DNA from: Streptomyces sp. NBC_01235
GTDB taxonomy: Bacteria > Actinomycetota > Actinomycetes > Streptomycetales > Streptomycetaceae
Length of the DNA stretch: 64,000 nt
Assembly: GCF_035989285.1 (NCBI RefSeq)
Contig: NZ_CP108513.1
Location: 2,294,001 to 2,358,000 of the forward strand
Direction: 5' to 3'
In this document: in pieces, positions 1 through 64,000 of the stretch
Layout: the number at the start of each line of letters is the position of its first letter
Numbering within the stretch: the stretch's first letter is position 1
The notes under the pieces: generated by a model
Told to the model about the DNA's origin: nothing
Databases searched by the model: none
What the model saw: only the letters and a program-made list of their open reading frames with translations
Translations under genes and position numbers: made by a program

Positions 1-178
1 CACCGTGAACCAGCGGTTCGACCTGGACATCGACGGCCGTCGCGTGCTGAACGACGCGGCGTTCCGCACCTCGATGCCGGGGATCGCGAAGGTCGCGTGG
101 TACTCGAACGGGGGCGAGCGCGGGGCGGTGCACGTGGACGACGTCCAGATCTCGCGCGGTACCGGATTCGGCCAGTGA
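1..178 (+). CDS. C-terminal end of a probable secreted carbohydrate-active enzyme (partial)
   Basis: The window opens inside a reading frame whose codons start at base 2 and which ends with TGA at 176-178. The 58 residues visible contain FDLDIDGRRVLND, then AWYSNGGERGAV and HVDDVQISRG. This beta-rich pattern resembles the concanavalin-A-like or jelly-roll tail of secreted actinobacterial glycosidases and lyases. The catalytic part lies outside the window, so neither the family nor the substrate can be assigned. Its position beside the pectin locus suggests, by inference only, that it belongs to the same polysaccharide system. Confidence 0.55.
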   Translation, partial: TVNQRFDLDIDGRRVLNDAAFRTSMPGIAKVAWYSNGGERGAVHVDDVQISRGTGFGQ

Positions 179-229
179 CAGCCAGGGCAAGTGTGGTGGC
201 GTGAGCATTTCGGTAAGTAAACCGATCCA

Positions 230-241
230 GTAAGCGCTTCC
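230..241. promoter_or_regulatory. LacI-type operator-like palindrome (site A1)
   Basis: GTAAGCGCTTCC is an imperfect palindrome around AAGCGCTT. It matches the site at 1073-1084 in reverse complement with one difference. LacI-family operators typically are palindromes with a central CG. The site lies in the gap between two convergent genes, which is unusual for a primary operator, so it may be an auxiliary site for looping with the one upstream of the cupin gene. Confidence 0.45.
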
Positions 242-287
242 TCGTCCACCATGATGCTCAGCTCAGGCTAACGTCATGAAAATGAAG

Positions 288-329
288 AATGGGATCTGCC
301 TGGCCGATATCGGCCAGGCAGATCCCATT
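288..329. terminator. Bidirectional terminator: perfect 42-base palindrome
   Basis: Bases 288-308 and 309-329 are exact reverse complements, giving 21+21 bases with no spacer. The palindrome lies between the ends of the upstream (+) gene and the convergent (-) SGNH gene at 339. It is best read as a shared intrinsic terminator. Confidence 0.8.
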
Positions 330-338
330 GCCGACTGA

Positions 339-983
339 TCAACGTGATGAAATCTGCTGCAGCGTGGCGCTCACCACCGGTACGTAGAACGTGGCGATAC
401 CCGCCTCATTGGGATGTGTTCCCGATCCCTCTGTGCCAGGGAAACCGTTGACCAGGTCGTCGAATGTGTACTTCGCACGCTGGGTGTCATCGCGCGTGTC
501 GAACGCGGTCTCTCCGAAGACGTCGGCAACGGCGACGTCCCACTTGCGGCAGGCTTCCAAGGTCACCTCGCGCAGCGCCACCTGAGTGTCCCAGTCCCGC
601 GAACCGAGCTTGTGGGCGGCGACGTACACGATGCGGGCGGTCGGCCACTTCCGCCCCATGACGTGCAGCGTCTTCTCCAACTCTTCCACGTAGGTGCTGA
701 GCGTGTACGCGCGGTCCCGGAAAATGGACTGCGCGTCATTGGTGCCTCCGTCGAAGATGACGAAGTCCGGCGCGATGTCGGTCGCTTGCTCGACCTGCGT
801 GAGTATCTGCCCTCCGGAAGCATGCGCGTCGGCGCCTATGGTCGCGCCGTTCCGGGCGAACTTGGTGAGGGACATGCCCTCGCGCTCTGCAACTACGTCC
901 ACGAAACTGTGCAGATACACATGTCCGTACACAATGCTGTCGCCGAAGGCATAGACGCTCTTGCCTACCAACCCATTGTTCAC
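339..983 (-). CDS. Intracellular SGNH/GDSL-type hydrolase
   Basis: This is a 214-residue single-domain protein with no signal peptide, so it probably acts in the cytoplasm on imported acylated sugars. The SGNH blocks are visible: FGDSI with nucleophile Ser16, a Gly in ARNGATIG, GGTND with Asn82, and THPN with His190. The residue three before His190 is Ser (GSGTHPN) where the family usually has the catalytic Asp. The GTG start at 981-983 is set by a strong AAGGAGG five bases upstream. It is divergent from the cupin gene and both are near AAGCGCTT operators. The likely substrate is an acetylated pectin oligosaccharide, inferred from context. Family assignment is solid. Confidence 0.8.
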   Translation of the reverse strand: MNNGLVGKSVYAFGDSIVYGHVYLHSFVDVVAEREGMSLTKFARNGATIGADAHASGGQILTQVEQATDIAPDFVIFDGGTNDAQSIFRDRAYTLSTYVEELEKTLHVMGRKWPTARIVYVAAHKLGSRDWDTQVALREVTLEACRKWDVAVADVFGETAFDTRDDTQRAKYTFDDLVNGFPGTEGSGTHPNEAGIATFYVPVVSATLQQISSR

Positions 984-1032
984 ATCGTCCTCCTTGCGGC
1001 TTCGCTATTCGGGTCTGATTTTAAACAGAACA

Positions 1033-1084
1033 TTGACGGGTTGGGCGACCGGGACGTAAATTAAGAGAGATAGAAAGCGCTTAC
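1033..1084 (+). promoter_or_regulatory. Promoter with downstream LacI-type operator (site A2) for the cupin gene
   Basis: TTGACG at 1033-1038 is followed, 18 bases later, by TAAATT at 1057-1062. The palindrome GAAAGCGCTTAC lies at 1073-1084, just after the expected transcription start. An operator at that place would block transcription by a LacI-family repressor. The same core occurs at 230-241. Confidence 0.5.
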
Positions 1085-1112
1085 TGTAGTGAACTGGAGT
1101 GTTGACACACAC

Positions 1113-1823
1113 ATGAACGCAACCAACACCGGACTGCCCGGGGGCGTCGCCATCTCGCATCTGTCGGTGTACGACTGGCCTGCTGCCGACGGAGTGTGCG
1201 GCGGTACCCCTCATATGCACCTGGCGTGTTCAGAGGCTTACGTCGTCACCGGCGGACGCGGGGCCGTGCAGACGCTGACCGCTTCCGGGTACGAGGTCAC
1301 TCCGCTCCAGGCCGGCACGGTCGCCTGGTTCACGCCGGGCACCATCCACCGGCTGGTCAACGAGGGTGATCTGCGGATCACCGTTCTGATGCAGAACAGC
1401 GGGCTGCCGGAGGCGGGGGACGCGGTCCTCACGCTGCCCCCGGAGTACCTGACCGACCCGGAGACGTACGCCCGTGCCACCGCCATCCCGGCCGACGCAC
1501 CCGAAGAGGGGCAGGAGCGCGTCGCCCGGGCCCGGCGGGACCTCGCTCTGGAGGGCTACCGGGCACTTCGGGAGGCCGACGGGCCACAGGCCTTGGCCGC
1601 GTTCCACCGTGCCGCCGCCGCGCTCGTACGGCCCCGCATCGCCGAGTGGCGCGAGCGGTGGCGACAAGGCGCCGAGGCCTCCGCCGCGGCCACCGGGGCG
1701 CAGCTCGACTGGCTGGAGCGAGGAGAGTCCCCCCACCTCGCAGGTGCCGCTGTGAGGTCTGAACAGCCCGCCGCCCGGGGGAAGTTCGGGATGTGCGGCC
1801 GGCTTGACGTCTACGCGAACTGA
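1113..1823 (+). CDS. Cupin-domain protein
   Basis: The first 110 residues form a cupin barrel. TPHMH and a following Glu (SEAYVV) give metal-binding positions of the first cupin motif, and PGTIHRL gives the second. The remaining roughly 110 residues are an Ala/Arg-rich helical tail (ALAAFHRAAAALVRPRI) that I do not recognise. I prefer ATG 1113 (236 residues) over an in-frame GTG at 1089 because the operator and expected transcript start lie at about 1070-1084 and a GGAG stands at 1096-1099. It may be a sugar-binding or isomerase-like accessory protein of the pectin locus. Its exact reaction is unknown. Confidence 0.65.
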   Translation: MNATNTGLPGGVAISHLSVYDWPAADGVCGGTPHMHLACSEAYVVTGGRGAVQTLTASGYEVTPLQAGTVAWFTPGTIHRLVNEGDLRITVLMQNSGLPEAGDAVLTLPPEYLTDPETYARATAIPADAPEEGQERVARARRDLALEGYRALREADGPQALAAFHRAAAALVRPRIAEWRERWRQGAEASAAATGAQLDWLERGESPHLAGAAVRSEQPAARGKFGMCGRLDVYAN

Positions 1824-1958
1824 GGGCGATGCGCACCTGAGAACGTGCGGCGTGCGCGGCCGGTTCGGCCCGCACCCACGGCCGGGTCGGATGGGCGGTG
1901 CAGGCGCAGGGGACGGACACGGTCCGCCTGCTCCGCGCCCACCCCGCCGTGGCGCTGG

Positions 1959-2993
1959 TCACCGCCTGCGGCTGAGACGCCCTGCCGCGGGCGGCTCGGC
2001 CGTCGACTCCCGCCAGATGATGCGGAACAGGGAGCCCTCAGCCGTCTCGGGCGCGCTGTCCCTCAGACCCGCGATCAGCTTGGCCATGGCCGTACTGCCT
2101 AGTTGTTCGAGCTCCACGTCGACGGTGGTCAGGGACGGGGTCATGAACTGTCCGACCCCGGCGTTGTCCCAACCGGTCACGCTGAGGTCGCCGGGCACGT
2201 CCCAGCCGCGCTCCCGGGCGCCCCGGACGACGCCGGCGGCGACGAGGTCGTTGGCCGCGATCACGGCGGTCGGCCGCGCATGGCTCGGGAGCGACCGTAT
2301 CGCCTCGATGCCGGACTCTCCCGACCAGTCTCCGTCGAAGACCCCGACGGACTCGACCCCGAGGCGTTCGACGGTGTCCAGATAGCTCTGCTTGCGCGCC
2401 CTCGCGGAGGCGAACTGTGCGTCGCCCGCCACATGGAGGAACCGGGAGTGGCCGAGCGCCGCCAAGTGCTCGATCATCCGCACCAGGGGCGTGGCGTCGG
2501 CCAGTTGCCCGATGCCGCGCATCTCGTCGTCGAAGTCGGCCGAGATCACCACGGCCGTCCTCTGGTGCAGTTTGCTCTCCACAGCGGGAAGCACGGGGGC
2601 GAGGGAGAGGATGCCCTCGTACTGTCCCGAATCAGCGAGCTCCAGCAGGCGGTCGCTCCTCGCGCGTACGCCGCCCCCGGCGCTCACGACATCCACGAAA
2701 AACCCTGCGGCCTGCGCCGTCGCGCTGGCACCCGCCAGCATGCGGGACGGGTTGAAGGCCATGGCGGGCATGAGGATCGCCAGCCGTCCGGTCTTTCGCG
2801 TGCGCATCGACCGCGCCACCAGGTTGGGACGGTAGTCCAGTTCCCGTATGGCCTTCTCCACGCGCTCCAGGGTCGCGGGCTTCAGCCCGCCGTTGAACCG
2901 CAGATACCGCGACACCGTCTGGGGTGACACACCGGCGAGCCGCGCCACATCGGTGATCGTAGGCCGTCGTCGCGCCGTGTCAGCGCCGTCCAT
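1959..2993 (-). CDS. LacI-family transcriptional repressor of the sugar importer
   Basis: The protein has an N-terminal LacI helix-turn-helix (ITDVARLAGVSPQTVSRYLR) and the hinge YRPNLVARSMRTRKT. A periplasmic-binding-protein-like effector domain runs to the C-terminus (TAVIAANDLVAAGV, LSVTGWDN). ATG at 2993 is chosen because a purine-rich GGGGGAAG precedes it; a TTG at 3017 would add eight residues without support. It is divergent from the importer operon. Two inverted copies of AGTGATCGTTCACT fill the intergenic region, so it most likely represses both itself and the importer and is released by a pectin- or galactan-derived sugar. A third related site lies before the GH53 gene at 21496. Confidence 0.9.
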   Translation of the reverse strand: MDGADTARRRPTITDVARLAGVSPQTVSRYLRFNGGLKPATLERVEKAIRELDYRPNLVARSMRTRKTGRLAILMPAMAFNPSRMLAGASATAQAAGFFVDVVSAGGGVRARSDRLLELADSGQYEGILSLAPVLPAVESKLHQRTAVVISADFDDEMRGIGQLADATPLVRMIEHLAALGHSRFLHVAGDAQFASARARKQSYLDTVERLGVESVGVFDGDWSGESGIEAIRSLPSHARPTAVIAANDLVAAGVVRGARERGWDVPGDLSVTGWDNAGVGQFMTPSLTTVDVELEQLGSTAMAKLIAGLRDSAPETAEGSLFRIIWRESTAEPPAAGRLSRRR

Positions 2994-3046
2994 CCGCTTC
3001 CCCCACCCTTCCGCCAACGTTCGGTGAAGTCAGAGACTACACACTC

Positions 3047-3105
3047 TTGACGCAAAAAGTGATCGTTCACTATGGTCCTCGCAACCTACAAAGTGAACGA
3101 TCACT
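3047..3105 (+). promoter_or_regulatory. Importer promoter with two LacI-family operators
   Basis: TTGACG (3047-3052) and TATGGT (3071-3076) form a promoter with an 18-base spacer. The palindrome AGTGATCGTTCACT (3058-3071) sits inside the spacer. Its reverse complement AGTGAACGATCACT lies at 3092-3105, with centres 34 bases apart. Flanking A/T bases are conserved as well. This layout fits cooperative repression by the divergent LacI protein. Confidence 0.75.
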
Positions 3106-3179
3106 TTTCGGTTGACGCGTGGTCCGGGACGGGCCCGCACCACTGTGTTTCCGATGCCGCCGCTCAAGGGAGCAGTGCC

Positions 3180-4100
3180 GTGAGCTCCATCAACGAACTA
3201 CGCCGGCTGCGCGGGTCCCAACGGGGCGCGCGACAGCAGAACAAGGCGGCGTTCTTCTTCCTACTGCCATGGTTCGTCGGGCTCTTCGGGATCACTCTCG
3301 GCCCGATGCTGGCCTCGCTCTACCTCAGCTTCACCAAGTACAACCTGTTGCAGCCGCCGCAGTTCAACGGAGTCGAGAACTGGACTCGCATGGTCGACGA
3401 CGAGCGTCTGCACAAGTCGCTCGAAGTGACGTTCAGCTACGTCCTCGTCTCCGTGCCGTTGCAGCTGGCGATGGCCCTCGGGCTCGCCCTGGTGCTGGAC
3501 AAGGGAGTACGGGGTCTTGCCTTCTACCGCTCCGTCTTCTATCTGCCGTCACTGATCGGCGGCAGCGTGGCGATCGCCGTGCTGTGGCGCGCGATGTTCG
3601 GGACCAACGGCCTTGTCAACGAGGCCCTGGCCCTCGTCGGTGTCCAGGGGCAGGGCTGGATCTCGGAGCCGGGAACGGCGCTGTCGACCCTCGTCGTCCT
3701 GAACGTCTGGACCTTCGGCTCCCCCATGGTGATCTTCCTCGCCGGGCTGCGGCAGATTCCGACCTCCCTCTACGAGGCGGCCTCCGTCGACGGCGCGAAG
3801 CGCTGGCGCCAGTTCCGCAGTATCACCATTCCGCTGCTGACACCCATCATCTTCTTCAACCTGGTGCTGCAGATCATCCACGCCTTCCAGACCTTCACCC
3901 AGGCCTTCGTGGTCTCCGGCGGTACCGGAGGGCCCGCCGACTCCACCCTCTTCTTCTCGCTGTACCTGTACCAGCGCGGGTTCGGCCACTTCGACATGGG
4001 ATACGCGTCCGCGCTCGCGTGGGTCCTGCTCCTCATCGTCGCGGCCTTCACCGCCGTCAACTTCTGGGCCTCAAAGTACTGGGTGTTCTACGATGACTGA
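3180..4100 (+). CDS. Carbohydrate ABC transporter permease (MalF/UgpA type)
   Basis: This membrane component of a CUT1-type sugar importer is 306 residues with about six transmembrane segments. The first is FFFLLPWFVGLFGITLG. The cytoplasmic EAA loop reads YEAASVDGAKRWRQF and docks the ATPase. The frame is open from 3072, but that start would lie inside the operators. GTG 3180, preceded by GGGAG, gives the normal permease N-terminus. It overlaps the next permease by eight bases. No ATPase gene is in the operon, which is usual for Streptomyces importers served by the shared ATPase MsiK. The substrate is probably an oligosaccharide from pectin side chains, inferred from neighbours. Confidence 0.9.
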   Translation: MSSINELRRLRGSQRGARQQNKAAFFFLLPWFVGLFGITLGPMLASLYLSFTKYNLLQPPQFNGVENWTRMVDDERLHKSLEVTFSYVLVSVPLQLAMALGLALVLDKGVRGLAFYRSVFYLPSLIGGSVAIAVLWRAMFGTNGLVNEALALVGVQGQGWISEPGTALSTLVVLNVWTFGSPMVIFLAGLRQIPTSLYEAASVDGAKRWRQFRSITIPLLTPIIFFNLVLQIIHAFQTFTQAFVVSGGTGGPADSTLFFSLYLYQRGFGHFDMGYASALAWVLLLIVAAFTAVNFWASKYWVFYDD

Positions 4101-4989
4101 CCGCACCGCAGCCGTACCCCGCTCGCTGCCCGCCCCCCGCCCACACGCGATACGCCGGGTCAGGCGCGCCGTGCGCGCCCCTCTCAAGCACTGCCTGTTG
4201 GCCCTCTGCGCCCTGACGATGCTGTACCCCGTCCTGTGGATGGTGGTCAGCTCGCTGCGTCCCAACAGTCAGATCTTCCGCAGTGCGGGACTCGCCCTGA
4301 TGCACCCGCGCTTCGAGAACTACAGCAACGGCTGGAACGCCTTCTCCCAACCGTTCAGTCACTACATGATCAACTCGGCGATCGTCGTCACCGGTGCGAT
4401 CCTCGGGAATCTCCTCGCCTGCTCCCTGGCCGCGTACGCGTTCGCCCGGCTCGAGTTCAAGGCGAAGCGCGTGTGGTTCGCCATCATGCTCGTCACGATC
4501 ATGCTGCCGGTCCACGTGATCATCGTGCCCCAGTACGTCCTGTACTCGGAGCTCGGCTGGGTCAACACGTTCCTGCCCCTGATCGTGCCGAAGTTCCTGG
4601 CGACCGACGCCTTCTTCATCTTCCTCATGGTGCAGTTCATCCGTGGCATCCCGCGCGAGATCGACGAGGCGGCTCGGATCGACGGCGCCGGGCACGCGCG
4701 GATCTTCTTCCACGTCATCCTGCCGCTGATGGTCCCGGCCCTGGCGACCACCGCGATCTTCACCTTCATCTGGACCTGGAACGACTTCTACACCCAGCTC
4801 ATTTACCTGACCGACCCGGACATGTACACCACACCTCTCGCGCTGCGCACCTTCGTGGACCAGCAGAGCGCGACGGACTGGGGCTCGGTGTTCGCCATGA
4901 GCGTCGTGTCGCTCGTCCCCGTCTTCCTCGTCTTCCTCGCAGGGCAGCGCTTCCTGCTGCGAGGCATCGCGACCACCGGCGGCAAGTAA
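4093..4989 (+). CDS. Carbohydrate ABC transporter permease (MalG/UgpE type)
   Basis: This is the second permease of the importer, 298 residues. An Arg-rich N-terminus is followed by about six membrane segments starting near ALCALTMLYPVLWMVVSS. The EAA loop is IDEAARIDGAGHARIFF. The ATG overlaps the end of the upstream permease gene, implying translational coupling and one-to-one production of the two subunits. It is followed after 102 bases by the binding-protein gene. Confidence 0.9.
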   Translation: MTDRTAAVPRSLPAPRPHAIRRVRRAVRAPLKHCLLALCALTMLYPVLWMVVSSLRPNSQIFRSAGLALMHPRFENYSNGWNAFSQPFSHYMINSAIVVTGAILGNLLACSLAAYAFARLEFKAKRVWFAIMLVTIMLPVHVIIVPQYVLYSELGWVNTFLPLIVPKFLATDAFFIFLMVQFIRGIPREIDEAARIDGAGHARIFFHVILPLMVPALATTAIFTFIWTWNDFYTQLIYLTDPDMYTTPLALRTFVDQQSATDWGSVFAMSVVSLVPVFLVFLAGQRFLLRGIATTGGK

Positions 4990-5091
4990 CCGCGGGGGCT
5001 ACTGCCGGACACGCGGGGGCGCCCGAGTCATGGCCGTTCGGGAGCACCGCAGCCACCGATCCGACCCACTTACCAGCCACAGGAGAACCAC

Positions 5092-6396
5092 ATGAACCCC
5101 AGCCCCTTCAGACGCGTCGCGATCGGGGCGGTCGCCTCACTCTCGCTCGTACTGACCGCTTGCAGCGGCAGCAGCACCGGATCCGCTCCCGAGCTCGGCG
5201 ACAAGCCGGTCACCATCCGCGCCACCTGGTGGGGAGCGGACGCCCGCGCCCAGCTCACCGACGAGGTCATCAAGGCGTTCGAGAAGAAGTACCCCAACAT
5301 CACGGTCAAGGGCCAGTACAAGGACTGGAACGGCTACTGGGACGCGCTCGCCACGACGACTGCGGCCAAGGACTCCCCCGACGTCGTCCAGATGGACGAG
5401 CTGTATCTCGCCTCGTACGCCGACCGCGGAGCGCTGTACGACCTCGGCAAGGCCAAGAAGCTCCTCAGCACCTCGCAGTTCGACGACCAGGCACTGGCCA
5501 CCGGACAGATCGACGGAACGCAGTACGCGCTTCCCGTCGGCCTCGGCGTCATGTCCGTCCTCGTGAACACCGACCTGTTCAAGAAGTACGGCGTGCAGGT
5601 TCCCGACGACAAGACGTGGACGTGGGACGACTACGCCAAGATCGGGAAGGAGCTCACGGAAAAGAGCGGTGGCAAGATCCACGGTGTGGCCGGCGCGCCC
5701 GGCTTCTACGCCGGCGATGTCAAGTACTGGGCTCGTCAGCACGGTGAAAACCTCTTCGACAAGGACGGCAACGTCTCACTGAAGCCCGAGACGCTCGCCG
5801 GCATGTGGAAGTACGGTCTGGACCTGCTCTCCTCCGGAGCCAGCACCAATACGTCGACGATGGTCGAAGACCTGACCGCGGGCGTCACCGCCGGCAGCTT
5901 CGCCACCGGCAAGGCGGCCATGACGGGGGCGTACAACACCCAGATCACCGCCATCCAGCAGGCCGCGGGCGCCCACGTGCAGCTGCTGCAGATGCCTCGC
6001 GTCGGCGACACCAAGGCGAACTTCTTCAAGCCTTCCATGTACTGGGCTGTCTCGAGCCAGAGCGCGCACCCGGCCGAGGCGGCCGCGTTCATCAACTTCA
6101 TGCTCAACGACCCCAAGGCCGCCGACATCCTCAAGACGGAGCGCGGAATCCCCGCCAACAAGGAGATGCTGAAGCACCTCCAGCCGGGCCTGGCCGGGAC
6201 CGACAAGGCTGCAGCCGACTACATGAACGCCGTGACCCCGGGTGAGTCGCCGGTCGTGACCCCCAACGGCGGAAGCGGCATCGAGCCGGAGCTGCAGCGC
6301 TACAGCCAGGAGGTCTACTTCAAGAAGACCTCACCCGAAGCCGCCGCGAAGGCCTTCATCAAGGAGCTCCAGGGCGAGATCGACGCGGCCAAGTGA
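5092..6396 (+). CDS. Extracellular sugar-binding lipoprotein of the ABC importer
   Basis: The 434-residue solute-binding protein has a lipoprotein signal: charged start (FRR), hydrophobic stretch, then lipobox LTAC with the modified Cys near residue 24. The mature protein shows the family-1 binding fold, including VTIRATWWGADARAQ at the start, DVVQMDELYLASYAD, and LPVGLGVMSVLVNTDLFKK. It should capture the oligosaccharide outside the membrane and deliver it to the two permeases just upstream. A GGAG precedes the ATG. Gene order permease-permease-binding protein is less common than binding protein first. Confidence 0.9.
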   Translation: MNPSPFRRVAIGAVASLSLVLTACSGSSTGSAPELGDKPVTIRATWWGADARAQLTDEVIKAFEKKYPNITVKGQYKDWNGYWDALATTTAAKDSPDVVQMDELYLASYADRGALYDLGKAKKLLSTSQFDDQALATGQIDGTQYALPVGLGVMSVLVNTDLFKKYGVQVPDDKTWTWDDYAKIGKELTEKSGGKIHGVAGAPGFYAGDVKYWARQHGENLFDKDGNVSLKPETLAGMWKYGLDLLSSGASTNTSTMVEDLTAGVTAGSFATGKAAMTGAYNTQITAIQQAAGAHVQLLQMPRVGDTKANFFKPSMYWAVSSQSAHPAEAAAFINFMLNDPKAADILKTERGIPANKEMLKHLQPGLAGTDKAAADYMNAVTPGESPVVTPNGGSGIEPELQRYSQEVYFKKTSPEAAAKAFIKELQGEIDAAK

Positions 6397-6482
6397 CCTC
6401 CTTCCGGGGGCCGTCGCCGCTGCCCACGGCCCCCGGGAGCCCCACGAGAAGTGGGTCAGGAACCAAGAGAGAGAAAACACCC

Positions 6483-7598
6483 ATGCCCAGCCCCCGGCCG
6501 CCGTACCGCGTGGCCATCATCGGCACCGGCGGTATCGCCCACGCTCATGCCGAAGCCCTCACCGAACTCTCCGAACGCGCCCGGCTGGTCGCCGTCGCCG
6601 ACCTCGACCCCACGCGTGCCGCCGAGTTCGCCGACCGGTTCTCCGTGTCGCACGTCTTCAACGACCCGCAGGCTCTGCTGGAGAGCGAAGGCCTCGATCT
6701 CGTACACATCTGCACGCCCCCGCAGACCCACGTACCGCTGGCATCCATGGTGATGCAGGCCGGCGTCACCGCCCTGGTGGAGAAGCCGACGGCGCTGAGC
6801 CTGCGCGAGATGGACCAACTGGCCACGGTGCAGGAGCAGACCGGCTCCAAGGTCCTGACCGTCTTCCAGCACCGCTACGGCGCGGCGGCGGTACGCCTGC
6901 GCCGGCTGGCCCACTCCGGCGCACTGGGCCGGCCACTGGTCGCCACCTGCGAGACCCTCTGGTACCGGCCCGACGCGTACTTCGAAGTGCCATGGCGAGG
7001 ACGCTGGGACGTCGAGGGCGGCGGCCCCACGATGGGACACGGCATCCACCAGTTCGACCTCCTGCTGTCGGTCCTCGGACCCTGGTCCCAGATCGCTGCA
7101 CTCGCCGAACGCCAGGCCCGGCCCACCGACACCGAGGACGTCTCGGTCGCCGCCGTCCGGTTCGACAACGGAGCCCTCGCCACGGTGGTCAACTCCCTGC
7201 TGTCCCCCCGGGAGACCTCGCGCCTGCGCTTCGACTTCGAATACGCCACGGTCGAACTCGAACACCTCTACGGCTACCGCGAGGAACACTGGCGGTTCAC
7301 CCCAGCCCCCGGCCACGAGGGTCTCTCGGACCTCTGGACCGACGGTGCCGAGCCGGACATCACGAGCGGCCACAGGCTCCAGATCGAGGCCGTGTTCGAC
7401 GCCTGGGAAACCGGACAGGAACCCGGCGTCTGTCTGCAAGACGCACGCCGCACGCTGGAGTTCGCGGCGGCGACGTACGCCTCCGCCTTCCGCGGTGTCC
7501 GCGTCGCCGCGGGCGAACTGACCGACGACGACCCGTTCGCGCTCAGCATGGACGGCGGCGCCGTGCCGTGGGAACGCGTCAAGGAGGCCCTCGTATGA
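6483..7598 (+). CDS. Gfo/Idh/MocA-family sugar oxidoreductase
   Basis: The 371-residue protein opens with a Rossmann fold (VAIIGTGGIAHAHAEAL) for NAD(P). EKPTALSLREMDQ follows, carrying the family's conserved Lys, and then the C-terminal substrate domain with GHGIHQFDLLLSVLG, where the conserved His sits. The frame is open from 6393, overlapping the upstream stop, but ATG 6483 with a GAGAGAG sequence upstream gives the normal N-terminus. Its stop overlaps the ATG of the next gene, so the two are coupled. It probably oxidises an imported sugar or uronate. The substrate is unknown. Confidence 0.85.
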   Translation: MPSPRPPYRVAIIGTGGIAHAHAEALTELSERARLVAVADLDPTRAAEFADRFSVSHVFNDPQALLESEGLDLVHICTPPQTHVPLASMVMQAGVTALVEKPTALSLREMDQLATVQEQTGSKVLTVFQHRYGAAAVRLRRLAHSGALGRPLVATCETLWYRPDAYFEVPWRGRWDVEGGGPTMGHGIHQFDLLLSVLGPWSQIAALAERQARPTDTEDVSVAAVRFDNGALATVVNSLLSPRETSRLRFDFEYATVELEHLYGYREEHWRFTPAPGHEGLSDLWTDGAEPDITSGHRLQIEAVFDAWETGQEPGVCLQDARRTLEFAAATYASAFRGVRVAAGELTDDDPFALSMDGGAVPWERVKEALV

Positions 7599-8557
7599 AC
7601 GCCCTTGAGATCCGACACGACCTCGGTACCTCGGTCACGGTCCGCGACGGCGACACCGAGTTGTTCCGCTACGTGTACCAGCCGGACACCGTCCAGCTGG
7701 AATCACCCAAGCCCTACATCCATCCCCTGCGCACCCGGGCCGGCAAGGTGGTCAGCCTGTTCCGTCCCCACGACCACGTGTGGCACAAGGGCATCGCGTG
7801 GTCCCTGCCCCACGTGGGCGAGGAGAACTTCTGGGGCGGTCCCACGTACATCCACGGACGCTTCTACGTCCAGCTGCAGAACAACGGAACGCAGGCCCAC
7901 CGCCGGGTCGTCGACCTGGACAGGGCCGACGGAACGGCGACGTTCGCCCACGACCTGGACTGGACCACCCAGTCCGGCGCGCTCTTCTTCACCGAACGCA
8001 GGACACTGCGAGCGAGCCTGATCTCCCCGCAGGCCTGGGCATTGACGTTCGAGACGCAGATGACGAACGTCTCCGGAACGGACGTCGCCATGGGGTCCCC
8101 GACCACCAAGGGACGGGAGAACGCCGGCTACGGCGGCCTGTTCTGGCGCGGCCCGCGGTCCTTCACCGGCGGACAGTTCGTGACCGAGGAAGGCCTGGGC
8201 GGCGACGAGGTCCGCGGGCGGCGCATGGAGTGGATGGGCTTCGCGGGCCACCACGACGAGACGGACGCGCAGTCGCTCGTGCTCATGGTCGACGACGCGG
8301 CCAACCCGAGTCACCCGCCGCAATGGTTCGCCCGGACCGAGGAGTTCGCCTGCCTCAACCCGGCACCGTTCTTCAGCGAGGAACTGACCATCGTGGACGG
8401 CGCGACCGTGCGGTTCCGCTACGGTGTCGGGATCGCCGACGCCGACGCGAACGCGGCTCCCGCACTCGCCGACGCGGTACGCCGGGTGCTCACACCGTCG
8501 GACACGCCGTCCGCACATGCCGCAGAATCCTCTTCAGGGCGCTTCGCGACGGAGTGA
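7595..8557 (+). CDS. DUF6807 (PmoA-like) family protein
   Basis: The 320-residue protein starts at ATG 7595, overlapping the previous stop as ATGA and preceded by AAGGAGG. Recognisable family features are YIHPLRTRAG, RPHDHVWHKGIAWSLPHV with clustered His residues, and KGRENAGYGGLFWRGPRSF. It has no signal peptide. This family often sits next to Gfo/Idh/MocA dehydrogenases and sugar importers. Its biochemical role is not established, and the PmoA name does not imply methane oxidation. By context it is a cytoplasmic partner in processing the imported sugar. Confidence 0.8.
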   Translation: MNALEIRHDLGTSVTVRDGDTELFRYVYQPDTVQLESPKPYIHPLRTRAGKVVSLFRPHDHVWHKGIAWSLPHVGEENFWGGPTYIHGRFYVQLQNNGTQAHRRVVDLDRADGTATFAHDLDWTTQSGALFFTERRTLRASLISPQAWALTFETQMTNVSGTDVAMGSPTTKGRENAGYGGLFWRGPRSFTGGQFVTEEGLGGDEVRGRRMEWMGFAGHHDETDAQSLVLMVDDAANPSHPPQWFARTEEFACLNPAPFFSEELTIVDGATVRFRYGVGIADADANAAPALADAVRRVLTPSDTPSAHAAESSSGRFATE

Positions 8558-8585
8558 TCGGGCCCTGCTCGCTATGCAAGCCCCA

Positions 8586-8620
8586 GGCGTGCACTCCCCG
8601 CTCACCAGGGAGTGCACGCC
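8586..8620 (+). terminator. Intrinsic terminator closing the importer operon
   Basis: Arms at 8586-8598 and 8608-8620 pair perfectly over 13 bases with a 9-base loop, 28 bases after the DUF6807 stop. A short pyrimidine-rich run (TTCCTC) follows. Confidence 0.8.
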
Positions 8621-8661
8621 TTCCTCGCCACCCCGGCTGCTGCGATCGCCGTAGCCGCAAG
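8621..8661. repeat. Dispersed 41-base repeat, copy 1
   Basis: This stretch matches 33037-33077 at 36 of 41 positions, same orientation, including the shared core CTGCTGCGATCGC. The copies bracket the pectin locus, each on the far side of one of the paralogous Tat hydrolase genes. It could be the end of a lost mobile element or a REP-like sequence. Confidence 0.45.
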
Positions 8662-8675
8662 CTGTTGGTCGACCG

Positions 8676-8918
8676 GTGGCCCAGCGCACCGCAATCGGCA
8701 ACAAGCCGCGCTGGTTCCTGCACGAACTCGACCCGAAGCTGGCCGTTGCCTCTCGCGGCCTGCGCCGCCTGTACATCCTGGCCCAAGCCTTGATCCAGCA
8801 TCACAGGACGCTCGCGGCCATCGCTGCCGAATTGGTCGCGGACTGCCGCCGACTCCCTCCTTTGGATGCTGCAGCCGTCGTGGAGTGCATCCACGTGTAC
8901 GCGCGTGACCCCAAGTAG
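8676..8918 (+). CDS. Small hypothetical protein (80 residues)
   Basis: A GTG-started frame encodes a helical, Leu/Ala-rich protein (RWFLHELDPKLAV, LRRLYILAQALI, AAIAAELVADCRRL). Third codon positions are GC-rich as in real genes, but there is no convincing ribosome site. It may be a small gene or the tail of a decayed one. I do not recognise the family. Confidence 0.3.
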   Translation: MAQRTAIGNKPRWFLHELDPKLAVASRGLRRLYILAQALIQHHRTLAAIAAELVADCRRLPPLDAAAVVECIHVYARDPK

Positions 8919-9261
8919 TTCCAGAACCTCGGTGGCGTTGCACCGGGTCGATTCTGTCCAGGCCGCCTCCCCTTCGTCGTAGTGACGAGTCGTCACGAAC
9001 CGCAACGGTCAGCGCCTCGTTCTTGCGCGACCCGGCAGCACCTCGACGACCACCACATTGACGATGACGAACGCCCACATCGCCCAACGCGCCGTCCCCC
9101 GCAAGTAGGGAGCCAGGGACGACTGTTCGCTGCCGCCGCCCTCCAAGTGCACCGGTGTTACACACCTGGGCGCTGCCGTCGCGCCTTCGGCTGCGCGCGG
9201 AGACCACGCCTGGTGGAGCAATCGCGGCGGAGCTGCACCCGGCGATCCCACAACCGTTACA
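8919..9261. other. Intergenic region before the PaaX-like gene
   Basis: No gene is supported here. The only structured element is the palindrome GTGACGA-G-TCGTCAC at 8982-8996, a possible regulator site about 265 bases before the PaaX-like start. No clear promoter was found. Confidence 0.35.
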
Positions 9262-10266
9262 GTGATGCCGACCCTGTCCACCGCGCCGGAGCCGACCTTG
9301 CCGAACCTGTCCCACCTCGAGGAGATCTTCTCCGACGAGGGTGACGGCGCCGCCGGCCCCGTGCAGTCGCCCGGCTGGCAAAGCGACGTATCGCCGCAGG
9401 GGCTCACGGTGACATTGATCGCCGACTACACGTTCCCCGTCCGGGCGTGGTTGCCGTCGGCGGCGATCGTGGCACTGCTCGGAGAGTTCAACGTGACCGC
9501 GGGCGCCGCCCGTACGACGATCAGCAGGCTGATGCGCCGAGGGGTGCTGGAAAGCAGCAGGCAAGGACGGTACAGCTCCTACCGGCTGACATCGCAGGCC
9601 GCCGTCGATCTGTGGAGCGGCGCCAGTTCGATCGCCACCTTCACCACCCAACCCGACTCATGGGACGGTCGGTGGACACTGATCGCCTTCTCCGTCCCGG
9701 AACAGGAGAGCACGCGGCGGCGCGCACTGCGCACCGCGCTGCGGTGGCGCGGATTCGCGCCGCTGTACGACGCGCTCTGGGTGTCACCGCACCCTCTGAC
9801 CCCGAAGGGGCGGATCGAGGTGGCCGATCTGGCGCGGGGAGCGGTGACCGTGTTCCGCGCGCGGCAGGAGGAACTGGACACGGAGGCCGACCGCAACCCG
9901 GTCGAGGCGTGGGATCTGCCCGGCATCGCCGAGCACTACCGGGCTTTCATCGACCGTTGGAGCGGCCTGCTTCCGCACATCGGCACCGACCGTGTCACCG
10001 GTGCCGACGCGGTGCGCGCACGGACCGAGGTCATGCACGCCTACCGGCACTTCCCCATCCTGGACCCGCTGCTCCCCATCGGGCTGCTGCCGCCCGACTG
10101 GCCCCGGTCGCGGGCGCGGGAAGTCTGCGTCGCGGTGTACGACGGACTGCTCCAGCCGGCCCAGGACCATGTCCGCTCCGTAGTGACCCGATTCGCGCAG
10201 GGGCCGCACCCCGACATCAGGGCCCATACGATCGCCGGCATGAGTGCGGGTATCGGCCACGGCTGA
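9262..10266 (+). CDS. PaaX-family transcriptional regulator
   Basis: About 334 residues long. After an Asp/Glu-rich N-terminal extension comes a winged helix (VTAGAARTTISRLMRRGVLES, then GRYSSYRLT). The PaaX central and C-terminal domains follow (WDGRWTLIAFSVPEQ, TALRWRGFAPLYDALWVSP, HFPILDPLLPIGLLPPDWP). PaaX proteins repress aromatic (phenylacetyl-CoA) catabolism in known cases, but no paa genes are nearby, so its target is unknown. GTG 9262 and ATG 9265 are adjacent candidates and neither has a good ribosome site. It may control the divergently patterned cell-wall genes that follow. Confidence 0.85.
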   Translation: MMPTLSTAPEPTLPNLSHLEEIFSDEGDGAAGPVQSPGWQSDVSPQGLTVTLIADYTFPVRAWLPSAAIVALLGEFNVTAGAARTTISRLMRRGVLESSRQGRYSSYRLTSQAAVDLWSGASSIATFTTQPDSWDGRWTLIAFSVPEQESTRRRALRTALRWRGFAPLYDALWVSPHPLTPKGRIEVADLARGAVTVFRARQEELDTEADRNPVEAWDLPGIAEHYRAFIDRWSGLLPHIGTDRVTGADAVRARTEVMHAYRHFPILDPLLPIGLLPPDWPRSRAREVCVAVYDGLLQPAQDHVRSVVTRFAQGPHPDIRAHTIAGMSAGIGHG

Positions 10267-10792
10267 CGGCAGGCCGCCGCGAGTGTGATCGGGCGGGCTT
10301 CGAAGACGTCACACGGTGCCTCCAGCGCCTGTGATCTGTCGAATCCGCGTCGAAGACAACAGAGTTGGGTGCCAATGATTGACAGATCAGCGCCCGATCG
10401 GGAATGTACCTGTTGCAGGACAGGTGGGAACGCTCCCAGTGGTGCGGCACACGACGAGTGGAAGGAGAGGCACCCCTGCGCCGCTTCCGCAGAATCAACG
10501 CCTCCCCATCAGACAGGCGGGCAGGTGGGCGCGGAAGGCCGCTCCCACAATGAGTCACGGTTCGGCCGGTGTTCAGCGGCTCGCCGCGTCTCTGCAGGCA
10601 AGGCCACACCACGCCGATGACCACCACGGGCAGGACCGGAACGTCCTCCACTGTGCGCGATTCGCCGCTTGACCACCCCCACGACCACTCCCCCCACCAC
10701 CTGGGTCAGCCCCACCGCCGCGGCATCACCGACGCCTCTTCCCGGCGCCTGACCGAGTGGCGCTCCGCACACCCCCCACACCAGGAGTCTTC
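10267..10792 (+). other. 526-base intergenic region with a regulated promoter
   Basis: No coding sequence is supported. It carries a promoter and CebR-like operator at 10379-10438 and then a leader of about 355 bases before the Tat hydrolase gene. Confidence 0.5.
10379..10438 (+). promoter_or_regulatory. Promoter with CebR-like operator
   Basis: TTGACA at 10379-10384 is followed after 18 bases by AATGTA (10403-10408). TGGGAACGCTCCCA at 10425-10438 lies just downstream of the expected start. The 14-mer differs in one base from the known Streptomyces CebR box TGGGAGCGCTCCCA, and an identical 14-mer precedes the PL11 lyase gene at 20876-20889. This implies cello-oligosaccharide-type or related LacI-family control. 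Confidence 0.6.
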
Positions 10793-11677
10793 ATGACCAT
10801 GCAACGGCGTAGCTTCCTGACCCTGAGCGCGGTCGGAGCCGCTGGCGTAGGCATGTCCCTGCTCGGCATGGGCCAGGCGGGTGCCACCGCGCGGGCGGGA
10901 GCCCCGACCCAGCGGTTCGCGGTCGACGTGCGCCAGTACGCCTGGAGCCGCGGTAGCCGCCGGTGGACCACCTACGTCTACTACCCCGCCACCGGCGCCC
11001 TCGGTGGCTCCCCGGTCACCAACGCCCCCGTCGCCCAAGGCGTCTTCCCGGTCTGCGAGTTCATGCACGGTTTGAGCAGCAGCCCGCGGAATTCCCTGGC
11101 GATCATCCGCCCCCTGGCCGAGGCCGGCTTCATCGTCCCCGCCCCCCACTTCGCCAACCTCACTGGCCAGGACGTCTACAACGGCAACCAGTCCAAGGAC
11201 GTCTCCGAGGTCATCACCCGGACCCTCGCCCTCAACACGGCGAGCGACCCGCTGGCCGGCCACATCAACACAGCGGTCGGAGTCGGTGTCTCCGGCCACT
11301 CGATGGGCGGCATGACCACTCACGGCCTTCTCACGGCCTGGCCGGACGCACGGATCACCGCCGCGATCCCCATGTCCTGTGTGGACATGGGCAACCCGAG
11401 CACGTCGGTCCGCGCCAAGGTCCTGTTCACGCACGGCGACCGGGACGGAACGTGCCCGATCTCCTCCGCCCGCCAGGCGTACCGGGAACTGCCCGCCGGA
11501 AAGGCGTTCCTGACCTTCCGCGGCGCCGGGCACAGCAACTACTTCGGCGGCTCCCGCACCGTCAACACCTCCGTGGACTGGATGCGGTGGAGCCTCTACG
11601 GCGACACCGGGGCCCGCGACCGCCTTCGCGCCGACGCCACCTCCTCCACCACCACCTGGGAATCCGTCCTGAGCTGA
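10793..11677 (+). CDS. Tat-exported alpha/beta hydrolase (cutinase/PETase-like fold)
   Basis: 294 residues. The N-terminus MQRRSFLTLSAVGAA is a twin-arginine signal ending near AGATA. The hydrolase core shows GHSMGG with nucleophile Ser170, a probable acid in THGDRD, and the His in GAGHSNYF. YVYYPATG at the start of the fold is typical of the chlorophyllase/PET-hydrolase-like group. ATG 10793 has AGGAG six bases upstream. The catalytic domain is paralogous to the gene at 31048, which adds a lectin domain. It may cleave ester links in cell-wall polymers or cutin. The substrate is inferred only. Confidence 0.8.
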   Translation: MTMQRRSFLTLSAVGAAGVGMSLLGMGQAGATARAGAPTQRFAVDVRQYAWSRGSRRWTTYVYYPATGALGGSPVTNAPVAQGVFPVCEFMHGLSSSPRNSLAIIRPLAEAGFIVPAPHFANLTGQDVYNGNQSKDVSEVITRTLALNTASDPLAGHINTAVGVGVSGHSMGGMTTHGLLTAWPDARITAAIPMSCVDMGNPSTSVRAKVLFTHGDRDGTCPISSARQAYRELPAGKAFLTFRGAGHSNYFGGSRTVNTSVDWMRWSLYGDTGARDRLRADATSSTTTWESVLS

Positions 11678-11911
11678 GGAGCAACCACACGGCTCGGGTG
11701 CGCGCGTCCGCCGCGATCGCCGCGCATCCGGGCCGTGGAGGGTGCGTGGCCGCCCAAGGACGCCCGCGAGGTCAGCCGCCGCGCAATCGGCTGTGCACGT
11801 TTCCAGGCCGACGTGGACACCACCACCCGAACAGCGGGCGGCCGCTCCCACTCCTACAGATAGATCCACTTCGGGGCTCGACACCCTCGAGGACGCAAGA
11901 GAGGAAAGCAC

Positions 11912-13150
11912 ATGGTTTCACTAGCAGGGAAGATCAGAGTCACTTTCCTTGCCGTCCTGTTGACAGTTGCCGCATCTGTGTACGGCGCGGCGCATCAGGC
12001 ATCGGCCGATACCGTGGCACAGTCAAGCGCTTCTCAGATCGTGGCCGACATGGGCGCGGGATGGAATCTGGGGAACCAACTCGAAGCCACCACCAACGGA
12101 TACCCCAGCGAAACAGCGTGGGGCCAGCCGACAGTAACGCAGGCCCTGATCGACAAAGTGAGGGCGGCGGGGTTCAAGACGATCCGGATTCCGGTCTCCT
12201 ACCTGGGAGCCATAGGGGCCGGCCCGACTTACACGATCAACGCAGCCTGGCTGAACAGAGTCCAAGAAGTCGTCAACTACGCCTACAACAGAGGCCTGCA
12301 TGTGCTGATCAACATGCACGGCGACGGGTACAAGAGCGTCAACGGCTCCTGGCTGATCTGCGATTCCCCCTCCCAGACGACGATCAAGGTTAAGTACGAG
12401 AAGGCTTGGCAGCAGATCGCGAACAGGTTCAAGAACTACGACCAGCGCCTGATCCTGGAGTCCATGAACGAGGAGTTCGACGGGCAGTACGGCCGCCCGA
12501 CCCAACCGTGCTACTCGAACATCAACAGCTACAACCAGATCTTCGTGGACACCGTGCGGAAGACGGGCGGCAACAACAGTTCGAGGTGGCTGCTCGTGGC
12601 CGGCTGGAACACGAACATCGATTACACCGCGGGGAATTACGGCTTCGCCCTTCCGTCCGACCAGTACCGCTCCTCCTCCATTCCCGCAAGTGAGCGGCGA
12701 ATCATGATCTCCGTTCATCACTACAGCCCGTGGGACTTCGCCGGAGAGGAAAGCGGCACCATCACGCAGTGGGGCCGGGCAGCGACCAACCCGTCGAGGA
12801 CCTCGACCTGGGGACAGGAGGACTATCTGGACGCGCAGTTCAAGATGATGCGCGACGTATTCGTCACGAAGGGGTATCCGGTGGTGGTGGGCGAATACGG
12901 CGCCATCGACAAGTCATCCTTCGATTCGTCGAACAACAGGTATCGCGCGGACTTCGCACGGGCCGTCGCGGCCACCGCCAAGAAGTACGGCGCGGCCTCC
13001 ATCTACTGGGACAACGGTGCAACCGATCGGTACGGGTTCGGGCTGTTCAACCGGCGCTCCCTCACGGTCACCCAGCAGGGCATCATCAACGCCATCATGA
13101 CCGGCGTTAGCGGCAGTGTTGCCGGCGCCGACCTTCCGTCCGGCACGTAG
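11912..13150 (+). CDS. Secreted GH5 endoglucanase (cellulase)
   Basis: 412 residues with a Sec signal (VTFLAVLLTVAASVYGAA, cleavage near ASA-DT). A single GH5 TIM barrel follows, beginning GAGWNLGNQLEA. RIPVSYLG and INMHGDGY mark early strands. Acid/base Glu187 is in ESMNEEF, His residues in SVHHYSPWDF, and nucleophile Glu328 in VVGEYGA. No carbohydrate-binding module is attached. GAGAGGAAAG precedes the ATG. Codon use is slightly less GC-rich than neighbours. Substrate could be cellulose, mixed-linkage glucan or xyloglucan, since GH5 is broad. Confidence 0.88.
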   Translation: MVSLAGKIRVTFLAVLLTVAASVYGAAHQASADTVAQSSASQIVADMGAGWNLGNQLEATTNGYPSETAWGQPTVTQALIDKVRAAGFKTIRIPVSYLGAIGAGPTYTINAAWLNRVQEVVNYAYNRGLHVLINMHGDGYKSVNGSWLICDSPSQTTIKVKYEKAWQQIANRFKNYDQRLILESMNEEFDGQYGRPTQPCYSNINSYNQIFVDTVRKTGGNNSSRWLLVAGWNTNIDYTAGNYGFALPSDQYRSSSIPASERRIMISVHHYSPWDFAGEESGTITQWGRAATNPSRTSTWGQEDYLDAQFKMMRDVFVTKGYPVVVGEYGAIDKSSFDSSNNRYRADFARAVAATAKKYGAASIYWDNGATDRYGFGLFNRRSLTVTQQGIINAIMTGVSGSVAGADLPSGT

Positions 13151-13308
13151 CAGGACCCGAGTCTCGGCGGGTACGTACTTCGCGGGCGCGCGGTTGGGGC
13201 CGGGTGGCGATGCCACACGGTGTGCGATCTCGTCAACTGCGCGCCCACCAGCCGGAGAAGCTCCGTTGCTCCGCATCGGGGAGCACATGTGACAACCAGA
13301 GGACAGCG

Positions 13309-13503
13309 ATGTCTTCACCCGTAGCGAGCGGCGACAAGGTGTCTGCCGGACTTGTCCGGCGCGCTGAACTCAAGGCGTTCCTGCGCTCTCGCAGGGCCCG
13401 GCTCAAGCCCCAGGACATCGGCCTGCCCTCGTACGATCGGCGGCGGGTACCCCAGGGCCCCGGCGAGTTCCTGGCTCGCCCCACTTGGGGCGGTTGGCCT
13501 TGA
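13309..13503 (+). pseudogene. N-terminal fragment of a MmyB-like XRE-family regulator, cut by an insertion sequence
   Basis: The start ATG with AGAGGA upstream and the first 40 or so residues (LVRRAELKAFLRSRRARLKP, then GLPSYDRRR) match the N-terminus of the common Streptomyces helix-turn-helix regulators that continue with a LRREEVA motif. Here homology stops exactly where the insertion-sequence end begins (13453). The rest of the DNA-binding and ligand domains are missing. Confidence 0.65.
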
Positions 13504-14687
13504 GGATGAGGCCCGGAAGCAGGTGAACACGGCACCTGTGGATCATGGAGTTCTCTGCGCTTCAAGTCCACGAAGGTGCCGTGGCCGTTCCCTCATCATT
13601 CCCTGTCGCCACTCCGGCACCTCCGGCGCCCCTCATGGAAGCTCTCGGCTCGCAGGCTGTACGAGATCAAGTCCGGGCTTTGGTCGCCCAGTTCGAGTCG
13701 GTCACCGATCCGCGTGGGGTGAGTGGGGTGCGCTACAGGCTCTCCTCACTGTTGGCCCTGGTGGGCTGCGCGATGACGCCAACGGGCCACGTTTGCATCC
13801 CTGCGGCGGCGAAGTGGTGCCGGCGTGCCACCCCCGAGGAACTGGCCGCCTTCGGCCTGCCCTACCACCCGCTGCCGCGCCGCTACCGAGTTCCGAGCGA
13901 GAAGGTCCTGCGCTGCATCCTGGGGCGTCTGGATCCCGGCGAAATATGCGCGGCCGGCTACGACCACCTGCGGCCCGGTCCGCGCCTTCCCGCCTGCCGG
14001 AGCCGCTCATGCCCGACGGCGGAACCGAGCGCGAGCAGTGCCGGGGTCACCGGGCCGCCGCCCGAGCCGAACCGGTGCGTCCCCGGCGCCGGGCGATCGC
14101 GGTGGACGACAAGTGCCAGCGCGGCGCACGCCGACCGGACGGCAGCCGGGTCTTCGTGCCGTCCGCCGTCCGTCACGGCGACGGCATCACCCTCGACTCC
14201 CGCGAGATCGGCGCGAAGGCCAACGAAATTCCCGAGTTCGCGCCCCTTGCTCGATCGGATCGACGACGCCGACCTCGCCGGGACAGTTGTCACCGCCGAT
14301 GCCCTGCACGCCCAACGCAACCACGCCACCTACCTGCACGAACGTGGCGCCCACTACCTCTGACCATCAAGAACAACCAGCGCGGCCCGGCCCGTCAACT
14401 CCACGCTCTGCCCTAAAAGAAGATCCCCGTGATTCACCGCGACGACGACCGGGGCCACGGCTGCCACGAACAACGCCTCGTGCAGGTCGTCACCGTCGAC
14501 GGCCTACTCTTCCCGCACGCCGCCCAACTCCTGCGCATCCAGCGCCGCCACCTGGACTCGCGGACACCGGACCGTGCCTGCCGTGCTCGCCGCCGGACGC
14601 CGAGCCCACACCGAACGCCCACACGTCCTCACCCTCTACGGCATCACCTGATCAAACCGGACGACCCGAGCAAACGCCAGGGCCCTG
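13453..14687 (+). mobile_element. Degenerate ISAs1-like insertion sequence (left copy)
   Basis: The element is bounded by terminal inverted repeats CAGGGCCCCGGCG (13453-13465) and CGCCAGGGCCCTG (14675-14687), matching at 12 of 13 positions, and is 1235 bases long. The transposase starts near 13545. It shows the N-terminal associated domain (VTDPRGVSGVRYRLSSLLAL) and later VTADALHAQRNHATYL and a NNQ motif, but in at least three frames, so it is inactive. A 3' part homologous to the right copy ends LTLYGIT. No target duplication is visible at its ends. The family name rests on the domain pattern and end sequences. Confidence 0.7.
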
Positions 14688-14732
14688 TCCCCATCCCGGA
14701 GCCGGCACCACCAGTATTCGCTGGCTGGATTC

Positions 14733-14755
14733 TTGTATACAGGAAATCGATTTCC
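14733..14755. promoter_or_regulatory. Two adjacent palindromes upstream of the inserted metabolic cassette
   Basis: TGTATACA at 14734-14741 fits the core of a FadR-subfamily GntR operator. It abuts the perfect palindrome GGAAATCGATTTCC at 14742-14755. They lie just inside the left insertion-sequence end, before the FAH/metallo-hydrolase cassette. No GntR gene is in the cassette. Confidence 0.4.
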
Positions 14756-14849
14756 CTGATTGCAATCTACGGGCCAGATTAGGTGGGACCGCAATCGGGA
14801 GGACGTCTCCGTGACCTCTGCAGCCGCGTCGGCACCCTTCGTCCCTTCT

Positions 14850-15179
14850 CCGGACCGTTCGTATCGGCGCCCTTTCGGCAGCGGGCGAGACCAGGTTCCC
14901 GGGCCTCGTGGCCCCGGACGGCCGAGCGCTCGACCTGCGTACGGCGCTGGACGAGCCCGCGTTGACCACGCTCGCGCTCCTGGAGCGCTGGGACGGGGAG
15001 CGGAGTACACCACCGAGCTCGAAAGGCTGGACGAGGACACTCCGCACCCGCACATCTACGACCTGACGAAGCCCGAGAACGCCGACCAGTGGGCCACGTC
15101 CAACCCGATGAACGAAATGGTCGCCAAGGAAATGCTCAACGACGTCGACCGCGGCGTCTTCGTCGCTCCGCCGGTCTGA
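14850..15179 (+). pseudogene. Frameshifted remnant of a FAH-family protein fused to an unrecognised C-terminal fragment
   Basis: From about 14850 one frame reads RIGALSAAGETRFPGLVAPD and then LDLRTALDEPALTTLALLER, which resembles the N-terminal domain of fumarylacetoacetate-hydrolase-fold proteins. Near 15000 the homology moves to another frame (TTELERLDEDTPHPHIYD, ending VFVAPPV at the stop 15177-15179), which I do not recognise. The join looks like a deletion junction. Confidence 0.45.
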
Positions 15180-15271
15180 CCCCCATGACCCCGGGGGTCG
15201 GCGCACTCCCCCGCCTGCCATGCCGCCGAGCCCCCGGCCTGCGTCAACCCACCCAACTCCCAAGGACTGCC

Positions 15272-15349
15272 ATGCACTTCGCCACGTACGAACAGCACGG
15301 CCGCAGCCGCGTCGCCACCGTGATGGACGACGGACAGGCCGGGTCATGA
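15272..15349 (+). pseudogene. N-terminal FAH-family fragment (25 codons)
   Basis: ATG 15272, with AAGGA upstream, starts MHFATYEQHGRSRVATVMDD, a close counterpart of the N-terminus of the intact FAH protein at 16320 (VRFVTYADDDGDRVGVLHHD). It ends abruptly at a TGA overlapping the ATG of the next gene. It is either a leftover of an internal deletion or now acts as a leader that couples translation. Confidence 0.5.
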
Positions 15350-16305
15350 CCGACACCCCGGACACGAACTCCGCTCCTCCTCCCACAGCGGACGCGGCGG
15401 AACTCCAGGAGTTGCTTCCCGGGATCCACGCCTGGGTGCAGCCGGACGGGACCTGGTGGGTCAACAACGCCGGCGCGGTGGCCGGCGACGACGGGGTCCT
15501 GGTGATCGACACCTGTGCCACCGCGGCTCGCACCCGCCGCTTTCTCGACGCCGTGGACACGGCCACCGGCGGGGCGCCCGTCCGGCTGGCGATGAACACC
15601 CATCAGCACGGTGACCACACCTACGGCAACAGCCTCCTCCCCTCCACGACAGTGATCGTCGGGCACAGCCGGATGCGGGAAGGGCTTCAGGCCGACCCGG
15701 TCATCGACGGCTGCCCTCCGCTGTGGAATCCGGTCCCGGACTGGGGGCCGGTGACCCGCAGGCTTCCCGACATCTCGGCCGGCTCCGCACTCACCCTGCA
15801 CGTCGCAGGTCGGCGGATCGAACTGCTGCACCCCGGCCGCCCGGCGCACACCACCGGAGATCTGATCGCCTGGCTGCCCGAAGAACGCGTGCTGTTCTCC
15901 GGCGATCTGGTGTTCGCCGGAATCACCCCGCTGGTTTTCATGGGCTCGGTGGACGGGGCCCTCGCTGCGGTCGACTGGCTGGAGTCCCTGCGACCCGACG
16001 TCGTCGTCCCCGGTCACGGCCCGGTCCTCACCGGCACCGGCATCACCCGGGTCCTGGAGGAGCACCGCCGCTATTACCGGCTCATCCTCGACACCGCCCA
16101 GGACGGGCTCTCCCGGGGTCTGACGCCCCTGCAGGCCGCCCGCCAGGTCGACCTGGGCGAGTTCACGGGTTGGGGCGACGCCGAACGGATCGTGCTCAAC
16201 CTGCACCGCGTCTACGCCGACCACGCCGGCCGGGACCTCGACGTGATCGCCGCCTTCGGGGACGCGGTCGCCTGGCTCGGCCGCCCGATGCACACCTCCG
16301 TCTGA
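15346..16305 (+). CDS. Metallo-beta-lactamase-fold hydrolase
   Basis: 319 residues. The metal motif THQHGDH (HxHxDH) is followed by other expected ligands in HPGRPAHTTGD, FSGDLVFAG and VVPGHGPV. It lacks a signal peptide and is therefore cytoplasmic. ATG 15346 overlaps the stop of the upstream fragment. It is the first gene of a three-gene cassette with a FAH-family protein and an amidohydrolase, which suggests sequential ring or ester/lactone hydrolysis of a small molecule. No specific substrate can be named. Confidence 0.8.
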   Translation: MTDTPDTNSAPPPTADAAELQELLPGIHAWVQPDGTWWVNNAGAVAGDDGVLVIDTCATAARTRRFLDAVDTATGGAPVRLAMNTHQHGDHTYGNSLLPSTTVIVGHSRMREGLQADPVIDGCPPLWNPVPDWGPVTRRLPDISAGSALTLHVAGRRIELLHPGRPAHTTGDLIAWLPEERVLFSGDLVFAGITPLVFMGSVDGALAAVDWLESLRPDVVVPGHGPVLTGTGITRVLEEHRRYYRLILDTAQDGLSRGLTPLQAARQVDLGEFTGWGDAERIVLNLHRVYADHAGRDLDVIAAFGDAVAWLGRPMHTSV

Positions 16306-16319
16306 AGGGAAGCGCGACT

Positions 16320-17264
16320 GTGCGGTTCGTGACCTATGCCGACGACGACGGTGATCGGGTCGGCGTCCTCCACCACGACCAGGTCCATCCCCTGGGCCGC
16401 GGCGTCACGATGCTCGGCCTCCTGCGCGACGGCACCCTGCGGGCGGCCGGGGAGCAGGCCCTGGCGGCGCCTGCCGCGCCCCGGGCGGTCGGCGACCTTC
16501 GGCTGCGCGCGCCGATCCCCGATCCTCCCGCTGTGCGGGACTTCATGACCTTCGAACGGCACGTCGAAGGTGTCTCCAGACTCGGCGGACCCGACGCGAC
16601 CGTCCCCGAGCGCTGGTACGAGGCACCCGCGTTCTACTTCACCAACCCCTACGCGATCCTCGGCCCCGCCGACGACGTCCCCGTACCGCCCGGCTGCCGG
16701 ATGTTCGACCTGGAGCTGGAGGTCGCCGCCGTCATCGGCCGCACCGGTCGCGACATCCACCCCGGCGACGCCGACGCCTACGTCGCCGGCTACACCATCC
16801 TCGTCGACTGGTCGGCCCGCGACGTCCAGTTCGCCGAGATGCAGGTCCGGCTCGGCCCCACCAAGGGCAAGGACACCGCCACCACCCTCGGACCGGTCCT
16901 GGTCACCCCCGACAAGCTGCAACCCTGGCGCACCGACACCGCCTTCGACCTGGCGATGACCGTCGACGTCAACGGCGAACGGCTGGGACAGGACCGCTGG
17001 TCGTCCATGGCGTTCTCCTACGCCGACATGATCGCCTACGCCTCCCGTGGCACCGAGATCCGCCCCGGCGACGTCCTCGGCTCCGGCACCTGCGGCGGCG
17101 GCTGCCTCGCCGAACTGTGGGGTCGCGAAGGCCTGGACGCCCACCGCCCCCTGCAACCCGGCGACGTCGTCACCGTCACCGTCGAACAACTCTTCACCCT
17201 GACCACCCGCGTCGTCCCAGGAGCCGAGCCGATTCCCATCCCACCCGCACGACGGGGCCGGTAG
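16320..17264 (+). CDS. Fumarylacetoacetate-hydrolase (FAH) family protein
   Basis: 314 residues. It has an N-terminal small domain (RFVTYADDDGDRVGV) and a C-terminal FAH core. Metal ligands are seen in FDLELEVAAVIG (the ExE pair) and the Asp in VDWSARDVQ. The loop Lys is in GPTKGKDTATTLGP, and GSGTCGGGCLAELW marks the end of the core. GTG 16320 follows the previous stop by 14 bases and has GAAGGGAAG upstream. Such enzymes cleave C-C bonds or decarboxylate beta-keto acids from aromatic or sugar-acid catabolism. Two decayed relatives lie just upstream. Confidence 0.85.
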   Translation: MRFVTYADDDGDRVGVLHHDQVHPLGRGVTMLGLLRDGTLRAAGEQALAAPAAPRAVGDLRLRAPIPDPPAVRDFMTFERHVEGVSRLGGPDATVPERWYEAPAFYFTNPYAILGPADDVPVPPGCRMFDLELEVAAVIGRTGRDIHPGDADAYVAGYTILVDWSARDVQFAEMQVRLGPTKGKDTATTLGPVLVTPDKLQPWRTDTAFDLAMTVDVNGERLGQDRWSSMAFSYADMIAYASRGTEIRPGDVLGSGTCGGGCLAELWGREGLDAHRPLQPGDVVTVTVEQLFTLTTRVVPGAEPIPIPPARRGR

Positions 17265-17434
17265 GCCCAGTCCGTCCGGAACGGCGACCCCCGTGGGGTC
17301 GCCCTCGCCCGCCTGGCCGAACAAACGGTCACCACGCCCCCGAACACCCGTCGGCGGCCATCCTGCCGGTCCGGCAGACGTCGTAGCCGTGAAGCCCGAA
17401 ACCAGTACACGTCCAGCATTGCGAGGAGAGTCCT

Positions 17435-18643
17435 GTGAACGAGTTCGTCATCGTCGGTGCGAAGGTGTTCGACGGCGAGAAGAACCTGGGCCAGGTCGAC
17501 GTGCACGTCGCCGACGGCGTCATCGTCTCGGTGAGCGGGCCGCGTGTCACCGGGGTGGAAGTCGTCGACGCCACCGGCGCAACCCTGCTGCCGGGCCTGA
17601 TCGACGCACACACCCACACAGACGCCGCGATGCTGCGCCAGGCGCTGACCTTCGGCGTCACCACCGAACTCGACATGGGCTCGGTCCCCGCCACCATGAT
17701 TCCGCTGCGCGCCGAGGTCGAGGCCGACCGGACTTTCGCGGACGTGCGGAGCGCCTCTTTTTCGCTCACCCACCTCGACGGCCACCCTCATCAGTTCCGG
17801 AAGGGCCTGGGCGATCCGGTCTGGCCGACAGCGACCACCGTGGCGGAAGCGGCCGGGTTCGTCGAGGATCGGATCAGCGAGGGCGCCGACTACATCAAGC
17901 TGATAGCCGAGAGTGGTGAGGCGTTCGACTTCCAGTTGCCGCACGTACCACTGGAGATTCACGCCGCCGTGATCGCCGAGGCGCACGCTCGCGGGAAGAT
18001 GGTGATGGCCCACGCCATGACGCTGCACGAGACCGAGCAGATGGTCGACGCCGGCGTCGACGGCCTCGCCCATCTGTTCGCCGACACGGCCCACACCCCG
18101 GAGATCGTCGACCGCATCGCAAGCGCGAACGTGTTCGTGGTGCCGACGCTGACTCCCCTTGCCTCCATCGTCGGGTTGTCGCACAGCACGGACCTGGCGC
18201 AAGATCCCCGCGTTGCGGGAAAACTTGCGCCGGAATTGCGGGCGCACCTCTCCGACACGTTCGGCGGCTTGCCCGCCTCGCACTTCGACATGGCACTGGC
18301 CACGATCGCAGCCCTGCGCCAGGCCGGGGTCGACGTGATCGCAGGCACCGACGCCGCGGCTCTGGCCGTGCGCGGCGTGACCCACGGAGCAAGTCTGCAC
18401 GGCGAGCTGCAACTGCTCGTACAGGCCGGTTTCAGCCCCACCGAAGCCCTGCGCTCGGCGACTTCACTGACAGCACGACGCTTCGGCCTCCACGATCGGG
18501 GCCGCGTCGAGCAAGGCCTGCGGGCAGATCTCGTCCTGGTCGACGGTGATCCCACCACGACCATCAACGACAGCCTGTCGATTCGCGAGGTCTGGCGACA
18601 GGGCACCCGCCTCTCGTCCGCATCCACGCTCGGCTCCCGGTGA
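17435..18643 (+). CDS. Amidohydrolase-family metal-dependent hydrolase
   Basis: 402 residues. PGLIDAHTHTD carries the HxH motif, FIKL-like region YIKLIAESG a possible Lys ligand, MAHAMT and DGLAHLF the downstream His ligands, and VIAGTDAA the catalytic Asp. The C-terminal return of the beta-sandwich (GLRADLVLVDGDPTTTI) is complete. GAGGAG lies before GTG 17435. It ends 24 bases before the right insertion-sequence end, so it is the last gene of the cassette. The group includes imidazolonepropionase- and prolidase-like enzymes. The substrate is unknown. Confidence 0.8.
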   Translation: MNEFVIVGAKVFDGEKNLGQVDVHVADGVIVSVSGPRVTGVEVVDATGATLLPGLIDAHTHTDAAMLRQALTFGVTTELDMGSVPATMIPLRAEVEADRTFADVRSASFSLTHLDGHPHQFRKGLGDPVWPTATTVAEAAGFVEDRISEGADYIKLIAESGEAFDFQLPHVPLEIHAAVIAEAHARGKMVMAHAMTLHETEQMVDAGVDGLAHLFADTAHTPEIVDRIASANVFVVPTLTPLASIVGLSHSTDLAQDPRVAGKLAPELRAHLSDTFGGLPASHFDMALATIAALRQAGVDVIAGTDAAALAVRGVTHGASLHGELQLLVQAGFSPTEALRSATSLTARRFGLHDRGRVEQGLRADLVLVDGDPTTTINDSLSIREVWRQGTRLSSASTLGSR

Positions 18644-18666
18644 ACCCGCCAGGAGCGACAAGGGCG

Positions 18667-18800
18667 CAGGGCCCTGGCGTCTGCCCTGGTCGTCAGGTTT
18701 GATCAGGTGATGCCGTAGAGAGTGAGGACGTGTGGGCGTTCGGTGTGGGCTCGGCGTCCGGCGGCGGTGTTGACGTATCCGGCGAGCTTGAGAGCGCTGC
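18667..18800 (-). mobile_element. Right-hand inverted remnant of the same insertion sequence
   Basis: The sequence starts with CAGGGCCCTGGCG (18667-18679), identical to the reverse complement of the left copy's 3' end. About 100 bases continue as a close inverted match to 14589-14687. On the minus strand it encodes SALKLAGYVNTAAGRRAHT and ends LTLYGIT. The rest of the element is lost. With the left copy it brackets a cargo of 3979 bases (14688-18666). Confidence 0.75.
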
Positions 18801-18858
18801 GGATCTCAGCCCGGTCCGTGCGACCGACTCCGACAGGTCCTGTACCCGAAGAACACCC

Positions 18859-18896
18859 CTTCCCTGATGCTGGAACTCGCTCAAGAATCAGGGAAG
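18859..18896 (-). terminator. Terminator of the PL11 lyase gene
   Basis: CTTCCCTGAT (18859-18868) pairs with ATCAGGGAAG (18887-18896) over ten bases with an 18-base loop, just beyond the end of the minus-strand lyase gene at 18910. Confidence 0.6.
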
Positions 18897-18909
18897 TCGG
18901 CCGTCCAGC

Positions 18910-20814
18910 TCAGTGGCTGTTCGGCGGCGCGACGGTGGGGCGGGGTGGCGTGGGCATGTTGCCGCCGATGAAGAAGCTGGGGTGCGGGGGCTGGTTGTAG
19001 GCAGTGTTCTGCCAGGCCAGGGCCGTGCGGTACTGGGTGTCGTGGAGGAGGGTCGTGATCCGCGTATTGGTCTGGTACGGCGTGGAGTAGATCCGCAGGG
19101 CCGTGTTGTTGGACGTCGGCCAGATGACCTCCTCGCGCCAGTCGCCGAGGATGTCGCCGGACAAGGACGGCGTCGACTTGGTGCCGTTGTTGGAGTGGAC
19201 CCCGGAGCCGGTGAGCAGGCGGGTGTCGCCGGAGGTGCCGTACTTGTCGATGTGGGTACCGTCGAGGAGTTCGCGCGTGGTGTCGCCGTCCCACCACGCC
19301 AGGAAGTTGCTCGACCCGGGCTTACGGCTGGCGACCACCGCGCCCTTGGGGTTGCGGACGCCACTCACGAGCGACGACCACGACTCGGCGCCCGCGCTGC
19401 CGGACCAGATGTCACCGGACACGCCCCGGCCGTTGTCACCGCCGGCCGGGGTGGACCAGAGGATCTGGCCGGTCCTCGCGTCCGCCATCCAGGAGGACGG
19501 CTTGGAGCTGTCCTCGTCGACCTTGAACTCCTCCAGACCCGGCCGGGACGGGTCGAGGTCGCCCACGTGCATCGCGTCCCCGTGGCCGTTCCGCGTCGTC
19601 CACAGGCCGTTGCCGTTGTCGTCGACGGCCATCGCGCCGTAGACGACCTCGTCCTTGCCGTCCCCGTCCACGTCCGCGACCGACAACTGGTGGTTGCCCT
19701 GGCCGGCGTAGCCGCTGTTGGCGTTGGAGTCGAAGGTCCACCGGCGGGTGAACTGCCCGTTCCGCCAGTCCCAGGCCGCGATCACCGCGCGGGTGTAATA
19801 GCCACGAGCCATGATCAGCGAAGGTCGGGAACCGTCCAGGTAGGCCGTGCCCGCCAGGAACCGGTCCACGCGGTTGCCGTAGGAGTCCCCCCAGGACGAC
19901 ACCGTGCCCCGGGCTGGGACGTAGTCGACGGACTGCATCGCCTTGCCCGTCTGCCCGTTGAACATCGTCAGGTACTCGGGGCCGGACAGCACGTAGCCCG
20001 AGGAGTTGCGGTGATCGGCCGAGGAACTGCCTGTGACCGCGCCGGTTCCGTCCTTCGTTCCGTCGGCGGTCTTCATGGCGACCTCGGCCTTGCCGTCGCC
20101 GTCGTAGTCGTACACCTGGAACTGCGTGTAGTGCGCGCCGGAGCGGATGTTGCGGCCCAGGTCGATCCGCCACAGGCGAGTGCCGTCGAGCTTGACGCCG
20201 TCGACGATCGTGTTGCCCGTGTAGCCGGACTGGGAGTTGTCCTTGGCGTTCGTCGGCTGCCACTTCAGAACGATGTCCAGGGCACCGTCGCCGTCGAGGT
20301 CGCCGACGGAGGCATCGTTGGCCTCGTAGGTGTACGGCGAGTTGCCCGGTGAAGTGCCCCCGGGCGGCGGAGAGATCGGCACGTCCTTGTACCCGGTGCG
20401 GAACTGGAGCGCGTGTTCGGACGGCGCCTGCTCGATGCCGTTCACCACCGCGCGCACCGTGTAGTCGGCCGAGTCCGGGGCGCCGGCGTCCACGTAGTTC
20501 GTCGAGGTGGTCAGGGGCGAGGAGTTGAGTCTGGTGCCGCCACGGTAGACGTTGAAGGCCACGTCGTTCGGGTCAGTGGCCAGCCACCGCCACGAGACCA
20601 GGTTCCCGCTGCCGGTGTGGACGCTGGTCAGGCCCCGATCGAGGCGTTCCACCTGCCGCGCGGTCGCGGCGTGCGCGGTCTGTGGCAGTCCGGTGAGTGC
20701 GGCGAGGGACAGTGCGGTGGCGGCCGTCAAGCCGCCGAACAGCCGTTTGCTCGACCGGCGTTGGTATCGCCATGGAGGCGATGCGGTGCGCGGATGCCGG
20801 TGCGGGTCGGCCAC
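18910..20814 (-). CDS. Secreted PL11 rhamnogalacturonan endolyase
   Basis: 634 residues from GTG 20814, which has GGAGG five bases upstream. The open frame reaches 20931, but that would include the operator and promoter. A Tat-like signal (YQRRSSKRLFGGLTAATALS, cleavage near TAHA-A) is followed by a fibronectin-III-like segment. The PL11 propeller then shows repeated calcium-type loops (VGDLDGDGALDIVLKW, YDYDGDGKAEVAMKTADG, VADVDGDGKDEVVYGAM) and HTKY-like LLDGTHIDKYG. It cleaves the rhamnose-galacturonate backbone of rhamnogalacturonan I outside the cell by beta-elimination. The CebR-like box just past its promoter suggests repression without inducer. Confidence 0.92.
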   Translation of the reverse strand: MADPHRHPRTASPPWRYQRRSSKRLFGGLTAATALSLAALTGLPQTAHAATARQVERLDRGLTSVHTGSGNLVSWRWLATDPNDVAFNVYRGGTRLNSSPLTTSTNYVDAGAPDSADYTVRAVVNGIEQAPSEHALQFRTGYKDVPISPPPGGTSPGNSPYTYEANDASVGDLDGDGALDIVLKWQPTNAKDNSQSGYTGNTIVDGVKLDGTRLWRIDLGRNIRSGAHYTQFQVYDYDGDGKAEVAMKTADGTKDGTGAVTGSSSADHRNSSGYVLSGPEYLTMFNGQTGKAMQSVDYVPARGTVSSWGDSYGNRVDRFLAGTAYLDGSRPSLIMARGYYTRAVIAAWDWRNGQFTRRWTFDSNANSGYAGQGNHQLSVADVDGDGKDEVVYGAMAVDDNGNGLWTTRNGHGDAMHVGDLDPSRPGLEEFKVDEDSSKPSSWMADARTGQILWSTPAGGDNGRGVSGDIWSGSAGAESWSSLVSGVRNPKGAVVASRKPGSSNFLAWWDGDTTRELLDGTHIDKYGTSGDTRLLTGSGVHSNNGTKSTPSLSGDILGDWREEVIWPTSNNTALRIYSTPYQTNTRITTLLHDTQYRTALAWQNTAYNQPPHPSFFIGGNMPTPPRPTVAPPNSH

Positions 20815-20875
20815 GATGACCTCCGATGTGTGGGGGTGGTGCGAAGATCGCGGAGACAGCGCTCCGACCACAGCG

Positions 20876-20927
20876 TGGGAACGCTCCCATTCGCTGCGAG
20901 GGTAGAAATTCGCTGATAGCCCGTCAA
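20876..20927 (-). promoter_or_regulatory. PL11 promoter with CebR-like operator
   Basis: On the minus strand TTGACG (20927-20922) and TACCCT (20904-20899) are separated by 17 bases. TGGGAACGCTCCCA read on the plus strand occupies 20876-20889, overlapping the expected transcription start. The 14-mer is identical to that at 10425-10438 and one base off the published CebR consensus. Confidence 0.65.
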
Positions 20928-21136
20928 GCATGCTGTTGGCTTTTCCTGTTCGAGCGTGTTCGAGCGCGAGCCGACGAGATGCCCGTGCGCAGCCTCGTCC
21001 CCGTCGCTACCTTCCTCCTGAAAGAGCACTTGAACTGGTATGACTCCCGTCGTTTCAGACAGCTCACACAGCCGAGGCACGGCGAGCACCCGCCCACAGG
21101 ATCGCACTGCTTCTTCCATGGATTGGTGAGCAACGG

Positions 21137-21162
21137 TTGACAGCTTCGTGCCCGATCGAGAA
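21137..21162 (+). repeat. Promoter-like block shared with 10379-10404
   Basis: Both blocks begin TTGACAG and contain GCCCGATCG followed by GAA. They agree at most positions over 26 bases. Here the -10 position is weak. It may be a duplicated promoter segment or a binding site for a common activator. Confidence 0.35.
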
Positions 21163-21222
21163 GCTGCGTGATGCACCTCCGGTTCGTTGTGATGCGATTG
21201 CGCACTTCCGTCGCAACAGCTC

Positions 21223-21236
21223 TGTGATCGTTCACA
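21223..21236 (+). promoter_or_regulatory. LacI-family operator of the importer type upstream of the GH53 gene
   Basis: TGTGATCGTTCACA shares the core GTGATCGTTCAC with the two operators at 3058-3105. It lies 260 bases before the GH53 gene that begins the secreted-enzyme series. The repressor at 1959-2993 probably also controls these genes. Confidence 0.65.
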
Positions 21237-21495
21237 GGTCCGATCTGGAGGAGCGGCCCTGGCATGCCAAGGCCGCCCTCTTCGACATGTGCCACTCGTC
21301 AGCACTCCTGCCTTGGATGTCGCCGCACCGAGGGAGGCAGCATCGGCCGGATCGCACGCGGCTACACCAACTCCTGCGGCTTGAGCGTCAGTTGTCCCCC
21401 TCACTCGCCTTGCCTCCGAGAGTCCCTTTCTCGCTGACCCGCTCTCCGCCGACCGCGACGTCTCACCCACGGCCGACGGAAGGAAAGGACCGACC

Positions 21496-22554
21496 ATGTC
21501 CCCGCAACCCCCCACACCAGTTGCCGGGCGCCTCAGCCGGCGAACCCTGCTCAGGGCCACCACCGCGACCGCCGGGGCGATCGCCACCGCCGTCGCGTTC
21601 GCCGAACTCGACACGCCTGCCGAGGCCGCGGCGAGCTTCGTCAAGGGCGTCGACATCAGCTGGGCACCTCAGATGGAGGCGCGCGGCTATTCCTGGAAGA
21701 ACGCCGGCGGGCAGACCCAGGACCTGCCGACGATCCTCAAGGGGTACGGCATCACCGCCGTACGCCTGCGCACCTTCGTCAACCCGTCCAACGACCCGGC
21801 CAACGGGCACTGCAGCATCAATGAGGTGGCCGCCTTCGCCAAGCGGGTCAAGGCCGCCGGGATGTCGATCATGCTCGACTACATGTTCGGCGACACCTGG
21901 AACTCCGTCGGCGTGCAGAACCCGCCCGCGGCCTGGCGGAGCATGAGCTACAGCCAGATGCGTACCGCGATGGGCACGTACGTGAACCAGACCATGACGG
22001 TCATGAGGAACAACGACGTGCTGCCCACCTGGGTGCAGATCGGCAACGAGATCAACAGCGGGATCTGCCGCCCGGTCGGCAGCGTCTCCAACGGGGCGCA
22101 GATGACGGGGCTGCTCAATGCCGCATACGACCAGGTCAAGGCGGTGTCACCGAACTCGACCGTGTGTATCCACCTGGCCCAGCCGCAGAAGTACGACGCG
22201 ATGACGACGTTCTTCAGCCGCTTCGCGGCAAGCGGCGGCAAGTGGGACATGTCGGTGTTCTCGTCCTACGGCAGCGCCGACCTCGCGGCCGGGATCGTGA
22301 CGAACATGAAGAAGATCTCCGACGCCTACGGCAAACCGTTCCTGCAGAGCGAGTTCGGCGGTCGGGTGGACCGCGCCTCCTCCACCCAGGCCTCGCTGGT
22401 CGCCTACATCAAGGCCCTCAAAGCCAACGGCGGGCAGGGCATCTTCTACTGGGAGCCGGAGTGCATGTCCCCGTTCACGGGCTACAACATGGGCGCCTGG
22501 GACTCCTCCAGCAAGCGGCCTACCGCCGTCATGAACGGCTTCACCCAGGCCTGA
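21496..22554 (+). CDS. Secreted GH53 endo-beta-1,4-galactanase
   Basis: 352 residues. A Tat signal (LSRRTLLRATTATAGAIA) ends near AEAAA. The GH53 barrel starts FVKGVDISWAPQMEARG. Acid/base Glu185 is in VQIGNEINSG and nucleophile Glu286 in LQSEFGGR. GIFYWEPECM near the end is typical for the family. It hydrolyses the galactan side chains of rhamnogalacturonan I outside the cell. GGAAAGGA precedes the ATG. It heads a closely spaced series of secreted enzymes and has the importer-type operator upstream. Confidence 0.9.
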   Translation: MSPQPPTPVAGRLSRRTLLRATTATAGAIATAVAFAELDTPAEAAASFVKGVDISWAPQMEARGYSWKNAGGQTQDLPTILKGYGITAVRLRTFVNPSNDPANGHCSINEVAAFAKRVKAAGMSIMLDYMFGDTWNSVGVQNPPAAWRSMSYSQMRTAMGTYVNQTMTVMRNNDVLPTWVQIGNEINSGICRPVGSVSNGAQMTGLLNAAYDQVKAVSPNSTVCIHLAQPQKYDAMTTFFSRFAASGGKWDMSVFSSYGSADLAAGIVTNMKKISDAYGKPFLQSEFGGRVDRASSTQASLVAYIKALKANGGQGIFYWEPECMSPFTGYNMGAWDSSSKRPTAVMNGFTQA

Positions 22555-22608
22555 GCAACGGGCCATGGACCTCAACCCGGGCAACTCTCCGGCCAAGGAC
22601 TGGGATTG

Positions 22609-23694
22609 GTGATTGTAATGAGCATGACATTACGCCTCGAAGGGCACGGGGTCAGGCTGGGAGCAGTGGGTCTGCTGACCCTTGCGACGTTGGTCGGCAC
22701 CGGTGCGGCGCATGCGGATGCCGCCACGCGGGCACTGCCGGCCGGTTGTTCCGGCACCGCGCCGATCAAGTGTCACTACGCGGTCTCACCCGGCAACTAC
22801 GACGTGACGGTCTCCATCGGTGGTGCCCCTGCCGCCGAGACCGACATGTGGGTGGAGGCCCGGCGCCTGACGCTTCCGGCGACGAAGACGGCGGCCGGTG
22901 CCGCCGCCACGTACTCCTTCACGGTCAACGTGCGACAGCCGGAGGGGCAGCCCACCGGCCAGGGCGGCACCGGAAACCCCGGTCTGGACATCCGGTTCTC
23001 GGGGACCAACCCGCAGGTCTCGGCCGTCTCGGTGAAACCGGCGACCCAGCCGCTGGTCGCCTACCTGGCCGGCGACTCGACCGTGTGCGACCAGCCCGTG
23101 GCCCCGTACACGGGCTGGGGCCAGATGATCACGCCGGCGGTGGGCCCCGGAGCGTCCGTCGCCAACTACGCAGACTCGGGGGAGAGTTCGGGCAGCTTCC
23201 TGAGGAACTCGGCGCTCTTCCCGGCGCTGCTGCCGAAGGTCAAGGCAAACGACGCGGTGTTCATCCAGTTCGGGCACAACGACAAGCAGACCAGCGCGTC
23301 GGCCTTCCGGAGCAATCTCACCTCCATGATCACGCAGGTCCGTGCGAAGGGCGGTGTCCCCGTCCTGGTGACGCCGCCGGTCCGCCGGCTGTTCGACGGC
23401 AACCGGCTCACGTCAACGGCCCTGCACGTCAACGGCGTCGGCGTGAACCTGCCCGCCGAGATGCGCTCGGTCGGGACGGCCCAGAGCGTTCCGGTGATCG
23501 ATCTGACCGCCAAGAGCAAGGCGCTCGTCGAGTCCCTCGGCCCGTCTGCCTCCGCGCAGCTCTTCCTGCGCTCCTCCGTCGACGGTGTCACGGACAACAC
23601 CCACTTCTCGCAGTACGGGGCGAGCCAGATGGGCGGGCTGGTGCTCCAGAGCATCCGCGAGCAGCGCCTGCCCCTGGCCGCGTACCTGCGCTGA
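22609..23694 (+). CDS. Secreted rhamnogalacturonan acetylesterase (CE12-like), first copy
   Basis: 361 residues if GTG 22609 is used, nine bases after AAGGA; ATG 22618 and 22624 are alternatives. After the signal peptide (cleavage near AHA-DA) comes a beta domain (YAVSPGNYDVTVSIGG, NPGLDIRFSG). An SGNH fold follows with AGDSTV (Ser), FGHNDKQ (Asn) and DNTHFSQYG (Asp and His). It should remove acetyl groups from the rhamnogalacturonan backbone so that PL11 can act. A rare TTA leucine codon lies at 22630-22632, in the signal-peptide region, suggesting dependence on the bldA tRNA. Confidence 0.88.
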   Translation: MIVMSMTLRLEGHGVRLGAVGLLTLATLVGTGAAHADAATRALPAGCSGTAPIKCHYAVSPGNYDVTVSIGGAPAAETDMWVEARRLTLPATKTAAGAAATYSFTVNVRQPEGQPTGQGGTGNPGLDIRFSGTNPQVSAVSVKPATQPLVAYLAGDSTVCDQPVAPYTGWGQMITPAVGPGASVANYADSGESSGSFLRNSALFPALLPKVKANDAVFIQFGHNDKQTSASAFRSNLTSMITQVRAKGGVPVLVTPPVRRLFDGNRLTSTALHVNGVGVNLPAEMRSVGTAQSVPVIDLTAKSKALVESLGPSASAQLFLRSSVDGVTDNTHFSQYGASQMGGLVLQSIREQRLPLAAYLR

Positions 23695-23729
23695 CCGAAC
23701 GCCCGGCGCCAGTCCCAAGGAGGGACCCG

Positions 23730-24614
23730 TTGAGGAACTTACGGATTCTCATCACGACCGCGCTGATGATCGCCTTGTCGAGCGTCGGTGTCAGCGCCGC
23801 ATCCGCGGCGGACCCCGTCGCCACGAACTGCACCAGCGCCTCCCATGCCCAGGCCCAGGCGGCCCCGGCCCCAGCCGCACGGACGGTCGCCGCACCGGTC
23901 ACCGTGTGGCTGGCCGGCGACTCCACCATGGCCAACCCGAGTTCCGGCCGTTGTCCGGTCGGCTGGGGCAGCCAGTTCGACGCTCTGTTCAACAGTGACG
24001 TGACCGTCAAGAACCAGGCCGTGGGCGGCCGGAGCATCCAGACCTGGCTGTACGAGGGGAACGTGAGCAGCACCAAGGGCTCGGACGGTGAGTGCCGCCT
24101 CACGTCCACCACGTACTCGTCCCGCTGGCAGGCGATGCTGAACTCGACCACCGGAATGAAGGCCGGTGACTACCTGTTCATCCAGTTCGGCATCAACGAC
24201 TCCTCCTCGACCTGCCCCCGGCACGTCGGCCCGGCCCGGTACCAACAGCTGATGACCATGATGGCGCAGGCCGCCCTGGCCCGGGGCGCACACCCGGTGC
24301 TGCTCACCCCGGTGGCCGCCATCACCTGCTCCGGCGGCACGGCGACCAAGAACCGCGGCTTCGTCAACGAGACCTTCGCCGCCGGATCCGCCACCAGGGC
24401 GCCCGTCATCGACCTGCAGACGCTCAGTGTCTCGCTCTACAACAGTCTGCACTTCTGCCCGAACAACGGCGACTACTCAGGCAGCGGTCCCCTGGGCACC
24501 TTCTTCTGCAACGACCACACCCACTTCGACACCTACGGCGCCCAGCGCGTCGCAGGGCTCGTCGCCGGAGACGTGCGCCGCCAGAACCTCCCGCTCGCCG
24601 CGTATCTCAAGTAG
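23730..24614 (+). CDS. Secreted rhamnogalacturonan acetylesterase-like SGNH protein, second copy
   Basis: 294 residues from TTG 23730, chosen because AAGGAGGG lies five bases upstream. A Sec signal (ILITTALMIALSSVGVSAAS) precedes the SGNH fold: LAGDSTMANP (Ser), QAVGGRS (Gly), FGINDSS (Asn), and CNDHTHFDTYG (Asp and His). Cys residues around LHFCPNN and FFCNDH may pair. It follows the first CE12-like gene by 35 bases and shares the ending LPLAAYL. TTA at 23739-23741, the fourth codon, makes expression likely bldA-dependent. Confidence 0.85.
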   Translation: MRNLRILITTALMIALSSVGVSAASAADPVATNCTSASHAQAQAAPAPAARTVAAPVTVWLAGDSTMANPSSGRCPVGWGSQFDALFNSDVTVKNQAVGGRSIQTWLYEGNVSSTKGSDGECRLTSTTYSSRWQAMLNSTTGMKAGDYLFIQFGINDSSSTCPRHVGPARYQQLMTMMAQAALARGAHPVLLTPVAAITCSGGTATKNRGFVNETFAAGSATRAPVIDLQTLSVSLYNSLHFCPNNGDYSGSGPLGTFFCNDHTHFDTYGAQRVAGLVAGDVRRQNLPLAAYLK

Positions 24615-24819
24615 CACGCGGCGGTGGGCGCGAACCGAGGCCGGTCGGTTCACGGGTGGCCTCAACGACGGCGGTGCCGCAGACCGAGGACGCAGTCGTC
24701 CCTACCCGACGGTGGCGTGCGGAAGCGGCTTGGCTCCGACCGGGCCGCGGCGTGCGACGAAGGCGGAGGCGGAGGGTACGACCGGCGAAGCGGCCTCCTC
24801 CTCGGCACGCCCACCCGCA

Positions 24820-25026
24820 CAACCTGTGTCCACTGATCGTGATGACCGACACGGGCAAGGTGACACTGCAGGTGGCCTTGCAGCAGCTGAACGGCGTCTA
24901 CACCAACGACAAGTCGATGGTGTAGACGCCGGAGCGCTCATGTCGGTGATCCCGCTGATCGGGATCTTCCTGCTCGGCTCGCGCCACTTCATCGCCAACC
25001 TGGCCGCCGGCGCCATGAAGTTCTGA
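24820..25026 (+). pseudogene. C-terminal remnant of a sugar ABC permease (MalG/AraQ type)
   Basis: Two frames together give the classic end of such a permease: TLQVALQQLNGVYTNDKS in one frame, then after a frameshift near 24922, GALMSVIPLIGIFLLGSRHF and the terminal FIANLAAGAMKF. No upstream part of the gene remains. It shows that an importer gene once stood inside the secreted-enzyme series and was lost. The rest of 24615-25143 has no supported gene. Confidence 0.7.
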
Positions 25027-25143
25027 AGCAGCACGCGCGTGGTCCCACTTTCGAAAAGCAGCTCTCGCACCTGCGCTGAGTTCTTCTGGCAGGCACGAGT
25101 CCTGCGGCCGCACGGGAAATCACCTGACTCGGGAGATGACGCT

Positions 25144-26493
25144 GTGAGAACCGCGAAGTTCGGCACCCCTGCCCTCCTGCTCTCGGTGGTCACCGCGAGT
25201 TCCATCGCCATGATCCCCGGCCCGGAGTCCGCGAGCGCCGCGGCGGCCGGAAACACCTACTACGTCGCCCCGAACGGGAACGACGGAGCGGCAGGTACGC
25301 AGGCCGCTCCGTGGGCATCGATCGCCCGTGCACAGGCCGTCGCCACGGCGGGCGACACCGTCTACTTCCGGGGCGGCACCTACGCCTACACCCGCGCGAA
25401 CAGCGCCTGTTCGAGCCAGACCGCCAAGGTCGACGCGATCACCCTGAACAAGAGCGGCAGCTCGGGCAACCCGATCCGGTACTGGGCCCAGCCGGGCGAG
25501 AAACCGGTCTTCGACTTCTCGCGGATGACGGACAACTGCCGCATCAAGGGCTTCGACGTCACCGGCAGCTGGATCCACCTCAAAGGACTGGAAGTCAAGG
25601 GCGTGCCCCAGAACAACAACCGCAACGCCGAGTCCTGGGGGATCTGGGTTTCCGGCAGCAACGACGTCTTCGAGCAGATCAACACCCACCACCACATGGG
25701 TACCGGCCTGTTCATCAGCGGCGGGGGCGGCAACCTCGTCCTCAACTCGGACGCGCATGACAACTACGACCTGCGCAGCAACGACGGGCCCGGCGAGAAC
25801 GCCGACGGGTTCGGTTCGCACTACACGCCGGCCGGCCGCCCCGCGAACGTGTTCCGGGGTTGCCGTGCGTGGTGGAACGCCGATGACGGGTTCGACCTCA
25901 TCTCCACCTACTCGCCCGTGATCATCGAGAACTCGTGGGTCTGGCGCAACGGGTACGTGCCGGGGACGACGACGCCCTCCGGCAACGGAGCCGGCTTCAA
26001 GTCGGGCGGCTACGGGGGCGACTACGAGGCCAACGCGCCCAAGCACACCGTTCGCTCCTCGGTGGCGTTCCTCAACAGGGCGGCCGGTTTCTACGCCAAC
26101 CACCACCCGGTGGCCAACGACTTCTTCAACAACACCGGCTACGGAAACCACCCCAACTTCAACATGCTGGGAATCGACTCGCGCGGCGCCGCCGTCGGCC
26201 GGGGCACCCTGCGCAACAACATCGCCTACACCGGAACGGCGACATCCAACATGAGCGGCACGAGCGCCGCGTACAACACCTGGAACCTCGGCGTCCCCCT
26301 GTCGGACTCCCAGTTCCGGAGTGTGTCGACGTCCGGCTGGGACGCGCCCCGCCAGACCGACGGGAGTCTGCCCGTGCTGCCCCACCTGCGTCTCGCGGCG
26401 AACAGTGCCCTGATCGACAAGGGCACCGACGTGGGACTGCCCTTTGACGGAAGTGCGCCGGATCTCGGCGCCTTTGAGAATGACGGAAGGTGA
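25144..26493 (+). CDS. Secreted PL9 pectate lyase
   Basis: 449 residues from GTG 25144 with GGGAG upstream. After the signal peptide (cleavage near ASAAAAG) the protein starts YYVAPNGNDGAAGTQAAPW, usual for right-handed beta-helix enzymes. The PL9 calcium and catalytic sites are recognisable: WNADDGFDLI for the Asp cluster and GAGFKSGGYG for the catalytic Lys. FYANHHPV and LGAFENDGR close the helix. It cleaves polygalacturonate by beta-elimination. The stop is tightly followed by the next enzyme gene. No TTA codon was seen here. Confidence 0.88.
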   Translation: MRTAKFGTPALLLSVVTASSIAMIPGPESASAAAAGNTYYVAPNGNDGAAGTQAAPWASIARAQAVATAGDTVYFRGGTYAYTRANSACSSQTAKVDAITLNKSGSSGNPIRYWAQPGEKPVFDFSRMTDNCRIKGFDVTGSWIHLKGLEVKGVPQNNNRNAESWGIWVSGSNDVFEQINTHHHMGTGLFISGGGGNLVLNSDAHDNYDLRSNDGPGENADGFGSHYTPAGRPANVFRGCRAWWNADDGFDLISTYSPVIIENSWVWRNGYVPGTTTPSGNGAGFKSGGYGGDYEANAPKHTVRSSVAFLNRAAGFYANHHPVANDFFNNTGYGNHPNFNMLGIDSRGAAVGRGTLRNNIAYTGTATSNMSGTSAAYNTWNLGVPLSDSQFRSVSTSGWDAPRQTDGSLPVLPHLRLAANSALIDKGTDVGLPFDGSAPDLGAFENDGR

Positions 26494-26498
26494 TCCTC

Positions 26499-28679
26499 TT
26501 GAGGCAAAGATCGCGTCTCGTCTCGAAGTACTGGAAGTTAGCCGCCGCCACTGTGTTGTCCGTGGCGTTGGCGGCGCCGCTGTCGGCGAGCACCGCCGCG
26601 GCGGAGACACCCGCAACGCAGAGACAGGCGACGGACCTCCAGGACCACGGGGCGGCGGCTGGACCGGTGGTGGATCGCGGCCTCGAGTACCTGGTGTCCG
26701 ACTACCAGACGCGCACTCCGACGAAATACACGGCTGACTCCTGGAAGCCCTTCGCCAAGGCGTTGACCGCCGCGGCCGAGGTCGCCGACGACTCCTCGGC
26801 CACCACGTCGGATGTCACCGACGCGAAGACGGCACTGATGACCGCCGCCGCCGATCTGCAGGCCGCCGACGAGGGCACGTTCCAGACCATCACGAACAAC
26901 ACCTTCTGGAACGACACCAGCGGCAACCCCATCTATTCGCAGGGCGGCGGGGTCTTCAAGTTCGGCGACACCTACTACTGGTACGGCGTGCACTACACCG
27001 GCGCCGAGCTCTACCGGGCCAATCCGACGAAGAAGTACGACGGCAACGTCAGCTTCGTCTCGGTCCCCGTGTACTCCTCGAAGGACCTGGTGAACTGGAA
27101 GTTCGAGAACAACGTCGCGACGCGCTCGACCAAGATCAACAACGGGGCCACCCTCGGTCAGGCGGGATGGGTCGGGCGGCTCGGGGTCTCGTACAACGAG
27201 AACACCGGAAAGTACGTGCTCGCGACCCAGGCCTACGTCGGAGGCAGCCACGGTGTCCTGCTGCTGCAGGGCGACTCACCCATCGACACCTTCGACTACG
27301 GCTACTTCCAGACCCAGATCACCAACTCGCCGACGACCGGCACGGGGGACCAGACCGTCTTCACCGACGAGGATGGCAAGGACTACCTGATCTTCTCCAA
27401 CCGCGAAGGACGGTCGCGCGGCTTCGTGGCCAAGTTCCGGGAGTCCGACTCGCTGCGGATCGAGCCGGCCGTGCAGATCCGCAGCGGTGCCGGTCGCGAG
27501 GGCAACGCGATGTTCAAGCTCGACGGCAGGTACTACCACGCGGCGTCGGACCTGCACGGCTGGAACACCTCTGTCAACTACGTCAATGAGTCGACCAGCA
27601 GCAACGTCCAGGGCTCGTACAGCAGCGAGTACGTCCTTGCCGGCACTGAGATGGACTACAGCCACGTGACCCAGACCGGGTTCTTCGTGACGGTCAAGGG
27701 CACCAAGCAGAACACGGTGCTCTACGCCGGCGACCGCTGGGCGGACTTCGCCTGGAACGGCATCGGGTACAACCAATGGGTGCCGATCACCAAGACCGGC
27801 GCACGGCCGCAGTTCCACTCGGTGAGCCAGTGGCAGTTCAACGCCACGACCGGGGAGTGGCGCGTCGGGCCGGCGAACAACTACATCCTCAACCCCGACA
27901 TCCAGGCCGACCGCGTCATCGTCTCCAGCGTGCGGGGATGGCGGAACCTCGGCGGTTCGGTGACCAACGTCAACGGTGGTGTGAACGGGTCTCGCTTCGC
28001 CCTCCAGATGAGCAACAGCGGCGGCGTCGAGCAGCGGATCGAGTCGGTGCCCGCAGGCACCTACACCCTGTCCCTGCACGCTCGGGGTAGTGCCGGGCAG
28101 GTCGTGATCACCGGCGCCAACGGCAGCCAACGCACCCTCGGCATCCCGTCGTCGAGCGGCTGGGCCAAGCGCGAGCTCACCGGCATCGAGCTGCCCGGCG
28201 GGGCCGCCACCGTCAGCGTGCGGGCGTCGGGTTCGGGCGGCGTAATCGTCGACCAGCTCTCACTCGTCAAGACCTCTGCCAGCACACCAGCACCTCCGGG
28301 GCGTTACGAGGCGGAGACCGCTCCGGCTCAGTGCCGGGGCACGATCGACTCCAATCAAGCCGGCTATTCCGGCAGCGGGTTCTGCAACGGCGACCCCGCT
28401 GTGGGGGCCTTCGCGGAGTTCACCGTGAACTCCGAGACCGCCCGTACGGCGACGCTGGGGATCCGGTTCGCCAATGGCGCCACCACCGGTGCGAGGTCGG
28501 CGAACCTCGTCGTCAACGGAGCCACGGCAGGGGCGCTTTCGTTCGAGTCCACCGGTGCGTGGACGACGTGGACGACCAAGACCGTGACGGTCCCGTTGAA
28601 CGCCGGCAGCAACTCCATCCGGCTGGATCCGACCACGGCCGCCGGACTGCCCAACGTCGACTGCCTCGATGTCGGCTGA
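26499..28679 (+). CDS. Secreted GH43-type glycosidase with FIVAR and CBM6/35-like domains
   Basis: About 726 residues. TTG 26499 has GGAAGG eight bases upstream; GTG 26490, overlapping the previous stop, is the alternative. Domains in order: signal peptide, a FIVAR helical repeat at about 70-125 (PTKYTADSWKPFAKALTAAA), and a five-bladed GH43-like propeller at about 135-460 (GGGVFKFGDTYYWYGVH, QTVFTDEDGKDYLIFSN). A beta-sandwich follows, then a C-terminal CBM6/35-like module (RYEAETAPAQCRGTIDSNQA). The propeller resembles exo-beta-1,3-galactanase/arabinanase-type GH43. It would trim arabinogalactan or galactan side chains. A TTA codon at 26538-26540 lies in the signal sequence. Confidence 0.8.
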   Translation: MRQRSRLVSKYWKLAAATVLSVALAAPLSASTAAAETPATQRQATDLQDHGAAAGPVVDRGLEYLVSDYQTRTPTKYTADSWKPFAKALTAAAEVADDSSATTSDVTDAKTALMTAAADLQAADEGTFQTITNNTFWNDTSGNPIYSQGGGVFKFGDTYYWYGVHYTGAELYRANPTKKYDGNVSFVSVPVYSSKDLVNWKFENNVATRSTKINNGATLGQAGWVGRLGVSYNENTGKYVLATQAYVGGSHGVLLLQGDSPIDTFDYGYFQTQITNSPTTGTGDQTVFTDEDGKDYLIFSNREGRSRGFVAKFRESDSLRIEPAVQIRSGAGREGNAMFKLDGRYYHAASDLHGWNTSVNYVNESTSSNVQGSYSSEYVLAGTEMDYSHVTQTGFFVTVKGTKQNTVLYAGDRWADFAWNGIGYNQWVPITKTGARPQFHSVSQWQFNATTGEWRVGPANNYILNPDIQADRVIVSSVRGWRNLGGSVTNVNGGVNGSRFALQMSNSGGVEQRIESVPAGTYTLSLHARGSAGQVVITGANGSQRTLGIPSSSGWAKRELTGIELPGGAATVSVRASGSGGVIVDQLSLVKTSASTPAPPGRYEAETAPAQCRGTIDSNQAGYSGSGFCNGDPAVGAFAEFTVNSETARTATLGIRFANGATTGARSANLVVNGATAGALSFESTGAWTTWTTKTVTVPLNAGSNSIRLDPTTAAGLPNVDCLDVG

Positions 28680-28691
28680 CTGACATCCCGT

Positions 28692-28720
28692 GCTCTGCCG
28701 GTCTCTGCGACCGGCAGAGC
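28692..28720 (+). terminator. Terminator after the GH43-type gene
   Basis: Arms 28692-28703 and 28709-28720 pair perfectly over 12 bases with a 5-base loop, 13 bases beyond the stop. It should partly separate the second GH53 gene from the series. Confidence 0.75.
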
Positions 28721-28769
28721 GTAGGGAACAGCCCGTGCCGCCCGTACGTGACATCGTCAGGAGAAGGAC

Positions 28770-30701
28770 ATGCGCAGAACGCGTCTGCCCCGCGCCATCG
28801 CGGTCACGGCGACGTTGGTCACCATGGTGTCCGCGAATCTACTCATGGTGCCCGAGTCGGCCCACGCGACCTTCGGAACCGCGGACATCAAGCCGATCGA
28901 GAGCAATATCGCTGCCAAGCCCTGGGCCTCGGCGACGGCCGCCTCCGGCTCGTCCAGCGCCCGTCTGGCCTTCGACGGCGACCCGGCGACGTCCTGGCGC
29001 CCGGATCGTGCCGGCGCCCGTCAGTGGCTCACCGTCGACCTCGGTGGAACCTACGACAACCTGCGTAAGGTCAAGGTGCTCTTCCCGGACCGTGGCGTGG
29101 CCCACCGGTACGTCGTCGAGGCTTCAGCCGACGGCCGCCGGTGGAAGCCCATCGCCGACAGATCCCACAACCGGGCCGTGTCGCGAGGGGAAGTGCACCT
29201 GTTCACCCGGCCGGGAACGCGCTTCGTCCGGCTGACGTTCACAGGGGGGCCGGGCCGGGCCCGGGCAGGTGTCAGCGAGCTCCAGGTCTTCAACTACCTG
29301 CGCGACGACCTCACCCTCGGCGCCGATCTGTCCTGGATGGACGACGTCCAGGACCAGCAGTACTGGGTCGACCCCCAGGCCGAAGACCGCGGCGCCGGGC
29401 CACACCTGCTCGACGTGGCCAAGGACCGTGGCATCGAGTACAGCCGGCTGCGGATATTCAACGAGCCGCGCAGCGAGAGCACCGGTCAACCGACGCCGAT
29501 ACCGCGCCAGGGGCCGGAGCGCTCGCTGGCCTCAGCCAAGTTGATCAAGCAGCGGGGCATGGGCCTGGGGATCGACTTCCACTACGCGGACTCGTGGGCG
29601 GACCCGAGCAAGCAACCAAAGCCACGCGCCTGGGCCGAGCTGGAGTTCGCGGACCTCTCCAAGGCCGTGTACGGCTTCACCGCCGACTATCTGAAGCGGT
29701 TGATCCGACAGGGCACCACACCAGAGAAGGTGGCCGTCGGCAACGAGATCATCAACGGGTTCATGTACGGCAGCGAGGCGGCCCAGATCGGCACGACGAA
29801 TCCGCCGTACTTCGTCGACCAGGCCGATATCTACCAGTCCAAGCCCGGCGGTGGCCTGCTGTGGAAGTACTGGCGGTCAACCGACCCGGCGGAGCAACGG
29901 CTCTACGACCAGTCGTGGGACCGGTTCACCACCCTGGCCGCGGCCGGGATCAAGGCCGTCCGCGACGCGTCACCGACATCCAAGGTCGAGATACACGTGA
30001 TCGTCGACAAGGACAAGCTCGCCAAAACCATGGAGTTCTGGCACCAGTTCCTCACCCGGGTGAAGGTGAAGGGGCAGAACCCCGATGTGCTGGCCATCTC
30101 GTACTACCCGGAATGGCACGGTACGCCCGAAGCGCTGGATCTCAACCTGAACACCATGGCCACCGCACACCCCGGCTACGAAGTCGACATCGCCGAGACC
30201 GCCTACCCCGCCTCCGGCGGCGATGGCTCGCCGTTGCCCAACTCGCCGTACCCACGAACCGTTCAAGGGCAGGCCGACGCGGTCCGCAGGGTGTTCCAGG
30301 CCGCCAACGACGTCGTCGACAACCGAGGTTCAGGGGCACTGGTGTGGGAGCCGGCCGGCTATCAGCCCATGTTCCGGGCCGTGCCCGGACTGGCGAACAC
30401 GTGGGAGCCGCATGCGTCCATCAACGTCTTCAACGCCAGCCGCGCCAAGCACATCCTCCAGGACACCGTCTACACCGGCACCACGGTGGGGGCCGCCCCG
30501 AAGCTGCCCTCCTCCATCCGTATGCTCACCACCGCCAGCAACACGATCACCCGTGTCCCCGTCCGCTGGCAGCCGTTGCCACCTGGCGCGACCGACAGGC
30601 CGGGTGAGGTGACAGTCACCGGGACGACCCTCACAGGCCCGGTCACGGCGGTCATCGACGTCATGCCTAGCCACGGCGAATACGACATGACCACCTCATA
30701 A
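28770..30701 (+). CDS. Secreted multidomain GH53 galactanase with F5/8C-like module
   Basis: 643 residues, with AGGAGAAGGA before the ATG. Order: signal peptide; a discoidin/F5-8C (CBM32-like) domain at about 45-175 (RLAFDGDPATSWRP, KVLFPDRGVAHRYVVEAS); a GH53 barrel at about 180-510 starting LTLGADLSWMDD. Acid/base Glu326 is in VAVGNEIING and nucleophile Glu476 in DIAETAYPA. The C-terminal Ig-like domain of about 65 residues contains RVPVRWQPLPPG. It is distinct from the compact GH53 at 21496 and likely targets branched or insoluble galactan. Confidence 0.9.
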   Translation: MRRTRLPRAIAVTATLVTMVSANLLMVPESAHATFGTADIKPIESNIAAKPWASATAASGSSSARLAFDGDPATSWRPDRAGARQWLTVDLGGTYDNLRKVKVLFPDRGVAHRYVVEASADGRRWKPIADRSHNRAVSRGEVHLFTRPGTRFVRLTFTGGPGRARAGVSELQVFNYLRDDLTLGADLSWMDDVQDQQYWVDPQAEDRGAGPHLLDVAKDRGIEYSRLRIFNEPRSESTGQPTPIPRQGPERSLASAKLIKQRGMGLGIDFHYADSWADPSKQPKPRAWAELEFADLSKAVYGFTADYLKRLIRQGTTPEKVAVGNEIINGFMYGSEAAQIGTTNPPYFVDQADIYQSKPGGGLLWKYWRSTDPAEQRLYDQSWDRFTTLAAAGIKAVRDASPTSKVEIHVIVDKDKLAKTMEFWHQFLTRVKVKGQNPDVLAISYYPEWHGTPEALDLNLNTMATAHPGYEVDIAETAYPASGGDGSPLPNSPYPRTVQGQADAVRRVFQAANDVVDNRGSGALVWEPAGYQPMFRAVPGLANTWEPHASINVFNASRAKHILQDTVYTGTTVGAAPKLPSSIRMLTTASNTITRVPVRWQPLPPGATDRPGEVTVTGTTLTGPVTAVIDVMPSHGEYDMTTS

Positions 30702-31047
30702 CCTGCTTCACCGAGGCCACACCGCCGAGACCACGACGGCACCGGCGACATCATCACCGCTTCACAGCAGTGCTCCGCTCACTCGGTGGCCGACGGCAAC
30801 AGCTGCCGAAGCGCCTGGGAGAACCAGGCCCTGGGCGACGGGACGGCCACACTCACCCCGACATCTGGTGCACCCGACCAACCACACGCCGGTCCTGCCG
30901 CCCCTCGCGGCTGGCCGGAGCACCCACACCCCCTGTTGCGCCGTGCGCCCCGTCGACCTGTCGGCCTCTGTGTCGACGGGACGCACCCGGCAACGGGACC
31001 AACCGAACGCCAAACCCCCCACCCATCCCCGCACCCAAGGAGTCACC
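30702..31047 (+). other. Intergenic leader region of the second Tat hydrolase
   Basis: No gene is supported. A hairpin is possible from CCCGTCGAC (30949-30957) and GTCGACGGG (30972-30980), a 9-base stem with a 14-base loop, about 70 bases before the start. No CebR-type box was found. Confidence 0.35.
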
Positions 31048-32361
31048 ATGACCCTGCGACGACGGACATTCCTCAGCATGACCGCGGCCGGAGCGACGGG
31101 CGTGGGCCTGTCCCTGCTCGGGGCAGGACAGGCACCAGCCGCCGCCGCGCCACTGGACACCGCGCCGACCACGCCGTTCGCGGTCGGCGTGCGCCGGTAC
31201 AACTGGACCCGTGGCAGCCGCCCGTGCACCACGTACGTCTACTACCCGGCCACCGGCACCGCCGGCGGCAGTCCGGTGACGGACGCCCCGGTCGCCGCCG
31301 GGCTCTTCCCCGTCTACAACTTCACCCACGGCTACGGGAGCAGCCCGCAGAACTCCCTGTTCATCATCCGGGCCCTGGCCTCGGCGGGCTTCATCGTCCC
31401 CGCCCCGCACTTCAACCACAACTTCGACGACGTCAACAACGGCAACACGTCCAAGGACGTCTCGCAGATCCTCACCAACACCCTCGCGCTCAACGCGAGC
31501 GGACCCCTGGCCGGGCACATCAACACCGGCATCGGCGTCGGCGTCTCGGGCCACTCCCTGGGCGGCATGGTCACCCACGGTCTGCTGACCTCCTGGCCCG
31601 ACAGCCGGATCAAGTCCGCCAACCCCCAGTCCTGCGTGGACATGGGCAACCCGTCCGGTTCGGTCTCGGCCAAGGTCCTGTTCGTCCACGGCGACCGGGA
31701 CTCGACCACGTCGTACTCCTCGGCCCGGCAGGCGTACGCGGAGATCACCTGGCCCAAGGCGTTCCTCACCTTCGGCGGCGGCAGCCACACCAGCTTCTGG
31801 AGCGACCAGCGCTTCCCCAGGACCGTCGTCGACTGGGCCCGCTGGACCATGTACGGCGACACCGCCGCACGGGACCGCCTCCCGGCCGACGCGTCCGGGT
31901 CCAACACCAGGTGGGAAGCCCAGCTGGGCGACTCCCCCGGCGGCCCGGGCCTCTACACCCTGCTGGCCCAGCACAGCGGCAAGGCCGCCGAGATCAACGG
32001 GGCCTCCACCGCCGTCGGCGCACAACTCGTCCAGCGGACCACCAACAGTCGCCCCAACCAGCAATTCGAGTTCGTCGACGCCGGCGACGGTCACATCCGT
32101 GTCAAGGCACTGCACAGTGGCCTGTTCCTCCAGCCCACGGGCACCGCGACCGGCACGGATATCGTCCAGCAGCCCGACACCAGCGCAACGAGCCAGCAGT
32201 GGCGCGTGGTCGACCACGGTAGTGGTGTGATCAGCCTCGTCAACCGGGAGTCCGGCCTGGCGATGGATGTCTGGGAGTACTCCACCGCCGACGGCGCCCG
32301 CATCTCCCAGTACACCTACAGCGGCAACCCCAACCAGCGCTTCACCCGCCGCCGCGTCTGA
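31048..32361 (+). CDS. Tat-exported alpha/beta hydrolase with C-terminal CBM13 (ricin-type) domain
   Basis: 437 residues, with AAGGAG seven bases before the ATG. The twin-arginine signal is LRRRTFLSMTAAGATG. The hydrolase domain has GHSLGG with Ser170, HGDRDST and a His in GGSHTSFW, and aligns along its length with the protein at 10793, even to the same nucleophile position. Residues about 300-437 form a ricin-B-like trefoil (AAEINGASTAVGAQLVQ, NQQFEF, SQQWRVV, NQRFTRRRV). The lectin domain should anchor the esterase to galactose-rich polymer. The pair flanks the pectin enzymes. Confidence 0.82.
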   Translation: MTLRRRTFLSMTAAGATGVGLSLLGAGQAPAAAAPLDTAPTTPFAVGVRRYNWTRGSRPCTTYVYYPATGTAGGSPVTDAPVAAGLFPVYNFTHGYGSSPQNSLFIIRALASAGFIVPAPHFNHNFDDVNNGNTSKDVSQILTNTLALNASGPLAGHINTGIGVGVSGHSLGGMVTHGLLTSWPDSRIKSANPQSCVDMGNPSGSVSAKVLFVHGDRDSTTSYSSARQAYAEITWPKAFLTFGGGSHTSFWSDQRFPRTVVDWARWTMYGDTAARDRLPADASGSNTRWEAQLGDSPGGPGLYTLLAQHSGKAAEINGASTAVGAQLVQRTTNSRPNQQFEFVDAGDGHIRVKALHSGLFLQPTGTATGTDIVQQPDTSATSQQWRVVDHGSGVISLVNRESGLAMDVWEYSTADGARISQYTYSGNPNQRFTRRRV

Positions 32362-32369
32362 CCGGGTCC

Positions 32370-32413
32370 TGTCGGGGCACCGCTCGGGCAACAGGGCGGG
32401 CGGTGCCCCGACA
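32370..32413 (+). terminator. Terminator after the CBM13 hydrolase gene
   Basis: Arms 32370-32383 and 32400-32413 pair perfectly over 14 bases with a 16-base loop, eight bases after the stop. Confidence 0.75.
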
Positions 32414-32457
32414 TGGCGCCGACAGTCCTTCGCAACTGACCAAGGGGTGCACAGCCG

Positions 32458-32614
32458 TCAGACTCGACGCCCGAGCGTGCGCAGGGAAAGGTCCGCCAAC
32501 TGGCCCTGCCGAAGCCTACGGACGTGCCCACGCGTGATCAAGCGAACGGCGAGTCCGAGGAGGGCCTCGTGGATGTCGTCGCGTCCCTCCCATCGAGGTC
32601 CGCCGTCAGACCGG
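32458..32614 (-). pseudogene. Possible C-terminal remnant of an IS5-like transposase
   Basis: One minus-strand frame ending at 32458 reads GGPRWEGRDDIHEALLGLAV followed by RLITRGHVRRL. The RWE..DIHEALL.LA..LI pattern is like the end of IS5-family transposases. Nothing upstream continues it. The remaining bases from 32414 to 33180 have no supported gene. Confidence 0.35.
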
Positions 32615-33036
32615 CAACACCAAGACGATGATCTTCGCCCCGTCCTTCGTCGTACGGTACCTGAGCCAGTTCCTCGGCGTGATCGTCCAGCTGCGCAACT
32701 ACAGCCACGACTGCCTCAAGACCGGCCCGGCCCTGTTCGAGGACGTGGTGCGGGGATGGGCTCGTCGCGTCCGCGACCACGGAACGGGCTTCCCGCCCGA
32801 CCTCTTCGCGGTCCTCCACACCTCAGGCCCTCAGCGCTTCCGTACCCCGCGCCGGGGACCGGGACCGGCTTGGACCTGACGATCGTGGTCGCCAGGCACG
32901 CCTTCTGGGCGCCCACCTGACCTTCCCCAATCGTCCGGAGGCGGGTGCGGGGGCGGGCGCGGCGAGCCCTCGCGCCTCAAGCTGCTCACCACGTCTGAAT
33001 CAGCGGCTTCCGCTCCGCCCACGGGGTGGCACCCCA

Positions 33037-33077
33037 TTCTTCGCCACCGCGTCTGCTGCGATCGCAGTAGGCGCAAG
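33037..33077. repeat. Dispersed 41-base repeat, copy 2
   Basis: It agrees with 8621-8661 at 36 of 41 positions in the same orientation. It lies about 100 bases before the MMPL transporter gene. Confidence 0.45.
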
Positions 33078-33179
33078 TGTCTGCGAACGGCGAATGACGA
33101 GAGGCCGGAGAACTGCGAGCGTGAGAGTGGGCCGTGATCACCGGCCCGGTCGCATGGCATTTTCTGGAAAGGCACGTCG

Positions 33180-35372
33180 ATGTCCCCTCTCGCCCGCTGG
33201 TGTCACAGGCACCGGCTCGCCGTCGTCCTGGCCTGGGTGGGCCTGTTGCTCGCCCTGGGGGCCGGGGTCGGCGCCGCCGGCAGCGCCTTCGGCAACAGCC
33301 CGACCTCGCAGGACACCGACTCGGCCAAGGCCACGGCCCTGCTGCAGCAGGCCTCCGACAGCGCCGCGGGCAAGAGCGGCCGAGTGGTCTGGCAGGTGGA
33401 CGGCGGCGAGGTCACCGAGCCCGCCGCCGAGAAGGCGATGACCGGCACGCTCAACGGCATCGCCGACGCACCGGGCGTCGCCGCGGTGACCAGCCCCTAC
33501 ACCCCTGTCGGCAAGGGACAGATCAGCAAGGACGGCGGGACCGCCTACGCGACGGTCGCGTTCGACCAGGACGTCTCGGACGCCCAGATCGACCACGTGA
33601 AGGCACTCGCCACCGAACCGGAGACGGGGAGCCTGCATATCGCCCTCAACGGGCAGGCGTTCACCGTCAACCCGGAGCCGAACGCGCTCGCCGACGCCAT
33701 GGGCATCGTCCTCGCCTTCATCGTGCTGCTCTTCGTCTTCCGGGCTGTCTGGGTGGCGGCGCTCCCCATCATCACGGCCATCATCGGAGTCGGCACCTCC
33801 GCGGTCACGGTGATGCTGCTCAGCCACCTCATCACGCTCTCCGACACCACGCTGACCCTCGGCTCACTGATCGGCCTGGGCGTGGGCATCGACTACGCCC
33901 TGTTCATCGTCAACCGCCACCGCGCCAACCTGATGTCCGGCATGAGCGTCGCCGAGTCGGTCGCCAAGTCCCTCAACACCTCCGGCCGGGCCGTGGTCTT
34001 CGCCGGACTCACCGTCGTCGTCGCGCTGCTCGGCATGCTCACCCTGAACGTCGGCATCATCAACGGCATGGCCATCGGCGCCGCCGTCACCGTGGTGCTG
34101 ACCGTCCTGGCCGCCATCACCCTGCTGCCGGCGATGCTCGGCCTGATCGGTCCACGCGTCCTCAGCCGCAAGGAGCGCCGCGAGACGGCTGGCGGGACAC
34201 AGCCGCGTTCCTCGGGCCGCACCGGGGCGTGGGGCCGGTGGGCCGAGCGGGTGCAGGCCAGGCCCAAGACCCTGGGTCTCGTCGCTCTCGCCGTGTTGAC
34301 GGCGCTCGCGTTCCCGACGCTCTCCCTGCGCCTCGGCGCGTCCGACGACGGCAACCTGCCCACGTCCTCGACGAACCGTCAGGCGTACGACATGATCGCC
34401 GACGGCTTCGGCCCCGGCTTCAACGGCCCGCTCGTCCTGGCCGTCCAGGCACCCACCGCCGCCGACAAGGCAGCCGAGGCGAAGCTGGTCACCGCTCTCG
34501 GAAAGGTCGACGGTGTCGCCGGTGCCAACGCCGCGCCCATGAAGGACGGGCAGACCGTCGGAGTGGTCTCCGTCGTCCCGACGACCTCTCCGCAGTCCGA
34601 AGCCACCTCCGACCTGATCCACCACCTGCGTGACGACGTGATCCCGCAAGCCGAGCAGGGCACGTCGATGAAGGTGTACGTGGGCGGTGTCACCGCGAGC
34701 AACGACGACTTCGCGTCGGTCCTGATGGGCAAGCTGCCCTTCTTCGTGCTGGTGATCGCCGCGCTCGGCTTCCTCCTGCTGACCGTCGCCTTCCGCAGCC
34801 TGCTCATCCCGGCGGTCGGCGCCGTGCTCAACATCCTCAGCATCGGGGTGGCGTTCGGCGCGATCGTGGTCGTCTTCCAGTACGGCTTCGGTGCCGGACT
34901 GCTCGGACTCGGCGCCGGCGGACCGATCGAGTCGTTCGTGCCGATCCTGGTCGTCGGCATCATGTTCGGCCTGTCCATGGACTACCAGGTCTTCCTCGTC
35001 AGCCGGATGCGCGAGGAGTGGGCCCACACCGGTGACAGCCACCGCGCGGTCCGGGTCGGGCAGGCCGAGACCGGCAAGGTCATCGCCGTGGCCGCCACCA
35101 TCATGGTCTGCGTCTTCGGCTCCTTCGTGTTCGGCGGCATGCGGGTGATCTCCGAGTTCGGGGTCAGCCTCGCGGTGGCGGTCGCCGCGGACGCCCTGCT
35201 GATCCGCATGATGGTCGTCCCCGCCCTCATGCACCTGTGCGGGAAGGCCAACTGGTGGCTGCCCCGCAGTCTCGACAAGGCACTGCCCAACGTGTCCGTG
35301 GAAGGCCCTGCCGACCAGCCGGCGCAGCCGCACGCGGTGCCGGAACGGACGACCGCCGACCTGGCCAACTGA
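33180..35372 (+). CDS. MMPL-family (RND superfamily) membrane transporter
   Basis: 730 residues with about twelve membrane segments in two halves. The first half has an extracytoplasmic loop of about 150 residues, then ALADAMGIVLAFIVLLFVFR and the hallmark GLGVGIDYALFIVNRHR. The second repeats it with FGLSMDYQVFLVSRMREEW. The Asp-Tyr pairs in these helices carry the proton relay typical of MMPL proteins. It may export a lipid or drug-like molecule, as Streptomyces ActII-3-type proteins do. GAAAGG precedes the ATG. The two-component genes just downstream may sense the same stress. Confidence 0.9.
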   Translation: MSPLARWCHRHRLAVVLAWVGLLLALGAGVGAAGSAFGNSPTSQDTDSAKATALLQQASDSAAGKSGRVVWQVDGGEVTEPAAEKAMTGTLNGIADAPGVAAVTSPYTPVGKGQISKDGGTAYATVAFDQDVSDAQIDHVKALATEPETGSLHIALNGQAFTVNPEPNALADAMGIVLAFIVLLFVFRAVWVAALPIITAIIGVGTSAVTVMLLSHLITLSDTTLTLGSLIGLGVGIDYALFIVNRHRANLMSGMSVAESVAKSLNTSGRAVVFAGLTVVVALLGMLTLNVGIINGMAIGAAVTVVLTVLAAITLLPAMLGLIGPRVLSRKERRETAGGTQPRSSGRTGAWGRWAERVQARPKTLGLVALAVLTALAFPTLSLRLGASDDGNLPTSSTNRQAYDMIADGFGPGFNGPLVLAVQAPTAADKAAEAKLVTALGKVDGVAGANAAPMKDGQTVGVVSVVPTTSPQSEATSDLIHHLRDDVIPQAEQGTSMKVYVGGVTASNDDFASVLMGKLPFFVLVIAALGFLLLTVAFRSLLIPAVGAVLNILSIGVAFGAIVVVFQYGFGAGLLGLGAGGPIESFVPILVVGIMFGLSMDYQVFLVSRMREEWAHTGDSHRAVRVGQAETGKVIAVAATIMVCVFGSFVFGGMRVISEFGVSLAVAVAADALLIRMMVVPALMHLCGKANWWLPRSLDKALPNVSVEGPADQPAQPHAVPERTTADLAN

Positions 35373-35465
35373 CGGTCGGCACGACGGACCGACTTCCCGC
35401 GCGCGGGTCGGCGAAAAACGGGATGACCCCGGGGTCCGCCGGCCTGCGCTCCTTAGAGTGAGGGA

Positions 35466-36647
35466 ATGGAACTGCCCATGGTGTGGCGACAGTGGCTGGC
35501 TCGTCATGACCGGATCAGAGACGCGCTGCCCGCCGTTCCGCTGATCGTGATCACCGTGGCGGCAACCGCCGTCGGCCCGTCCCACTGGCACGAGCCGCGG
35601 TGGGACGAGGTGGTGTGGACGGCGCTGACGTGCGTGCCGCTGGCCTTCCGGAGTCGCCGGCCCCTGGGCGTCGCCCTCTTCACCCTGGCAGGCGACCTCA
35701 CACTGATGGCCGTCGCCTCGCACATCTCGCCGACACCGGGGGCGAGTCTCGTCGCCCTGTACACCCTCGCCCTCCTCGGCAACCGGCGCACCGCGTGGAT
35801 CGTCGGTTCCTTGGCGGCCGTGGCGATCACTGGTGTCTACGCCGCGACCCACGCGCAGTCCGTGGTGGGGGGTCCCGGCCTGCTGCGGTTCGACCTCGCG
35901 ATCGCGGCCACCGCGCTCGGCCGCACCGTCCTCAACCGCCGCCAGAACCTCGCGGCGGCCAGGGAACGCGTGGAACACGCCGAACGCACGCGGGAGGAAG
36001 AAGCCCGGCGCCGGGTGACGGAGGAACGCGTGCGCATCGCGCGCGACCTGCACGACGTGGTCACCCACCACATCACCCTGGTCAACGCCCAGGCTGGGGT
36101 GGCCCACCACCTCATGCGCGCCAACCCCGAACAGGCCTACGCGGCACTGGCCCACATCAAGGACAACAGCCGCGCCGCGCTCGACGAACTGCGCGCCACC
36201 GTCGGTCTGCTGCGTCAGCCCGACGACGCGCCCGGCTCGCGTGCCCCCATCGCGACCCTGGCCGATCTCGACGCCCTGGTCAGCGGGTTCCGGGCGAGCG
36301 GCATGCCCGTGTCGGTGGCCCGCACCGGCGATCCGTCGCCAGTGGCACCCGCGACCGAGCTGACCGCCTACCGGATCATCCAGGAAGCGATCACCAACAC
36401 GCACAAGCACGCCTCCGCGACCCGGGCCGCGGTGGTGCTGGACTACGGGGTGCACTCGCTCCGGATCACCGTCACCGACGACGGGCGGCCAGGCGCGCCC
36501 AAGGGCGCGGGAACCGGCCAAGGGCTGATCGGGATGCACGAACGGGCCACCGCCATCGGCGGTACCGTGACCGCTGGGCCGCGGCCCGAGGGGGGCTTCC
36601 AGGTCGTCGCCGACCTGCCGCTCTCGCTCGCCCCCGCCACTGTCTGA
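35466..36647 (+). CDS. Sensor histidine kinase (NarL-type, HisKA_3)
   Basis: 393 residues. The N-terminal half has about four membrane segments without a recognised sensor domain. The dimerisation helix holds RIARDLHDVVTHHITLV with phospho-acceptor His196. The ATPase domain shows IIQEAITNTHKHA (N box), VTDDGRPG and GTGQGLIGMHERATAIGG (G boxes). It phosphorylates the response regulator encoded 23 bases downstream. It follows the MMPL gene by 93 bases, so control of that transporter is plausible. Confidence 0.9.
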   Translation: MELPMVWRQWLARHDRIRDALPAVPLIVITVAATAVGPSHWHEPRWDEVVWTALTCVPLAFRSRRPLGVALFTLAGDLTLMAVASHISPTPGASLVALYTLALLGNRRTAWIVGSLAAVAITGVYAATHAQSVVGGPGLLRFDLAIAATALGRTVLNRRQNLAAARERVEHAERTREEEARRRVTEERVRIARDLHDVVTHHITLVNAQAGVAHHLMRANPEQAYAALAHIKDNSRAALDELRATVGLLRQPDDAPGSRAPIATLADLDALVSGFRASGMPVSVARTGDPSPVAPATELTAYRIIQEAITNTHKHASATRAAVVLDYGVHSLRITVTDDGRPGAPKGAGTGQGLIGMHERATAIGGTVTAGPRPEGGFQVVADLPLSLAPATV

Positions 36648-36670
36648 CCCCACGTGAGAAAAGATCACCC

Positions 36671-37348
36671 ATGGCCATTCGCGTCCTGCTCGCCGACGAC
36701 CAGGCTCTGCTCCGGGGCACGTTCCGGCTCCTCATCGACGCACAGCCGGACATGGAGGTCGTCGGGGAGGCCTCCAACGGGCGGGAGGCGGTACGGCTGG
36801 CCCGGTCCGAGCGTGCCGATGTCGTGGTCATGGACATCCGGATGCCCGAGCTGGACGGCATCGAGGCCACCCGGCTGATCGCCCAGGACGAGGACCTGGC
36901 CGGAGTCAAGGTCCTCGTGCTGACCACCTTCGAGGAGGACGACCTCGTCGTAGAGGCCCTCCGAGCCGGCGCGAGCGGCTTCCTGGGCAAGGGGGTCGAA
37001 CCGGCGCAGCTTCTCGACGCCGTCCGGCTCGTGGCCGCCGGCGAGGCGTTGCTCTCCCCCGCAGCCACCAGGGGCCTCATCGCCCGCGTCCTCGCCCAGC
37101 CCGCCCCCGGCGACCTCGTCGACCCCCGCAGGCTGGCCACTCTGACTCCCCGGGAACAGGAAGTGCTGACCCTGGTGGGCTCCGGCCTGGCCAACGACGA
37201 GATCGCCGAACGCCTCTTCGTCACCCCGGTCACCGTCAAGACCCACGCCAACCGGGCCATGGCCAAGCTCGGCGCCCGCGACCGGGCTCAGCTGGTCGTC
37301 ATCGCGTACGAGACCGGCTTGGTGCGCGCGGGAGAACGACGGGGCTGA
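36671..37348 (+). CDS. LuxR/NarL-type response regulator
   Basis: 225 residues. Receiver domain: acidic pocket LLADDQ, phospho-acceptor Asp55 in VVMDIRMPELDG, Thr in VLTTFEED and Lys in GFLGKGV. The C-terminal LuxR-type helix-turn-helix is LTPREQEVLTLVGSGLANDE to VTVKTHANRAMAKLGA. It is the partner of the kinase upstream. Confidence 0.92.
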   Translation: MAIRVLLADDQALLRGTFRLLIDAQPDMEVVGEASNGREAVRLARSERADVVVMDIRMPELDGIEATRLIAQDEDLAGVKVLVLTTFEEDDLVVEALRAGASGFLGKGVEPAQLLDAVRLVAAGEALLSPAATRGLIARVLAQPAPGDLVDPRRLATLTPREQEVLTLVGSGLANDEIAERLFVTPVTVKTHANRAMAKLGARDRAQLVVIAYETGLVRAGERRG

Positions 37349-37349
37349 G

Positions 37350-37384
37350 GTGCGGGCCGGGCATGGCCGACGGCCTGCCCGCAC
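37350..37384 (+). terminator. Weak hairpin after the two-component genes
   Basis: GTGCGGGC (37350-37357) pairs with GCCCGCAC (37377-37384), with further imperfect pairing inside, two bases after the stop. It separates these genes from the convergent pseudogenes. Confidence 0.4.
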
Positions 37385-37430
37385 CGCGCGCACGCGGGCC
37401 GGTCCGCCGCCAACCACCCGCCCGCCGGCC

Positions 37431-38259
37431 TCACTTCTGCTGCGCGGCGGCGAGCGCCGCCTCGGCCGCCGCCTGGACGAGGTTGATGGGCTGGAGGGTG
37501 ATCATCACGTCCGGCGGGGCGTCGGGCGCGGTGATAACGAGGCGGCCGGAGGAGCCGATGTGCAGGTTCATCACCGTGCCGCAGTCGGTCAGCGCCCGCC
37601 ATACCGGGTCCCAGTAATCGGAGTGGAAGCTCGGGTAGCCGAGCGGGACCGGATTCTCCGGGAAGGTGAGGGCGTGACAGCCCTTCTCGGCCACGCGCCG
37701 GATCTCCTGGGCGCACAGCTCGGCGTCCCAGATGGCCGGCAGCGCCATGGGGATGAAGCGGCCGGTGGGTGGCGCACCACTCGTCGATGTGCCAGTCGTT
37801 GTAGGCGCGCACCAGGGCCATCGAGAAGTCGGAGTCCTAGGTGGCGAACAGCCGGGCGGAGAAGCCGGGGAAGGAGGGGAAGTTCAGCTGGGCGAGGACA
37901 CCGCCGGCGTTCATGTCGGCGACGCGTTCGTCGACGTCGTAGCAGCCGGGCCGGATCTCGTCCAGGCCCTGCGGCTCCATGCCGTACTCCTCCTTGGGAC
38001 GGCCCGCGACCGCGTTGAGCGCGGCGTTGCCTATTCGCGGGTGGACGCCGGTGGTGTCCCGGCCGCCGAGCAGCAACCGGCCGGCGCTGGGCGGGTGCAC
38101 CCCGGCGGCGACCGACAGCAGGGTGGTCTTGCCGGCGCCGTTGGGACCGAGGAGGGCCACAACCCGGCCCTCCTCGACGGCCAGATCGACACCGTGCAGG
38201 ACGGTGATGCCGCCGTGGGCGGCGCGGATGCCGTCCAGCTCCAGCAGGGGTCCGCTCAT
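37431..38259 (-). pseudogene. Chimeric pseudogene: LivF-like ABC ATPase start joined to an amidohydrolase end
   Basis: From ATG 38259 the first 75 or so residues are a branched-chain-amino-acid-type ABC ATPase (LELDGIRAAHGGITVLHGVD, Walker A GPNGAGKTT). Without a frame change this passes into an amidohydrolase-2 protein (PRIGNAALNAVAGRPKEEYG, then ARVADMNAGGV-like and FPSFPGFSARLFAT). An in-frame TAG follows at 37837-37839. The homology goes on past it (DSDFSMALVRAYNDWHIDEW) and then needs a one-base frameshift to continue as MALPAIWDAELCAQEIRRVA to the stop at 37431. A deletion, a nonsense mutation and a frameshift together make it non-functional as either protein. Confidence 0.8.
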
Positions 38260-38735
38260 GGCCGTGCCTGCCCCAGGTAGGCGGCGAGGACCGTCTCGTC
38301 GGTCTGCACCCGGGCGGGCGGGCCGCTGGCCACGACGGAGCCGAGGTCGAGGACGTGCACCTCGTCGCAGACACTCATCACCAGGCTCATGTCGTGCTCG
38401 ACGAGCAGGACGGCCGTGCCCTCGTCGGCGAGGGAGCGCAGCAGCGCGGCGAACCGCTGTGTCTCTTCCGCGTCCTGGCCGGCGGCCGGTTCGTCGAGGA
38501 GCAGGACGCGCGGGCCGAGGACGAGGGCGCGGCCGACCTCGACCAGGCGGGTCAGGCCGGTGGGGAGCGCGTCGGCCGGGTCGTGGGCCACGCCGGTGAG
38601 GCCGAGCCGTGCCAGTACGGCGTCGGCCGTGCGGGCGGCGTGGCGGCGCCCCGGGCCGAGTTCGGCGGCGACGAGGAGGTTGTCGCGCACGGAGAGGCGG
38701 CCGAAGAGCTCCAGGTGACGAAGCCCCGCCTCACC
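38256..38735 (-). pseudogene. C-terminal half of a LivG-like ABC ATPase
   Basis: Residues recognisable from about 38720 down to the stop at 38256 include LSVRDNLLVAAELG, the signature-like LPTGLTRLVEVGRAL, Walker B VLLLDEPAAGQD and the H-loop VLLVEHDMSLV. Walker A and the first 80 or so residues are missing, cut off where the Fic gene region starts. The stop overlaps the ATG of the LivF-like fragment by four bases, so the original livG-livF operon order is preserved. Confidence 0.75.
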
Positions 38736-38755
38736 GGGAGACGGGGCCGCGGCGG

Positions 38756-39895
38756 TCAGCGGGTGCTGTACGGATTGCGCAGCGGCTTCGTGATCGTCTT
38801 CATCTTTGCCTTCACCGGGTCCATGGCGGGGCCGGCGGTGTAAAAGCGTCCGCGGGCCTGCCCATGCGAGCGTAGCCATCCCGTGCGCACCATGGCCTTC
38901 ATGTCGCGCATCGCCGTATCCGAGCTCAGGTCCGCGTCCCGCTGGTACATCGTCCGGCGCACCTTCCCTCCGGCGAGGGCGGGCATCAGGGCGAAGGCCA
39001 TGCGCTCGTCAAGGCCGGATGTCTCCATCTGATCGACGAGCAGGAGCCAGGCGTCACGGAAGAACTCGATGCGCCGCTTCGCCGTCTGCGCCTGCATGTG
39101 GTGGGCGCCGAGACAGAATCTGATCCACGGCCCGGCGTCACGCTGAGGGCTCCACACCTCGCCGCCGACATCTTTGAGCATGTCGTAGTAGCGATAGGTG
39201 TTCTGACCGCGCCCGAGCCATTCCTCGATCGAGGAGAACTCCGAAGGCATCAGCGCCTCCCGCGAGAACACCAGCGTCGACAAGGCCCGGGATGTTCGGC
39301 CGTTGCCGTCGGCCCATGGGTGGATCTTCACGAGGTTCAGGTGGGCCATGGAGGCGCGAACGTGCACGGGCGAGTCGAGGTCGCCCTCGTTCAGCCACGC
39401 GACCAGCTCCGCCATGAGCCCGGGGACCGACTCGTAGTCGGGCCCCGTGTAGTCCATGACCATGGGGTCATCGGGGCTCGTGATGTAGACAGGGCCCTTG
39501 CGGAGCCGGCCGGGCCGCTTATCGGGGTGATGCTCCTGGATCATGAAGTGGAGACCGTTGAGGAGCCCCAGGTCGTAGCGGAATCCCTCCCCGGCGTCTG
39601 AGAGACCCTGGATGTAGGTCATAGCCCGCTGATAGCCCTCCACCTCCCTGCGGGTCTCGTCGCTGGCCTCCAAAGGATCCTCGCCGGACATCAGGGCCTC
39701 GACATCGTCCACCGACGCGGCGTAGCCCTCAATCGTGTTCGACCCGGCGATATTGCGTGCCGTGAGGTTCCGGCGGAGCTGCTTGGTCCAACGCACAGTG
39801 GGCCGTAGGAAGTGGCGGAGGTCTTCGCGCAGGGTCTCGATCTCAGCGAGAACCCGCTCGTCCTCGTCGGTCAGGGCGGGAGTCTGGAACAACAT
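38756..39895 (-). CDS. Fic-family protein (putative AMP-transferase) with N-terminal inhibitory motif
   Basis: 379 residues from ATG 39895. The Fic active-site motif is VKIHPWADGNGRTSR with catalytic His192. An N-terminal SNTIEG (Ser52, Glu56) matches the inhibitory [S/T]xxxE[G/N] motif, so this is a self-inhibited (class II-like) enzyme. A C-terminal winged-helix region (SSDTAMRDMKAMVRTGWL) probably follows. The likely reaction is transfer of AMP from ATP to a target hydroxyl. CAACC and GGTTG flank AAAAA just upstream (39905-39919), a possible operator. Separate mobile-element remnants lie on its upstream side. Confidence 0.85.
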   Translation of the reverse strand: MLFQTPALTDEDERVLAEIETLREDLRHFLRPTVRWTKQLRRNLTARNIAGSNTIEGYAASVDDVEALMSGEDPLEASDETRREVEGYQRAMTYIQGLSDAGEGFRYDLGLLNGLHFMIQEHHPDKRPGRLRKGPVYITSPDDPMVMDYTGPDYESVPGLMAELVAWLNEGDLDSPVHVRASMAHLNLVKIHPWADGNGRTSRALSTLVFSREALMPSEFSSIEEWLGRGQNTYRYYDMLKDVGGEVWSPQRDAGPWIRFCLGAHHMQAQTAKRRIEFFRDAWLLLVDQMETSGLDERMAFALMPALAGGKVRRTMYQRDADLSSDTAMRDMKAMVRTGWLRSHGQARGRFYTAGPAMDPVKAKMKTITKPLRNPYSTR

Positions 39896-40149
39896 ACAAT
39901 GATGCAACCAAAAAGGTTGGATGGCCGCAAGATGGCGCGCGTCACCAGTGCGGCCGCGGGCCGAAGCCGGTGGCTCTGCCCCTCTTCCTGGCCCGCGGAT
40001 ATGCCCTCGCACGGCTCGGTCTCCCGCCGCCCTGCGCCTGCCGAAAAACTCATCCGTCCTGGTGGGGGCTGTGGTGTACGGGTGGTGTCGAGCGCGGGCG
40101 CTCGGGCGGGCGCTCTGGGCACCTGGTGAGTGCCCCGGCAGGAAGATCT

Positions 40150-40850
40150 GTCGTGCTGCTTCGACTTGCCTATCTGGGTGTGGCGAACGTGTTCGCCCTG
40201 CTGCGCCTGCTGCTGATGAATGACCATGGCAAGGACAGGGAGATCCTCGCGCTGCGTCATCAGAATCGCGGTACTGGAACGCCAAATCGACGGCCCGAGC
40301 GTGGGGAATTACCTGATCGTCGACACGGGCGTTCCTGGCGGCGCTGCTCCAGGGTCTGTCTCCCGAGGTGCTGCGTCGGATGCGCTGCTGGTGAGGCCCG
40401 ACACCGTGCTGCGTTGGCACCACGACATAGTCGCCCGCCGCCACGCCGCCCGGTCCCGGCCGAAACGCGGGAGCCGACCGCGCACCGTGCGCTCCATCCG
40501 CGCCCTGGTCCTGCGCCTGGCCCGCGAGAACCCGACCTGGGGCTACCGGCGCCTGCACGGTGAACTGCTCGTCCTCGGCGTGAGAGTGGCCGCCTCCACG
40601 GTCTGGGAGATCCTCAAGACGCCGGGATCCCGCCGGCACCCGAGCGGACGTCCAGTACCTGGGCGGACTTCCTGCGCTCCCAGGCCGATGCCCTGCTGGC
40701 GTGTGACTTCTTCGAGACCATCACTCTGTCCGGGACGCGGCTGTACGTGTTCGCCGTGCTCGGGCCGGGCAGCCGGCGCATACGGGTCCTGGACGCCACC
40801 GCACACCCAACCGCCTCCTGGGTGACACAGGCCGAGAAGAACGTCGTCAT
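40150..40850 (+). mobile_element. Frameshifted integrase-core (rve-type) transposase remnant
   Basis: The protein homology is spread over three frames: VVLLRLAYLGVANVFALLRL with REILALRHQ, then RIAVLERQIDG and RENPTWGYRRLHGELLVLG, then WADFLRSQADALLACDFFET and RLYVFAVLGPGSRRIRVLD. The WGYRRLHGEL and DFFET motifs are those of the common Streptomyces IS3/IS481-like integrase-core transposases. The catalytic C-terminal part is lost at about 40850. Confidence 0.7.
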
Positions 40851-41013
40851 GGGCCACGAGGCCGTCGGCGTGGAAGGTCTCTACTCGCACGTCACCCTGA
40901 CCATGGAACAGGAGATTGCCGATTCGCTGCAAACCCGGTGGCTGCGGCTTCGCGGCCAGCGAGGGAGAGCACTGGAAAGTGCCATCTCCCACTGCTCTCG
41001 CATTCGATCTTGA
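40848..41013 (+). pseudogene. C-terminal fragment of a tyrosine-recombinase-type integrase
   Basis: VMGHEAVGVEGLYSHVTLTM followed by EQEIADSLQTRW is like the end of phage- or plasmid-type integrases, with the LMGH His and a catalytic Tyr in LYSHVT. It is fused in frame to the preceding transposase remnant, marking a recombination junction near 40850. No upstream integrase sequence remains. Confidence 0.55.
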
Positions 41014-41049
41014 AGAGTGGTGGAAAACAGCAGGTCAAGTCCGCTCGGT

Positions 41050-41197
41050 CAAAGTCGTCATAAGTTCGTTCATGAAGTTCATCAGCACCAAGTCGTTCAT
41101 GCCGTTCGTCTACTACCGCGTCGTCCTCGGCATCGTCATCATCGCCCTGGTCGCGACGGGCGCGCTCAGCCCGCATGCGGCGGAGTCGGCGGGCTGA
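41050..41197 (+). pseudogene. uppP: C-terminal fragment of undecaprenyl-diphosphatase (uppP/bacA)
   Basis: The frame ends SFMKFISTKSFMPFVYYRVV then LGIVIIALVATGALSPHA. This is the last membrane segment of Streptomyces UppP proteins, including the STKSF loop. The rest of the gene is absent. The fragment is directly joined to the integrase end, which points to an excision or illegitimate recombination event in or near uppP. Confidence 0.7.
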
Positions 41198-41352
41198 CCC
41201 CCTCCGTCCCCGCCGCTCCCCGCCGAACTCACCGAACTCACCGAACTCACCGACGAGCCGCACCGGCTGATCGATCAGCCGTGACCAACCCCATATCGGC
41301 GCGCGTAGCCGTCCGGTAGCGCAGTGTCAGTGCTTCCGCCTAGGCTTGGCCC

Positions 41353-41532
41353 ATGTCCCCCAATTCTGTGACCTCTGGTTCCGTGCGGTCTGCTGCCGAG
41401 TTAAACGAGCAGATCCGGGCCCTTTGGCTGCGCGCGGGCGGCTCGTTGTCGGCCCAGGAGCGGGCGGAGTACGAACTGCTGGTGGTGGAGTGGGCCGCGG
41501 CGATCCGCGGCGAGGTGGTCACGGCCGCCTGA
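41353..41532 (+). CDS. Small conserved hypothetical protein with a TTA codon (59 residues)
   Basis: ATG 41353 opens a frame encoding a Ser-rich start and an amphipathic helical body (AELNEQIRALWLRAGGSLSA, ERAEYELLVVEWAAAI). Short proteins of this kind occur in streptomycetes but I know of no function. The codon at 41401-41403 is TTA, so translation would depend on the bldA tRNA. Upstream there is only a weak ribosome site. Coding character is good. Confidence 0.55.
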   Translation: MSPNSVTSGSVRSAAELNEQIRALWLRAGGSLSAQERAEYELLVVEWAAAIRGEVVTAA

Positions 41533-41604
41533 GCCACGCCTCCGCGCACCGGGCACGTTCGGGCCTGCCCCTGATCCATGACCGGTCGGCGATTCCGAGC
41601 GGCT

Positions 41605-42057
41605 TCACCTGCTCCCGTCACCGGCCAGAAAAGCCCCCAGGCTGTCGAGGAGCATCGTGCTGCCCTGCTCGGCCATGGCGCATTCCTCGGCGGTGTCGCA
41701 GGTCTGGTGGAGCACGATCCGCGTGTGACGATCGTCCTGTTCGTCGAGTTCCATCGTCATGGCCGCGGGCGCGGACTTGCCGGGTACGTCCATGCCGACC
41801 ACCAGGCGACGGTTCTCGACGACCTCGAGATAGGAGCCGGTCAGCGGGAACTGTCCGCCGTCGGGTGTGGCCATCGTGGCCTTCCACGCTCCGCCCGGCC
41901 GTACGTCCATCTCGACGGACCCGGCAACGGCGTAGGCCCACTGGGCGTACTGCTCGGGCGTGGTCCACGCCTGCCACACCTTCACCACGGGGGCGTCGAG
42001 GGTTCGGGCCAGCTTGTAGGAGAAGCCGTTGGCCGGGGTGATCTGCTCGGTACTCAT
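41605..42057 (-). CDS. SRPBCC/AHSA1-domain protein
   Basis: 150 residues, with GAGGAGA five bases before the ATG. It starts SYKLARTLDAPVVKVWQAWT and continues with QWAYAVAGSVEMDVRPGGAW and ending helix TMLLDSLGAFLAG, which is the START-like Aha1 C-terminal fold. Such proteins bind small hydrophobic ligands. It stands alone, and its role is unknown. Confidence 0.85.
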   Translation of the reverse strand: MSTEQITPANGFSYKLARTLDAPVVKVWQAWTTPEQYAQWAYAVAGSVEMDVRPGGAWKATMATPDGGQFPLTGSYLEVVENRRLVVGMDVPGKSAPAAMTMELDEQDDRHTRIVLHQTCDTAEECAMAEQGSTMLLDSLGAFLAGDGSR

Positions 42058-42134
42058 GCTTCGTCTCCTCGTTCGGATGCCTGGTCAGGAAGGTCGCCCT
42101 TGTAGACACCCGCGGCCGCGGAAACTCATCGCTC

Positions 42135-42243
42135 TCACCTACCGCCGCAGATGGCCCGCGCCTCGTCCGCGTACCGCACGGTCGCCTCGCCCGGGAACCC
42201 CGGTTGCAGGGAGCGGTGGGGCAGGGGATTCAGGTGCAGGTCC
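42135..42243 (-). pseudogene. C-terminal shard of a DUF4291 protein
   Basis: The minus-strand frame gives DLHLNPLPHRSLQPG then EATVRYADEARA and a stop. Bases 42162-42243 match 43297-43378, part of the larger DUF4291 fragment, almost throughout. It abuts a TerD shard on the other strand. Together they look like a copy of the 43147-45924 segment with the centre deleted. Confidence 0.7.
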
Positions 42244-42245
42244 GC

Positions 42246-42439
42246 ACGAGACCGCCTTGATGCTTGGCTCTTTCCGCCGCGGGTCCAACGGAGACTGGGA
42301 TTTCGTCCTCGGCGGCAAGGGCTGCACGGGCGGCCTGGAGGAACTCGTTCAGGACTTCGGCGTCGAGGTGGAACAGATCGGCCTGAGCCCGGATGCATGC
42401 CCGCCGGCGACACGGCGGTGGGCTGTCAGGACTGCTTGA
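42246..42439 (+). pseudogene. C-terminal shard of a TerD-domain protein
   Basis: ETALMLGSFRRGSNGDWDFV followed by LGGKGCTGGLEELVQDFG repeats the end of the intact Mrr-TerD protein. Bases 42248-42372 align with 45796-45920. The frame then runs on to 42439 without the original stop. Nothing upstream of the last 42 residues of the TerD domain remains. Confidence 0.7.
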
Positions 42440-42472
42440 CGACACGCGCCGTCCGAGCCAGGCTCCTGCCGC

Positions 42473-42838
42473 TCAGGCGGTGTGCCGGTCCGTGGAGAGC
42501 AGCCAGCGCCAGCGTTGGCGTTCCGTGATGAGGGTGGTGGCCACGAGGAGGGACACGAGGACTGCCGCATAGATGGGCCATGCCAACCATGCGGCGATCG
42601 CGGCCGCGGTGAGCTGGAGCAGCACGAGCAGGATGGTGACCGCACCCGGGACAGGGATGATCACCTGCGCCTTGTCTCCCGGAGTGGAGAAGACGGTCGG
42701 CAGGCCGATCAGTATCACCACCGCCAGGACGGCGAGCAGCCATGAGTACGTGGACAAGGCCCACGGGGTGGCCACCCAGGCGACGAGTTCCGCGGTGAAG
42801 CGCAGGGCGGATGCGATGCGGTCGTCCGGTCGTTCCAT
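42473..42838 (-). CDS. Small four-helix membrane protein
   Basis: 121 residues. After a charged start (MERPDDRIASALRF) come four hydrophobic segments, for example WLLAVLAVVILIGLPTVF and VTILLVLLQLTAAAIAAWLA. The pattern resembles small YrdB/DUF2568-like membrane proteins, but I cannot confirm the family. It lies between DUF4291/TerD fragments and is not obviously part of them. Confidence 0.65.
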   Translation of the reverse strand: MERPDDRIASALRFTAELVAWVATPWALSTYSWLLAVLAVVILIGLPTVFSTPGDKAQVIIPVPGAVTILLVLLQLTAAAIAAWLAWPIYAAVLVSLLVATTLITERQRWRWLLSTDRHTA

Positions 42839-43146
42839 GTTCTTCCCCCACCCGTTGTGTCGAACACCAGCGGAGGATCTTATGACGAATCACGCGCCAT
42901 GTGTGGAGTTCGGCCACACCCCCGTGGCCCTGTACGTCGGCGCGATCCTCAACCACCCCGCCACCACGGCCGTCGTATCGGGTCGACGGACCGAGCCGGA
43001 AAGGGGCTACCCCACCGCCTCGTTGCCGCCCTCCCCTTGATCGAGCGTCCCGCCCTCACCTGCCGCCGAGACGCACTCGGACGCCCCTCCATCGCCTCCT
43101 GGCTACCAGCACCAACCGCTGCAACCGCGGCCGCTACTGCGGCTCT
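42839..43146. other. Intergenic region with no supported gene
   Basis: A short open frame from ATG 42882 (about 52 codons, containing HTPVALYVGAILNHPATT) has no recognised homology and may be another gene fragment. Nothing else is seen. Confidence 0.3.
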
Positions 43147-43609
43147 CTACCGCCGCAGGTGGGTCAGCACCTCGTCCGCCACCGGGTACGGCCGTTCCTC
43201 CGGCAACAGCGCGGCCGCACGGTCGAGTTCACCCGCACGCACCCGGGCGTGCACCTCTCTCGCCAGCGGCGTCACGTCCTCGATCCCGACGATCCACTCG
43301 TCCGCGTACCGCACGGTCGCCTCCCCCGCGAGCCCCAGTTGCAGGGAGCGGTGGGGCAGGGGATTGAAGTGCAGGTCCCGTTCCGGGTCCCACTGGGCCC
43401 TCGCCGGGGATCGCTTCAACTGCCGCTTCCAGTCGGCCTGTTCACCGTGCACATCCGGGACGTGGTGCGAGAGACACGCATTGCGCAGCGCCCACTCGGA
43501 GCCGTCGCGGGTGATCTCGACGGCCAGGACGGTCTCCTGGCATCCTTCGCGGCCCAGCCACAGCGGTACATCATCCACAGGAAGCTGGGCTTGATCCATG
43601 TCAAGCCGT
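43147..43609 (-). pseudogene. DUF4291 protein, C-terminal three quarters only
   Basis: The frame starts inside the family core with TWIKPSFLWMMYRCGWA, but with a frame difference after it, and continues ETVLAVEITRDGSEWALRNA, RSPARAQWDPERDLHFNPLP and EWIVGIEDVTPLA to the stop. A normal DUF4291 protein has about 50 more N-terminal residues. Such a segment exists at 46111-46270 on the opposite strand and stops at the same motif. The function of DUF4291 is unknown. Confidence 0.75.
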
Positions 43610-43863
43610 GTTCACAGACCTTTCAGGGTGCGGTGCACGCTGCGAGATCGATACTGGCGCATGCAACCGTTCGGGCACTACGACCAGGCACGGCCTGGTT
43701 ACCCTCCAGTCACGTTGACCTGCGGGGATGGACCGATCGAGCTTCCTTTGGTGAGTGGATGTGCGGGACGGCGATTGCTGGCTAGAGTCATCTCGTTACA
43801 ACTGGTTGTGGGGACAACCAAGTGCCTTTCGGCTGCCAACGTCCCGGGGAGGGCCCGCAGCAC
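43610..43863 (+). promoter_or_regulatory. Upstream region of the Mrr-TerD gene
   Basis: It contains the 52-base repeat at 43694-43745, and a possible -10 TAGAGT at about 43786-43791. A GGGGAGGG lies about ten bases before ATG 43864. No gene is supported. Confidence 0.4.
43694..43745. repeat. 52-base direct repeat, left copy
   Basis: Nearly identical (about three differences) to 46275-46326 in the same orientation. It includes GGTTACCCTCCAG and GACCTGCGGGGATGGACCGA. The two copies flank the Mrr-TerD gene. Confidence 0.8.
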
Positions 43864-45924
43864 ATGAGTCGTCGTTCTACTGGTTTTGTCGGTGTCTGGG
43901 CTGAAATGCAACGGCAGCAACAGCGCCAACTGGAAGCCGAAACCAGACGGCGGAGACAGCAGGAGCGGGAGGCGCGGGCCTACCAGCGGCGAGCTGCCCA
44001 GAGCCACCGCGAGTACCGGCAGGCAGAGGCTCTGCGGCGCACGGAGGAGCTGAACGCGCAGGTTGCGTCCTTGCAAAGTCTTCTTGCCTCGGGTTGCCGG
44101 GCGCCGGCCTTCAGGGCCGCCTCCCTCATGCGGCCTGAGGAGGTACAGCCCTTCGCTCCCGGACCGTTGGCACAGCCGGTGCCCATGCCCGATTTCAGCC
44201 ACTACCAGACCCAGAGCGGTTGGACTGCAAGTCGCCGGGCCCAGGCTCAGGCCGAAGCACGGGCGCGCTTCGAGCGGGACTGGCAGGCTGCCCAAGCCGC
44301 GGAGGCCCAGCGACAGCAACAGTTGGCGTCGTACCAGCGGGAGTACCAGCAGTGGGTCGATACTCAGCTGGCTGATGTACGGCGGCACAACACGGGCGTC
44401 GTCGCGACAACCGAAGGGGTAAGGCGCCGGGATCCCGATTCCGTGATCGAGTACTTCTCCGCAGCTCTCTACGCCTCGACGGCATGGCCGGAAGGCTTCC
44501 CCCGTCAGGTGGCAGCAGCCTACGACCCACAGGCCCGGCAATTGGTCCTGGACTGGGAGTTGCCCGCCTACGGCGTCGTACCGGAGGTCAAGGCCGTTCG
44601 GTACATGTCCGGGGTCGACCAGGACAAGGAGACTCCGCGCCCGGTAAGCCAGCGCCGTGCTCTGTACAGGGAGGTCCTGGCTCAGTGCATGCTGCTTGTT
44701 CTCCATGAGCTGTTCGCCGCAGATGAGCTGGGTGCGCTTGAGTCGGTGACCTTGAACGGGTTCGTCGACGGGCATGACCCCACGACAGGCAGACCGGGCG
44801 AGATCTTCCTCGCAACTGTCATGGCCTCGCGCTCTTCGTTCCGCGACTTGCACCTGGCGCAGGTGGACGCAGGTAGTTGCCTGGCAGACGCACTGCGCGG
44901 ACAGCTCTCGGCCCGACCGGATCAGCTCACACCGGTACGGCCGAGCAGGCGGCCTCAGGATGTCGGGAACCGTGTGGTCTCCCACGGCGGCGACGAGGAA
45001 CCGGACCTCTTGGCCATGGACCCGATCGCTTTCGAGAATCTCGTTGCCGATCTCTTCCGGGCCATGGGGATGCAGGCGGTGACCACCCAACGCTCCAACG
45101 ACGGCGGCGTGGACGTCGACGCACTGGATCCGACACCGATCCGGGGCGGCAAGATCGTCGTGCAGGTGAAGCGCTACCGCAACACGGTGCCGCCCACCGC
45201 TGTGCGTGACTTGTACGGAACCGTGCAGGACGCCGGCGCCAACAAGGGTGTCCTTGTGACGACGTCAGGGTTCGGTCCCGGCTCACACACTTTCGCCAAC
45301 GGCAAGCCGCTCGAACTCATCTCGGGCGCCGAGCTTGTGGACCTGTTGCATCGTCATGGTCTGCGTGGGCAGCTTGGTGACGGTGGGCGCCAAGTCCCAG
45401 CAGAGCCGACGCCCTCGGTGCCGGACACTCGGCTGCCAGACGATTACAACGTCTTGGGCATGTCGTGGACCGGAAGCGTTGCCTTGGACGTGTGTGCTCT
45501 CGTCTGCCGTGGCAACCGGGTCCTCAGCGACGATCACTTCGTCTTCTTCAACAACCCTCAGACGCCGGACGGCTCGGTGCGTGCTCTCCCCGCCACTGCG
45601 CCTGACAAGGCCGCGATCTGTGTCTCCTTCGACGGGTTGCCCGATGAAGCCGACCGGTTCGTACTCGTGGCAGCCATTGACCCGGAGGTCAACCCGGACG
45701 CCGACCTCTCTGGTTTTACAGACGCGTTCATCCGCCTGCTCGACCCGGAGCTGGCCGAGATGGGACGGCTTGAGGTCTCGGACGGCCGGTCGCAGGAAAC
45801 CGCCTTGGTACTCGGCTCCTTCCGCCGAAGGACGAACGGAGACTGGGACTTCGTGCTGGGCGGCAAGGGCTACACGGGCGGCCTGGGGGAACTCGTTCAG
45901 GATTTCGGCATCGAGGTGGAGTAG
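43864..45924 (+). CDS. Mrr-type restriction nuclease fused to a TerD domain
   Basis: 686 residues in three parts. Residues 1-180 are a Gln/Arg/Ala-rich coiled coil (QRQQQRQLEAETRRRRQQER). Residues about 180-375 are an unrecognised domain (LYASTAWPEGFPRQVAAAYD). The Mrr nuclease domain (about 383-500) starts MDPIAFENLVADLFRAMGM, with catalytic residues in SNDGGVDVDA (Asp417) and VVQVKRYRN (Gln434, Lys436), all intact. TerD at about 540-686 contains VLGMSWTG, DDHFVFFNNPQTPDGS and NGDWDFVLGGKGYTGG. Mrr enzymes cut modified foreign DNA, and TerD proteins bind calcium and appear in stress and phage-response gene sets. The fusion suggests a sensor-nuclease for defence. Confidence 0.88.
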   Translation: MSRRSTGFVGVWAEMQRQQQRQLEAETRRRRQQEREARAYQRRAAQSHREYRQAEALRRTEELNAQVASLQSLLASGCRAPAFRAASLMRPEEVQPFAPGPLAQPVPMPDFSHYQTQSGWTASRRAQAQAEARARFERDWQAAQAAEAQRQQQLASYQREYQQWVDTQLADVRRHNTGVVATTEGVRRRDPDSVIEYFSAALYASTAWPEGFPRQVAAAYDPQARQLVLDWELPAYGVVPEVKAVRYMSGVDQDKETPRPVSQRRALYREVLAQCMLLVLHELFAADELGALESVTLNGFVDGHDPTTGRPGEIFLATVMASRSSFRDLHLAQVDAGSCLADALRGQLSARPDQLTPVRPSRRPQDVGNRVVSHGGDEEPDLLAMDPIAFENLVADLFRAMGMQAVTTQRSNDGGVDVDALDPTPIRGGKIVVQVKRYRNTVPPTAVRDLYGTVQDAGANKGVLVTTSGFGPGSHTFANGKPLELISGAELVDLLHRHGLRGQLGDGGRQVPAEPTPSVPDTRLPDDYNVLGMSWTGSVALDVCALVCRGNRVLSDDHFVFFNNPQTPDGSVRALPATAPDKAAICVSFDGLPDEADRFVLVAAIDPEVNPDADLSGFTDAFIRLLDPELAEMGRLEVSDGRSQETALVLGSFRRRTNGDWDFVLGGKGYTGGLGELVQDFGIEVE

Positions 45925-46110
45925 CTCGACCTGGGTCCTGAGCCGCTGCGTTGGATGAGGGTTGTGAACGGAGCTTGGTGAACCACGTCAAGCCGCGTGC
46001 GTGACTCTTGCGCGTCTCCAGGGCGGTACTGCGTCCGACGTGCACCGTCGCAACAAGCGGCGGTCGAAAATCGGTGGCCTCCTGACCTGGCCGACTCCAC
46101 GCTGTACGCC
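45925..46110. other. Region between Mrr-TerD and a DUF4291 fragment
   Basis: No gene is supported. It carries CCACGTCAAGCCGCGT (45983-45998), matching CCATGTCAAGCCGTGT at 43596-43611 in the same orientation at 14 of 16 bases. These may mark junctions of past rearrangement. Confidence 0.4.
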
Positions 46111-46270
46111 ATGGAACAACCGCACCGCAGGATCCGCGCGCTTCACACGGCATCCACGATCACCGTCTACCAGGCGTACTCCCCTGAAATCGGACTGCCC
46201 GCCATCCGCGACGGCCGATTTCCCGCCGCGAGGAAGCCTGACCGCATGACGTGGATTAAGCCCAGTTTCC
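46111..46270 (+). pseudogene. N-terminal fragment of a DUF4291 protein
   Basis: ATG 46111 starts EQPHRRIRALHTASTITVYQ, with AYSPEIGLPAIRDGRFPAAR and then RMTWIKPSF, the usual first 50 residues of DUF4291 proteins. Homology stops at 46270 and the next bases are the 52-base repeat that otherwise precedes Mrr-TerD. The missing part matches the opposite-strand fragment at 43147-43609. Confidence 0.75.
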
Positions 46271-46274
46271 CGGT

Positions 46275-46326
46275 CCTGGTTACCCTCCAGCCACGTTGAC
46301 CTGCGGGGATGGACCGACCGTGCTTC
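46275..46326. repeat. 52-base direct repeat, right copy
   Basis: Matches 43694-43745. It directly follows the break in the DUF4291 fragment. The sequence from 46327 to 46639 has no supported gene. Confidence 0.8.
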
Positions 46327-46639
46327 TTCGGTCTTGTCCTCGCCGTGACCGTCATCGCCGCCGGCCTTTCCGAAAACGCCCCAGGGGATACGTCTCCTCG
46401 ACCAGGCCACAAGCACCAACCCGACCATCGCCAAGGGCTTGGGGCGACACCGGCTTCAAGATGGCCGAGCAGGTTCGGCAGCGAGAAGCACGAGCCCGAC
46501 TTCCTCAGGCAGGTTCATATTCGCCTGCCCCTGGGCCTCTTGTCGGTCACTGCTTCCATGCGGTCCTGGGACCGTGAACCTGGGCGGTGCGCCGAGCGCG
46601 GCCGTCGCACCGACCAGATCCGCGTGCTGCGGCTGTACG

Positions 46640-47767
46640 TCAGCGGATCTCATCCGGCTTGACCACGAGCCAGTTCTTGTCGGCTGTCACCGGCTGGCCG
46701 AGCTCCTCCTGCCGGGCCGCGTTCGCCTTCTGCATGTCCTGGATCTGCGTAAGGTACTTGTCCTTGCGGTTGACCCAGATCCGGGTCCCGCCGTGTTCCA
46801 CGTCGGTGGACTGGAAGAGCATGGGGCCGTCACTGACCGGGGTGTCGCCCGCGACCAGAATCGGCTTGCGCCACTGGTCGATGTACGTGTCGATGGCGGC
46901 GGGCTTGCCCTGGAACCAGGTCAGCGGGGCCCACAGGGTCGGGGTCAACTTGTCGTTCGCGAGCTCGCGCGGGTCGTAGCGGCCCTCGGCGATCTCCTTG
47001 CGGGCGGTGGTGAGATTCCCGGTGACCGGGTCCTTGAGCAGCATGGAGACGCCGATGACGTTCTGCGGCTTGGCGCCGTAGCCGTGTTTGGGGTTGGACA
47101 GCACGTCCCGGACCAACTCCTCACTGGCGGCGCTGACGACGTAGACCTCGATGCCGTTGTCCCGCAGGGCCTGGTACAGCTCCTGCATGCCCCGGTAGAA
47201 CTGCGGCGGCTGCACCTGGGTCTTCGTCAGCTGGTCACCGACGTAGTACTCGGCCGGGATGGGCTTGCCGTATGCGAGCAGGTCGTCGACGTACCCCTTG
47301 AGCTGCTTCAACGTGAATCCGGAGAAGATCTGGGCAACCCAGGGGTAGCAGACCTGGTCGTCGATCTCGCAGAGCCGGTTGTAGTAGCTGTAGAGACTCT
47401 CCTGATGGTTCTTCGTGTCCTTGAAGGGGATGAGCCTCAGGGACCGGTCCATCGTCGAGCGCTTGAGCTTCCCCTTCATCTCCAAGTAGGGGAGCAGCGA
47501 CTCCTCGAGGTCGTACCGGTAGGTTGTGTTGTCAGCGTCGAAGACCGCGTACGCACCCTGGTGGGCGTGCTCTTTGATGACCTGGCCGAGCTTTTCGGCG
47601 ACCGGAGCGGGCCAGTGCTGCAGCTGGGCCGCCACGGCCTTCCCGTCCGTGCCCGCCGCCGTCGCCTCCTGGCGCGGCCATAGCCCGACGGCGCTCGCGA
47701 TCAGCAGCGCTGCGAGCGCGCTCATCACCGCCGACAGGCTGAGCCGTCTTCCCCTGCGTCGTGTCAT
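46640..47767 (-). CDS. Exported HAD-superfamily phosphatase (phosphorylcholine-phosphatase-like)
   Basis: 375 residues from ATG 47767 with AGGGAGG upstream. An Arg-rich start and hydrophobic segment (LSAVMSALAALLIASAVGLW) form a signal peptide or anchor. HAD motif I is FDADNTTY with Asp77 and Asp79. Motif II lies near VYVVSAASEE, and motif IV near VAGDTPVSDGPML. Inserted cap sequences (YSYYNRLCEIDDQVCYPWV) resemble bacterial phosphorylcholine phosphatases. It would act outside the membrane on a phosphate monoester. A frame extension to 47959 has no start support. Confidence 0.8.
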   Translation of the reverse strand: MTRRRGRRLSLSAVMSALAALLIASAVGLWPRQEATAAGTDGKAVAAQLQHWPAPVAEKLGQVIKEHAHQGAYAVFDADNTTYRYDLEESLLPYLEMKGKLKRSTMDRSLRLIPFKDTKNHQESLYSYYNRLCEIDDQVCYPWVAQIFSGFTLKQLKGYVDDLLAYGKPIPAEYYVGDQLTKTQVQPPQFYRGMQELYQALRDNGIEVYVVSAASEELVRDVLSNPKHGYGAKPQNVIGVSMLLKDPVTGNLTTARKEIAEGRYDPRELANDKLTPTLWAPLTWFQGKPAAIDTYIDQWRKPILVAGDTPVSDGPMLFQSTDVEHGGTRIWVNRKDKYLTQIQDMQKANAARQEELGQPVTADKNWLVVKPDEIR

Positions 47768-48230
47768 CTGGCCTCCCTTGAGGAGAGTGGAACGCCCCGT
47801 GATTGCTCCGCCCCCTCGGAGCATGGCGGGGCGGCAACGAGGTTCGAGTACAGCGTCAAGCGCGGCAATCATGGCCCGGCTATTGCTTGATACGCAACAG
47901 GATGCGCAATGTGAACTCGATGGAGTTGTAGTCCCGGGAAGAACACCGAGGCCGTGCACCTTCTTGCGAAGCCTTGGGGCGAATCAACGGGACTCCTCGG
48001 TCCGCCGGTATCGAGGCGGGGCTCGCGGCCCTGCCCCGGGACGAGGTCCTCCTGCTCGTACGGGAACAGGGCACAGGCGACCGGGACACGTTGTGAAGCT
48101 GCTCGAAACGCCGGGTCGCGCCCCTGGCTTTTCACACACTGCGTCCGACCACGCCGGGGGAAGTGGCGGCTGACCAGCCGCGCACATCGCTGTGCCCTGT
48201 GCGGAACACACAAGAGGAAAGGGGCACCGC
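47768..48230. other. Intergenic region with a possible gene fragment
   Basis: One plus-strand frame from about 48003 to a stop at 48096 reads GIEAGLAALPRDEVLLLVRE and has coding character, but no start or recognised family. Nothing else is supported. Confidence 0.3.
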
Positions 48231-48434
48231 ATGACTCTTCGACTGGCTCCAAGCGCACGCGGCCCCCGATACGGATATACCGACGTGCCCTACGGGCCCC
48301 TGAACAACGGGGTTGCGGACAACGCCGACCACCGGCACTGGACGCACATCCGCGCGGGCCGGGCCAACGGCTGTTCTCTGGACACCGGCGACCCGGACCT
48401 GCGAAAGCAGCAGGTCGGACAGCGCACTGCCTGA
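48231..48434 (+). CDS. Small hypothetical protein with a strong ribosome site (67 residues)
   Basis: ATG 48231 is preceded by GAGGAAAGGGG, one of the best ribosome sites in this section. The peptide starts MTLRLAPSARGPRYGYTDVP and is Arg/Gly/Pro-rich with a single Cys. No family is recognised. It may be a real small protein, a peptide precursor, or a truncated gene, since a TerD-like shard follows directly. Confidence 0.4.
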   Translation: MTLRLAPSARGPRYGYTDVPYGPLNNGVADNADHRHWTHIRAGRANGCSLDTGDPDLRKQQVGQRTA

Positions 48435-48437
48435 TCC

Positions 48438-48474
48438 GGCGGCAAGGACTGCACGGGCGGCTTGAGGGAACTCC
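48438..48474 (+). pseudogene. Third TerD shard (37 bases)
   Basis: GGCGGCAAGG followed by CTGCACGGGCGGC matches the GGKG-TGGL section of the TerD ends at about 42320 and 45860. Only this short piece is present, in a region with a DUF4291 fragment nearby. Confidence 0.45.
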
Positions 48475-48639
48475 GGGCGCTGCGCCACGCCTGCCTGTCG
48501 AGTTACCTCTGCGGACTGCATCCCGATGCGGTGAACTGCAGGCAAAGTGGCTTCCCACCGCAGGGACGCTGTCCGTCCCACCTACGAGAAGAGCAACTCG
48601 CCGGCAGCCGTTCACAGTCATGCCAGCAGCATGAAAAAG

Positions 48640-48830
48640 GTCTGTGAACGCTGCTTGATCATCCACGTCATGCGCTCCCGGCTCCACGTCGACGGGAAGC
48701 GGCCGGTGCGGGCCGCCGCGTGGCCGATCTCCGGGCGGTACGCCTGGTAGACGGTGAGCGTGGACTCGGTGTGGCGGGCACGGATGCGGAACTTGGGTTC
48801 CGCCTCGACAGGCCGGTCGTTGGGGTTGTT
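48640..48830 (-). pseudogene. Third DUF4291 shard, N-terminal
   Basis: On the minus strand KFRIRARHTESTLTVYQAYR and then AARTGRFPSTWSRERMTW is a second, diverged DUF4291 N-terminus. Homology breaks at the MTW motif, the same place as in the other two fragments. The sequence after the break contains GTTCACAGACCTTT, also found beside the break at 43611. Upstream codons give an Asn/Pro-rich stretch (NAPNNNPNNPND). Confidence 0.65.
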
Positions 48831-48999
48831 CGGGTTGTTGTTCGGGGCGTTCACGGCAGCAGCCTGACCGGCCATCCGTCAGTGGGTCACCGAATTACGC
48901 GTCCCCCGTACGAAATCCCGCGCCCCGATCCCGTATCGATCCCCGACCGATGCCGCACAGACCTTGGCCGAGCAGCCCCCATGCCCAACACTCGGGCCC

Positions 49000-49494
49000 A
49001 TGACGCAGCGTGTGGAGCTCGCCACCGTGATGGACCGGCTGGCCGTCGACGGGTTGATCACCGACTACGCGGTGGCCGTCGACGACGGTGACTGGTCGGC
49101 CTACCGGGAACTGTTCACATCGGACGGGCGGGCGGACTACCGCTCCGCCGGCGGAATCGAGGGGGATGCGGTAAACGTCGCCTCGTGGCTCGCGGAGAGC
49201 ATGGGGGTGTTCGCGATGCGGCAGCACCTCATCGTCAACCGCCGGGTGCGCTTCGGGATCCTGGACCAGGACACGGGCGACACCGCCCAGGTACAGGCCG
49301 ACTACGTCAACCCGATGCGGTTGGCCACGACCGGTGACGGCGACGGCTCCCCGGCCGGCGCGCCCGATTTCGTCTGCGGCGGCCGGTACTCCTTCGGTCT
49401 GCTGCGGACGTACGACGGCTGGCGGGTGCGTGACGTGGTCGTACGGGAGAAGTGGCGGCGGTTGCCGGGTGAGCCGAAACTCGCCCTGTCGTAG
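49000..49494 (+). CDS. SnoaL-like (NTF2-fold) protein
   Basis: 164 residues from ATG 49000; an in-frame TTG at 48964 has no support. The fold begins DRLAVDGLITDYAVAVDDGD, with YRELFTSDGRADYRSAGG and end VVREKWRRLPGEP, as in SnoaL_4 proteins. These include small dehydratases, cyclases and isomerases. It stands 51 bases before lnt. The substrate is not predictable. Confidence 0.8.
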   Translation: MTQRVELATVMDRLAVDGLITDYAVAVDDGDWSAYRELFTSDGRADYRSAGGIEGDAVNVASWLAESMGVFAMRQHLIVNRRVRFGILDQDTGDTAQVQADYVNPMRLATTGDGDGSPAGAPDFVCGGRYSFGLLRTYDGWRVRDVVVREKWRRLPGEPKLALS

Positions 49495-49545
49495 ATCGTC
49501 CGCGGCGCGCACACTGGAGGAACCCACCGGGTAGGGAGGTGCCTC

Positions 49546-51135
49546 ATGGAGATCCGCAAGACGCTCGGCCCCTGGCTCACCTCCCCCTGGCGGCGTACGG
49601 CCGTGGCGGCCCTCGCGGGCGCGCTGCCCGTGCTCGCGTTCCCGGCGCCGGCGCTGTGGTGGTGGGCCTATGTCGCGCTCGTCCCCTGGATCCTGCTGGC
49701 CCGCTCCGCGCCGACGGGAAGGCGGGCGGCGTGCGACGGCTGGAGCGGCGGATTCGGCTTCATGCTGGCCATGCACCACTGGCTGCTGCCGAGCCTGCAC
49801 GTGTTCACGCTCGTGCTGGCCGCGCTGCTGGGCGCGTTGTGGGCGCCATGGGCGTGGCTGGTCCGGCGGTTCCTCGCCGAAGACGCCGAAGGCACGGTCC
49901 CCTCTCGCGGGCGGCTGTTCGCCGCGCTCCTCGTGCTGCCCTCGGGTTGGCTGGCCGTGGAACTCGTCCGCTCCTGGCAGGGGCTCGGCGGGCCGTGGGG
50001 CATGCTCGGGGCCAGTCAGTGGCAGGTGGAGCCCGCGTTGCGGCTCGCCTCCGTCGGCGGGGTGTGGCTGCTCAGCCTCCTGGTGGTGGCGGTGAACGTC
50101 GCGGTCGCCGTCCTCGTCTCCGTTCCGGCGTCCCGGGTGCCGGCCGTCGCCGGTCTCGTCGCCACAGCCGCCACCGCCTCGGCCGCGTGGGTGTGGGCGC
50201 CTCGCCCCGACGCCGACGGGCGGGCCCGGATCGCCGTCGTGCAGCCGGGCGTGGTCGACGGCCCCGACCGACGCTTCGACCGCGAGGAGGAGCTGACCCG
50301 CCGTCTGGCCGGGCAGGACGTCGACCTGATCGTCTGGGGCGAGAGCAGTGTCGGGTACGACCTCGCCGAACGGCCCGATCTGGCCAAACGCCTGGCGGAG
50401 TTGTCCCGGTCGACCGGCGCCGACATCCTCGTCAACGTCGACGCCCGCCGCTCCGACCGGCCGGGTGTCTACAAGAGCTCGATCCTCGTCGGCCCGGACG
50501 GCCCGACCGGCGACCGGTACGACAAGATGCGGCTGGTGCCGTTCGGTGAGTACATACCGGCCCGTTCCCTGCTCGGCTGGGCCACCTCCGTCGGCAAGGC
50601 GGCCGGTGAGGACCGGCGGCGCGGCAGCGAGCAGGTCGTGATGAACGCCGGTCCCGGCCTGCGCATCGGGCCGATGGTGTGCTTCGAGACGGCTTTCCCG
50701 GACATGAGCCGGCACCTCGCCGACGACGGCGTGGACCTGCTGGTCGCCCAGTCCTCCACCTCCTCCTTCCAGCAGAGCTGGGCGCCCGAGCACCACGCGT
50801 CGCTGGGCGCGCTGCGTGCCGCGGAGACCGGGCGCCCGTTCGTGCACGCCACCCTCACCGGCGTCTCCGCCGTGTACGACGCGAGCGGCCGGCGCATCGG
50901 CTCGTGGCTGGGCACGGAGGCGAGCACGACGGCCGTCTACGACGTCCCGCTCGCCGACGGCGTCACCCCGTACGTCCGCTACGGCGACTGGCCGGTCGAC
51001 CTGGCCCTGCTGGTGCTCGGCGCGCTGGGGCTCTCGGAGGGGGCCCGGACGGTCAGACTGCGGCGGACCGGTCCCGCACCGCTCGGACCACCCGCTCGCA
51101 CAGTTCGTGAGTCGCCAGCGCGTCCCGGGCGCTGA
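49546..51135 (+). CDS. lnt: Apolipoprotein N-acyltransferase
   Basis: 529 residues with about six to seven membrane segments followed by a nitrilase-like catalytic domain. The Glu-Lys-Cys triad is clear: Glu266 in VWGESSVG, Lys327 in YDKMRLVPFGEYIP and Cys379 in VCFETAFP. It transfers the third acyl chain to the N-terminal Cys of lipoproteins in the membrane. AGGGAGG precedes the ATG. Its last 83 bases overlap the convergent oxidoreductase gene. Confidence 0.92.
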   Translation: MEIRKTLGPWLTSPWRRTAVAALAGALPVLAFPAPALWWWAYVALVPWILLARSAPTGRRAACDGWSGGFGFMLAMHHWLLPSLHVFTLVLAALLGALWAPWAWLVRRFLAEDAEGTVPSRGRLFAALLVLPSGWLAVELVRSWQGLGGPWGMLGASQWQVEPALRLASVGGVWLLSLLVVAVNVAVAVLVSVPASRVPAVAGLVATAATASAAWVWAPRPDADGRARIAVVQPGVVDGPDRRFDREEELTRRLAGQDVDLIVWGESSVGYDLAERPDLAKRLAELSRSTGADILVNVDARRSDRPGVYKSSILVGPDGPTGDRYDKMRLVPFGEYIPARSLLGWATSVGKAAGEDRRRGSEQVVMNAGPGLRIGPMVCFETAFPDMSRHLADDGVDLLVAQSSTSSFQQSWAPEHHASLGALRAAETGRPFVHATLTGVSAVYDASGRRIGSWLGTEASTTAVYDVPLADGVTPYVRYGDWPVDLALLVLGALGLSEGARTVRLRRTGPAPLGPPARTVRESPARPGR

Positions 51136-51964
51136 GCACCTTGCCCGCCCGTACGGCGTCCAGGAAGGCCAGCACCGCCTGTTCGATGCCGCGCTGCCGG
51201 GCCACCGGCACCCAGTCGCCGCGCCGCCGCACGGTCGGCTGGCCCTTGTGGTCGATCACTTCGGCGAGGTTGACGACCTGACGCTTGGTGTCCTGCCCGG
51301 ACACCTCGAGGATCTCCTCGTTCGAACCGCTGAGCCGGTTCATCACCCCGAGCGCGGTGAAGCCGTCTCCGGCGAGCTGGAGGACGACGTGGTGCAGCAG
51401 CCCGTCCTCGACGCGGGCGCGCACGGTCACGTCGTCGACCGGTCCGGGCACGAGGAAGCGCAGTGTGTCGACGACGTGGATGAAGTCGTCGAGGATCATG
51501 GTGCGAGGTTCCTCGGGCAGCCCGACCCGGTTCTTCTGCAGGAGGATCAGCTCGCGCGGATGGTCGGCGCACTGCGCGTAGCCGGGCGCGAACCGCCGGT
51601 TGAAGCCCACGGCGAGGGACGTGTCGCGCGCCTCCGCGAGCGTCACGAGTCGCTCGGAGTCGGCGAGTTCGTAGGCGAGGGGCTTGTCGACGTACGTCGG
51701 CACACCCGCCTCCAGCAGCCGGGTGACGATCTCCGGGTGGGCGGCGGTGGGCGCGTGCACGAAGGCCGCGTCCAGGCCCGCGGCGAGGAGCGCGTCGAGG
51801 TCGCGGTGGCGCTGCTCGCGCGGCAGGCGGAGGGTGTCGGCGACCCGTTCGAGGGTGGCGGGCGTGCGGGTCTGCACGTGGAGCTCGATCCCGGGCAGCG
51901 CGCCGAGCACCGGCAGATACGCCTTCTGCGCGATGTCGCCGAGCCCGATGCAGCCGACCTTCAC
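51053..51964 (-). CDS. Gfo/Idh/MocA-family oxidoreductase
   Basis: 303 residues, short for the family. The Rossmann start is VGCIGLGDIAQKAYLPVL. VDKPLAYELADSERL carries the conserved Lys-Pro, and LDDFIHVVDTLRFLVPG the conserved His-containing helix. It is on the opposite strand to lnt with overlapping 3' ends, and its ATG lies ten bases past the stop of the upstream monooxygenase gene, so the two are probably cotranscribed. Confidence 0.85.
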   Translation of the reverse strand: MKVGCIGLGDIAQKAYLPVLGALPGIELHVQTRTPATLERVADTLRLPREQRHRDLDALLAAGLDAAFVHAPTAAHPEIVTRLLEAGVPTYVDKPLAYELADSERLVTLAEARDTSLAVGFNRRFAPGYAQCADHPRELILLQKNRVGLPEEPRTMILDDFIHVVDTLRFLVPGPVDDVTVRARVEDGLLHHVVLQLAGDGFTALGVMNRLSGSNEEILEVSGQDTKRQVVNLAEVIDHKGQPTVRRRGDWVPVARQRGIEQAVLAFLDAVRAGKVLSARDALATHELCERVVRAVRDRSAAV

Positions 51965-51974
51965 TGGCGCTCCC

Positions 51975-53162
51975 TCACCTCGTACCGCGTGCCTCCACGG
52001 CAGGATACGGCCGCTGCGGCGGCCGCCAGTCGGCGATCCCGTCGAAGCCGCGCAGGAACAGCGCCGGTCCCGCCGCCGACAGCGCCGTCAGAGCCGTGTT
52101 CCGTACGGCGACGGCGACGGGCTTCGCGGCCAGGCTGAGCCGCCCCACCCGCACCGCTCTGCGGGCCACGGCCGTCGTACGGGGCAGGCGGGCCGCCGAA
52201 TAGGCCGCCAGGTCCGTGCCGTGGTGGGCGAGGACGATCGCGTCCTCGACGGCCTGGTTGCCGCCCTGCGCGATGCTCGGGGGCATGGGGTGGGCGGCGT
52301 CGCCGAGGAGGGCCACGCGTCCGCGGTGGAAGGCGGGCAGGGGCTCGGCGAGGTGGTGGACGTCGTGCCGCAGGACGTCCTCGGGGCGAACGGCGGCGAG
52401 GATCTCGGGGACCGGGCGGTGCCAGTCGCCGTAGCGGCGCAGCAGTTCGGCGCGCTCGTCGGGGGCGCGTTCCCCGGCGGGGGCGAGGGCGGCGCCGTAC
52501 GCGTAGACCCGGCCGTCCTTGAGCGGGTGCGAGCCCCACAGGCACCCCCTGCCCCAGGTCTCGTGCGAGGCGAACTCCACCCCGGGCAGCGGGATCACGA
52601 CCCGCCAGGTGGTGAAACCGGAGTGGACCGCGCCGGGGTGGTCCGGGAACAGGGTGTGGCGTACGGCGGAGTGGACGCCGTCGGCGGCGACCACCAGGTC
52701 GGCATCCCACTCGCCGTCGGGAGTGGTCACGCGGGCCGGGCGGTGGGCGTCGCCCGTGTCGGCGAGGGTGGCGGGCGTCGCGGTGCGGACGGCGTCCGGC
52801 GGAAGCAGCGCGCTCAGGATGGCGATCAGGGTGGCCCGGTGCAGCAGCACCAGAGGTCCGCCGAAACGGGCGGCGGCCGCCTCCGCGTCGGCGCGGGACA
52901 GCCAGCGGCCGCGAGGGGTGCGCAGACCGCCGTCCCCCTGCCAGGCGGCGAGGTCGCGGATCTCGTCGCCGACGCCGATGACGTCCAGGGCGCGCAGGGC
53001 GTTGGGCGCCAGCGATATGGCGGCGCCGGCCGGGGCCAGGGAGGCGGCCCGCTCCAGGACGGTGACCCGCCAACCGCGCAGATGCAGCGCCGCGGCGGCG
53101 GTGAGGCCCCCGATTCCGCCTCCGATGACGATCGCGACCCGCGACGACCCTTGCTGTGCCAT
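51975..53162 (-). CDS. FAD-dependent monooxygenase (salicylate-hydroxylase-like)
   Basis: 395 residues. The dinucleotide-binding motif is VIGGGIGGLTAAAALHLRG, the DG motif DLVVAADGVHSAVR and the GD motif ALLGDAAHPMPPSIAQGGNQ. All are typical of class A flavin monooxygenases. ATG 53162 has GAGGGGGAG upstream, better than GTG 53180. It is divergent from a TetR regulator, and the shared spacer holds two ACTAC-type palindromes, so expression is probably induced by its aromatic or phenolic substrate. Confidence 0.88.
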   Translation of the reverse strand: MAQQGSSRVAIVIGGGIGGLTAAAALHLRGWRVTVLERAASLAPAGAAISLAPNALRALDVIGVGDEIRDLAAWQGDGGLRTPRGRWLSRADAEAAAARFGGPLVLLHRATLIAILSALLPPDAVRTATPATLADTGDAHRPARVTTPDGEWDADLVVAADGVHSAVRHTLFPDHPGAVHSGFTTWRVVIPLPGVEFASHETWGRGCLWGSHPLKDGRVYAYGAALAPAGERAPDERAELLRRYGDWHRPVPEILAAVRPEDVLRHDVHHLAEPLPAFHRGRVALLGDAAHPMPPSIAQGGNQAVEDAIVLAHHGTDLAAYSAARLPRTTAVARRAVRVGRLSLAAKPVAVAVRNTALTALSAAGPALFLRGFDGIADWRPPQRPYPAVEARGTR

Positions 53163-53178
53163 GACTCCCCCTCGCTTC

Positions 53179-53225
53179 ACTACATCTGTAGTGCACGGAC
53201 GGGTCGACCATACTACGGGTGTAGT
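53179..53225. promoter_or_regulatory. Two TetR-type operators between the monooxygenase and its regulator
   Basis: ACTACATCTGTAGT at 53179-53192 and ACTACGGGTGTAGT at 53212-53225 are palindromes with the same outer half-sites. Their centres are 33 bases apart, about three helical turns. They fill the divergent promoter region. Confidence 0.7.
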
Positions 53226-53245
53226 TCCGACGGTAGGTTGAGCCC

Positions 53246-53842
53246 ATGTCCGTACGCCCCGCCCCGCCGTCCACCAGCCCGTCCCGCGCCGATCTCGTCG
53301 CCGACACCGCCCTGGCCCTGCTCGCCGAGCGCGGCATGCGCGGGCTGACGCACCGGGCCGTCGACGAGGCGGCCGGGCTCCCCCAGGGCTCCACCTCCAA
53401 CCTGGCCCGCACCCGCCAGGCCCTGCTGGATCTCACCGTGCGGCGGCTCGCCGAGCGGGAGGCGCGGGTGCTGGCGTTGGAGGAGACGCCGGACCCGAGC
53501 GGTGGCCTCGACGCGCTGGCCGGAGCCCTCGCCCGCTCGGTCCACCGCTCCCTGACCGGCCACCGCGATCTGGTCGTCGCCCGCTACGAGCTCGCCCTGG
53601 AGGCGACCCGCCGCCCCGAACTGCGGGCCTTCTACGACGCGACGGGCGCCGTGTTCCGCGACCGGCTCACGGCGATGGTCACCGCGGCCGGCTCGACCGA
53701 CCCGGCCCGGCATGCGCTGTCGCTCGTCGCCTGGGCGGAGGGGCTGATGTTCTCCTGCGTGGCGGGGTCCTTCGCCACCCCGAGCCCCAAGGACGTGCGC
53801 ACGAGCCTGAGGGAGCTGCTGGGCGGCATGCTCGGCGGATAA
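53246..53842 (+). CDS. TetR-family transcriptional regulator
   Basis: 198 residues. The helix-turn-helix is LVADTALALLAERGMRGLTH with RAVDEAAGLPQGSTSN. The C-terminal ligand domain is helical (RSLTGHRDLVVARYELALEA). It likely represses itself and the divergent FAD monooxygenase through the two palindromes between them. Confidence 0.9.
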   Translation: MSVRPAPPSTSPSRADLVADTALALLAERGMRGLTHRAVDEAAGLPQGSTSNLARTRQALLDLTVRRLAEREARVLALEETPDPSGGLDALAGALARSVHRSLTGHRDLVVARYELALEATRRPELRAFYDATGAVFRDRLTAMVTAAGSTDPARHALSLVAWAEGLMFSCVAGSFATPSPKDVRTSLRELLGGMLGG

Positions 53843-53881
53843 GCCGTGGAGACGGCGGACGGGTTGGGCAATCATGCGGGC

Positions 53882-54394
53882 ATGACGACGCAGCGCACGG
53901 AACCCGCCCAGAACGCCGACGAACGCACCATGCTGGAGGGCTGGCTGGACTATCACCGGCAGACCCTGGCCTGGAAGTGCGAGGGCCTCACCGACGCCCA
54001 GCTCCGCACGGCCGCGGTACCGCCGTCCGAGCTGTCGCTGATGGGGCTGGTGCGGCACATGGCGGACGTGGAGCGCGGCTGGTTCCGCAAGGTGCTGGCG
54101 GGCGACGAACCCGGCCCGATCCACTACAGCGAGGCCGACCCCGACGGCGAGTTCCACCTCACCGAGGAGGACACCTGGGAGGAGGCGTACGCCACCTGGC
54201 GGGCGGAGATCGAGACCGCCCGGCGGCACGCAGCCGAGTTCGCGCTGGACGATCTCTCGAAGGGCAGGAGCAGGTTCACCGAGGAACCGTTCAGCCTCCG
54301 CTGGATCTACACGCACATGATCGAGGAGTACGCCCGCCACAACGGCCACGCCGACCTGATCCGGGAGTGCGTCGACGGCGCGACAGGAGACTAG
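53882..54394 (+). CDS. DinB-like (DUF664) protein
   Basis: 170 residues from ATG 53882; GTG 53846 would add twelve residues without a ribosome site. The four-helix pattern includes MLEGWLDYHRQTLAWKCEGL, LVRHMADVERGWFR with the first metal His, and MIEEYARHNGHADLIRE with the last two. Such proteins bind a divalent metal and include thiol-S-transferases dependent on mycothiol, but the exact role is open. It lies 39 bases after the TetR gene. Confidence 0.82.
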   Translation: MTTQRTEPAQNADERTMLEGWLDYHRQTLAWKCEGLTDAQLRTAAVPPSELSLMGLVRHMADVERGWFRKVLAGDEPGPIHYSEADPDGEFHLTEEDTWEEAYATWRAEIETARRHAAEFALDDLSKGRSRFTEEPFSLRWIYTHMIEEYARHNGHADLIRECVDGATGD

Positions 54395-54513
54395 GCCCTG
54401 CCGTCGGCCCGACCGGCCCCGCTCCCTCCGTTGGGGGTACGAGATCACCCGTGCGGGGCAACCTCCGCTCGTCCGCTGTCGCGCGGGCGGCCGGAACCAT
54501 CAGAGTTGCGCGG

Positions 54514-54981
54514 GTGCATCGAACGACGACTACCGCGACGCTCCTGGTCACCGTGGCCCTCTCGGCCCTCTCCGGGTGCGTGACCATCCAGCGTCCACCC
54601 GCGCCCGGGCCGGCCGTGGCGCCGTCCCTGCAGTCCGTGCCGCGCCCGGAGGGGCAGGCCGATACGCAGGTCGTGCAGGCGCCGGCCCGTGAGGCGCTGG
54701 AGATGGTCGGGCCGTCCCGGAAGCCGCGGTCCACAGCGCCGGCACAGCGGCCGACGGCGGCGCCGTCGGCCGAACAGCCGCCCTCGTCCCGTTACCGTCC
54801 GCACCACCCCCGGCCGGCCCACACCGAGCCGCGGCGGCGCGCACAGCCGCGCGTGGAGATCCCGGATGTGGAGAAGGAGGTGCGCAGGAACACCGACGTG
54901 TGCGCACTCGGCAGGAAGTACGGCGGCTGGCAGGGGGACAGCCCGGAAGCGGTGATCTGCAAGCGGGCCTATGGGCGGTGA
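54514..54981 (+). CDS. Hypothetical lipoprotein
   Basis: 155 residues from GTG 54514; earlier in-frame starts would place extra residues before the signal. LLVTVALSALSGC is a lipobox-ended signal. A Pro/Arg/Ala-rich linker (APAQRPTAAPSAEQPPSSRY) follows. The short C-terminal module DVCALGRKYGGWQGDSPEAV with a second Cys in ICKRAYG probably forms a disulphide. Its 3' end overlaps the convergent TPR-like gene by 13 bases. Function unknown. Confidence 0.65.
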   Translation: MHRTTTTATLLVTVALSALSGCVTIQRPPAPGPAVAPSLQSVPRPEGQADTQVVQAPAREALEMVGPSRKPRSTAPAQRPTAAPSAEQPPSSRYRPHHPRPAHTEPRRRAQPRVEIPDVEKEVRRNTDVCALGRKYGGWQGDSPEAVICKRAYGR

Positions 54982-55433
54982 GGCCCCTCCCCCAACTGCA
55001 GCTCCAGCCTGCTGATCGCGGCCCGTACCCCGTCCCCGTAGCCGTCGTCCCGCAGTGCCACGGCCGCCGTGCGTGCCCGGCGTACATGGGTACGGGCGGC
55101 CTCGGCGCGGCCGAGCTTCACGTAGTCCGCCGCCAGGTTGAGGTGCAGCGACGGGTAGAGCGCCCGCACCTCGACCGACCCGTCGTGCTCTTCCGCAGCC
55201 GTCAGCGCCCGCAGGTCCCACGCCAGCTCGTCCGACGGGTCGTCGTGGGTGTCGGCCAGGTAGTGGGCGAGGGTGCAGCGGTGCAGTGGGTCGCCGTCCT
55301 CGCCGAGTTCCGTCCAGAGGTCGAGGAGGCGGTGCCGGGCCTCCTCACGGTCTCCCCCGTGGTGCAGCATCACGACCTGCCCGATCCGCGTCAGCAGGGC
55401 GTCCGGTGCCGTCTGCCCCTGTCGCTCCGCCAC
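54969..55433 (-). CDS. TPR-like helical protein
   Basis: 154 residues from GTG 55433 with AAGGAGG upstream. Repeated helical pairs (RIGQVVMLHHGGDREEARHR, LHLNLAADYVKLGRAEAART) look like tetratricopeptide repeats. No enzymatic motif is visible. It is probably a protein-interaction factor. Confidence 0.7.
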   Translation of the reverse strand: MAERQGQTAPDALLTRIGQVVMLHHGGDREEARHRLLDLWTELGEDGDPLHRCTLAHYLADTHDDPSDELAWDLRALTAAEEHDGSVEVRALYPSLHLNLAADYVKLGRAEAARTHVRRARTAAVALRDDGYGDGVRAAISRLELQLGEGPHRP

Positions 55434-55558
55434 CGCGCCCTCCTTGCGTCCTCGGGACGACGCCGCGTCCTCGGGACGACGCTAACGGCAGCCGGCGGCA
55501 ATCCCGGTCAGGCGGCACCGGGTCGGCCCCCGGAGGGACCGGCCCGGCGGCAGTGGTC

Positions 55559-56242
55559 TCAGACCAGGTTCGGGATCGTCCAGTCGATCGGCTCGTGGCC
55601 CTGCTGCGCGACCGCCGCGTCGATCTGCGTGAACGGACGGGAGCCGAAGAACTTCTTCGCCGACAGCGGGGAGGGGTGCGCGCCCTTGACCACGATGTGC
55701 CGGGTCTCGTCGATGAGCGGGAGCTTCTTCTGCGCGTAGTTGCCCCACAGGACGAACACGGCCGGGTCGGGCCGGTCGGCCACGGCGCGGATGACCGCGT
55801 CCGTGAACTTCTCCCAGCCCTTGCCCTTGTGCGAGTTCGCCTCCCCGGAGCGGACCGTGAGGACCGCGTTGAGGAGCAGGACTCCCTGCTGCGCCCACGG
55901 CATCAGGTAGCCGTTGTCCGGGACCGGCGTGCCCAGCTCCGCGTGCATCTCCTTGTAGATGTTCCTCAGGGAGGGCGGGATCTTCACCCCGGGCCGCACC
56001 GAGAAGCACAGGCCGTGTCCCTGGCCCTCGCCGTGGTACGGGTCCTGGCCGAGGACGAGCACCTTCACCCGCTCGTACGGCGTCGCGTCGAGCGCGGCGA
56101 ACACCTCCTCGCGCGGCGGGTAGACGGGACCCTTCGCCCGCTCCTCCTCGACGAACTCCGTCAGCTCCTTGAAGTAGGGCTGCTGCAGTTCGTCGCCCAG
56201 AACCCCGCGCCAGGACTCGGGCAGCATGGCGATGTCGGTCAC
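55559..56242 (-). CDS. ung: Uracil-DNA glycosylase (family 1)
   Basis: 227 residues, normal for the family. LGQDPYHGEGQ holds catalytic Asp67, GLCFSVRPG forms the uracil pocket, and GAHPSPLSAKKFFGS the DNA-intercalating loop. VLWGNYAQKK supplies the conserved Asn. GTG 56242 has GGAGG eight bases upstream. It removes uracil from DNA in base-excision repair. Confidence 0.95.
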   Translation of the reverse strand: MTDIAMLPESWRGVLGDELQQPYFKELTEFVEEERAKGPVYPPREEVFAALDATPYERVKVLVLGQDPYHGEGQGHGLCFSVRPGVKIPPSLRNIYKEMHAELGTPVPDNGYLMPWAQQGVLLLNAVLTVRSGEANSHKGKGWEKFTDAVIRAVADRPDPAVFVLWGNYAQKKLPLIDETRHIVVKGAHPSPLSAKKFFGSRPFTQIDAAVAQQGHEPIDWTIPNLV

Positions 56243-56321
56243 GTCAACGTCCTCCGTTGTGCGGTCACTTCCCGACCACAGAACTTACAGGCGACCACTG
56301 ACAACCGACGCGGCCGACCGC

Positions 56322-57911
56322 TCACCAGCTGGTCTTGCGGGACAGTTCCCACATCATCATGATCGTCGACGGGTCCAGGGAGCGCTCCCCGCCCGAGACG
56401 TCCTCGGAGGAGGCGATGTACTGCTTGCCCTGCCACAGCGGCAGCAGCCGGGCGTCGTCGACGAGGATCTGCTGGGCCTCCTCGAAGTCCTTGGCCACGT
56501 TGGCGCGGTCGCTCTCCTGGCGGGAGCGCGGCAGCAGCACCTGGGTGATCTCCTTCGCCGGGTAGGGCGTACCGAGCGCGTTCTGCTCACCCACGAAGGG
56601 GGCGATGAAGTTGTCGGCGTCCGGGAAGTCGGGGGCCCAGCCGCGCCCGAACACCGGGTACTCGCCCTTCTCGTAGCCGACCACGTAGGTGTTCCACGGG
56701 CGGCTCTTCAGGGTGACGGAGAACAGGCCCGAGGCCTCCAGCTGGCTCTTGATCTCCTTGAACTCCAGAGCGGTGTCGGAACCGTAGCGGTCGGTGGTGT
56801 ACCAGAGGGTGAGCGGGACGGGCGTGGTGATGCCGGCCTCGCTGAGGATCGTGCGGGCCTTCTTGGCGTCGGGGTCGCCGAAGGAGTCGAAGAAACCGGT
56901 GGTGTGGCCGGTCAGGCCGGTCGGGACCATGGAGTACAGCGGGTCGACCGTGTCCTTGTAGATCTTGTGGGCGATCGCGGCGCGGTCGACGACCTGGGCG
57001 ACGGCCCGGCGCACGGCGAGCTTGTTCGACAACGGGTCCTTGGGGTTGAACACCAGGTAGTTGATGTTGCTGCCGGCGGCCTCGATGAGCTGGAGGCCCT
57101 CGTTGGCGGCGCCCTTGGTCTCCAGGTCGACGATGTCGTCGGCGGCGAGCCCCTGGTAGGTGATGTCGATGTCCTTGGCGCGCAGGGCCTTGACCATCTC
57201 GCCGGAGTCCTGGAAGTAGCGGATGGTCACCGCGTCGTTCTTGCGGTCGGCGAAGCCCTTGTAGTTGTCGTTGCGCACGAGGACGGCCTGCTTGCCCTCC
57301 TCGTAGGACTGCAGCCGGTACGGTCCGGAGCCGACGATGCCGTCGTCCTTGCGCAGGGACTTCGCGGGGTAGTCGTCGGGGTCGACGAGGGACATGCCGG
57401 GAGTGGCGAGCACGAACGGGAAGGTGGCGTCGGCCTTGTTCAGCCGGAAGAGCACCTCGTTCTCACCGTTCGCCTCGACGCTGTCCAGGCTGCCCAGCAG
57501 TCCGTTGGGGCCGGTGGACGCGTCGATCGCCCTGATCCGGTCGATCGAGTACTTCACAGCCTTGGCGTCCAGTTTGTCGCCATTTGAGAACTTCAGGCCG
57601 TCGCGCAGTTCGCACTTGTAGGTGCGGTTCGAGCTGTCCGTGAACACGCAGGACTTGGCGGCGTCCGGCTGGGGATCCGTCGCGCCGTTCGGGTAGCTCA
57701 GCAGCGTCTGGTAGACGTTGCGGAACAGCTCCCAGGAGCCGTCCCAGGCGGCGGCGGGGTCCAGCGTGCTGGGAGCGCTGGTGGTGCCCACGACAATCGG
57801 CCCGGCGTCGTCGGAGCCTTCCTCTCCCAGGAGGCTGCACCCGGCCACCAGGGATATGGACACGATCGCCGCCATCTGCTGCAAGGATCGGTTCCGGTTG
57901 AACACGCGCAC
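56322..57911 (-). CDS. ABC-type peptide/nickel-family substrate-binding lipoprotein
   Basis: 529 residues. The signal ends with lipobox VAGC. The SBP_bac_5 fold is plain: TTSAPSTLDPAAAWDGSWEL, YKCELRDGLKFSNGDKLDAK, and VDRAAIAHKIYKDTVDPLYS. It would bind an oligopeptide or similar solute outside the cell. No permease or ATPase gene is adjacent, so it is an orphan binding protein or uses a system elsewhere. Confidence 0.9.
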   Translation of the reverse strand: MRVFNRNRSLQQMAAIVSISLVAGCSLLGEEGSDDAGPIVVGTTSAPSTLDPAAAWDGSWELFRNVYQTLLSYPNGATDPQPDAAKSCVFTDSSNRTYKCELRDGLKFSNGDKLDAKAVKYSIDRIRAIDASTGPNGLLGSLDSVEANGENEVLFRLNKADATFPFVLATPGMSLVDPDDYPAKSLRKDDGIVGSGPYRLQSYEEGKQAVLVRNDNYKGFADRKNDAVTIRYFQDSGEMVKALRAKDIDITYQGLAADDIVDLETKGAANEGLQLIEAAGSNINYLVFNPKDPLSNKLAVRRAVAQVVDRAAIAHKIYKDTVDPLYSMVPTGLTGHTTGFFDSFGDPDAKKARTILSEAGITTPVPLTLWYTTDRYGSDTALEFKEIKSQLEASGLFSVTLKSRPWNTYVVGYEKGEYPVFGRGWAPDFPDADNFIAPFVGEQNALGTPYPAKEITQVLLPRSRQESDRANVAKDFEEAQQILVDDARLLPLWQGKQYIASSEDVSGGERSLDPSTIMMMWELSRKTSW

Positions 57912-58049
57912 GCTCCTCGATCTGCCATGCCAAGGGTTGGCAGACCATACCGCAGCGACACGCGGCGTGAACCGGCGCCCATGGGGCGTTCTTGATCACT
58001 CCCGGTATGACGACGTTGTCATCCACGGGTACGACGTCCGTACGACGAC

Positions 58050-58084
58050 ACGGGCGCCGTTTCCGTAAAGGAAACCGGCGCCCG
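58050..58084 (-). terminator. Terminator of the SDR genes
   Basis: Bases 58050-58064 pair with 58069-58084, with a single bulged base and a four-base loop. It lies just past the end of the SDR gene at 58102. Confidence 0.7.
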
Positions 58085-58101
58085 TGGTCGCGTGGAGGGG
58101 G

Positions 58102-58863
58102 TTATGCCACGCCGGCGTTCAGGAAGATGCCGCCGTCGACGACGAGGGTCTGGCCGGTGATCCAGTCCGACTGCTCCGAGGTGAGGAACGCGGCGGTGCC
58201 GCCGATGTCGGACGGCACGCCGAGGCGGGCCAGCGGGTAGGCGGCGGCCGCTTCCTCCTCGCGGCCCTCGTACAGGGCCTGGGCGAACTTGGTCTTCACC
58301 ACGGCCGGGGCGATCGCGTTGACCCGCACGCGCGGCGCGAACTCGTGCGCCAGCTGCTGGGTCAGGTTGATCATCGCGGCCTTGCTGATGCCGTACGCGC
58401 CGATGAAGGGCGAGGCCGAGAGCCCGGCGACGGAGGCGATGTTGACGATCGCGCCGCCGTTGTCCTTCTGCCAGGCGTGCCAGGTCTTCTGCGCGAAGCC
58501 GAGCGCGGAGACCACGTTGGTCTCGAAGACCTTGCGGGCCACGTCGAGGTCGAGGTCCGCGATCGGCCCGAACACCGGGTTCGTACCGGCGTTGTTGACC
58601 AGGAAGTCGACGCGGCCGAAGGCCTCCATGGTGCGCTCGACGGCGACGGCCTGGTGCTCCACGTCGTGCGCCTTGCCGGCGACGCCGATGACCCGGTCGG
58701 CGCCGAGCTGCTCGACGGCCTCCTTGAGGGCGTCCTCGTTGCGGCCGGTGATGCAGACCCGGTCGCCACGGGCGACAAGGGCCTCGGCGACGCCGTAACC
58801 GATGCCTCGGCTGGCGCCCGTGACGAGGGCGACCTTGCCGGAGAGTGCGGGCAGTTCAGTCAT
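58102..58863 (-). CDS. Short-chain dehydrogenase/reductase
   Basis: 253 residues. NAD(P) site VTGASRGIGYG, NNAG motif LVNNAGTNP, catalytic Ser in IASVAG, and YGISKAAM (Tyr and Lys). C-terminal WITGQTLVVDGG is typical of FabG-like SDRs. It lies 31 bases after the next SDR gene in the same direction and is probably cotranscribed. Confidence 0.9.
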   Translation of the reverse strand: MTELPALSGKVALVTGASRGIGYGVAEALVARGDRVCITGRNEDALKEAVEQLGADRVIGVAGKAHDVEHQAVAVERTMEAFGRVDFLVNNAGTNPVFGPIADLDLDVARKVFETNVVSALGFAQKTWHAWQKDNGGAIVNIASVAGLSASPFIGAYGISKAAMINLTQQLAHEFAPRVRVNAIAPAVVKTKFAQALYEGREEEAAAAYPLARLGVPSDIGGTAAFLTSEQSDWITGQTLVVDGGIFLNAGVA

Positions 58864-58894
58864 GTTCGTGATCCCCAGTGGTCCCTAGTGGCCG

Positions 58895-59656
58895 TTAGTC
58901 GAGCGGTCCGCCGGCCACGTACAGCACCTGGCCGGAGACGAAGCCGGCGGCCTCGTTCGTGAAGAAGGCGATCGCGTTGGCGATGTCGTCGGGCTCGCCG
59001 ACGCGCGCGACGGGGATCTGGGTGGCGGCCGCGGCCTTGAACTCCTCGAAGCCCATGCCGACGCGGGCGGCGGTCGCGGCGGTCATGTCGGTGGCGATGA
59101 AGCCGGGGGCGACGGCGTTGGCGGTGATACCGAACTTGCCGAGCTCGATGGCGAGGGTCTTGGTGAAGCCCTGCAGACCGGCCTTGGCGGCGGAGTAGTT
59201 GGCCTGGCCGCGGTTGCCGAGCGCCGAGGAGGACGACAGGTTGACGACCCGGCCGAAGCCGGCGTCGACCATGTGCTTCTGGACGGCCTTGGTCATCAGG
59301 AACGAGCCGCGCAGGTGCACGCCCAGCACAGTGTCCCAGTCGGAGGCGCTCATCTTGAACAGCAGGTTGTCGCGGAGCACGCCCGCGTTGTTGACGAGGA
59401 TCGTCGGGGCGCCGAGCTCCGCGACGACGCGTGCGATCGCCGCCTCGACCTGGGTCTCGTCGGAGACGTCCGCGCCGACCGCGATCGCCCTGCCGCCCGC
59501 CGCGGTGATCTTCTCCACGGTGTCCTTGCAGGCGGCCTCGTCGAGGTCGACGACCGCGACCGCGCGACCCTCCGCGGCCAGCCGTACGGCGGTGGCGGCT
59601 CCGATGCCGCGCGCCGCGCCCGTGACCACGGCGACCCGCTGCTCAGTGGTGGACAT
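58895..59656 (-). CDS. 3-oxoacyl-[ACP] reductase-like SDR (FabG-like)
   Basis: 253 residues from ATG 59656 with GAGGAGA upstream. The frame is open to 59776, but the extra part is not like SDR proteins. VTGAARGIGAA, VNNAGVLRDNLLFKM, LSSSSALGNRGQANYSAAK and GFIATDMT match FabG-type acyl reductases. It reduces a 3-oxoacyl thioester or related ketone with NADPH. Pairing with a second SDR points to fatty-acid or steroid-type beta-oxidation, by inference. Confidence 0.9.
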   Translation of the reverse strand: MSTTEQRVAVVTGAARGIGAATAVRLAAEGRAVAVVDLDEAACKDTVEKITAAGGRAIAVGADVSDETQVEAAIARVVAELGAPTILVNNAGVLRDNLLFKMSASDWDTVLGVHLRGSFLMTKAVQKHMVDAGFGRVVNLSSSSALGNRGQANYSAAKAGLQGFTKTLAIELGKFGITANAVAPGFIATDMTAATAARVGMGFEEFKAAAATQIPVARVGEPDDIANAIAFFTNEAAGFVSGQVLYVAGGPLD

Positions 59657-59811
59657 TGCTGGTTCTCCTCGCCCTTGAGAAAGCCTGTCGCGCCCGGATG
59701 GTGGGCGCTGGATGCGCCCGACTGGTGAGCGACCGCTTAGTACCTTCGACAGACGTGAACCTAGAAGCCCTGGCACCCGGTGTCAACGCCACACGGCGGG
59801 GGTGTGACCCA

Positions 59812-60228
59812 TCACCTCACCAGCAGCTCCAGCAGCCGCTCCGTCTCGGCGGCCGGATCGGTGGTCAGTCCGGTGTGCACGGGGCCCGGCTGGACGACGG
59901 TCGAGCGGGGCGCGATCAACCAGCGGAAGCGGCGTCCGGCGTCGTCGCGCGCCGCCTGCCCGGCCGAGGCGCCGCCCGCGCACACGCCCTCGACCGCCCG
60001 CAGTGCGGCCCGCACCCCGGCCACGTCCGCCGCCGGGTCCAGCGCCAGCAGCTTCGCCTCGTCGAGGTGGGTGCGGGCGCCGACGTAGTCCTGGCCGCGG
60101 CAGTACACCAGCACACCCGCGTTGATGCACTCGCCGCGCTCGACCCGCGGGACGACGCGCAGCAGGGCGTACTCGAAGACGTCCCGGTCGCCGCCCTGGC
60201 CCGGCCTGATGATGTGACGCTCGTTCAC
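59812..60228 (-). CDS. DUF3037 protein
   Basis: 138 residues. GTG 60228 overlaps the stop of the HipA-like gene as GTGA. DVFEYALLRVVPRVERGECI then NAGVLVYCRGQDYVGART is the DUF3037 core. This family is regularly encoded next to HipA-like kinases. It may be a partner or regulator of the kinase, but its function has not been shown. Confidence 0.82.
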   Translation of the reverse strand: MNERHIIRPGQGGDRDVFEYALLRVVPRVERGECINAGVLVYCRGQDYVGARTHLDEAKLLALDPAADVAGVRAALRAVEGVCAGGASAGQAARDDAGRRFRWLIAPRSTVVQPGPVHTGLTTDPAAETERLLELLVR

Positions 60229-60980
60229 TTGGTCCCCTTGATGCGGTCGTGGATGACGGCGGCGCGCGCGAGGAGGGGTGCCGCGTAGGCGCGCCGGAGC
60301 GCGTCCGGGGTGTCGAAGCCGGGTTCGTCCGTCAGCCAGACGTCGGGGATCTCGGCGGTGACCTCGGCGAGGAGGTCGGCGGTGACCTGCGGGGCCAGCG
60401 CTGCCGCCGCGGCCGCGACGTCCGGCCCGAAGGGGGCGAGGGCGTGGTCGGAGGCGTCGTAGGGGCGGGCCGCGGAGGTCTCGGCGGTGGGCCAGTTGTG
60501 CTGCCAGATCATGGTGGCGCCGTGGTCGACGAGCCACAGGTCGCCGCGGTGCACCAGGAGGTTGGGGTTGCGCCAGGACCGGTCGACGTTGTTCACCAGC
60601 GCGTCGAACCAGACGATCCGGCCGGCCTCCTCGGGGCTCACCGGGAAGGCGAGCGGGTCGAAGCCGAGGGCGCCGGAGAGGAAGTCCATGCCGAGGTTGG
60701 TGCCGCCGCTGGACTTCAGCAACCCCTGCACCTGCTGGTCGGGTTCGCCGAGGCCCAGCAGGACGTCGAGCTCGACGGTCACCAGACGGGGCACCCGGAA
60801 GCCGAGCCTGCGGGCGAGTTCGCCGCAGACGACCTCCGCGACCAGCGTCTTGCGGCCCTGCCCGGCGCCGGTGAACTTCATGACGTACATACCGAAGTCG
60901 TCGGCCTCGACGAGTCCCGGCAAGGAGCCGCCCTCACGCAGGGGCGTGACATAGCGGGTCGCGGTGACTTCCTTGAGCAT
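60225..60980 (-). CDS. HipA-like kinase-fold protein
   Basis: 251 residues. YVMKFTGAGQGRKTLVAEVV gives the nucleotide-binding Lys region. WFDALVNNVDRSWRNPNLLV and WLVDHGATM match the catalytic and metal-binding loops of HipA-type kinases. It lacks the N-terminal and extra subdomains of classical HipA, so it belongs to the smaller HipA-like group. Start ATG 60980 lies inside a perfect 13-base inverted repeat. It may phosphorylate a protein or small molecule. It is coupled to the DUF3037 gene by a 4-base overlap. Confidence 0.8.
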   Translation of the reverse strand: MLKEVTATRYVTPLREGGSLPGLVEADDFGMYVMKFTGAGQGRKTLVAEVVCGELARRLGFRVPRLVTVELDVLLGLGEPDQQVQGLLKSSGGTNLGMDFLSGALGFDPLAFPVSPEEAGRIVWFDALVNNVDRSWRNPNLLVHRGDLWLVDHGATMIWQHNWPTAETSAARPYDASDHALAPFGPDVAAAAAALAPQVTADLLAEVTAEIPDVWLTDEPGFDTPDALRRAYAAPLLARAAVIHDRIKGTK

Positions 60981-61010
60981 CGCCCCAGGTTACTGGGCCT
61001 GGGGCGATGC
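60977..61010. promoter_or_regulatory. Perfect inverted repeat over the HipA-like start codon
   Basis: GCATCGCCCCAGG (60977-60989) and CCTGGGGCGATGC (60998-61010) are exact reverse complements with an 8-base spacer. The left arm contains the ATG of the kinase gene. It could be an operator or an RNA hairpin that hides the start codon. Confidence 0.7.
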
Positions 61011-61171
61011 GCGGCCGACAGCTCCGCGACAGCTCTGGCTTACGCCGCGCTCATGTCGAACGGGTCAAGATCTCGACACTGTCCGGACTTGGCGGGGGCG
61101 CTGAACAAGCGGTGCCCGCGGCTCGTACCTCTCGGCAGATCCACGCAACCCCCTGGAAGGGAACCCCCAGC

Positions 61172-61672
61172 ATGACCAGCGCATCGATCAAGTCCGCGTC
61201 GGGGCCCGCCCGCCGTACCGTCGTGGCAGCCGCCGGAGCCGCGGGGCTCTCCGTCGCGCTGACCGCGTGCGGAGGCTCCGACGACGACTCGTCGAGTTCG
61301 TCGTCTGCCGGCACGTCGGGTTCCACCGGTTCCACCGGCAGCACCGAGGCCGCGAGCACGGGCGGCGGGGACAGCGCGGCGGCCGGCGCCGCGCTCGCCA
61401 AGACGGCCGACATACCCGAGGGCGGCGGCAAGGTCTTCGCATCCGAGAAGGTGGTCGTCACCCAGCCGACGGCGGGCACGTACAAGGCGTTCTCCGCCGT
61501 GTGCACCCACCAGGGCTGCGCGGTGAAGTCCATCGCCGACGGCGTGATCAACTGCCCCTGCCACAACAGCAACTTCTCGATCACGGACGGCAGCGTGAAG
61601 AGCGGTCCCGCGAAGACGTCGCTGCCCGAGGTGCAGATCACCGTCAGCGGCGACTCGATCACCCTGGCCTGA
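61172..61672 (+). CDS. Rieske [2Fe-2S] lipoprotein
   Basis: 166 residues from ATG 61172 with GGAAGGGAA upstream. The N-terminus (ARRTVVAAAGAAG to lipobox LTAC) combines a twin-arginine motif with a lipoprotein site, so it is probably exported folded and lipid-anchored. After a Ser/Gly/Thr linker comes a Rieske domain: VCTHQGCAV (Cys111, His113, Cys116) and CPCHNSNF (Cys128, Cys130, His131). An electron-transfer role at the membrane is likely. It is not adjacent to cytochrome bc genes. The 3' end overlaps the convergent gene by 14 bases. Confidence 0.9.
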   Translation: MTSASIKSASGPARRTVVAAAGAAGLSVALTACGGSDDDSSSSSSAGTSGSTGSTGSTEAASTGGGDSAAAGAALAKTADIPEGGGKVFASEKVVVTQPTAGTYKAFSAVCTHQGCAVKSIADGVINCPCHNSNFSITDGSVKSGPAKTSLPEVQITVSGDSITLA

Positions 61673-62321
61673 CGCCCGGTCCCCTTCGGGCTGTTCGTCC
61701 AAGGCAGGCCAGCACCTCGTCCGTGGTCGCGACCGTGGCGACCAATGCGAGGGTGTGGCGGATCATCGCGGGGGTGTAGTCGGCAGGCACCCCCGCGATG
61801 GCGTCCGACGGCACGACAGCCGTGTAGCCCCGGTTGACGGCGTCGAAGACGGTGTTGGGGATCGCCACGTTGGCCGAGACCCCGGTGACGACGAGCGTGC
61901 GGCAGCCCAGATTGCGCAGCAGGGAGTCGACGTCGGTGCCCTGGATCGGGGACAGTCCGTGCAGCCGCCGTACGACGAGATCGCCGTCGGCGACCTTGAT
62001 CGGGGGCGCTACGCGGACGGCGGCGGAGCCGGTGAGCTGCTGGACGGGCAGCCGTTCGGCGGCGCGGAACAGGCGGGCGTTGCGACTGGCGCCCCGGCCG
62101 TCGGGGCGTCGCGCGGCGACGGCGTGGATCACCTGGATGCCGCTCTCGTGCGCGGCGGCCACCAGCCGGGCGATCCGGTCGAGTGCGCCCGACTCCCTTG
62201 CCTCGTGGGCGAGTTCGGGCAGGGCGGCGTCCGGTCCGACGACTCCCCGCTGGCATTCCACCGTGAGCAGGACGGTGTTCGCGGGATCGAGGAGCTCGCT
62301 GAGTACTTCGAACGAGGGCAC
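61659..62321 (-). CDS. Isochorismatase-fold protein lacking the usual catalytic Cys
   Basis: 220 residues with the cysteine-hydrolase fold: LLTVECQRGVVG, VIHAVAARRPDG and VVTGVSANVAIPNTVFDA. Normally the first motif has Asp and the last has Cys. Here they are Glu and Ala. A hydrolase mechanism using Cys is therefore unlikely, although some isochorismatases also lack it. Its reaction is uncertain. Confidence 0.8.
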   Translation of the reverse strand: MPSFEVLSELLDPANTVLLTVECQRGVVGPDAALPELAHEARESGALDRIARLVAAAHESGIQVIHAVAARRPDGRGASRNARLFRAAERLPVQQLTGSAAVRVAPPIKVADGDLVVRRLHGLSPIQGTDVDSLLRNLGCRTLVVTGVSANVAIPNTVFDAVNRGYTAVVPSDAIAGVPADYTPAMIRHTLALVATVATTDEVLACLGRTARRGPGVRPG

Positions 62322-62443
62322 GGCTCCTCCTGAGGTCGCTGCGGGCGGGCGAGACTAGTCACCGTTGCGTGGAGAAGGAAGAAGAACCCATCCTTTTCTG
62401 ACGCAGCGTCAAATTTCAAGACAGGACAAGAAATGGGGGCCGG

Positions 62444-62911
62444 ATGACCGTCACGCAGCGCCGGGGCCGGAAGATCATGATGACGCCGGGCGAGCTGGAC
62501 GCGTTTCTCACCGTCCAGCGCACCTGCCGGGTCGCGACCGTGTCCACCGACGGCGCCCCGCACGTCAGCGCCCTGTGGTTCCTCTGGGACGGCACCGCGC
62601 TGTGGCTGTACTCGGTCGTGCGCAGCAAGCGCTGGGCGGACCTGCGCCGCGACCCCCGGGTCGCGATCGTGATCGACACGGGCGAGGAGTACGACGCACT
62701 GCGGGGCGTCGAGCTGTCCGGCGCCGTGGAGTTCATCGGCGAGATCCCGCGCACCGGGGAGCTGTGCGCCGAACTCGACGCGGTGGAGACGCTGTTCGCG
62801 CGCAAGAACTTCAGCCTGGACGCGATGCCGCACGACGGGCGGCACGCGTGGGTGCGGCTGAAGCCGGAGAAGATCGTGTCCTGGGACTTCCGCAAGCTGG
62901 GCGGCGCGTAG
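62444..62911 (+). CDS. Pyridoxamine-5'-phosphate-oxidase-fold flavin/F420 protein
   Basis: 155 residues. The split-barrel fold begins LDAFLTVQRTCRVATVSTDG then PHVSALWFLWDGTALWLYSV, with RSKRWADLRRDPRVAIVIDT. These match the actinobacterial PPOX-class proteins that bind FMN or F420. GGGGG lies before ATG 62444. Substrate unknown. Confidence 0.82.
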   Translation: MTVTQRRGRKIMMTPGELDAFLTVQRTCRVATVSTDGAPHVSALWFLWDGTALWLYSVVRSKRWADLRRDPRVAIVIDTGEEYDALRGVELSGAVEFIGEIPRTGELCAELDAVETLFARKNFSLDAMPHDGRHAWVRLKPEKIVSWDFRKLGGA

Positions 62912-62929
62912 GGCCGCTCGGCCCCGGGC

Positions 62930-63832
62930 TCAGCCCACGGCCCGTCCCGCCGCCTCCAGCGCCTCGACCGCCGCCCGGATCGACGGGCGGCGGTCGGCGT
63001 CCGCCCGCCAGACCACGTACACATGCCGGCGCACCCGCTGACGCAACGGGACCATCACGACCCCCTCGGGCACCGGGTGGCGTCCGAGCAGGGGCACGAT
63101 GCACACCCCCAACCCGGCTGCCACCAGGACGAGTTGGGTGTGCGTCTCGGCCGCCCGGTGGCCGACGATCGGCTCGACGCCCCGCGAGCGCAGGGTGAAC
63201 ATCAGCCACTCGTGGCAGAACTCCCCCTCGCCCCAGGTGATCCACTCGTCCTCGGCGAACTCCCCGAGGTCCACCTCGTCCCGGTCCGCGAGCGGATGCC
63301 CGGCCGGAATCGCGACGTCGGCGGGATCGTCCAGGATGGGCGCCTTGACCAGGCCGTCGGGCACCGGCATCGGCTTGTTGTACCAGTCCAGGACGACGGC
63401 GAGGTCGAGGTCGCCGCGGACGACGCCGGCGATGGCGTGCTCCGGCTCCAGCTCGCACGAGCGCAGCCGCAGCCCGGGGTGCGCCTTGCGCAGCTCGGCG
63501 AGCGCGACGGGAAACAGCCCGCGCGCCGCGGTCGGGAACGCGGACAGCCTCAACTCCCCCACCACCTGCCCGCGCTGGGCCTCCAGGTCGGACTGTGCGA
63601 GCTCGACCTGCGACAGGATCCGGGCCGCGTGGTCGGCGAGCAGCCGCCCCGCGTCCGTCAGCCGCACCCCCCGTCCGTGCTTGGCGAGAAGCCGCTGCCC
63701 GACCTCCCGCTCCAGCTTGGCCAGCTGCTGCGAGACGGCCGACGTGGTGATGTGCAGGCCCGCGGCGGCCCCACTGACCGATCCGTGCCGGGCGAGGGCA
63801 TCGAGGGTGCGCAGGCGCTCCAGGTTCAACAC
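62930..63832 (-). CDS. LysR-family transcriptional regulator
   Basis: 300 residues from GTG 63832. The N-terminal helix-turn-helix is LRTLDALARHGSVSGAAAGL with TTSAVSQQLAKLEREVGQRL. The effector domain continues to the end (VVGELRLSAFPTAARGLFPV). It is divergent from a transporter gene, and the spacer carries a palindrome and a direct repeat, typical of LysR control of a neighbouring exporter. Confidence 0.92.
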   Translation of the reverse strand: MLNLERLRTLDALARHGSVSGAAAGLHITTSAVSQQLAKLEREVGQRLLAKHGRGVRLTDAGRLLADHAARILSQVELAQSDLEAQRGQVVGELRLSAFPTAARGLFPVALAELRKAHPGLRLRSCELEPEHAIAGVVRGDLDLAVVLDWYNKPMPVPDGLVKAPILDDPADVAIPAGHPLADRDEVDLGEFAEDEWITWGEGEFCHEWLMFTLRSRGVEPIVGHRAAETHTQLVLVAAGLGVCIVPLLGRHPVPEGVVMVPLRQRVRRHVYVVWRADADRRPSIRAAVEALEAAGRAVG

Positions 63833-63840
63833 GTAAGCAA

Positions 63841-63884
63841 TGCTACGAGATACTGGTCGAGAATTCTCGATTGTGCTACGAGAT
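63841..63884. promoter_or_regulatory. LysR operator region
   Basis: TGCTACGAGAT occurs twice in the same direction (63841-63851 and 63874-63884), 33 bases apart. Between them lies the perfect palindrome TCGAGAATTCTCGA (63857-63870). Together they fill the divergent promoter space. Confidence 0.65.
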
Positions 63885-63906
63885 GATCCTCGGCAGCCTT
63901 GACCCC

Positions 63907-64000
63907 ATGACCACCGCCACCACCCCGGCCACGCCCCACCTCTCCTCCCCCGAAGCTCCCGCCCACCCCCGTCGCACCCTCGACTGGCGCCTGCGCTTCG
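63907..64000 (+). CDS. Start of a probable EamA/DMT-type transporter (partial)
   Basis: Only 31 codons are visible: a Thr/Pro/Ala-rich start followed by HPRRTLDWRLRF. This pre-membrane sequence and a divergent LysR gene are typical of EamA-family exporters, but the membrane part lies outside the window. Confidence 0.45.
   Translation, partial: MTTATTPATPHLSSPEAPAHPRRTLDWRLRF

Follow-up and report, generated by a model that had tools for sequence, protein, structure and literature searches.

The window, a 64,000-nucleotide stretch of DNA from Streptomyces sp. NBC_01235, carries a gene for a 686-residue protein in which an N-terminal coiled coil and linker are followed by an Mrr nuclease and a TerD domain. 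This fusion, proposed by an earlier sequence-only reading, was confirmed by Pfam (Mrr_cat, residues 383 to 495, E 1.6e-31; TerD, residues 537 to 681, E 7.2e-25). The same reading described an unrecognized domain; the region is present but is covered by the PADLOC profile mREase_IV (PDLC03663), which matches residues 13 to 498 (E 2.6e-54; profile positions 21 to 526 of 544). E391, D417, Q434, and K436, presumably the catalytic residues of the Mrr-type nuclease, are conserved in 81/81 Mrr-TerD sequences, bearing out the claim of an intact active site. In the profile match and the invariant Mrr-type residues, and in possessing a Mrr catalytic domain with an intact active site, the protein resembles type IV methyl-directed restriction enzymes, but differs from them in its added C-terminal TerD domain. 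It is plausibly an Mrr-type nuclease with a putative sensory TerD domain, and could act as a self-contained type IV-like nuclease under TerD regulation. Because 141 to 266 bp precede the start codon (six loci), the gene may have its own promoter. The features of the locus are as follows.

41068-41540: left hotspot flank, also conserved in further species
42162-42393: remnant of a further locus copy, a DUF4291-C piece (-, 42162-42243) abutting a TerD tail (+, 42243-42393)
42473-42838 (-): 121-aa gene, found as a site-bounded cassette in L145 and L208 (88-89% identical)
43147-43607 (-): host DUF4291 gene, C-terminal part, HMM 40-180, in two frames
43593-43623 (-): junction cassette/DUF4291-C, left arm AAAGGTCTGTGAACACGGCTTGAC plus core ATGGATC, L score 47.9
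43600-45979 (+): Mrr-TerD cassette, about 2.38 kb, one gene, bounded by the junctions at 43593-43623 and 45960-46006
43864-45924 (+): Mrr-TerD gene, 686 aa (Pfam, PADLOC, residue conservation)
45960-46006 (-): decayed cassette-cassette junction on the 3' side of the Mrr-TerD gene, core GTGGTTC, full score 31.4
46111-46272 (+): N-terminal piece of DUF4291 (residues 1-53), oriented as cargo DUF4291 is in arrays
46275-46326 (+): second copy (94%) of part of the Mrr-TerD cassette 5' region (43694-43745), a remnant of another copy (repeat comparison)
46640-47959 (-): HAD-like gene by a sub-threshold Pfam match (E 3.9e-5), lying between DUF4291-N and the decayed junction
48437-48545 (+): a TerD tail (48437-48473) followed by part of the DUF4291 middle (about 48477-48545), both remnants
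48640-48666 (-): junction DUF4291-N/cassette, core GTGGATG plus right arm ATCAAGCAGCGTTCACAGAC, R score 39.4
48660-48800 (-): host DUF4291 gene, N-terminal half (residues ~3-49), cut at the ATGACGTGG codons (HMM 2-44, 48660-48785; tblastn 3-49)
48982-51135 (+): right flank of the hotspot, two genes, which we take to be a SnoaL-like gene and an apolipoprotein N-acyltransferase-like gene

The DUF4291 HMM matches at 43186-43545 and 43539-43607 (-), 46132-46272 (+), and 48660-48785 (-), and detects one intact copy elsewhere in the genome, at 7.09 Mb. The reported fragments on both sides of Mrr-TerD are thus real, and further DUF4291 and TerD pieces at 42.1-42.4 and 48.4-48.8 kb were recovered by repeat comparison, tblastn, and HMM. 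The flanking pieces are not halves of one gene, since the + piece at 46.1 kb is cargo-oriented and the other half of the host gene lies at 48.66-48.80 kb (-). The + fragment is probably the remnant of a DUF4291 cassette, its cargo type being assigned from orientation and from the sequence by eye rather than from a DUF4291 tree. An invertible-DNA switch, which opposite-strand DUF4291 halves around the gene would have suggested, was rejected: the + piece continues to residue 53 without an arm, and it is the more distant half that bears one.

Inverted 23-bp arms sit at the outer DUF4291 breaks (43601-43623 and 48636-48658, 91% complementary), and these breaks are therefore not random decay. The arms score 47.9 (left) and 39.4 bits (right), compared with 99th percentiles of 0.15 and -2.7 in control windows. 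The smaller DUF4291 pieces (42.2, 46.27, and 48.5 kb) have breakpoints at other positions of DUF4291, which fits decayed remnants; in the one at 42162-42393, about 2.4 kb has been lost between the DUF4291-C piece and the TerD tail. The decayed junction provides the single match to the junction in this genome (45972-45994, 3 mismatches). In L016 (7736-10117) and L025 (7788-10128), the Mrr-TerD cassette is arranged as in the window, and genes 95-96% identical to the HAD-like gene occur in the array regions L191 and L210.

An insertion site within DUF4291

In the split host gene, the break falls at one codon, ATGAC-GTGGATC-AAGCC. The inverted arms of about 20 bp found at DUF4291 breaks also delimit Mrr-TerD as a single-gene cassette of about 2.4 kb, with a consensus start of ATCAAGCCGCGTTCACAGAC and a consensus end of AAAGGTCTGTGAACRCGGCTTGAC. 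Where two cassettes, or a cassette and the gene, meet, they share a 7-bp core, RTGGRTC, supplied by codons 47 to 49 of DUF4291. The site is a near-palindromic junction of about 47 bp inside a protein-coding gene. In L016, L018, L025, L026, L041, and L048, as well as in the window, the outer DUF4291 pieces have their boundary at residues 46 to 51 and carry the arms there, and in many loci facing arms make up a full junction, for which a position weight matrix was built from 64 junctions.

The composition of the core was compared between gene junctions and junctions internal to arrays, with 9/27 N-type and 14/26 C-type rows set aside as not recognizably DUF4291. G occupies core position 1 in 17/18 recognizable DUF4291-N junctions versus 19/68 internal ones (p = 3e-7), and is also somewhat enriched there in DUF4291-C junctions (7/12 versus 19/68, p = 0.05). 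Position 5 is A in 11/12 DUF4291-C junctions versus 32/68 internal ones (p = 0.004), and in 25/25 intact DUF4291 genes. These statistics place the exchange point inside TGG. A 7-bp target duplication was discarded, as position 5 differs between the gene junctions in the way expected for exchange inside TGG.

Cassette arrays and integrative elements

The full junction was found in 27/392 Streptomyces genomes (reversed control, 0), and DUF4291 is present in 316/392. Other Streptomyces carry arrays in which this site links as many as about ten cassettes. The 76 intervals between sites have a median of 1,425 bp, some of them being duplicates or non-cassette stretches, and the units mostly hold one or two genes in about 0.6 to 3 kb. 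Fourteen protein clusters are common to different loci, where cassettes recur in different company. Relative to the site, 11 of these 14 shared families point wholly one way (Mrr-TerD, 6/6); family 6 is mixed and two families are ambiguous at L017. The cargo consists largely of orphan genes, together with some defence-like ones, and includes intact DUF4291 itself. No recombinase, IntI included, was found among 30 cassette proteins scanned with Pfam. Of the Mrr-TerD genes, 69/81 occur without a recognized site.

In a further draw of genomes, the junction occurred in 0/16 from other genera, and the reversed control matched in 1/187. The exact site had no matches in IMG/VR, phages gave none better than E 3, and plasmids yielded one significant match, on the 970-kb plasmid of Streptomyces cadmiisoli; a parent insertion sequence (IS) or phage was not found in these sets. 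DUF4291 had no match in the PDB at E up to 1 and no mention in the literature searched.

DUF4291 is split at the same codon by conjugative elements, AICEs, which encode RepSA and a large serine recombinase of about 505 residues (Resolvase, Recombinase, and Zn-ribbon). The elements in L203 to L207, each a single site-bounded element, together show a serine recombinase, a RepSA-type initiator, and an FtsK-like translocase; among the combinations of element and domain scanned with Pfam, the recombinase was seen in L204 and L205, GntR in L204, and RepSA and FtsK in L206, and the recombinases of L203, L206, and L207 are 82-88% identical to those of L204/L205 or to each other. In RepSA, FtsK-like, GntR, and serine recombinase genes, they resemble the serine-recombinase AICEs, some of which insert into protein-coding genes, described in part of PMC3218068. 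With up to 3 candidates scored per genome, seven integrase copies or fragments were at least 80% identical, and all adjoin DUF4291-N. The AICE right arms score 20 to 25 bits (maximum of 20,000 random 19-mers, 5.7) and the left arms 32 to 45 (intact DUF4291, -5 to 9.5). Cassettes have three more nucleotides (ATC) between the core and the right arm than AICEs do. One orthologous locus exists in three states: intact gene (L014, L133), AICE (L206), and cassettes (window, L141, L147).

The integrase class of at least 80% identity is present in 0/27 full-junction genomes, and a class of 51-66% identity in 5/27. The genome of the window has no match at E 1e-60, and in IMG/VR the integrase appears only at 27%, in 3 loci.

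Proposed movement of the cassettes

Mrr-TerD is probably cargo of a site-specific cassette array in DUF4291, in which non-autonomous cassettes use the att sites of a DUF4291-specific serine integrase. The large serine integrase of the same-codon AICEs, or a sister enzyme, would act on the cassettes in trans. Circles formed by joining the cassette ends (attP) would integrate into intact DUF4291 (attB), or else cassettes would stack by recombination between the att sites of neighbors. Intact DUF4291 as cargo could allow an array to restore the broken gene and offer a fresh target. Because of the 3-nt displacement of the cassette right arm, a different integrase may serve the cassettes. Also counting against this reading are the lack of the close integrase in all 27 full-junction genomes and in the genome of the window, the Mrr-TerD genes that have no recognized site, the shared families of mixed or ambiguous polarity, and the G enrichment at core position 1 of DUF4291-C junctions.

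The same cassette system might instead depend on an unrelated recombinase, either of the tyrosine type or the large serine recombinase beside the L138 array, which we regard as unlikely. The 3-nt offset and the lack of a close AICE integrase in all 27 array genomes would fit such an enzyme, inverted arms around a 7-bp core suit tyrosine recombinases, and L138 encodes a 492-aa serine recombinase directly beyond DUF4291-C, fragments of which occur at 78-89% identity in L126. However, the AICE integrase has the same arm sequence, target codon, and exchange point, and in the other examined loci the 492-aa enzyme is matched only by AICE-type integrases and viral contigs, at 25-41%.

Mobile insertion cassettes of an IS, with the arms as terminal inverted repeats, a DDE transposase acting in trans, and TGG as a duplication of about 3 bp, are quite improbable. 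Inverted ends, variable cargo, the lack of a recombinase in the scanned cassette proteins, and TGG on both sides of the cassettes are in keeping with this, and the structure by itself would also fit transposition that duplicates 3 bp of the target. Yet a single codon in a single gene is targeted, the arms are common to serine-integrase AICEs at that codon, and no multicopy element with these ends was seen (arm in 28/392 genomes, at most six per genome), which leaves room for a low-copy parent.

The sequence-only reading had instead suggested that DUF4291 and Mrr-TerD form a module, perhaps in phage defence or stress; on such a view, the pieces would be decayed copies of a two-gene system. The outcomes it named against itself, absence of DUF4291 near TerD or Mrr genes in other genomes and unconserved nuclease residues, were not obtained: DUF4291 sequence is present in the loci of 22/80 Mrr-TerD relatives (flanks up to 8 kb), and cargo-type intact DUF4291 lies near Mrr-TerD in L015, L025, L028, and L033. 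The association is thus genuine, but its cause is different. DUF4291 is the insertion site of Mrr-TerD rather than its partner, because the gene is split at one codon with recombination-site arms and many unrelated genes lie between such arms elsewhere. In addition, DUF4291 is widespread across the genus, as counted above, and is absent from the examined stretch (in some cases short) of 58/80 Mrr-TerD loci. A partnership is therefore very improbable, and genes repeatedly seen next to DUF4291 may have an insertion point in common rather than a pathway, which corrects a tempting inference.

Ordinary homologous recombination and duplication between copies of DUF4291 and TerD is barely credible as the source of the mosaic: the pieces at 42.1-42.4 and 48.4-48.6 kb are indeed duplicates that carry internal deletions, but conservation among cassettes does not extend beyond about 50 bp around the site, and the junctions are nonetheless exact and the polarity largely fixed.

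Relation to known mobile systems

Staphylococcal-type SCC elements offer one parallel: they use Ccr large serine recombinases, have one target gene, include recombinase-less elements, and insert in tandem. The cassettes resemble them in the single target gene, the tandem insertion, the elements without a recombinase, and the large serine recombinase proposed to move them, but hold one or two genes, whereas SCC elements span tens of kb and occupy another gene. Another parallel is found in CIMEs, recombinase-less elements that retain their att ends and accumulate in tandem where an ICE or IME integrase acts, as described in part of PMC5704250. Like them, the cassettes show no recombinase of their own among the 30 proteins scanned, and their att ends are akin to those of the autonomous AICEs found at this target, apart from the right-arm offset; they differ in their small units, in runs of up to about ten, and in the reshuffling of units between loci.

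Integrons are how many proteobacteria stockpile and shuffle single genes. The cassettes resemble integron gene cassettes in small units, many orphan genes, arrays, a shared pool, and largely fixed polarity (11/14 families), but differ in a near-palindromic junction anchored in a protein-coding gene and in the promoter that Mrr-TerD may carry; no IntI was seen among the 30 scanned proteins. Complete integrons are reported missing from Actinobacteria in the excerpted account of PMC9024848. If a serine integrase moves the Streptomyces cassettes, they would be an integron equivalent there, built on a different enzyme class. We tentatively put forward such an integron-like system, with a pool of one- and two-gene cassettes in fixed polarity, a single DUF4291 codon, a serine integrase lent by AICEs, and DUF4291 as cargo. 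Neither DUF4291 as a target nor dependent cassette arrays appear in the excerpted AICE account of PMC3218068.

With the 47-bp site, many unexplored cargo genes, some defence-like, could be catalogued directly, and the attP/attB pair and the integrase of about 505 aa are sufficiently defined to test recombination at once. As to the origin of the cassettes, CCATG occurs within 18 nt after the right arm at 10/95 sites versus 1.9% in controls (p = 1e-5), the motif having been chosen after some sequences were seen; a misplaced search interval gave 1/95 versus 3.3%. This is only a hint that the cassettes could be deletion derivatives retaining the integrase start.

Interruption of DUF4291 and the recombination junction

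The Mrr-TerD nuclease gene (43864-45924, plus strand; 686 aa) and the surrounding DUF4291 pieces lie where the sequence-only reading had placed them. That reading suggested that the two families form a functional module. Their association does recur, with DUF4291 sequence in 22 of 80 loci carrying Mrr-TerD relatives (23 of 81 including the window), but DUF4291 is a target for insertion. In six of the 22 loci and in the window, the outer DUF4291 pieces have their breakpoints at residues 46-51 (ATGAC-GTGGATC-AAG). Past the break, the N-terminal piece (DUF4291-N) runs on into ATCAAGCCGCGTTCACAGAC, and GTCTGTGAACRCGGCTTGAC precedes the C-terminal piece (DUF4291-C). Smaller pieces, for example those of L016, L031 and L038 and, in the window, those at 42.2, 46.27 and 48.5 kb, are broken elsewhere and look like products of decay.

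A search with the arms that flank the 7-bp core revealed arm pairs opposed across 7 bp, defining the junction GTCTGTGAACGCGGCTTGAC-RTGGRTC-ATCAAGCCGCGTTCACAGAC. A weight matrix built on 64 full junctions picks these out sharply, and conservation reaches 4 further bases to the left (AAAG) and about one to the right. The full junction (≤2 mismatches) occurs in 27 of 392 Streptomyces genomes and a single arm (≤1 mismatch) in 28, with no hits for the reversed control of the former or the control of the latter; DUF4291 itself is present in 316. In an order-wide draw, 15 of 187 genomes carry the junction, with one control hit, and none of the 16 non-Streptomyces genomes does. A full junction is also present on NZ_CP030074.1, a Streptomyces cadmiisoli plasmid of 970 kb (L139, G301:C2).

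The window flanks are conserved, at 41068-41540 and in two genes to the right of 48982, and the orthologous locus is found in three states. DUF4291 is intact in L014 (only the right flank seen) and in L133 (both flanks; 1.4 kb from a cassette site). In L206 it is split by an AICE, a conjugative element encoding a large serine recombinase. Cassettes split it in the window, L141 and L147. Elsewhere, a 399-aa gene, which looks TnpB-like from its start, interrupts the first half of DUF4291 (L209:5860-7059, genome G308); no cassette arm was detected at this break.

Cassette arrays and their cargo

Neighboring sites are separated by a median of 1425 bp (n = 76 intervals). These intervals count one genome twice (L041 and L140), draw on both strands of one locus (L017), and take in a few long stretches of probable chromosomal DNA. 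The largest array, in genome G024, spans approximately 23 kb between its DUF4291-C and DUF4291-N ends and contains 11 sites, and thus about ten cassettes. Single-linkage clustering at 30% identity, with L041 left out, grouped the 123 interval proteins of at least 90 aa into 76 clusters, 14 of which have members from at least two loci; the two genome sets drawn on may overlap. Polarity relative to the site is uniform in 11 of these 14, ambiguous at L017 only in two, and mixed in one. Among 30 interval proteins scanned, 18 have no Pfam match at an E value of 0.01 and none matches a recombinase; the matches of the other 12 include DUF3885, SUKH/SMI1, an AlkZ-like glycosylase, NB-ARC with TPR, SpoIIE phosphatase, M48 peptidase, and ATP-grasp. 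The commonest cluster (cluster 0, e.g., L138:5882-6553; 14 members, 12 loci) always has the same polarity, and the one member scanned matched no Pfam family. Its proteins are mostly ~190 to 250 aa, and at least two shorter members may represent another family.

DUF4291 is also found as cargo. Intact copies lie inside cassettes of L136, L138, L140, and L141, in the orientation opposite to that of the split host gene. A DUF4291 tree with 33 rows (31 distinct), in which the nearest site within 6 kb defined the orientation, places 11 of 12 cargo-orientation copies in a single 14-member clade (support 99/99) and the six host-orientation copies (two being the same gene) outside it. The plus-strand piece at 46.1 kb of the window has the cargo orientation, which accounts for the DUF4291 fragments that flank the nuclease gene on either side.

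The Mrr-TerD family is large: of 8000 candidates scored, 2182 proteins match with an E value of 1e-3 or better, and both domains co-occur in the 120 matches listed. The domain previously left unrecognized is covered by a known restriction-enzyme family model (residues 13-498). A genome-contig scan yielded 206 relatives, the best 80 of which were kept as L014-L093. E391, D417, Q434, and K436, presumably the catalytic residues of the Mrr family, are invariant in all 81 sequences.

With weak scores allowed, 12 of the 81 Mrr-TerD genes have a recognized arm (left, 6; right, 9), lying 141-266 bp before or 27-49 bp after the gene, compared to 0.6% (left) and 0.2% (right) of control windows. A tree of 83 proteins needs 11 label changes to account for its 13 cassette-borne rows, and well-supported branches force at least six of these changes. 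The 13 rows all fall within one supported clade of 50, in which the label is not more clustered than by chance; shuffling over the whole tree gave a count as low in 77 of 500 trials. Mrr-TerD is thus, for the most part, an ordinary gene that entered the cassette pool. The conserved flanks of the window's chromosomal hotspot also border Mrr-TerD without marked arms in L033, L038, L043, L054, and L088, perhaps with decayed sites.

Serine integrases at DUF4291

Among 46 genomes selected for their weak or multiple DUF4291 matches, five (G241, G094, G306, G316, and G280) have the halves 7.6-19 kb apart. All five elements encode a 504- to 506-aa protein directly inside the DUF4291-N junction, identified by Pfam as a large serine recombinase in the two tested; GntR, RepSA, and FtsK are among the other proteins of L204 and L206. 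Homologues of this integrase (E value up to 1e-60, at most three candidates scored per genome) occur in 31 of 392 Streptomyces genomes. Seven of them, five complete and two fragmentary, are ≥80% identical and without exception adjoin DUF4291-N, and the flanks examined of the 51-66% class contain no DUF4291.

The AICE arms resemble the cassette arms, with the right arm 3 nt closer to the core. Set against each other, the AICE ends make up an inverted repeat centered on TG, consistent with the exchange point within TGG to which the cassette junctions independently point, and with the 2-bp exchange reported for the serine integrase of Tn4451 (PMC5704250). AICE and cassettes are both found in G306. 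Mrr-TerD and AbiEi/AbiEii-like genes come after the AICE in G280, between two DUF4291-C copies.

Under the mechanism we propose, this integrase, alone or assisted by a directionality factor, would join the cassette ends into attP circles and insert them at DUF4291, and cassettes would stack via the att sites of their neighbors. However, a close (≥80%) integrase is present in none of the 27 full-junction genomes, which counts against a link between this integrase and the cassettes, and it was not found in the window's own genome. The 51-66% class is present in five of the 27 (G024, G264, G323, G370, and G373). Given the 3-nt offset and these absences, a sister enzyme may serve the cassettes instead. 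The term DUF4291 was found in none of 5.39 million papers searched, and among the matches listed for cassette arrays or integrons in Streptomyces and for cassettes moved by serine integrases, none describes such a system.

Several further genes accompany these loci. An AbiEii/AbiEi-like pair adjoins Mrr-TerD between two DUF4291-C copies at L202:6889-8332. The DUF4291-integrated AICE L206 carries a DUF4297 and HerA pair (4535-7448) matching PADLOC defense proteins (E values of 2e-32 and 3e-217), and genes of L207 (3234-6147) match this pair in length and have similar starts. Immediately beyond its DUF4291-C end, the L138 array is bordered by another large serine recombinase (492 aa; 3108-4586, minus strand), a distant relative (28%), and L126 contains fragments 78-89% identical to this 492-aa enzyme.
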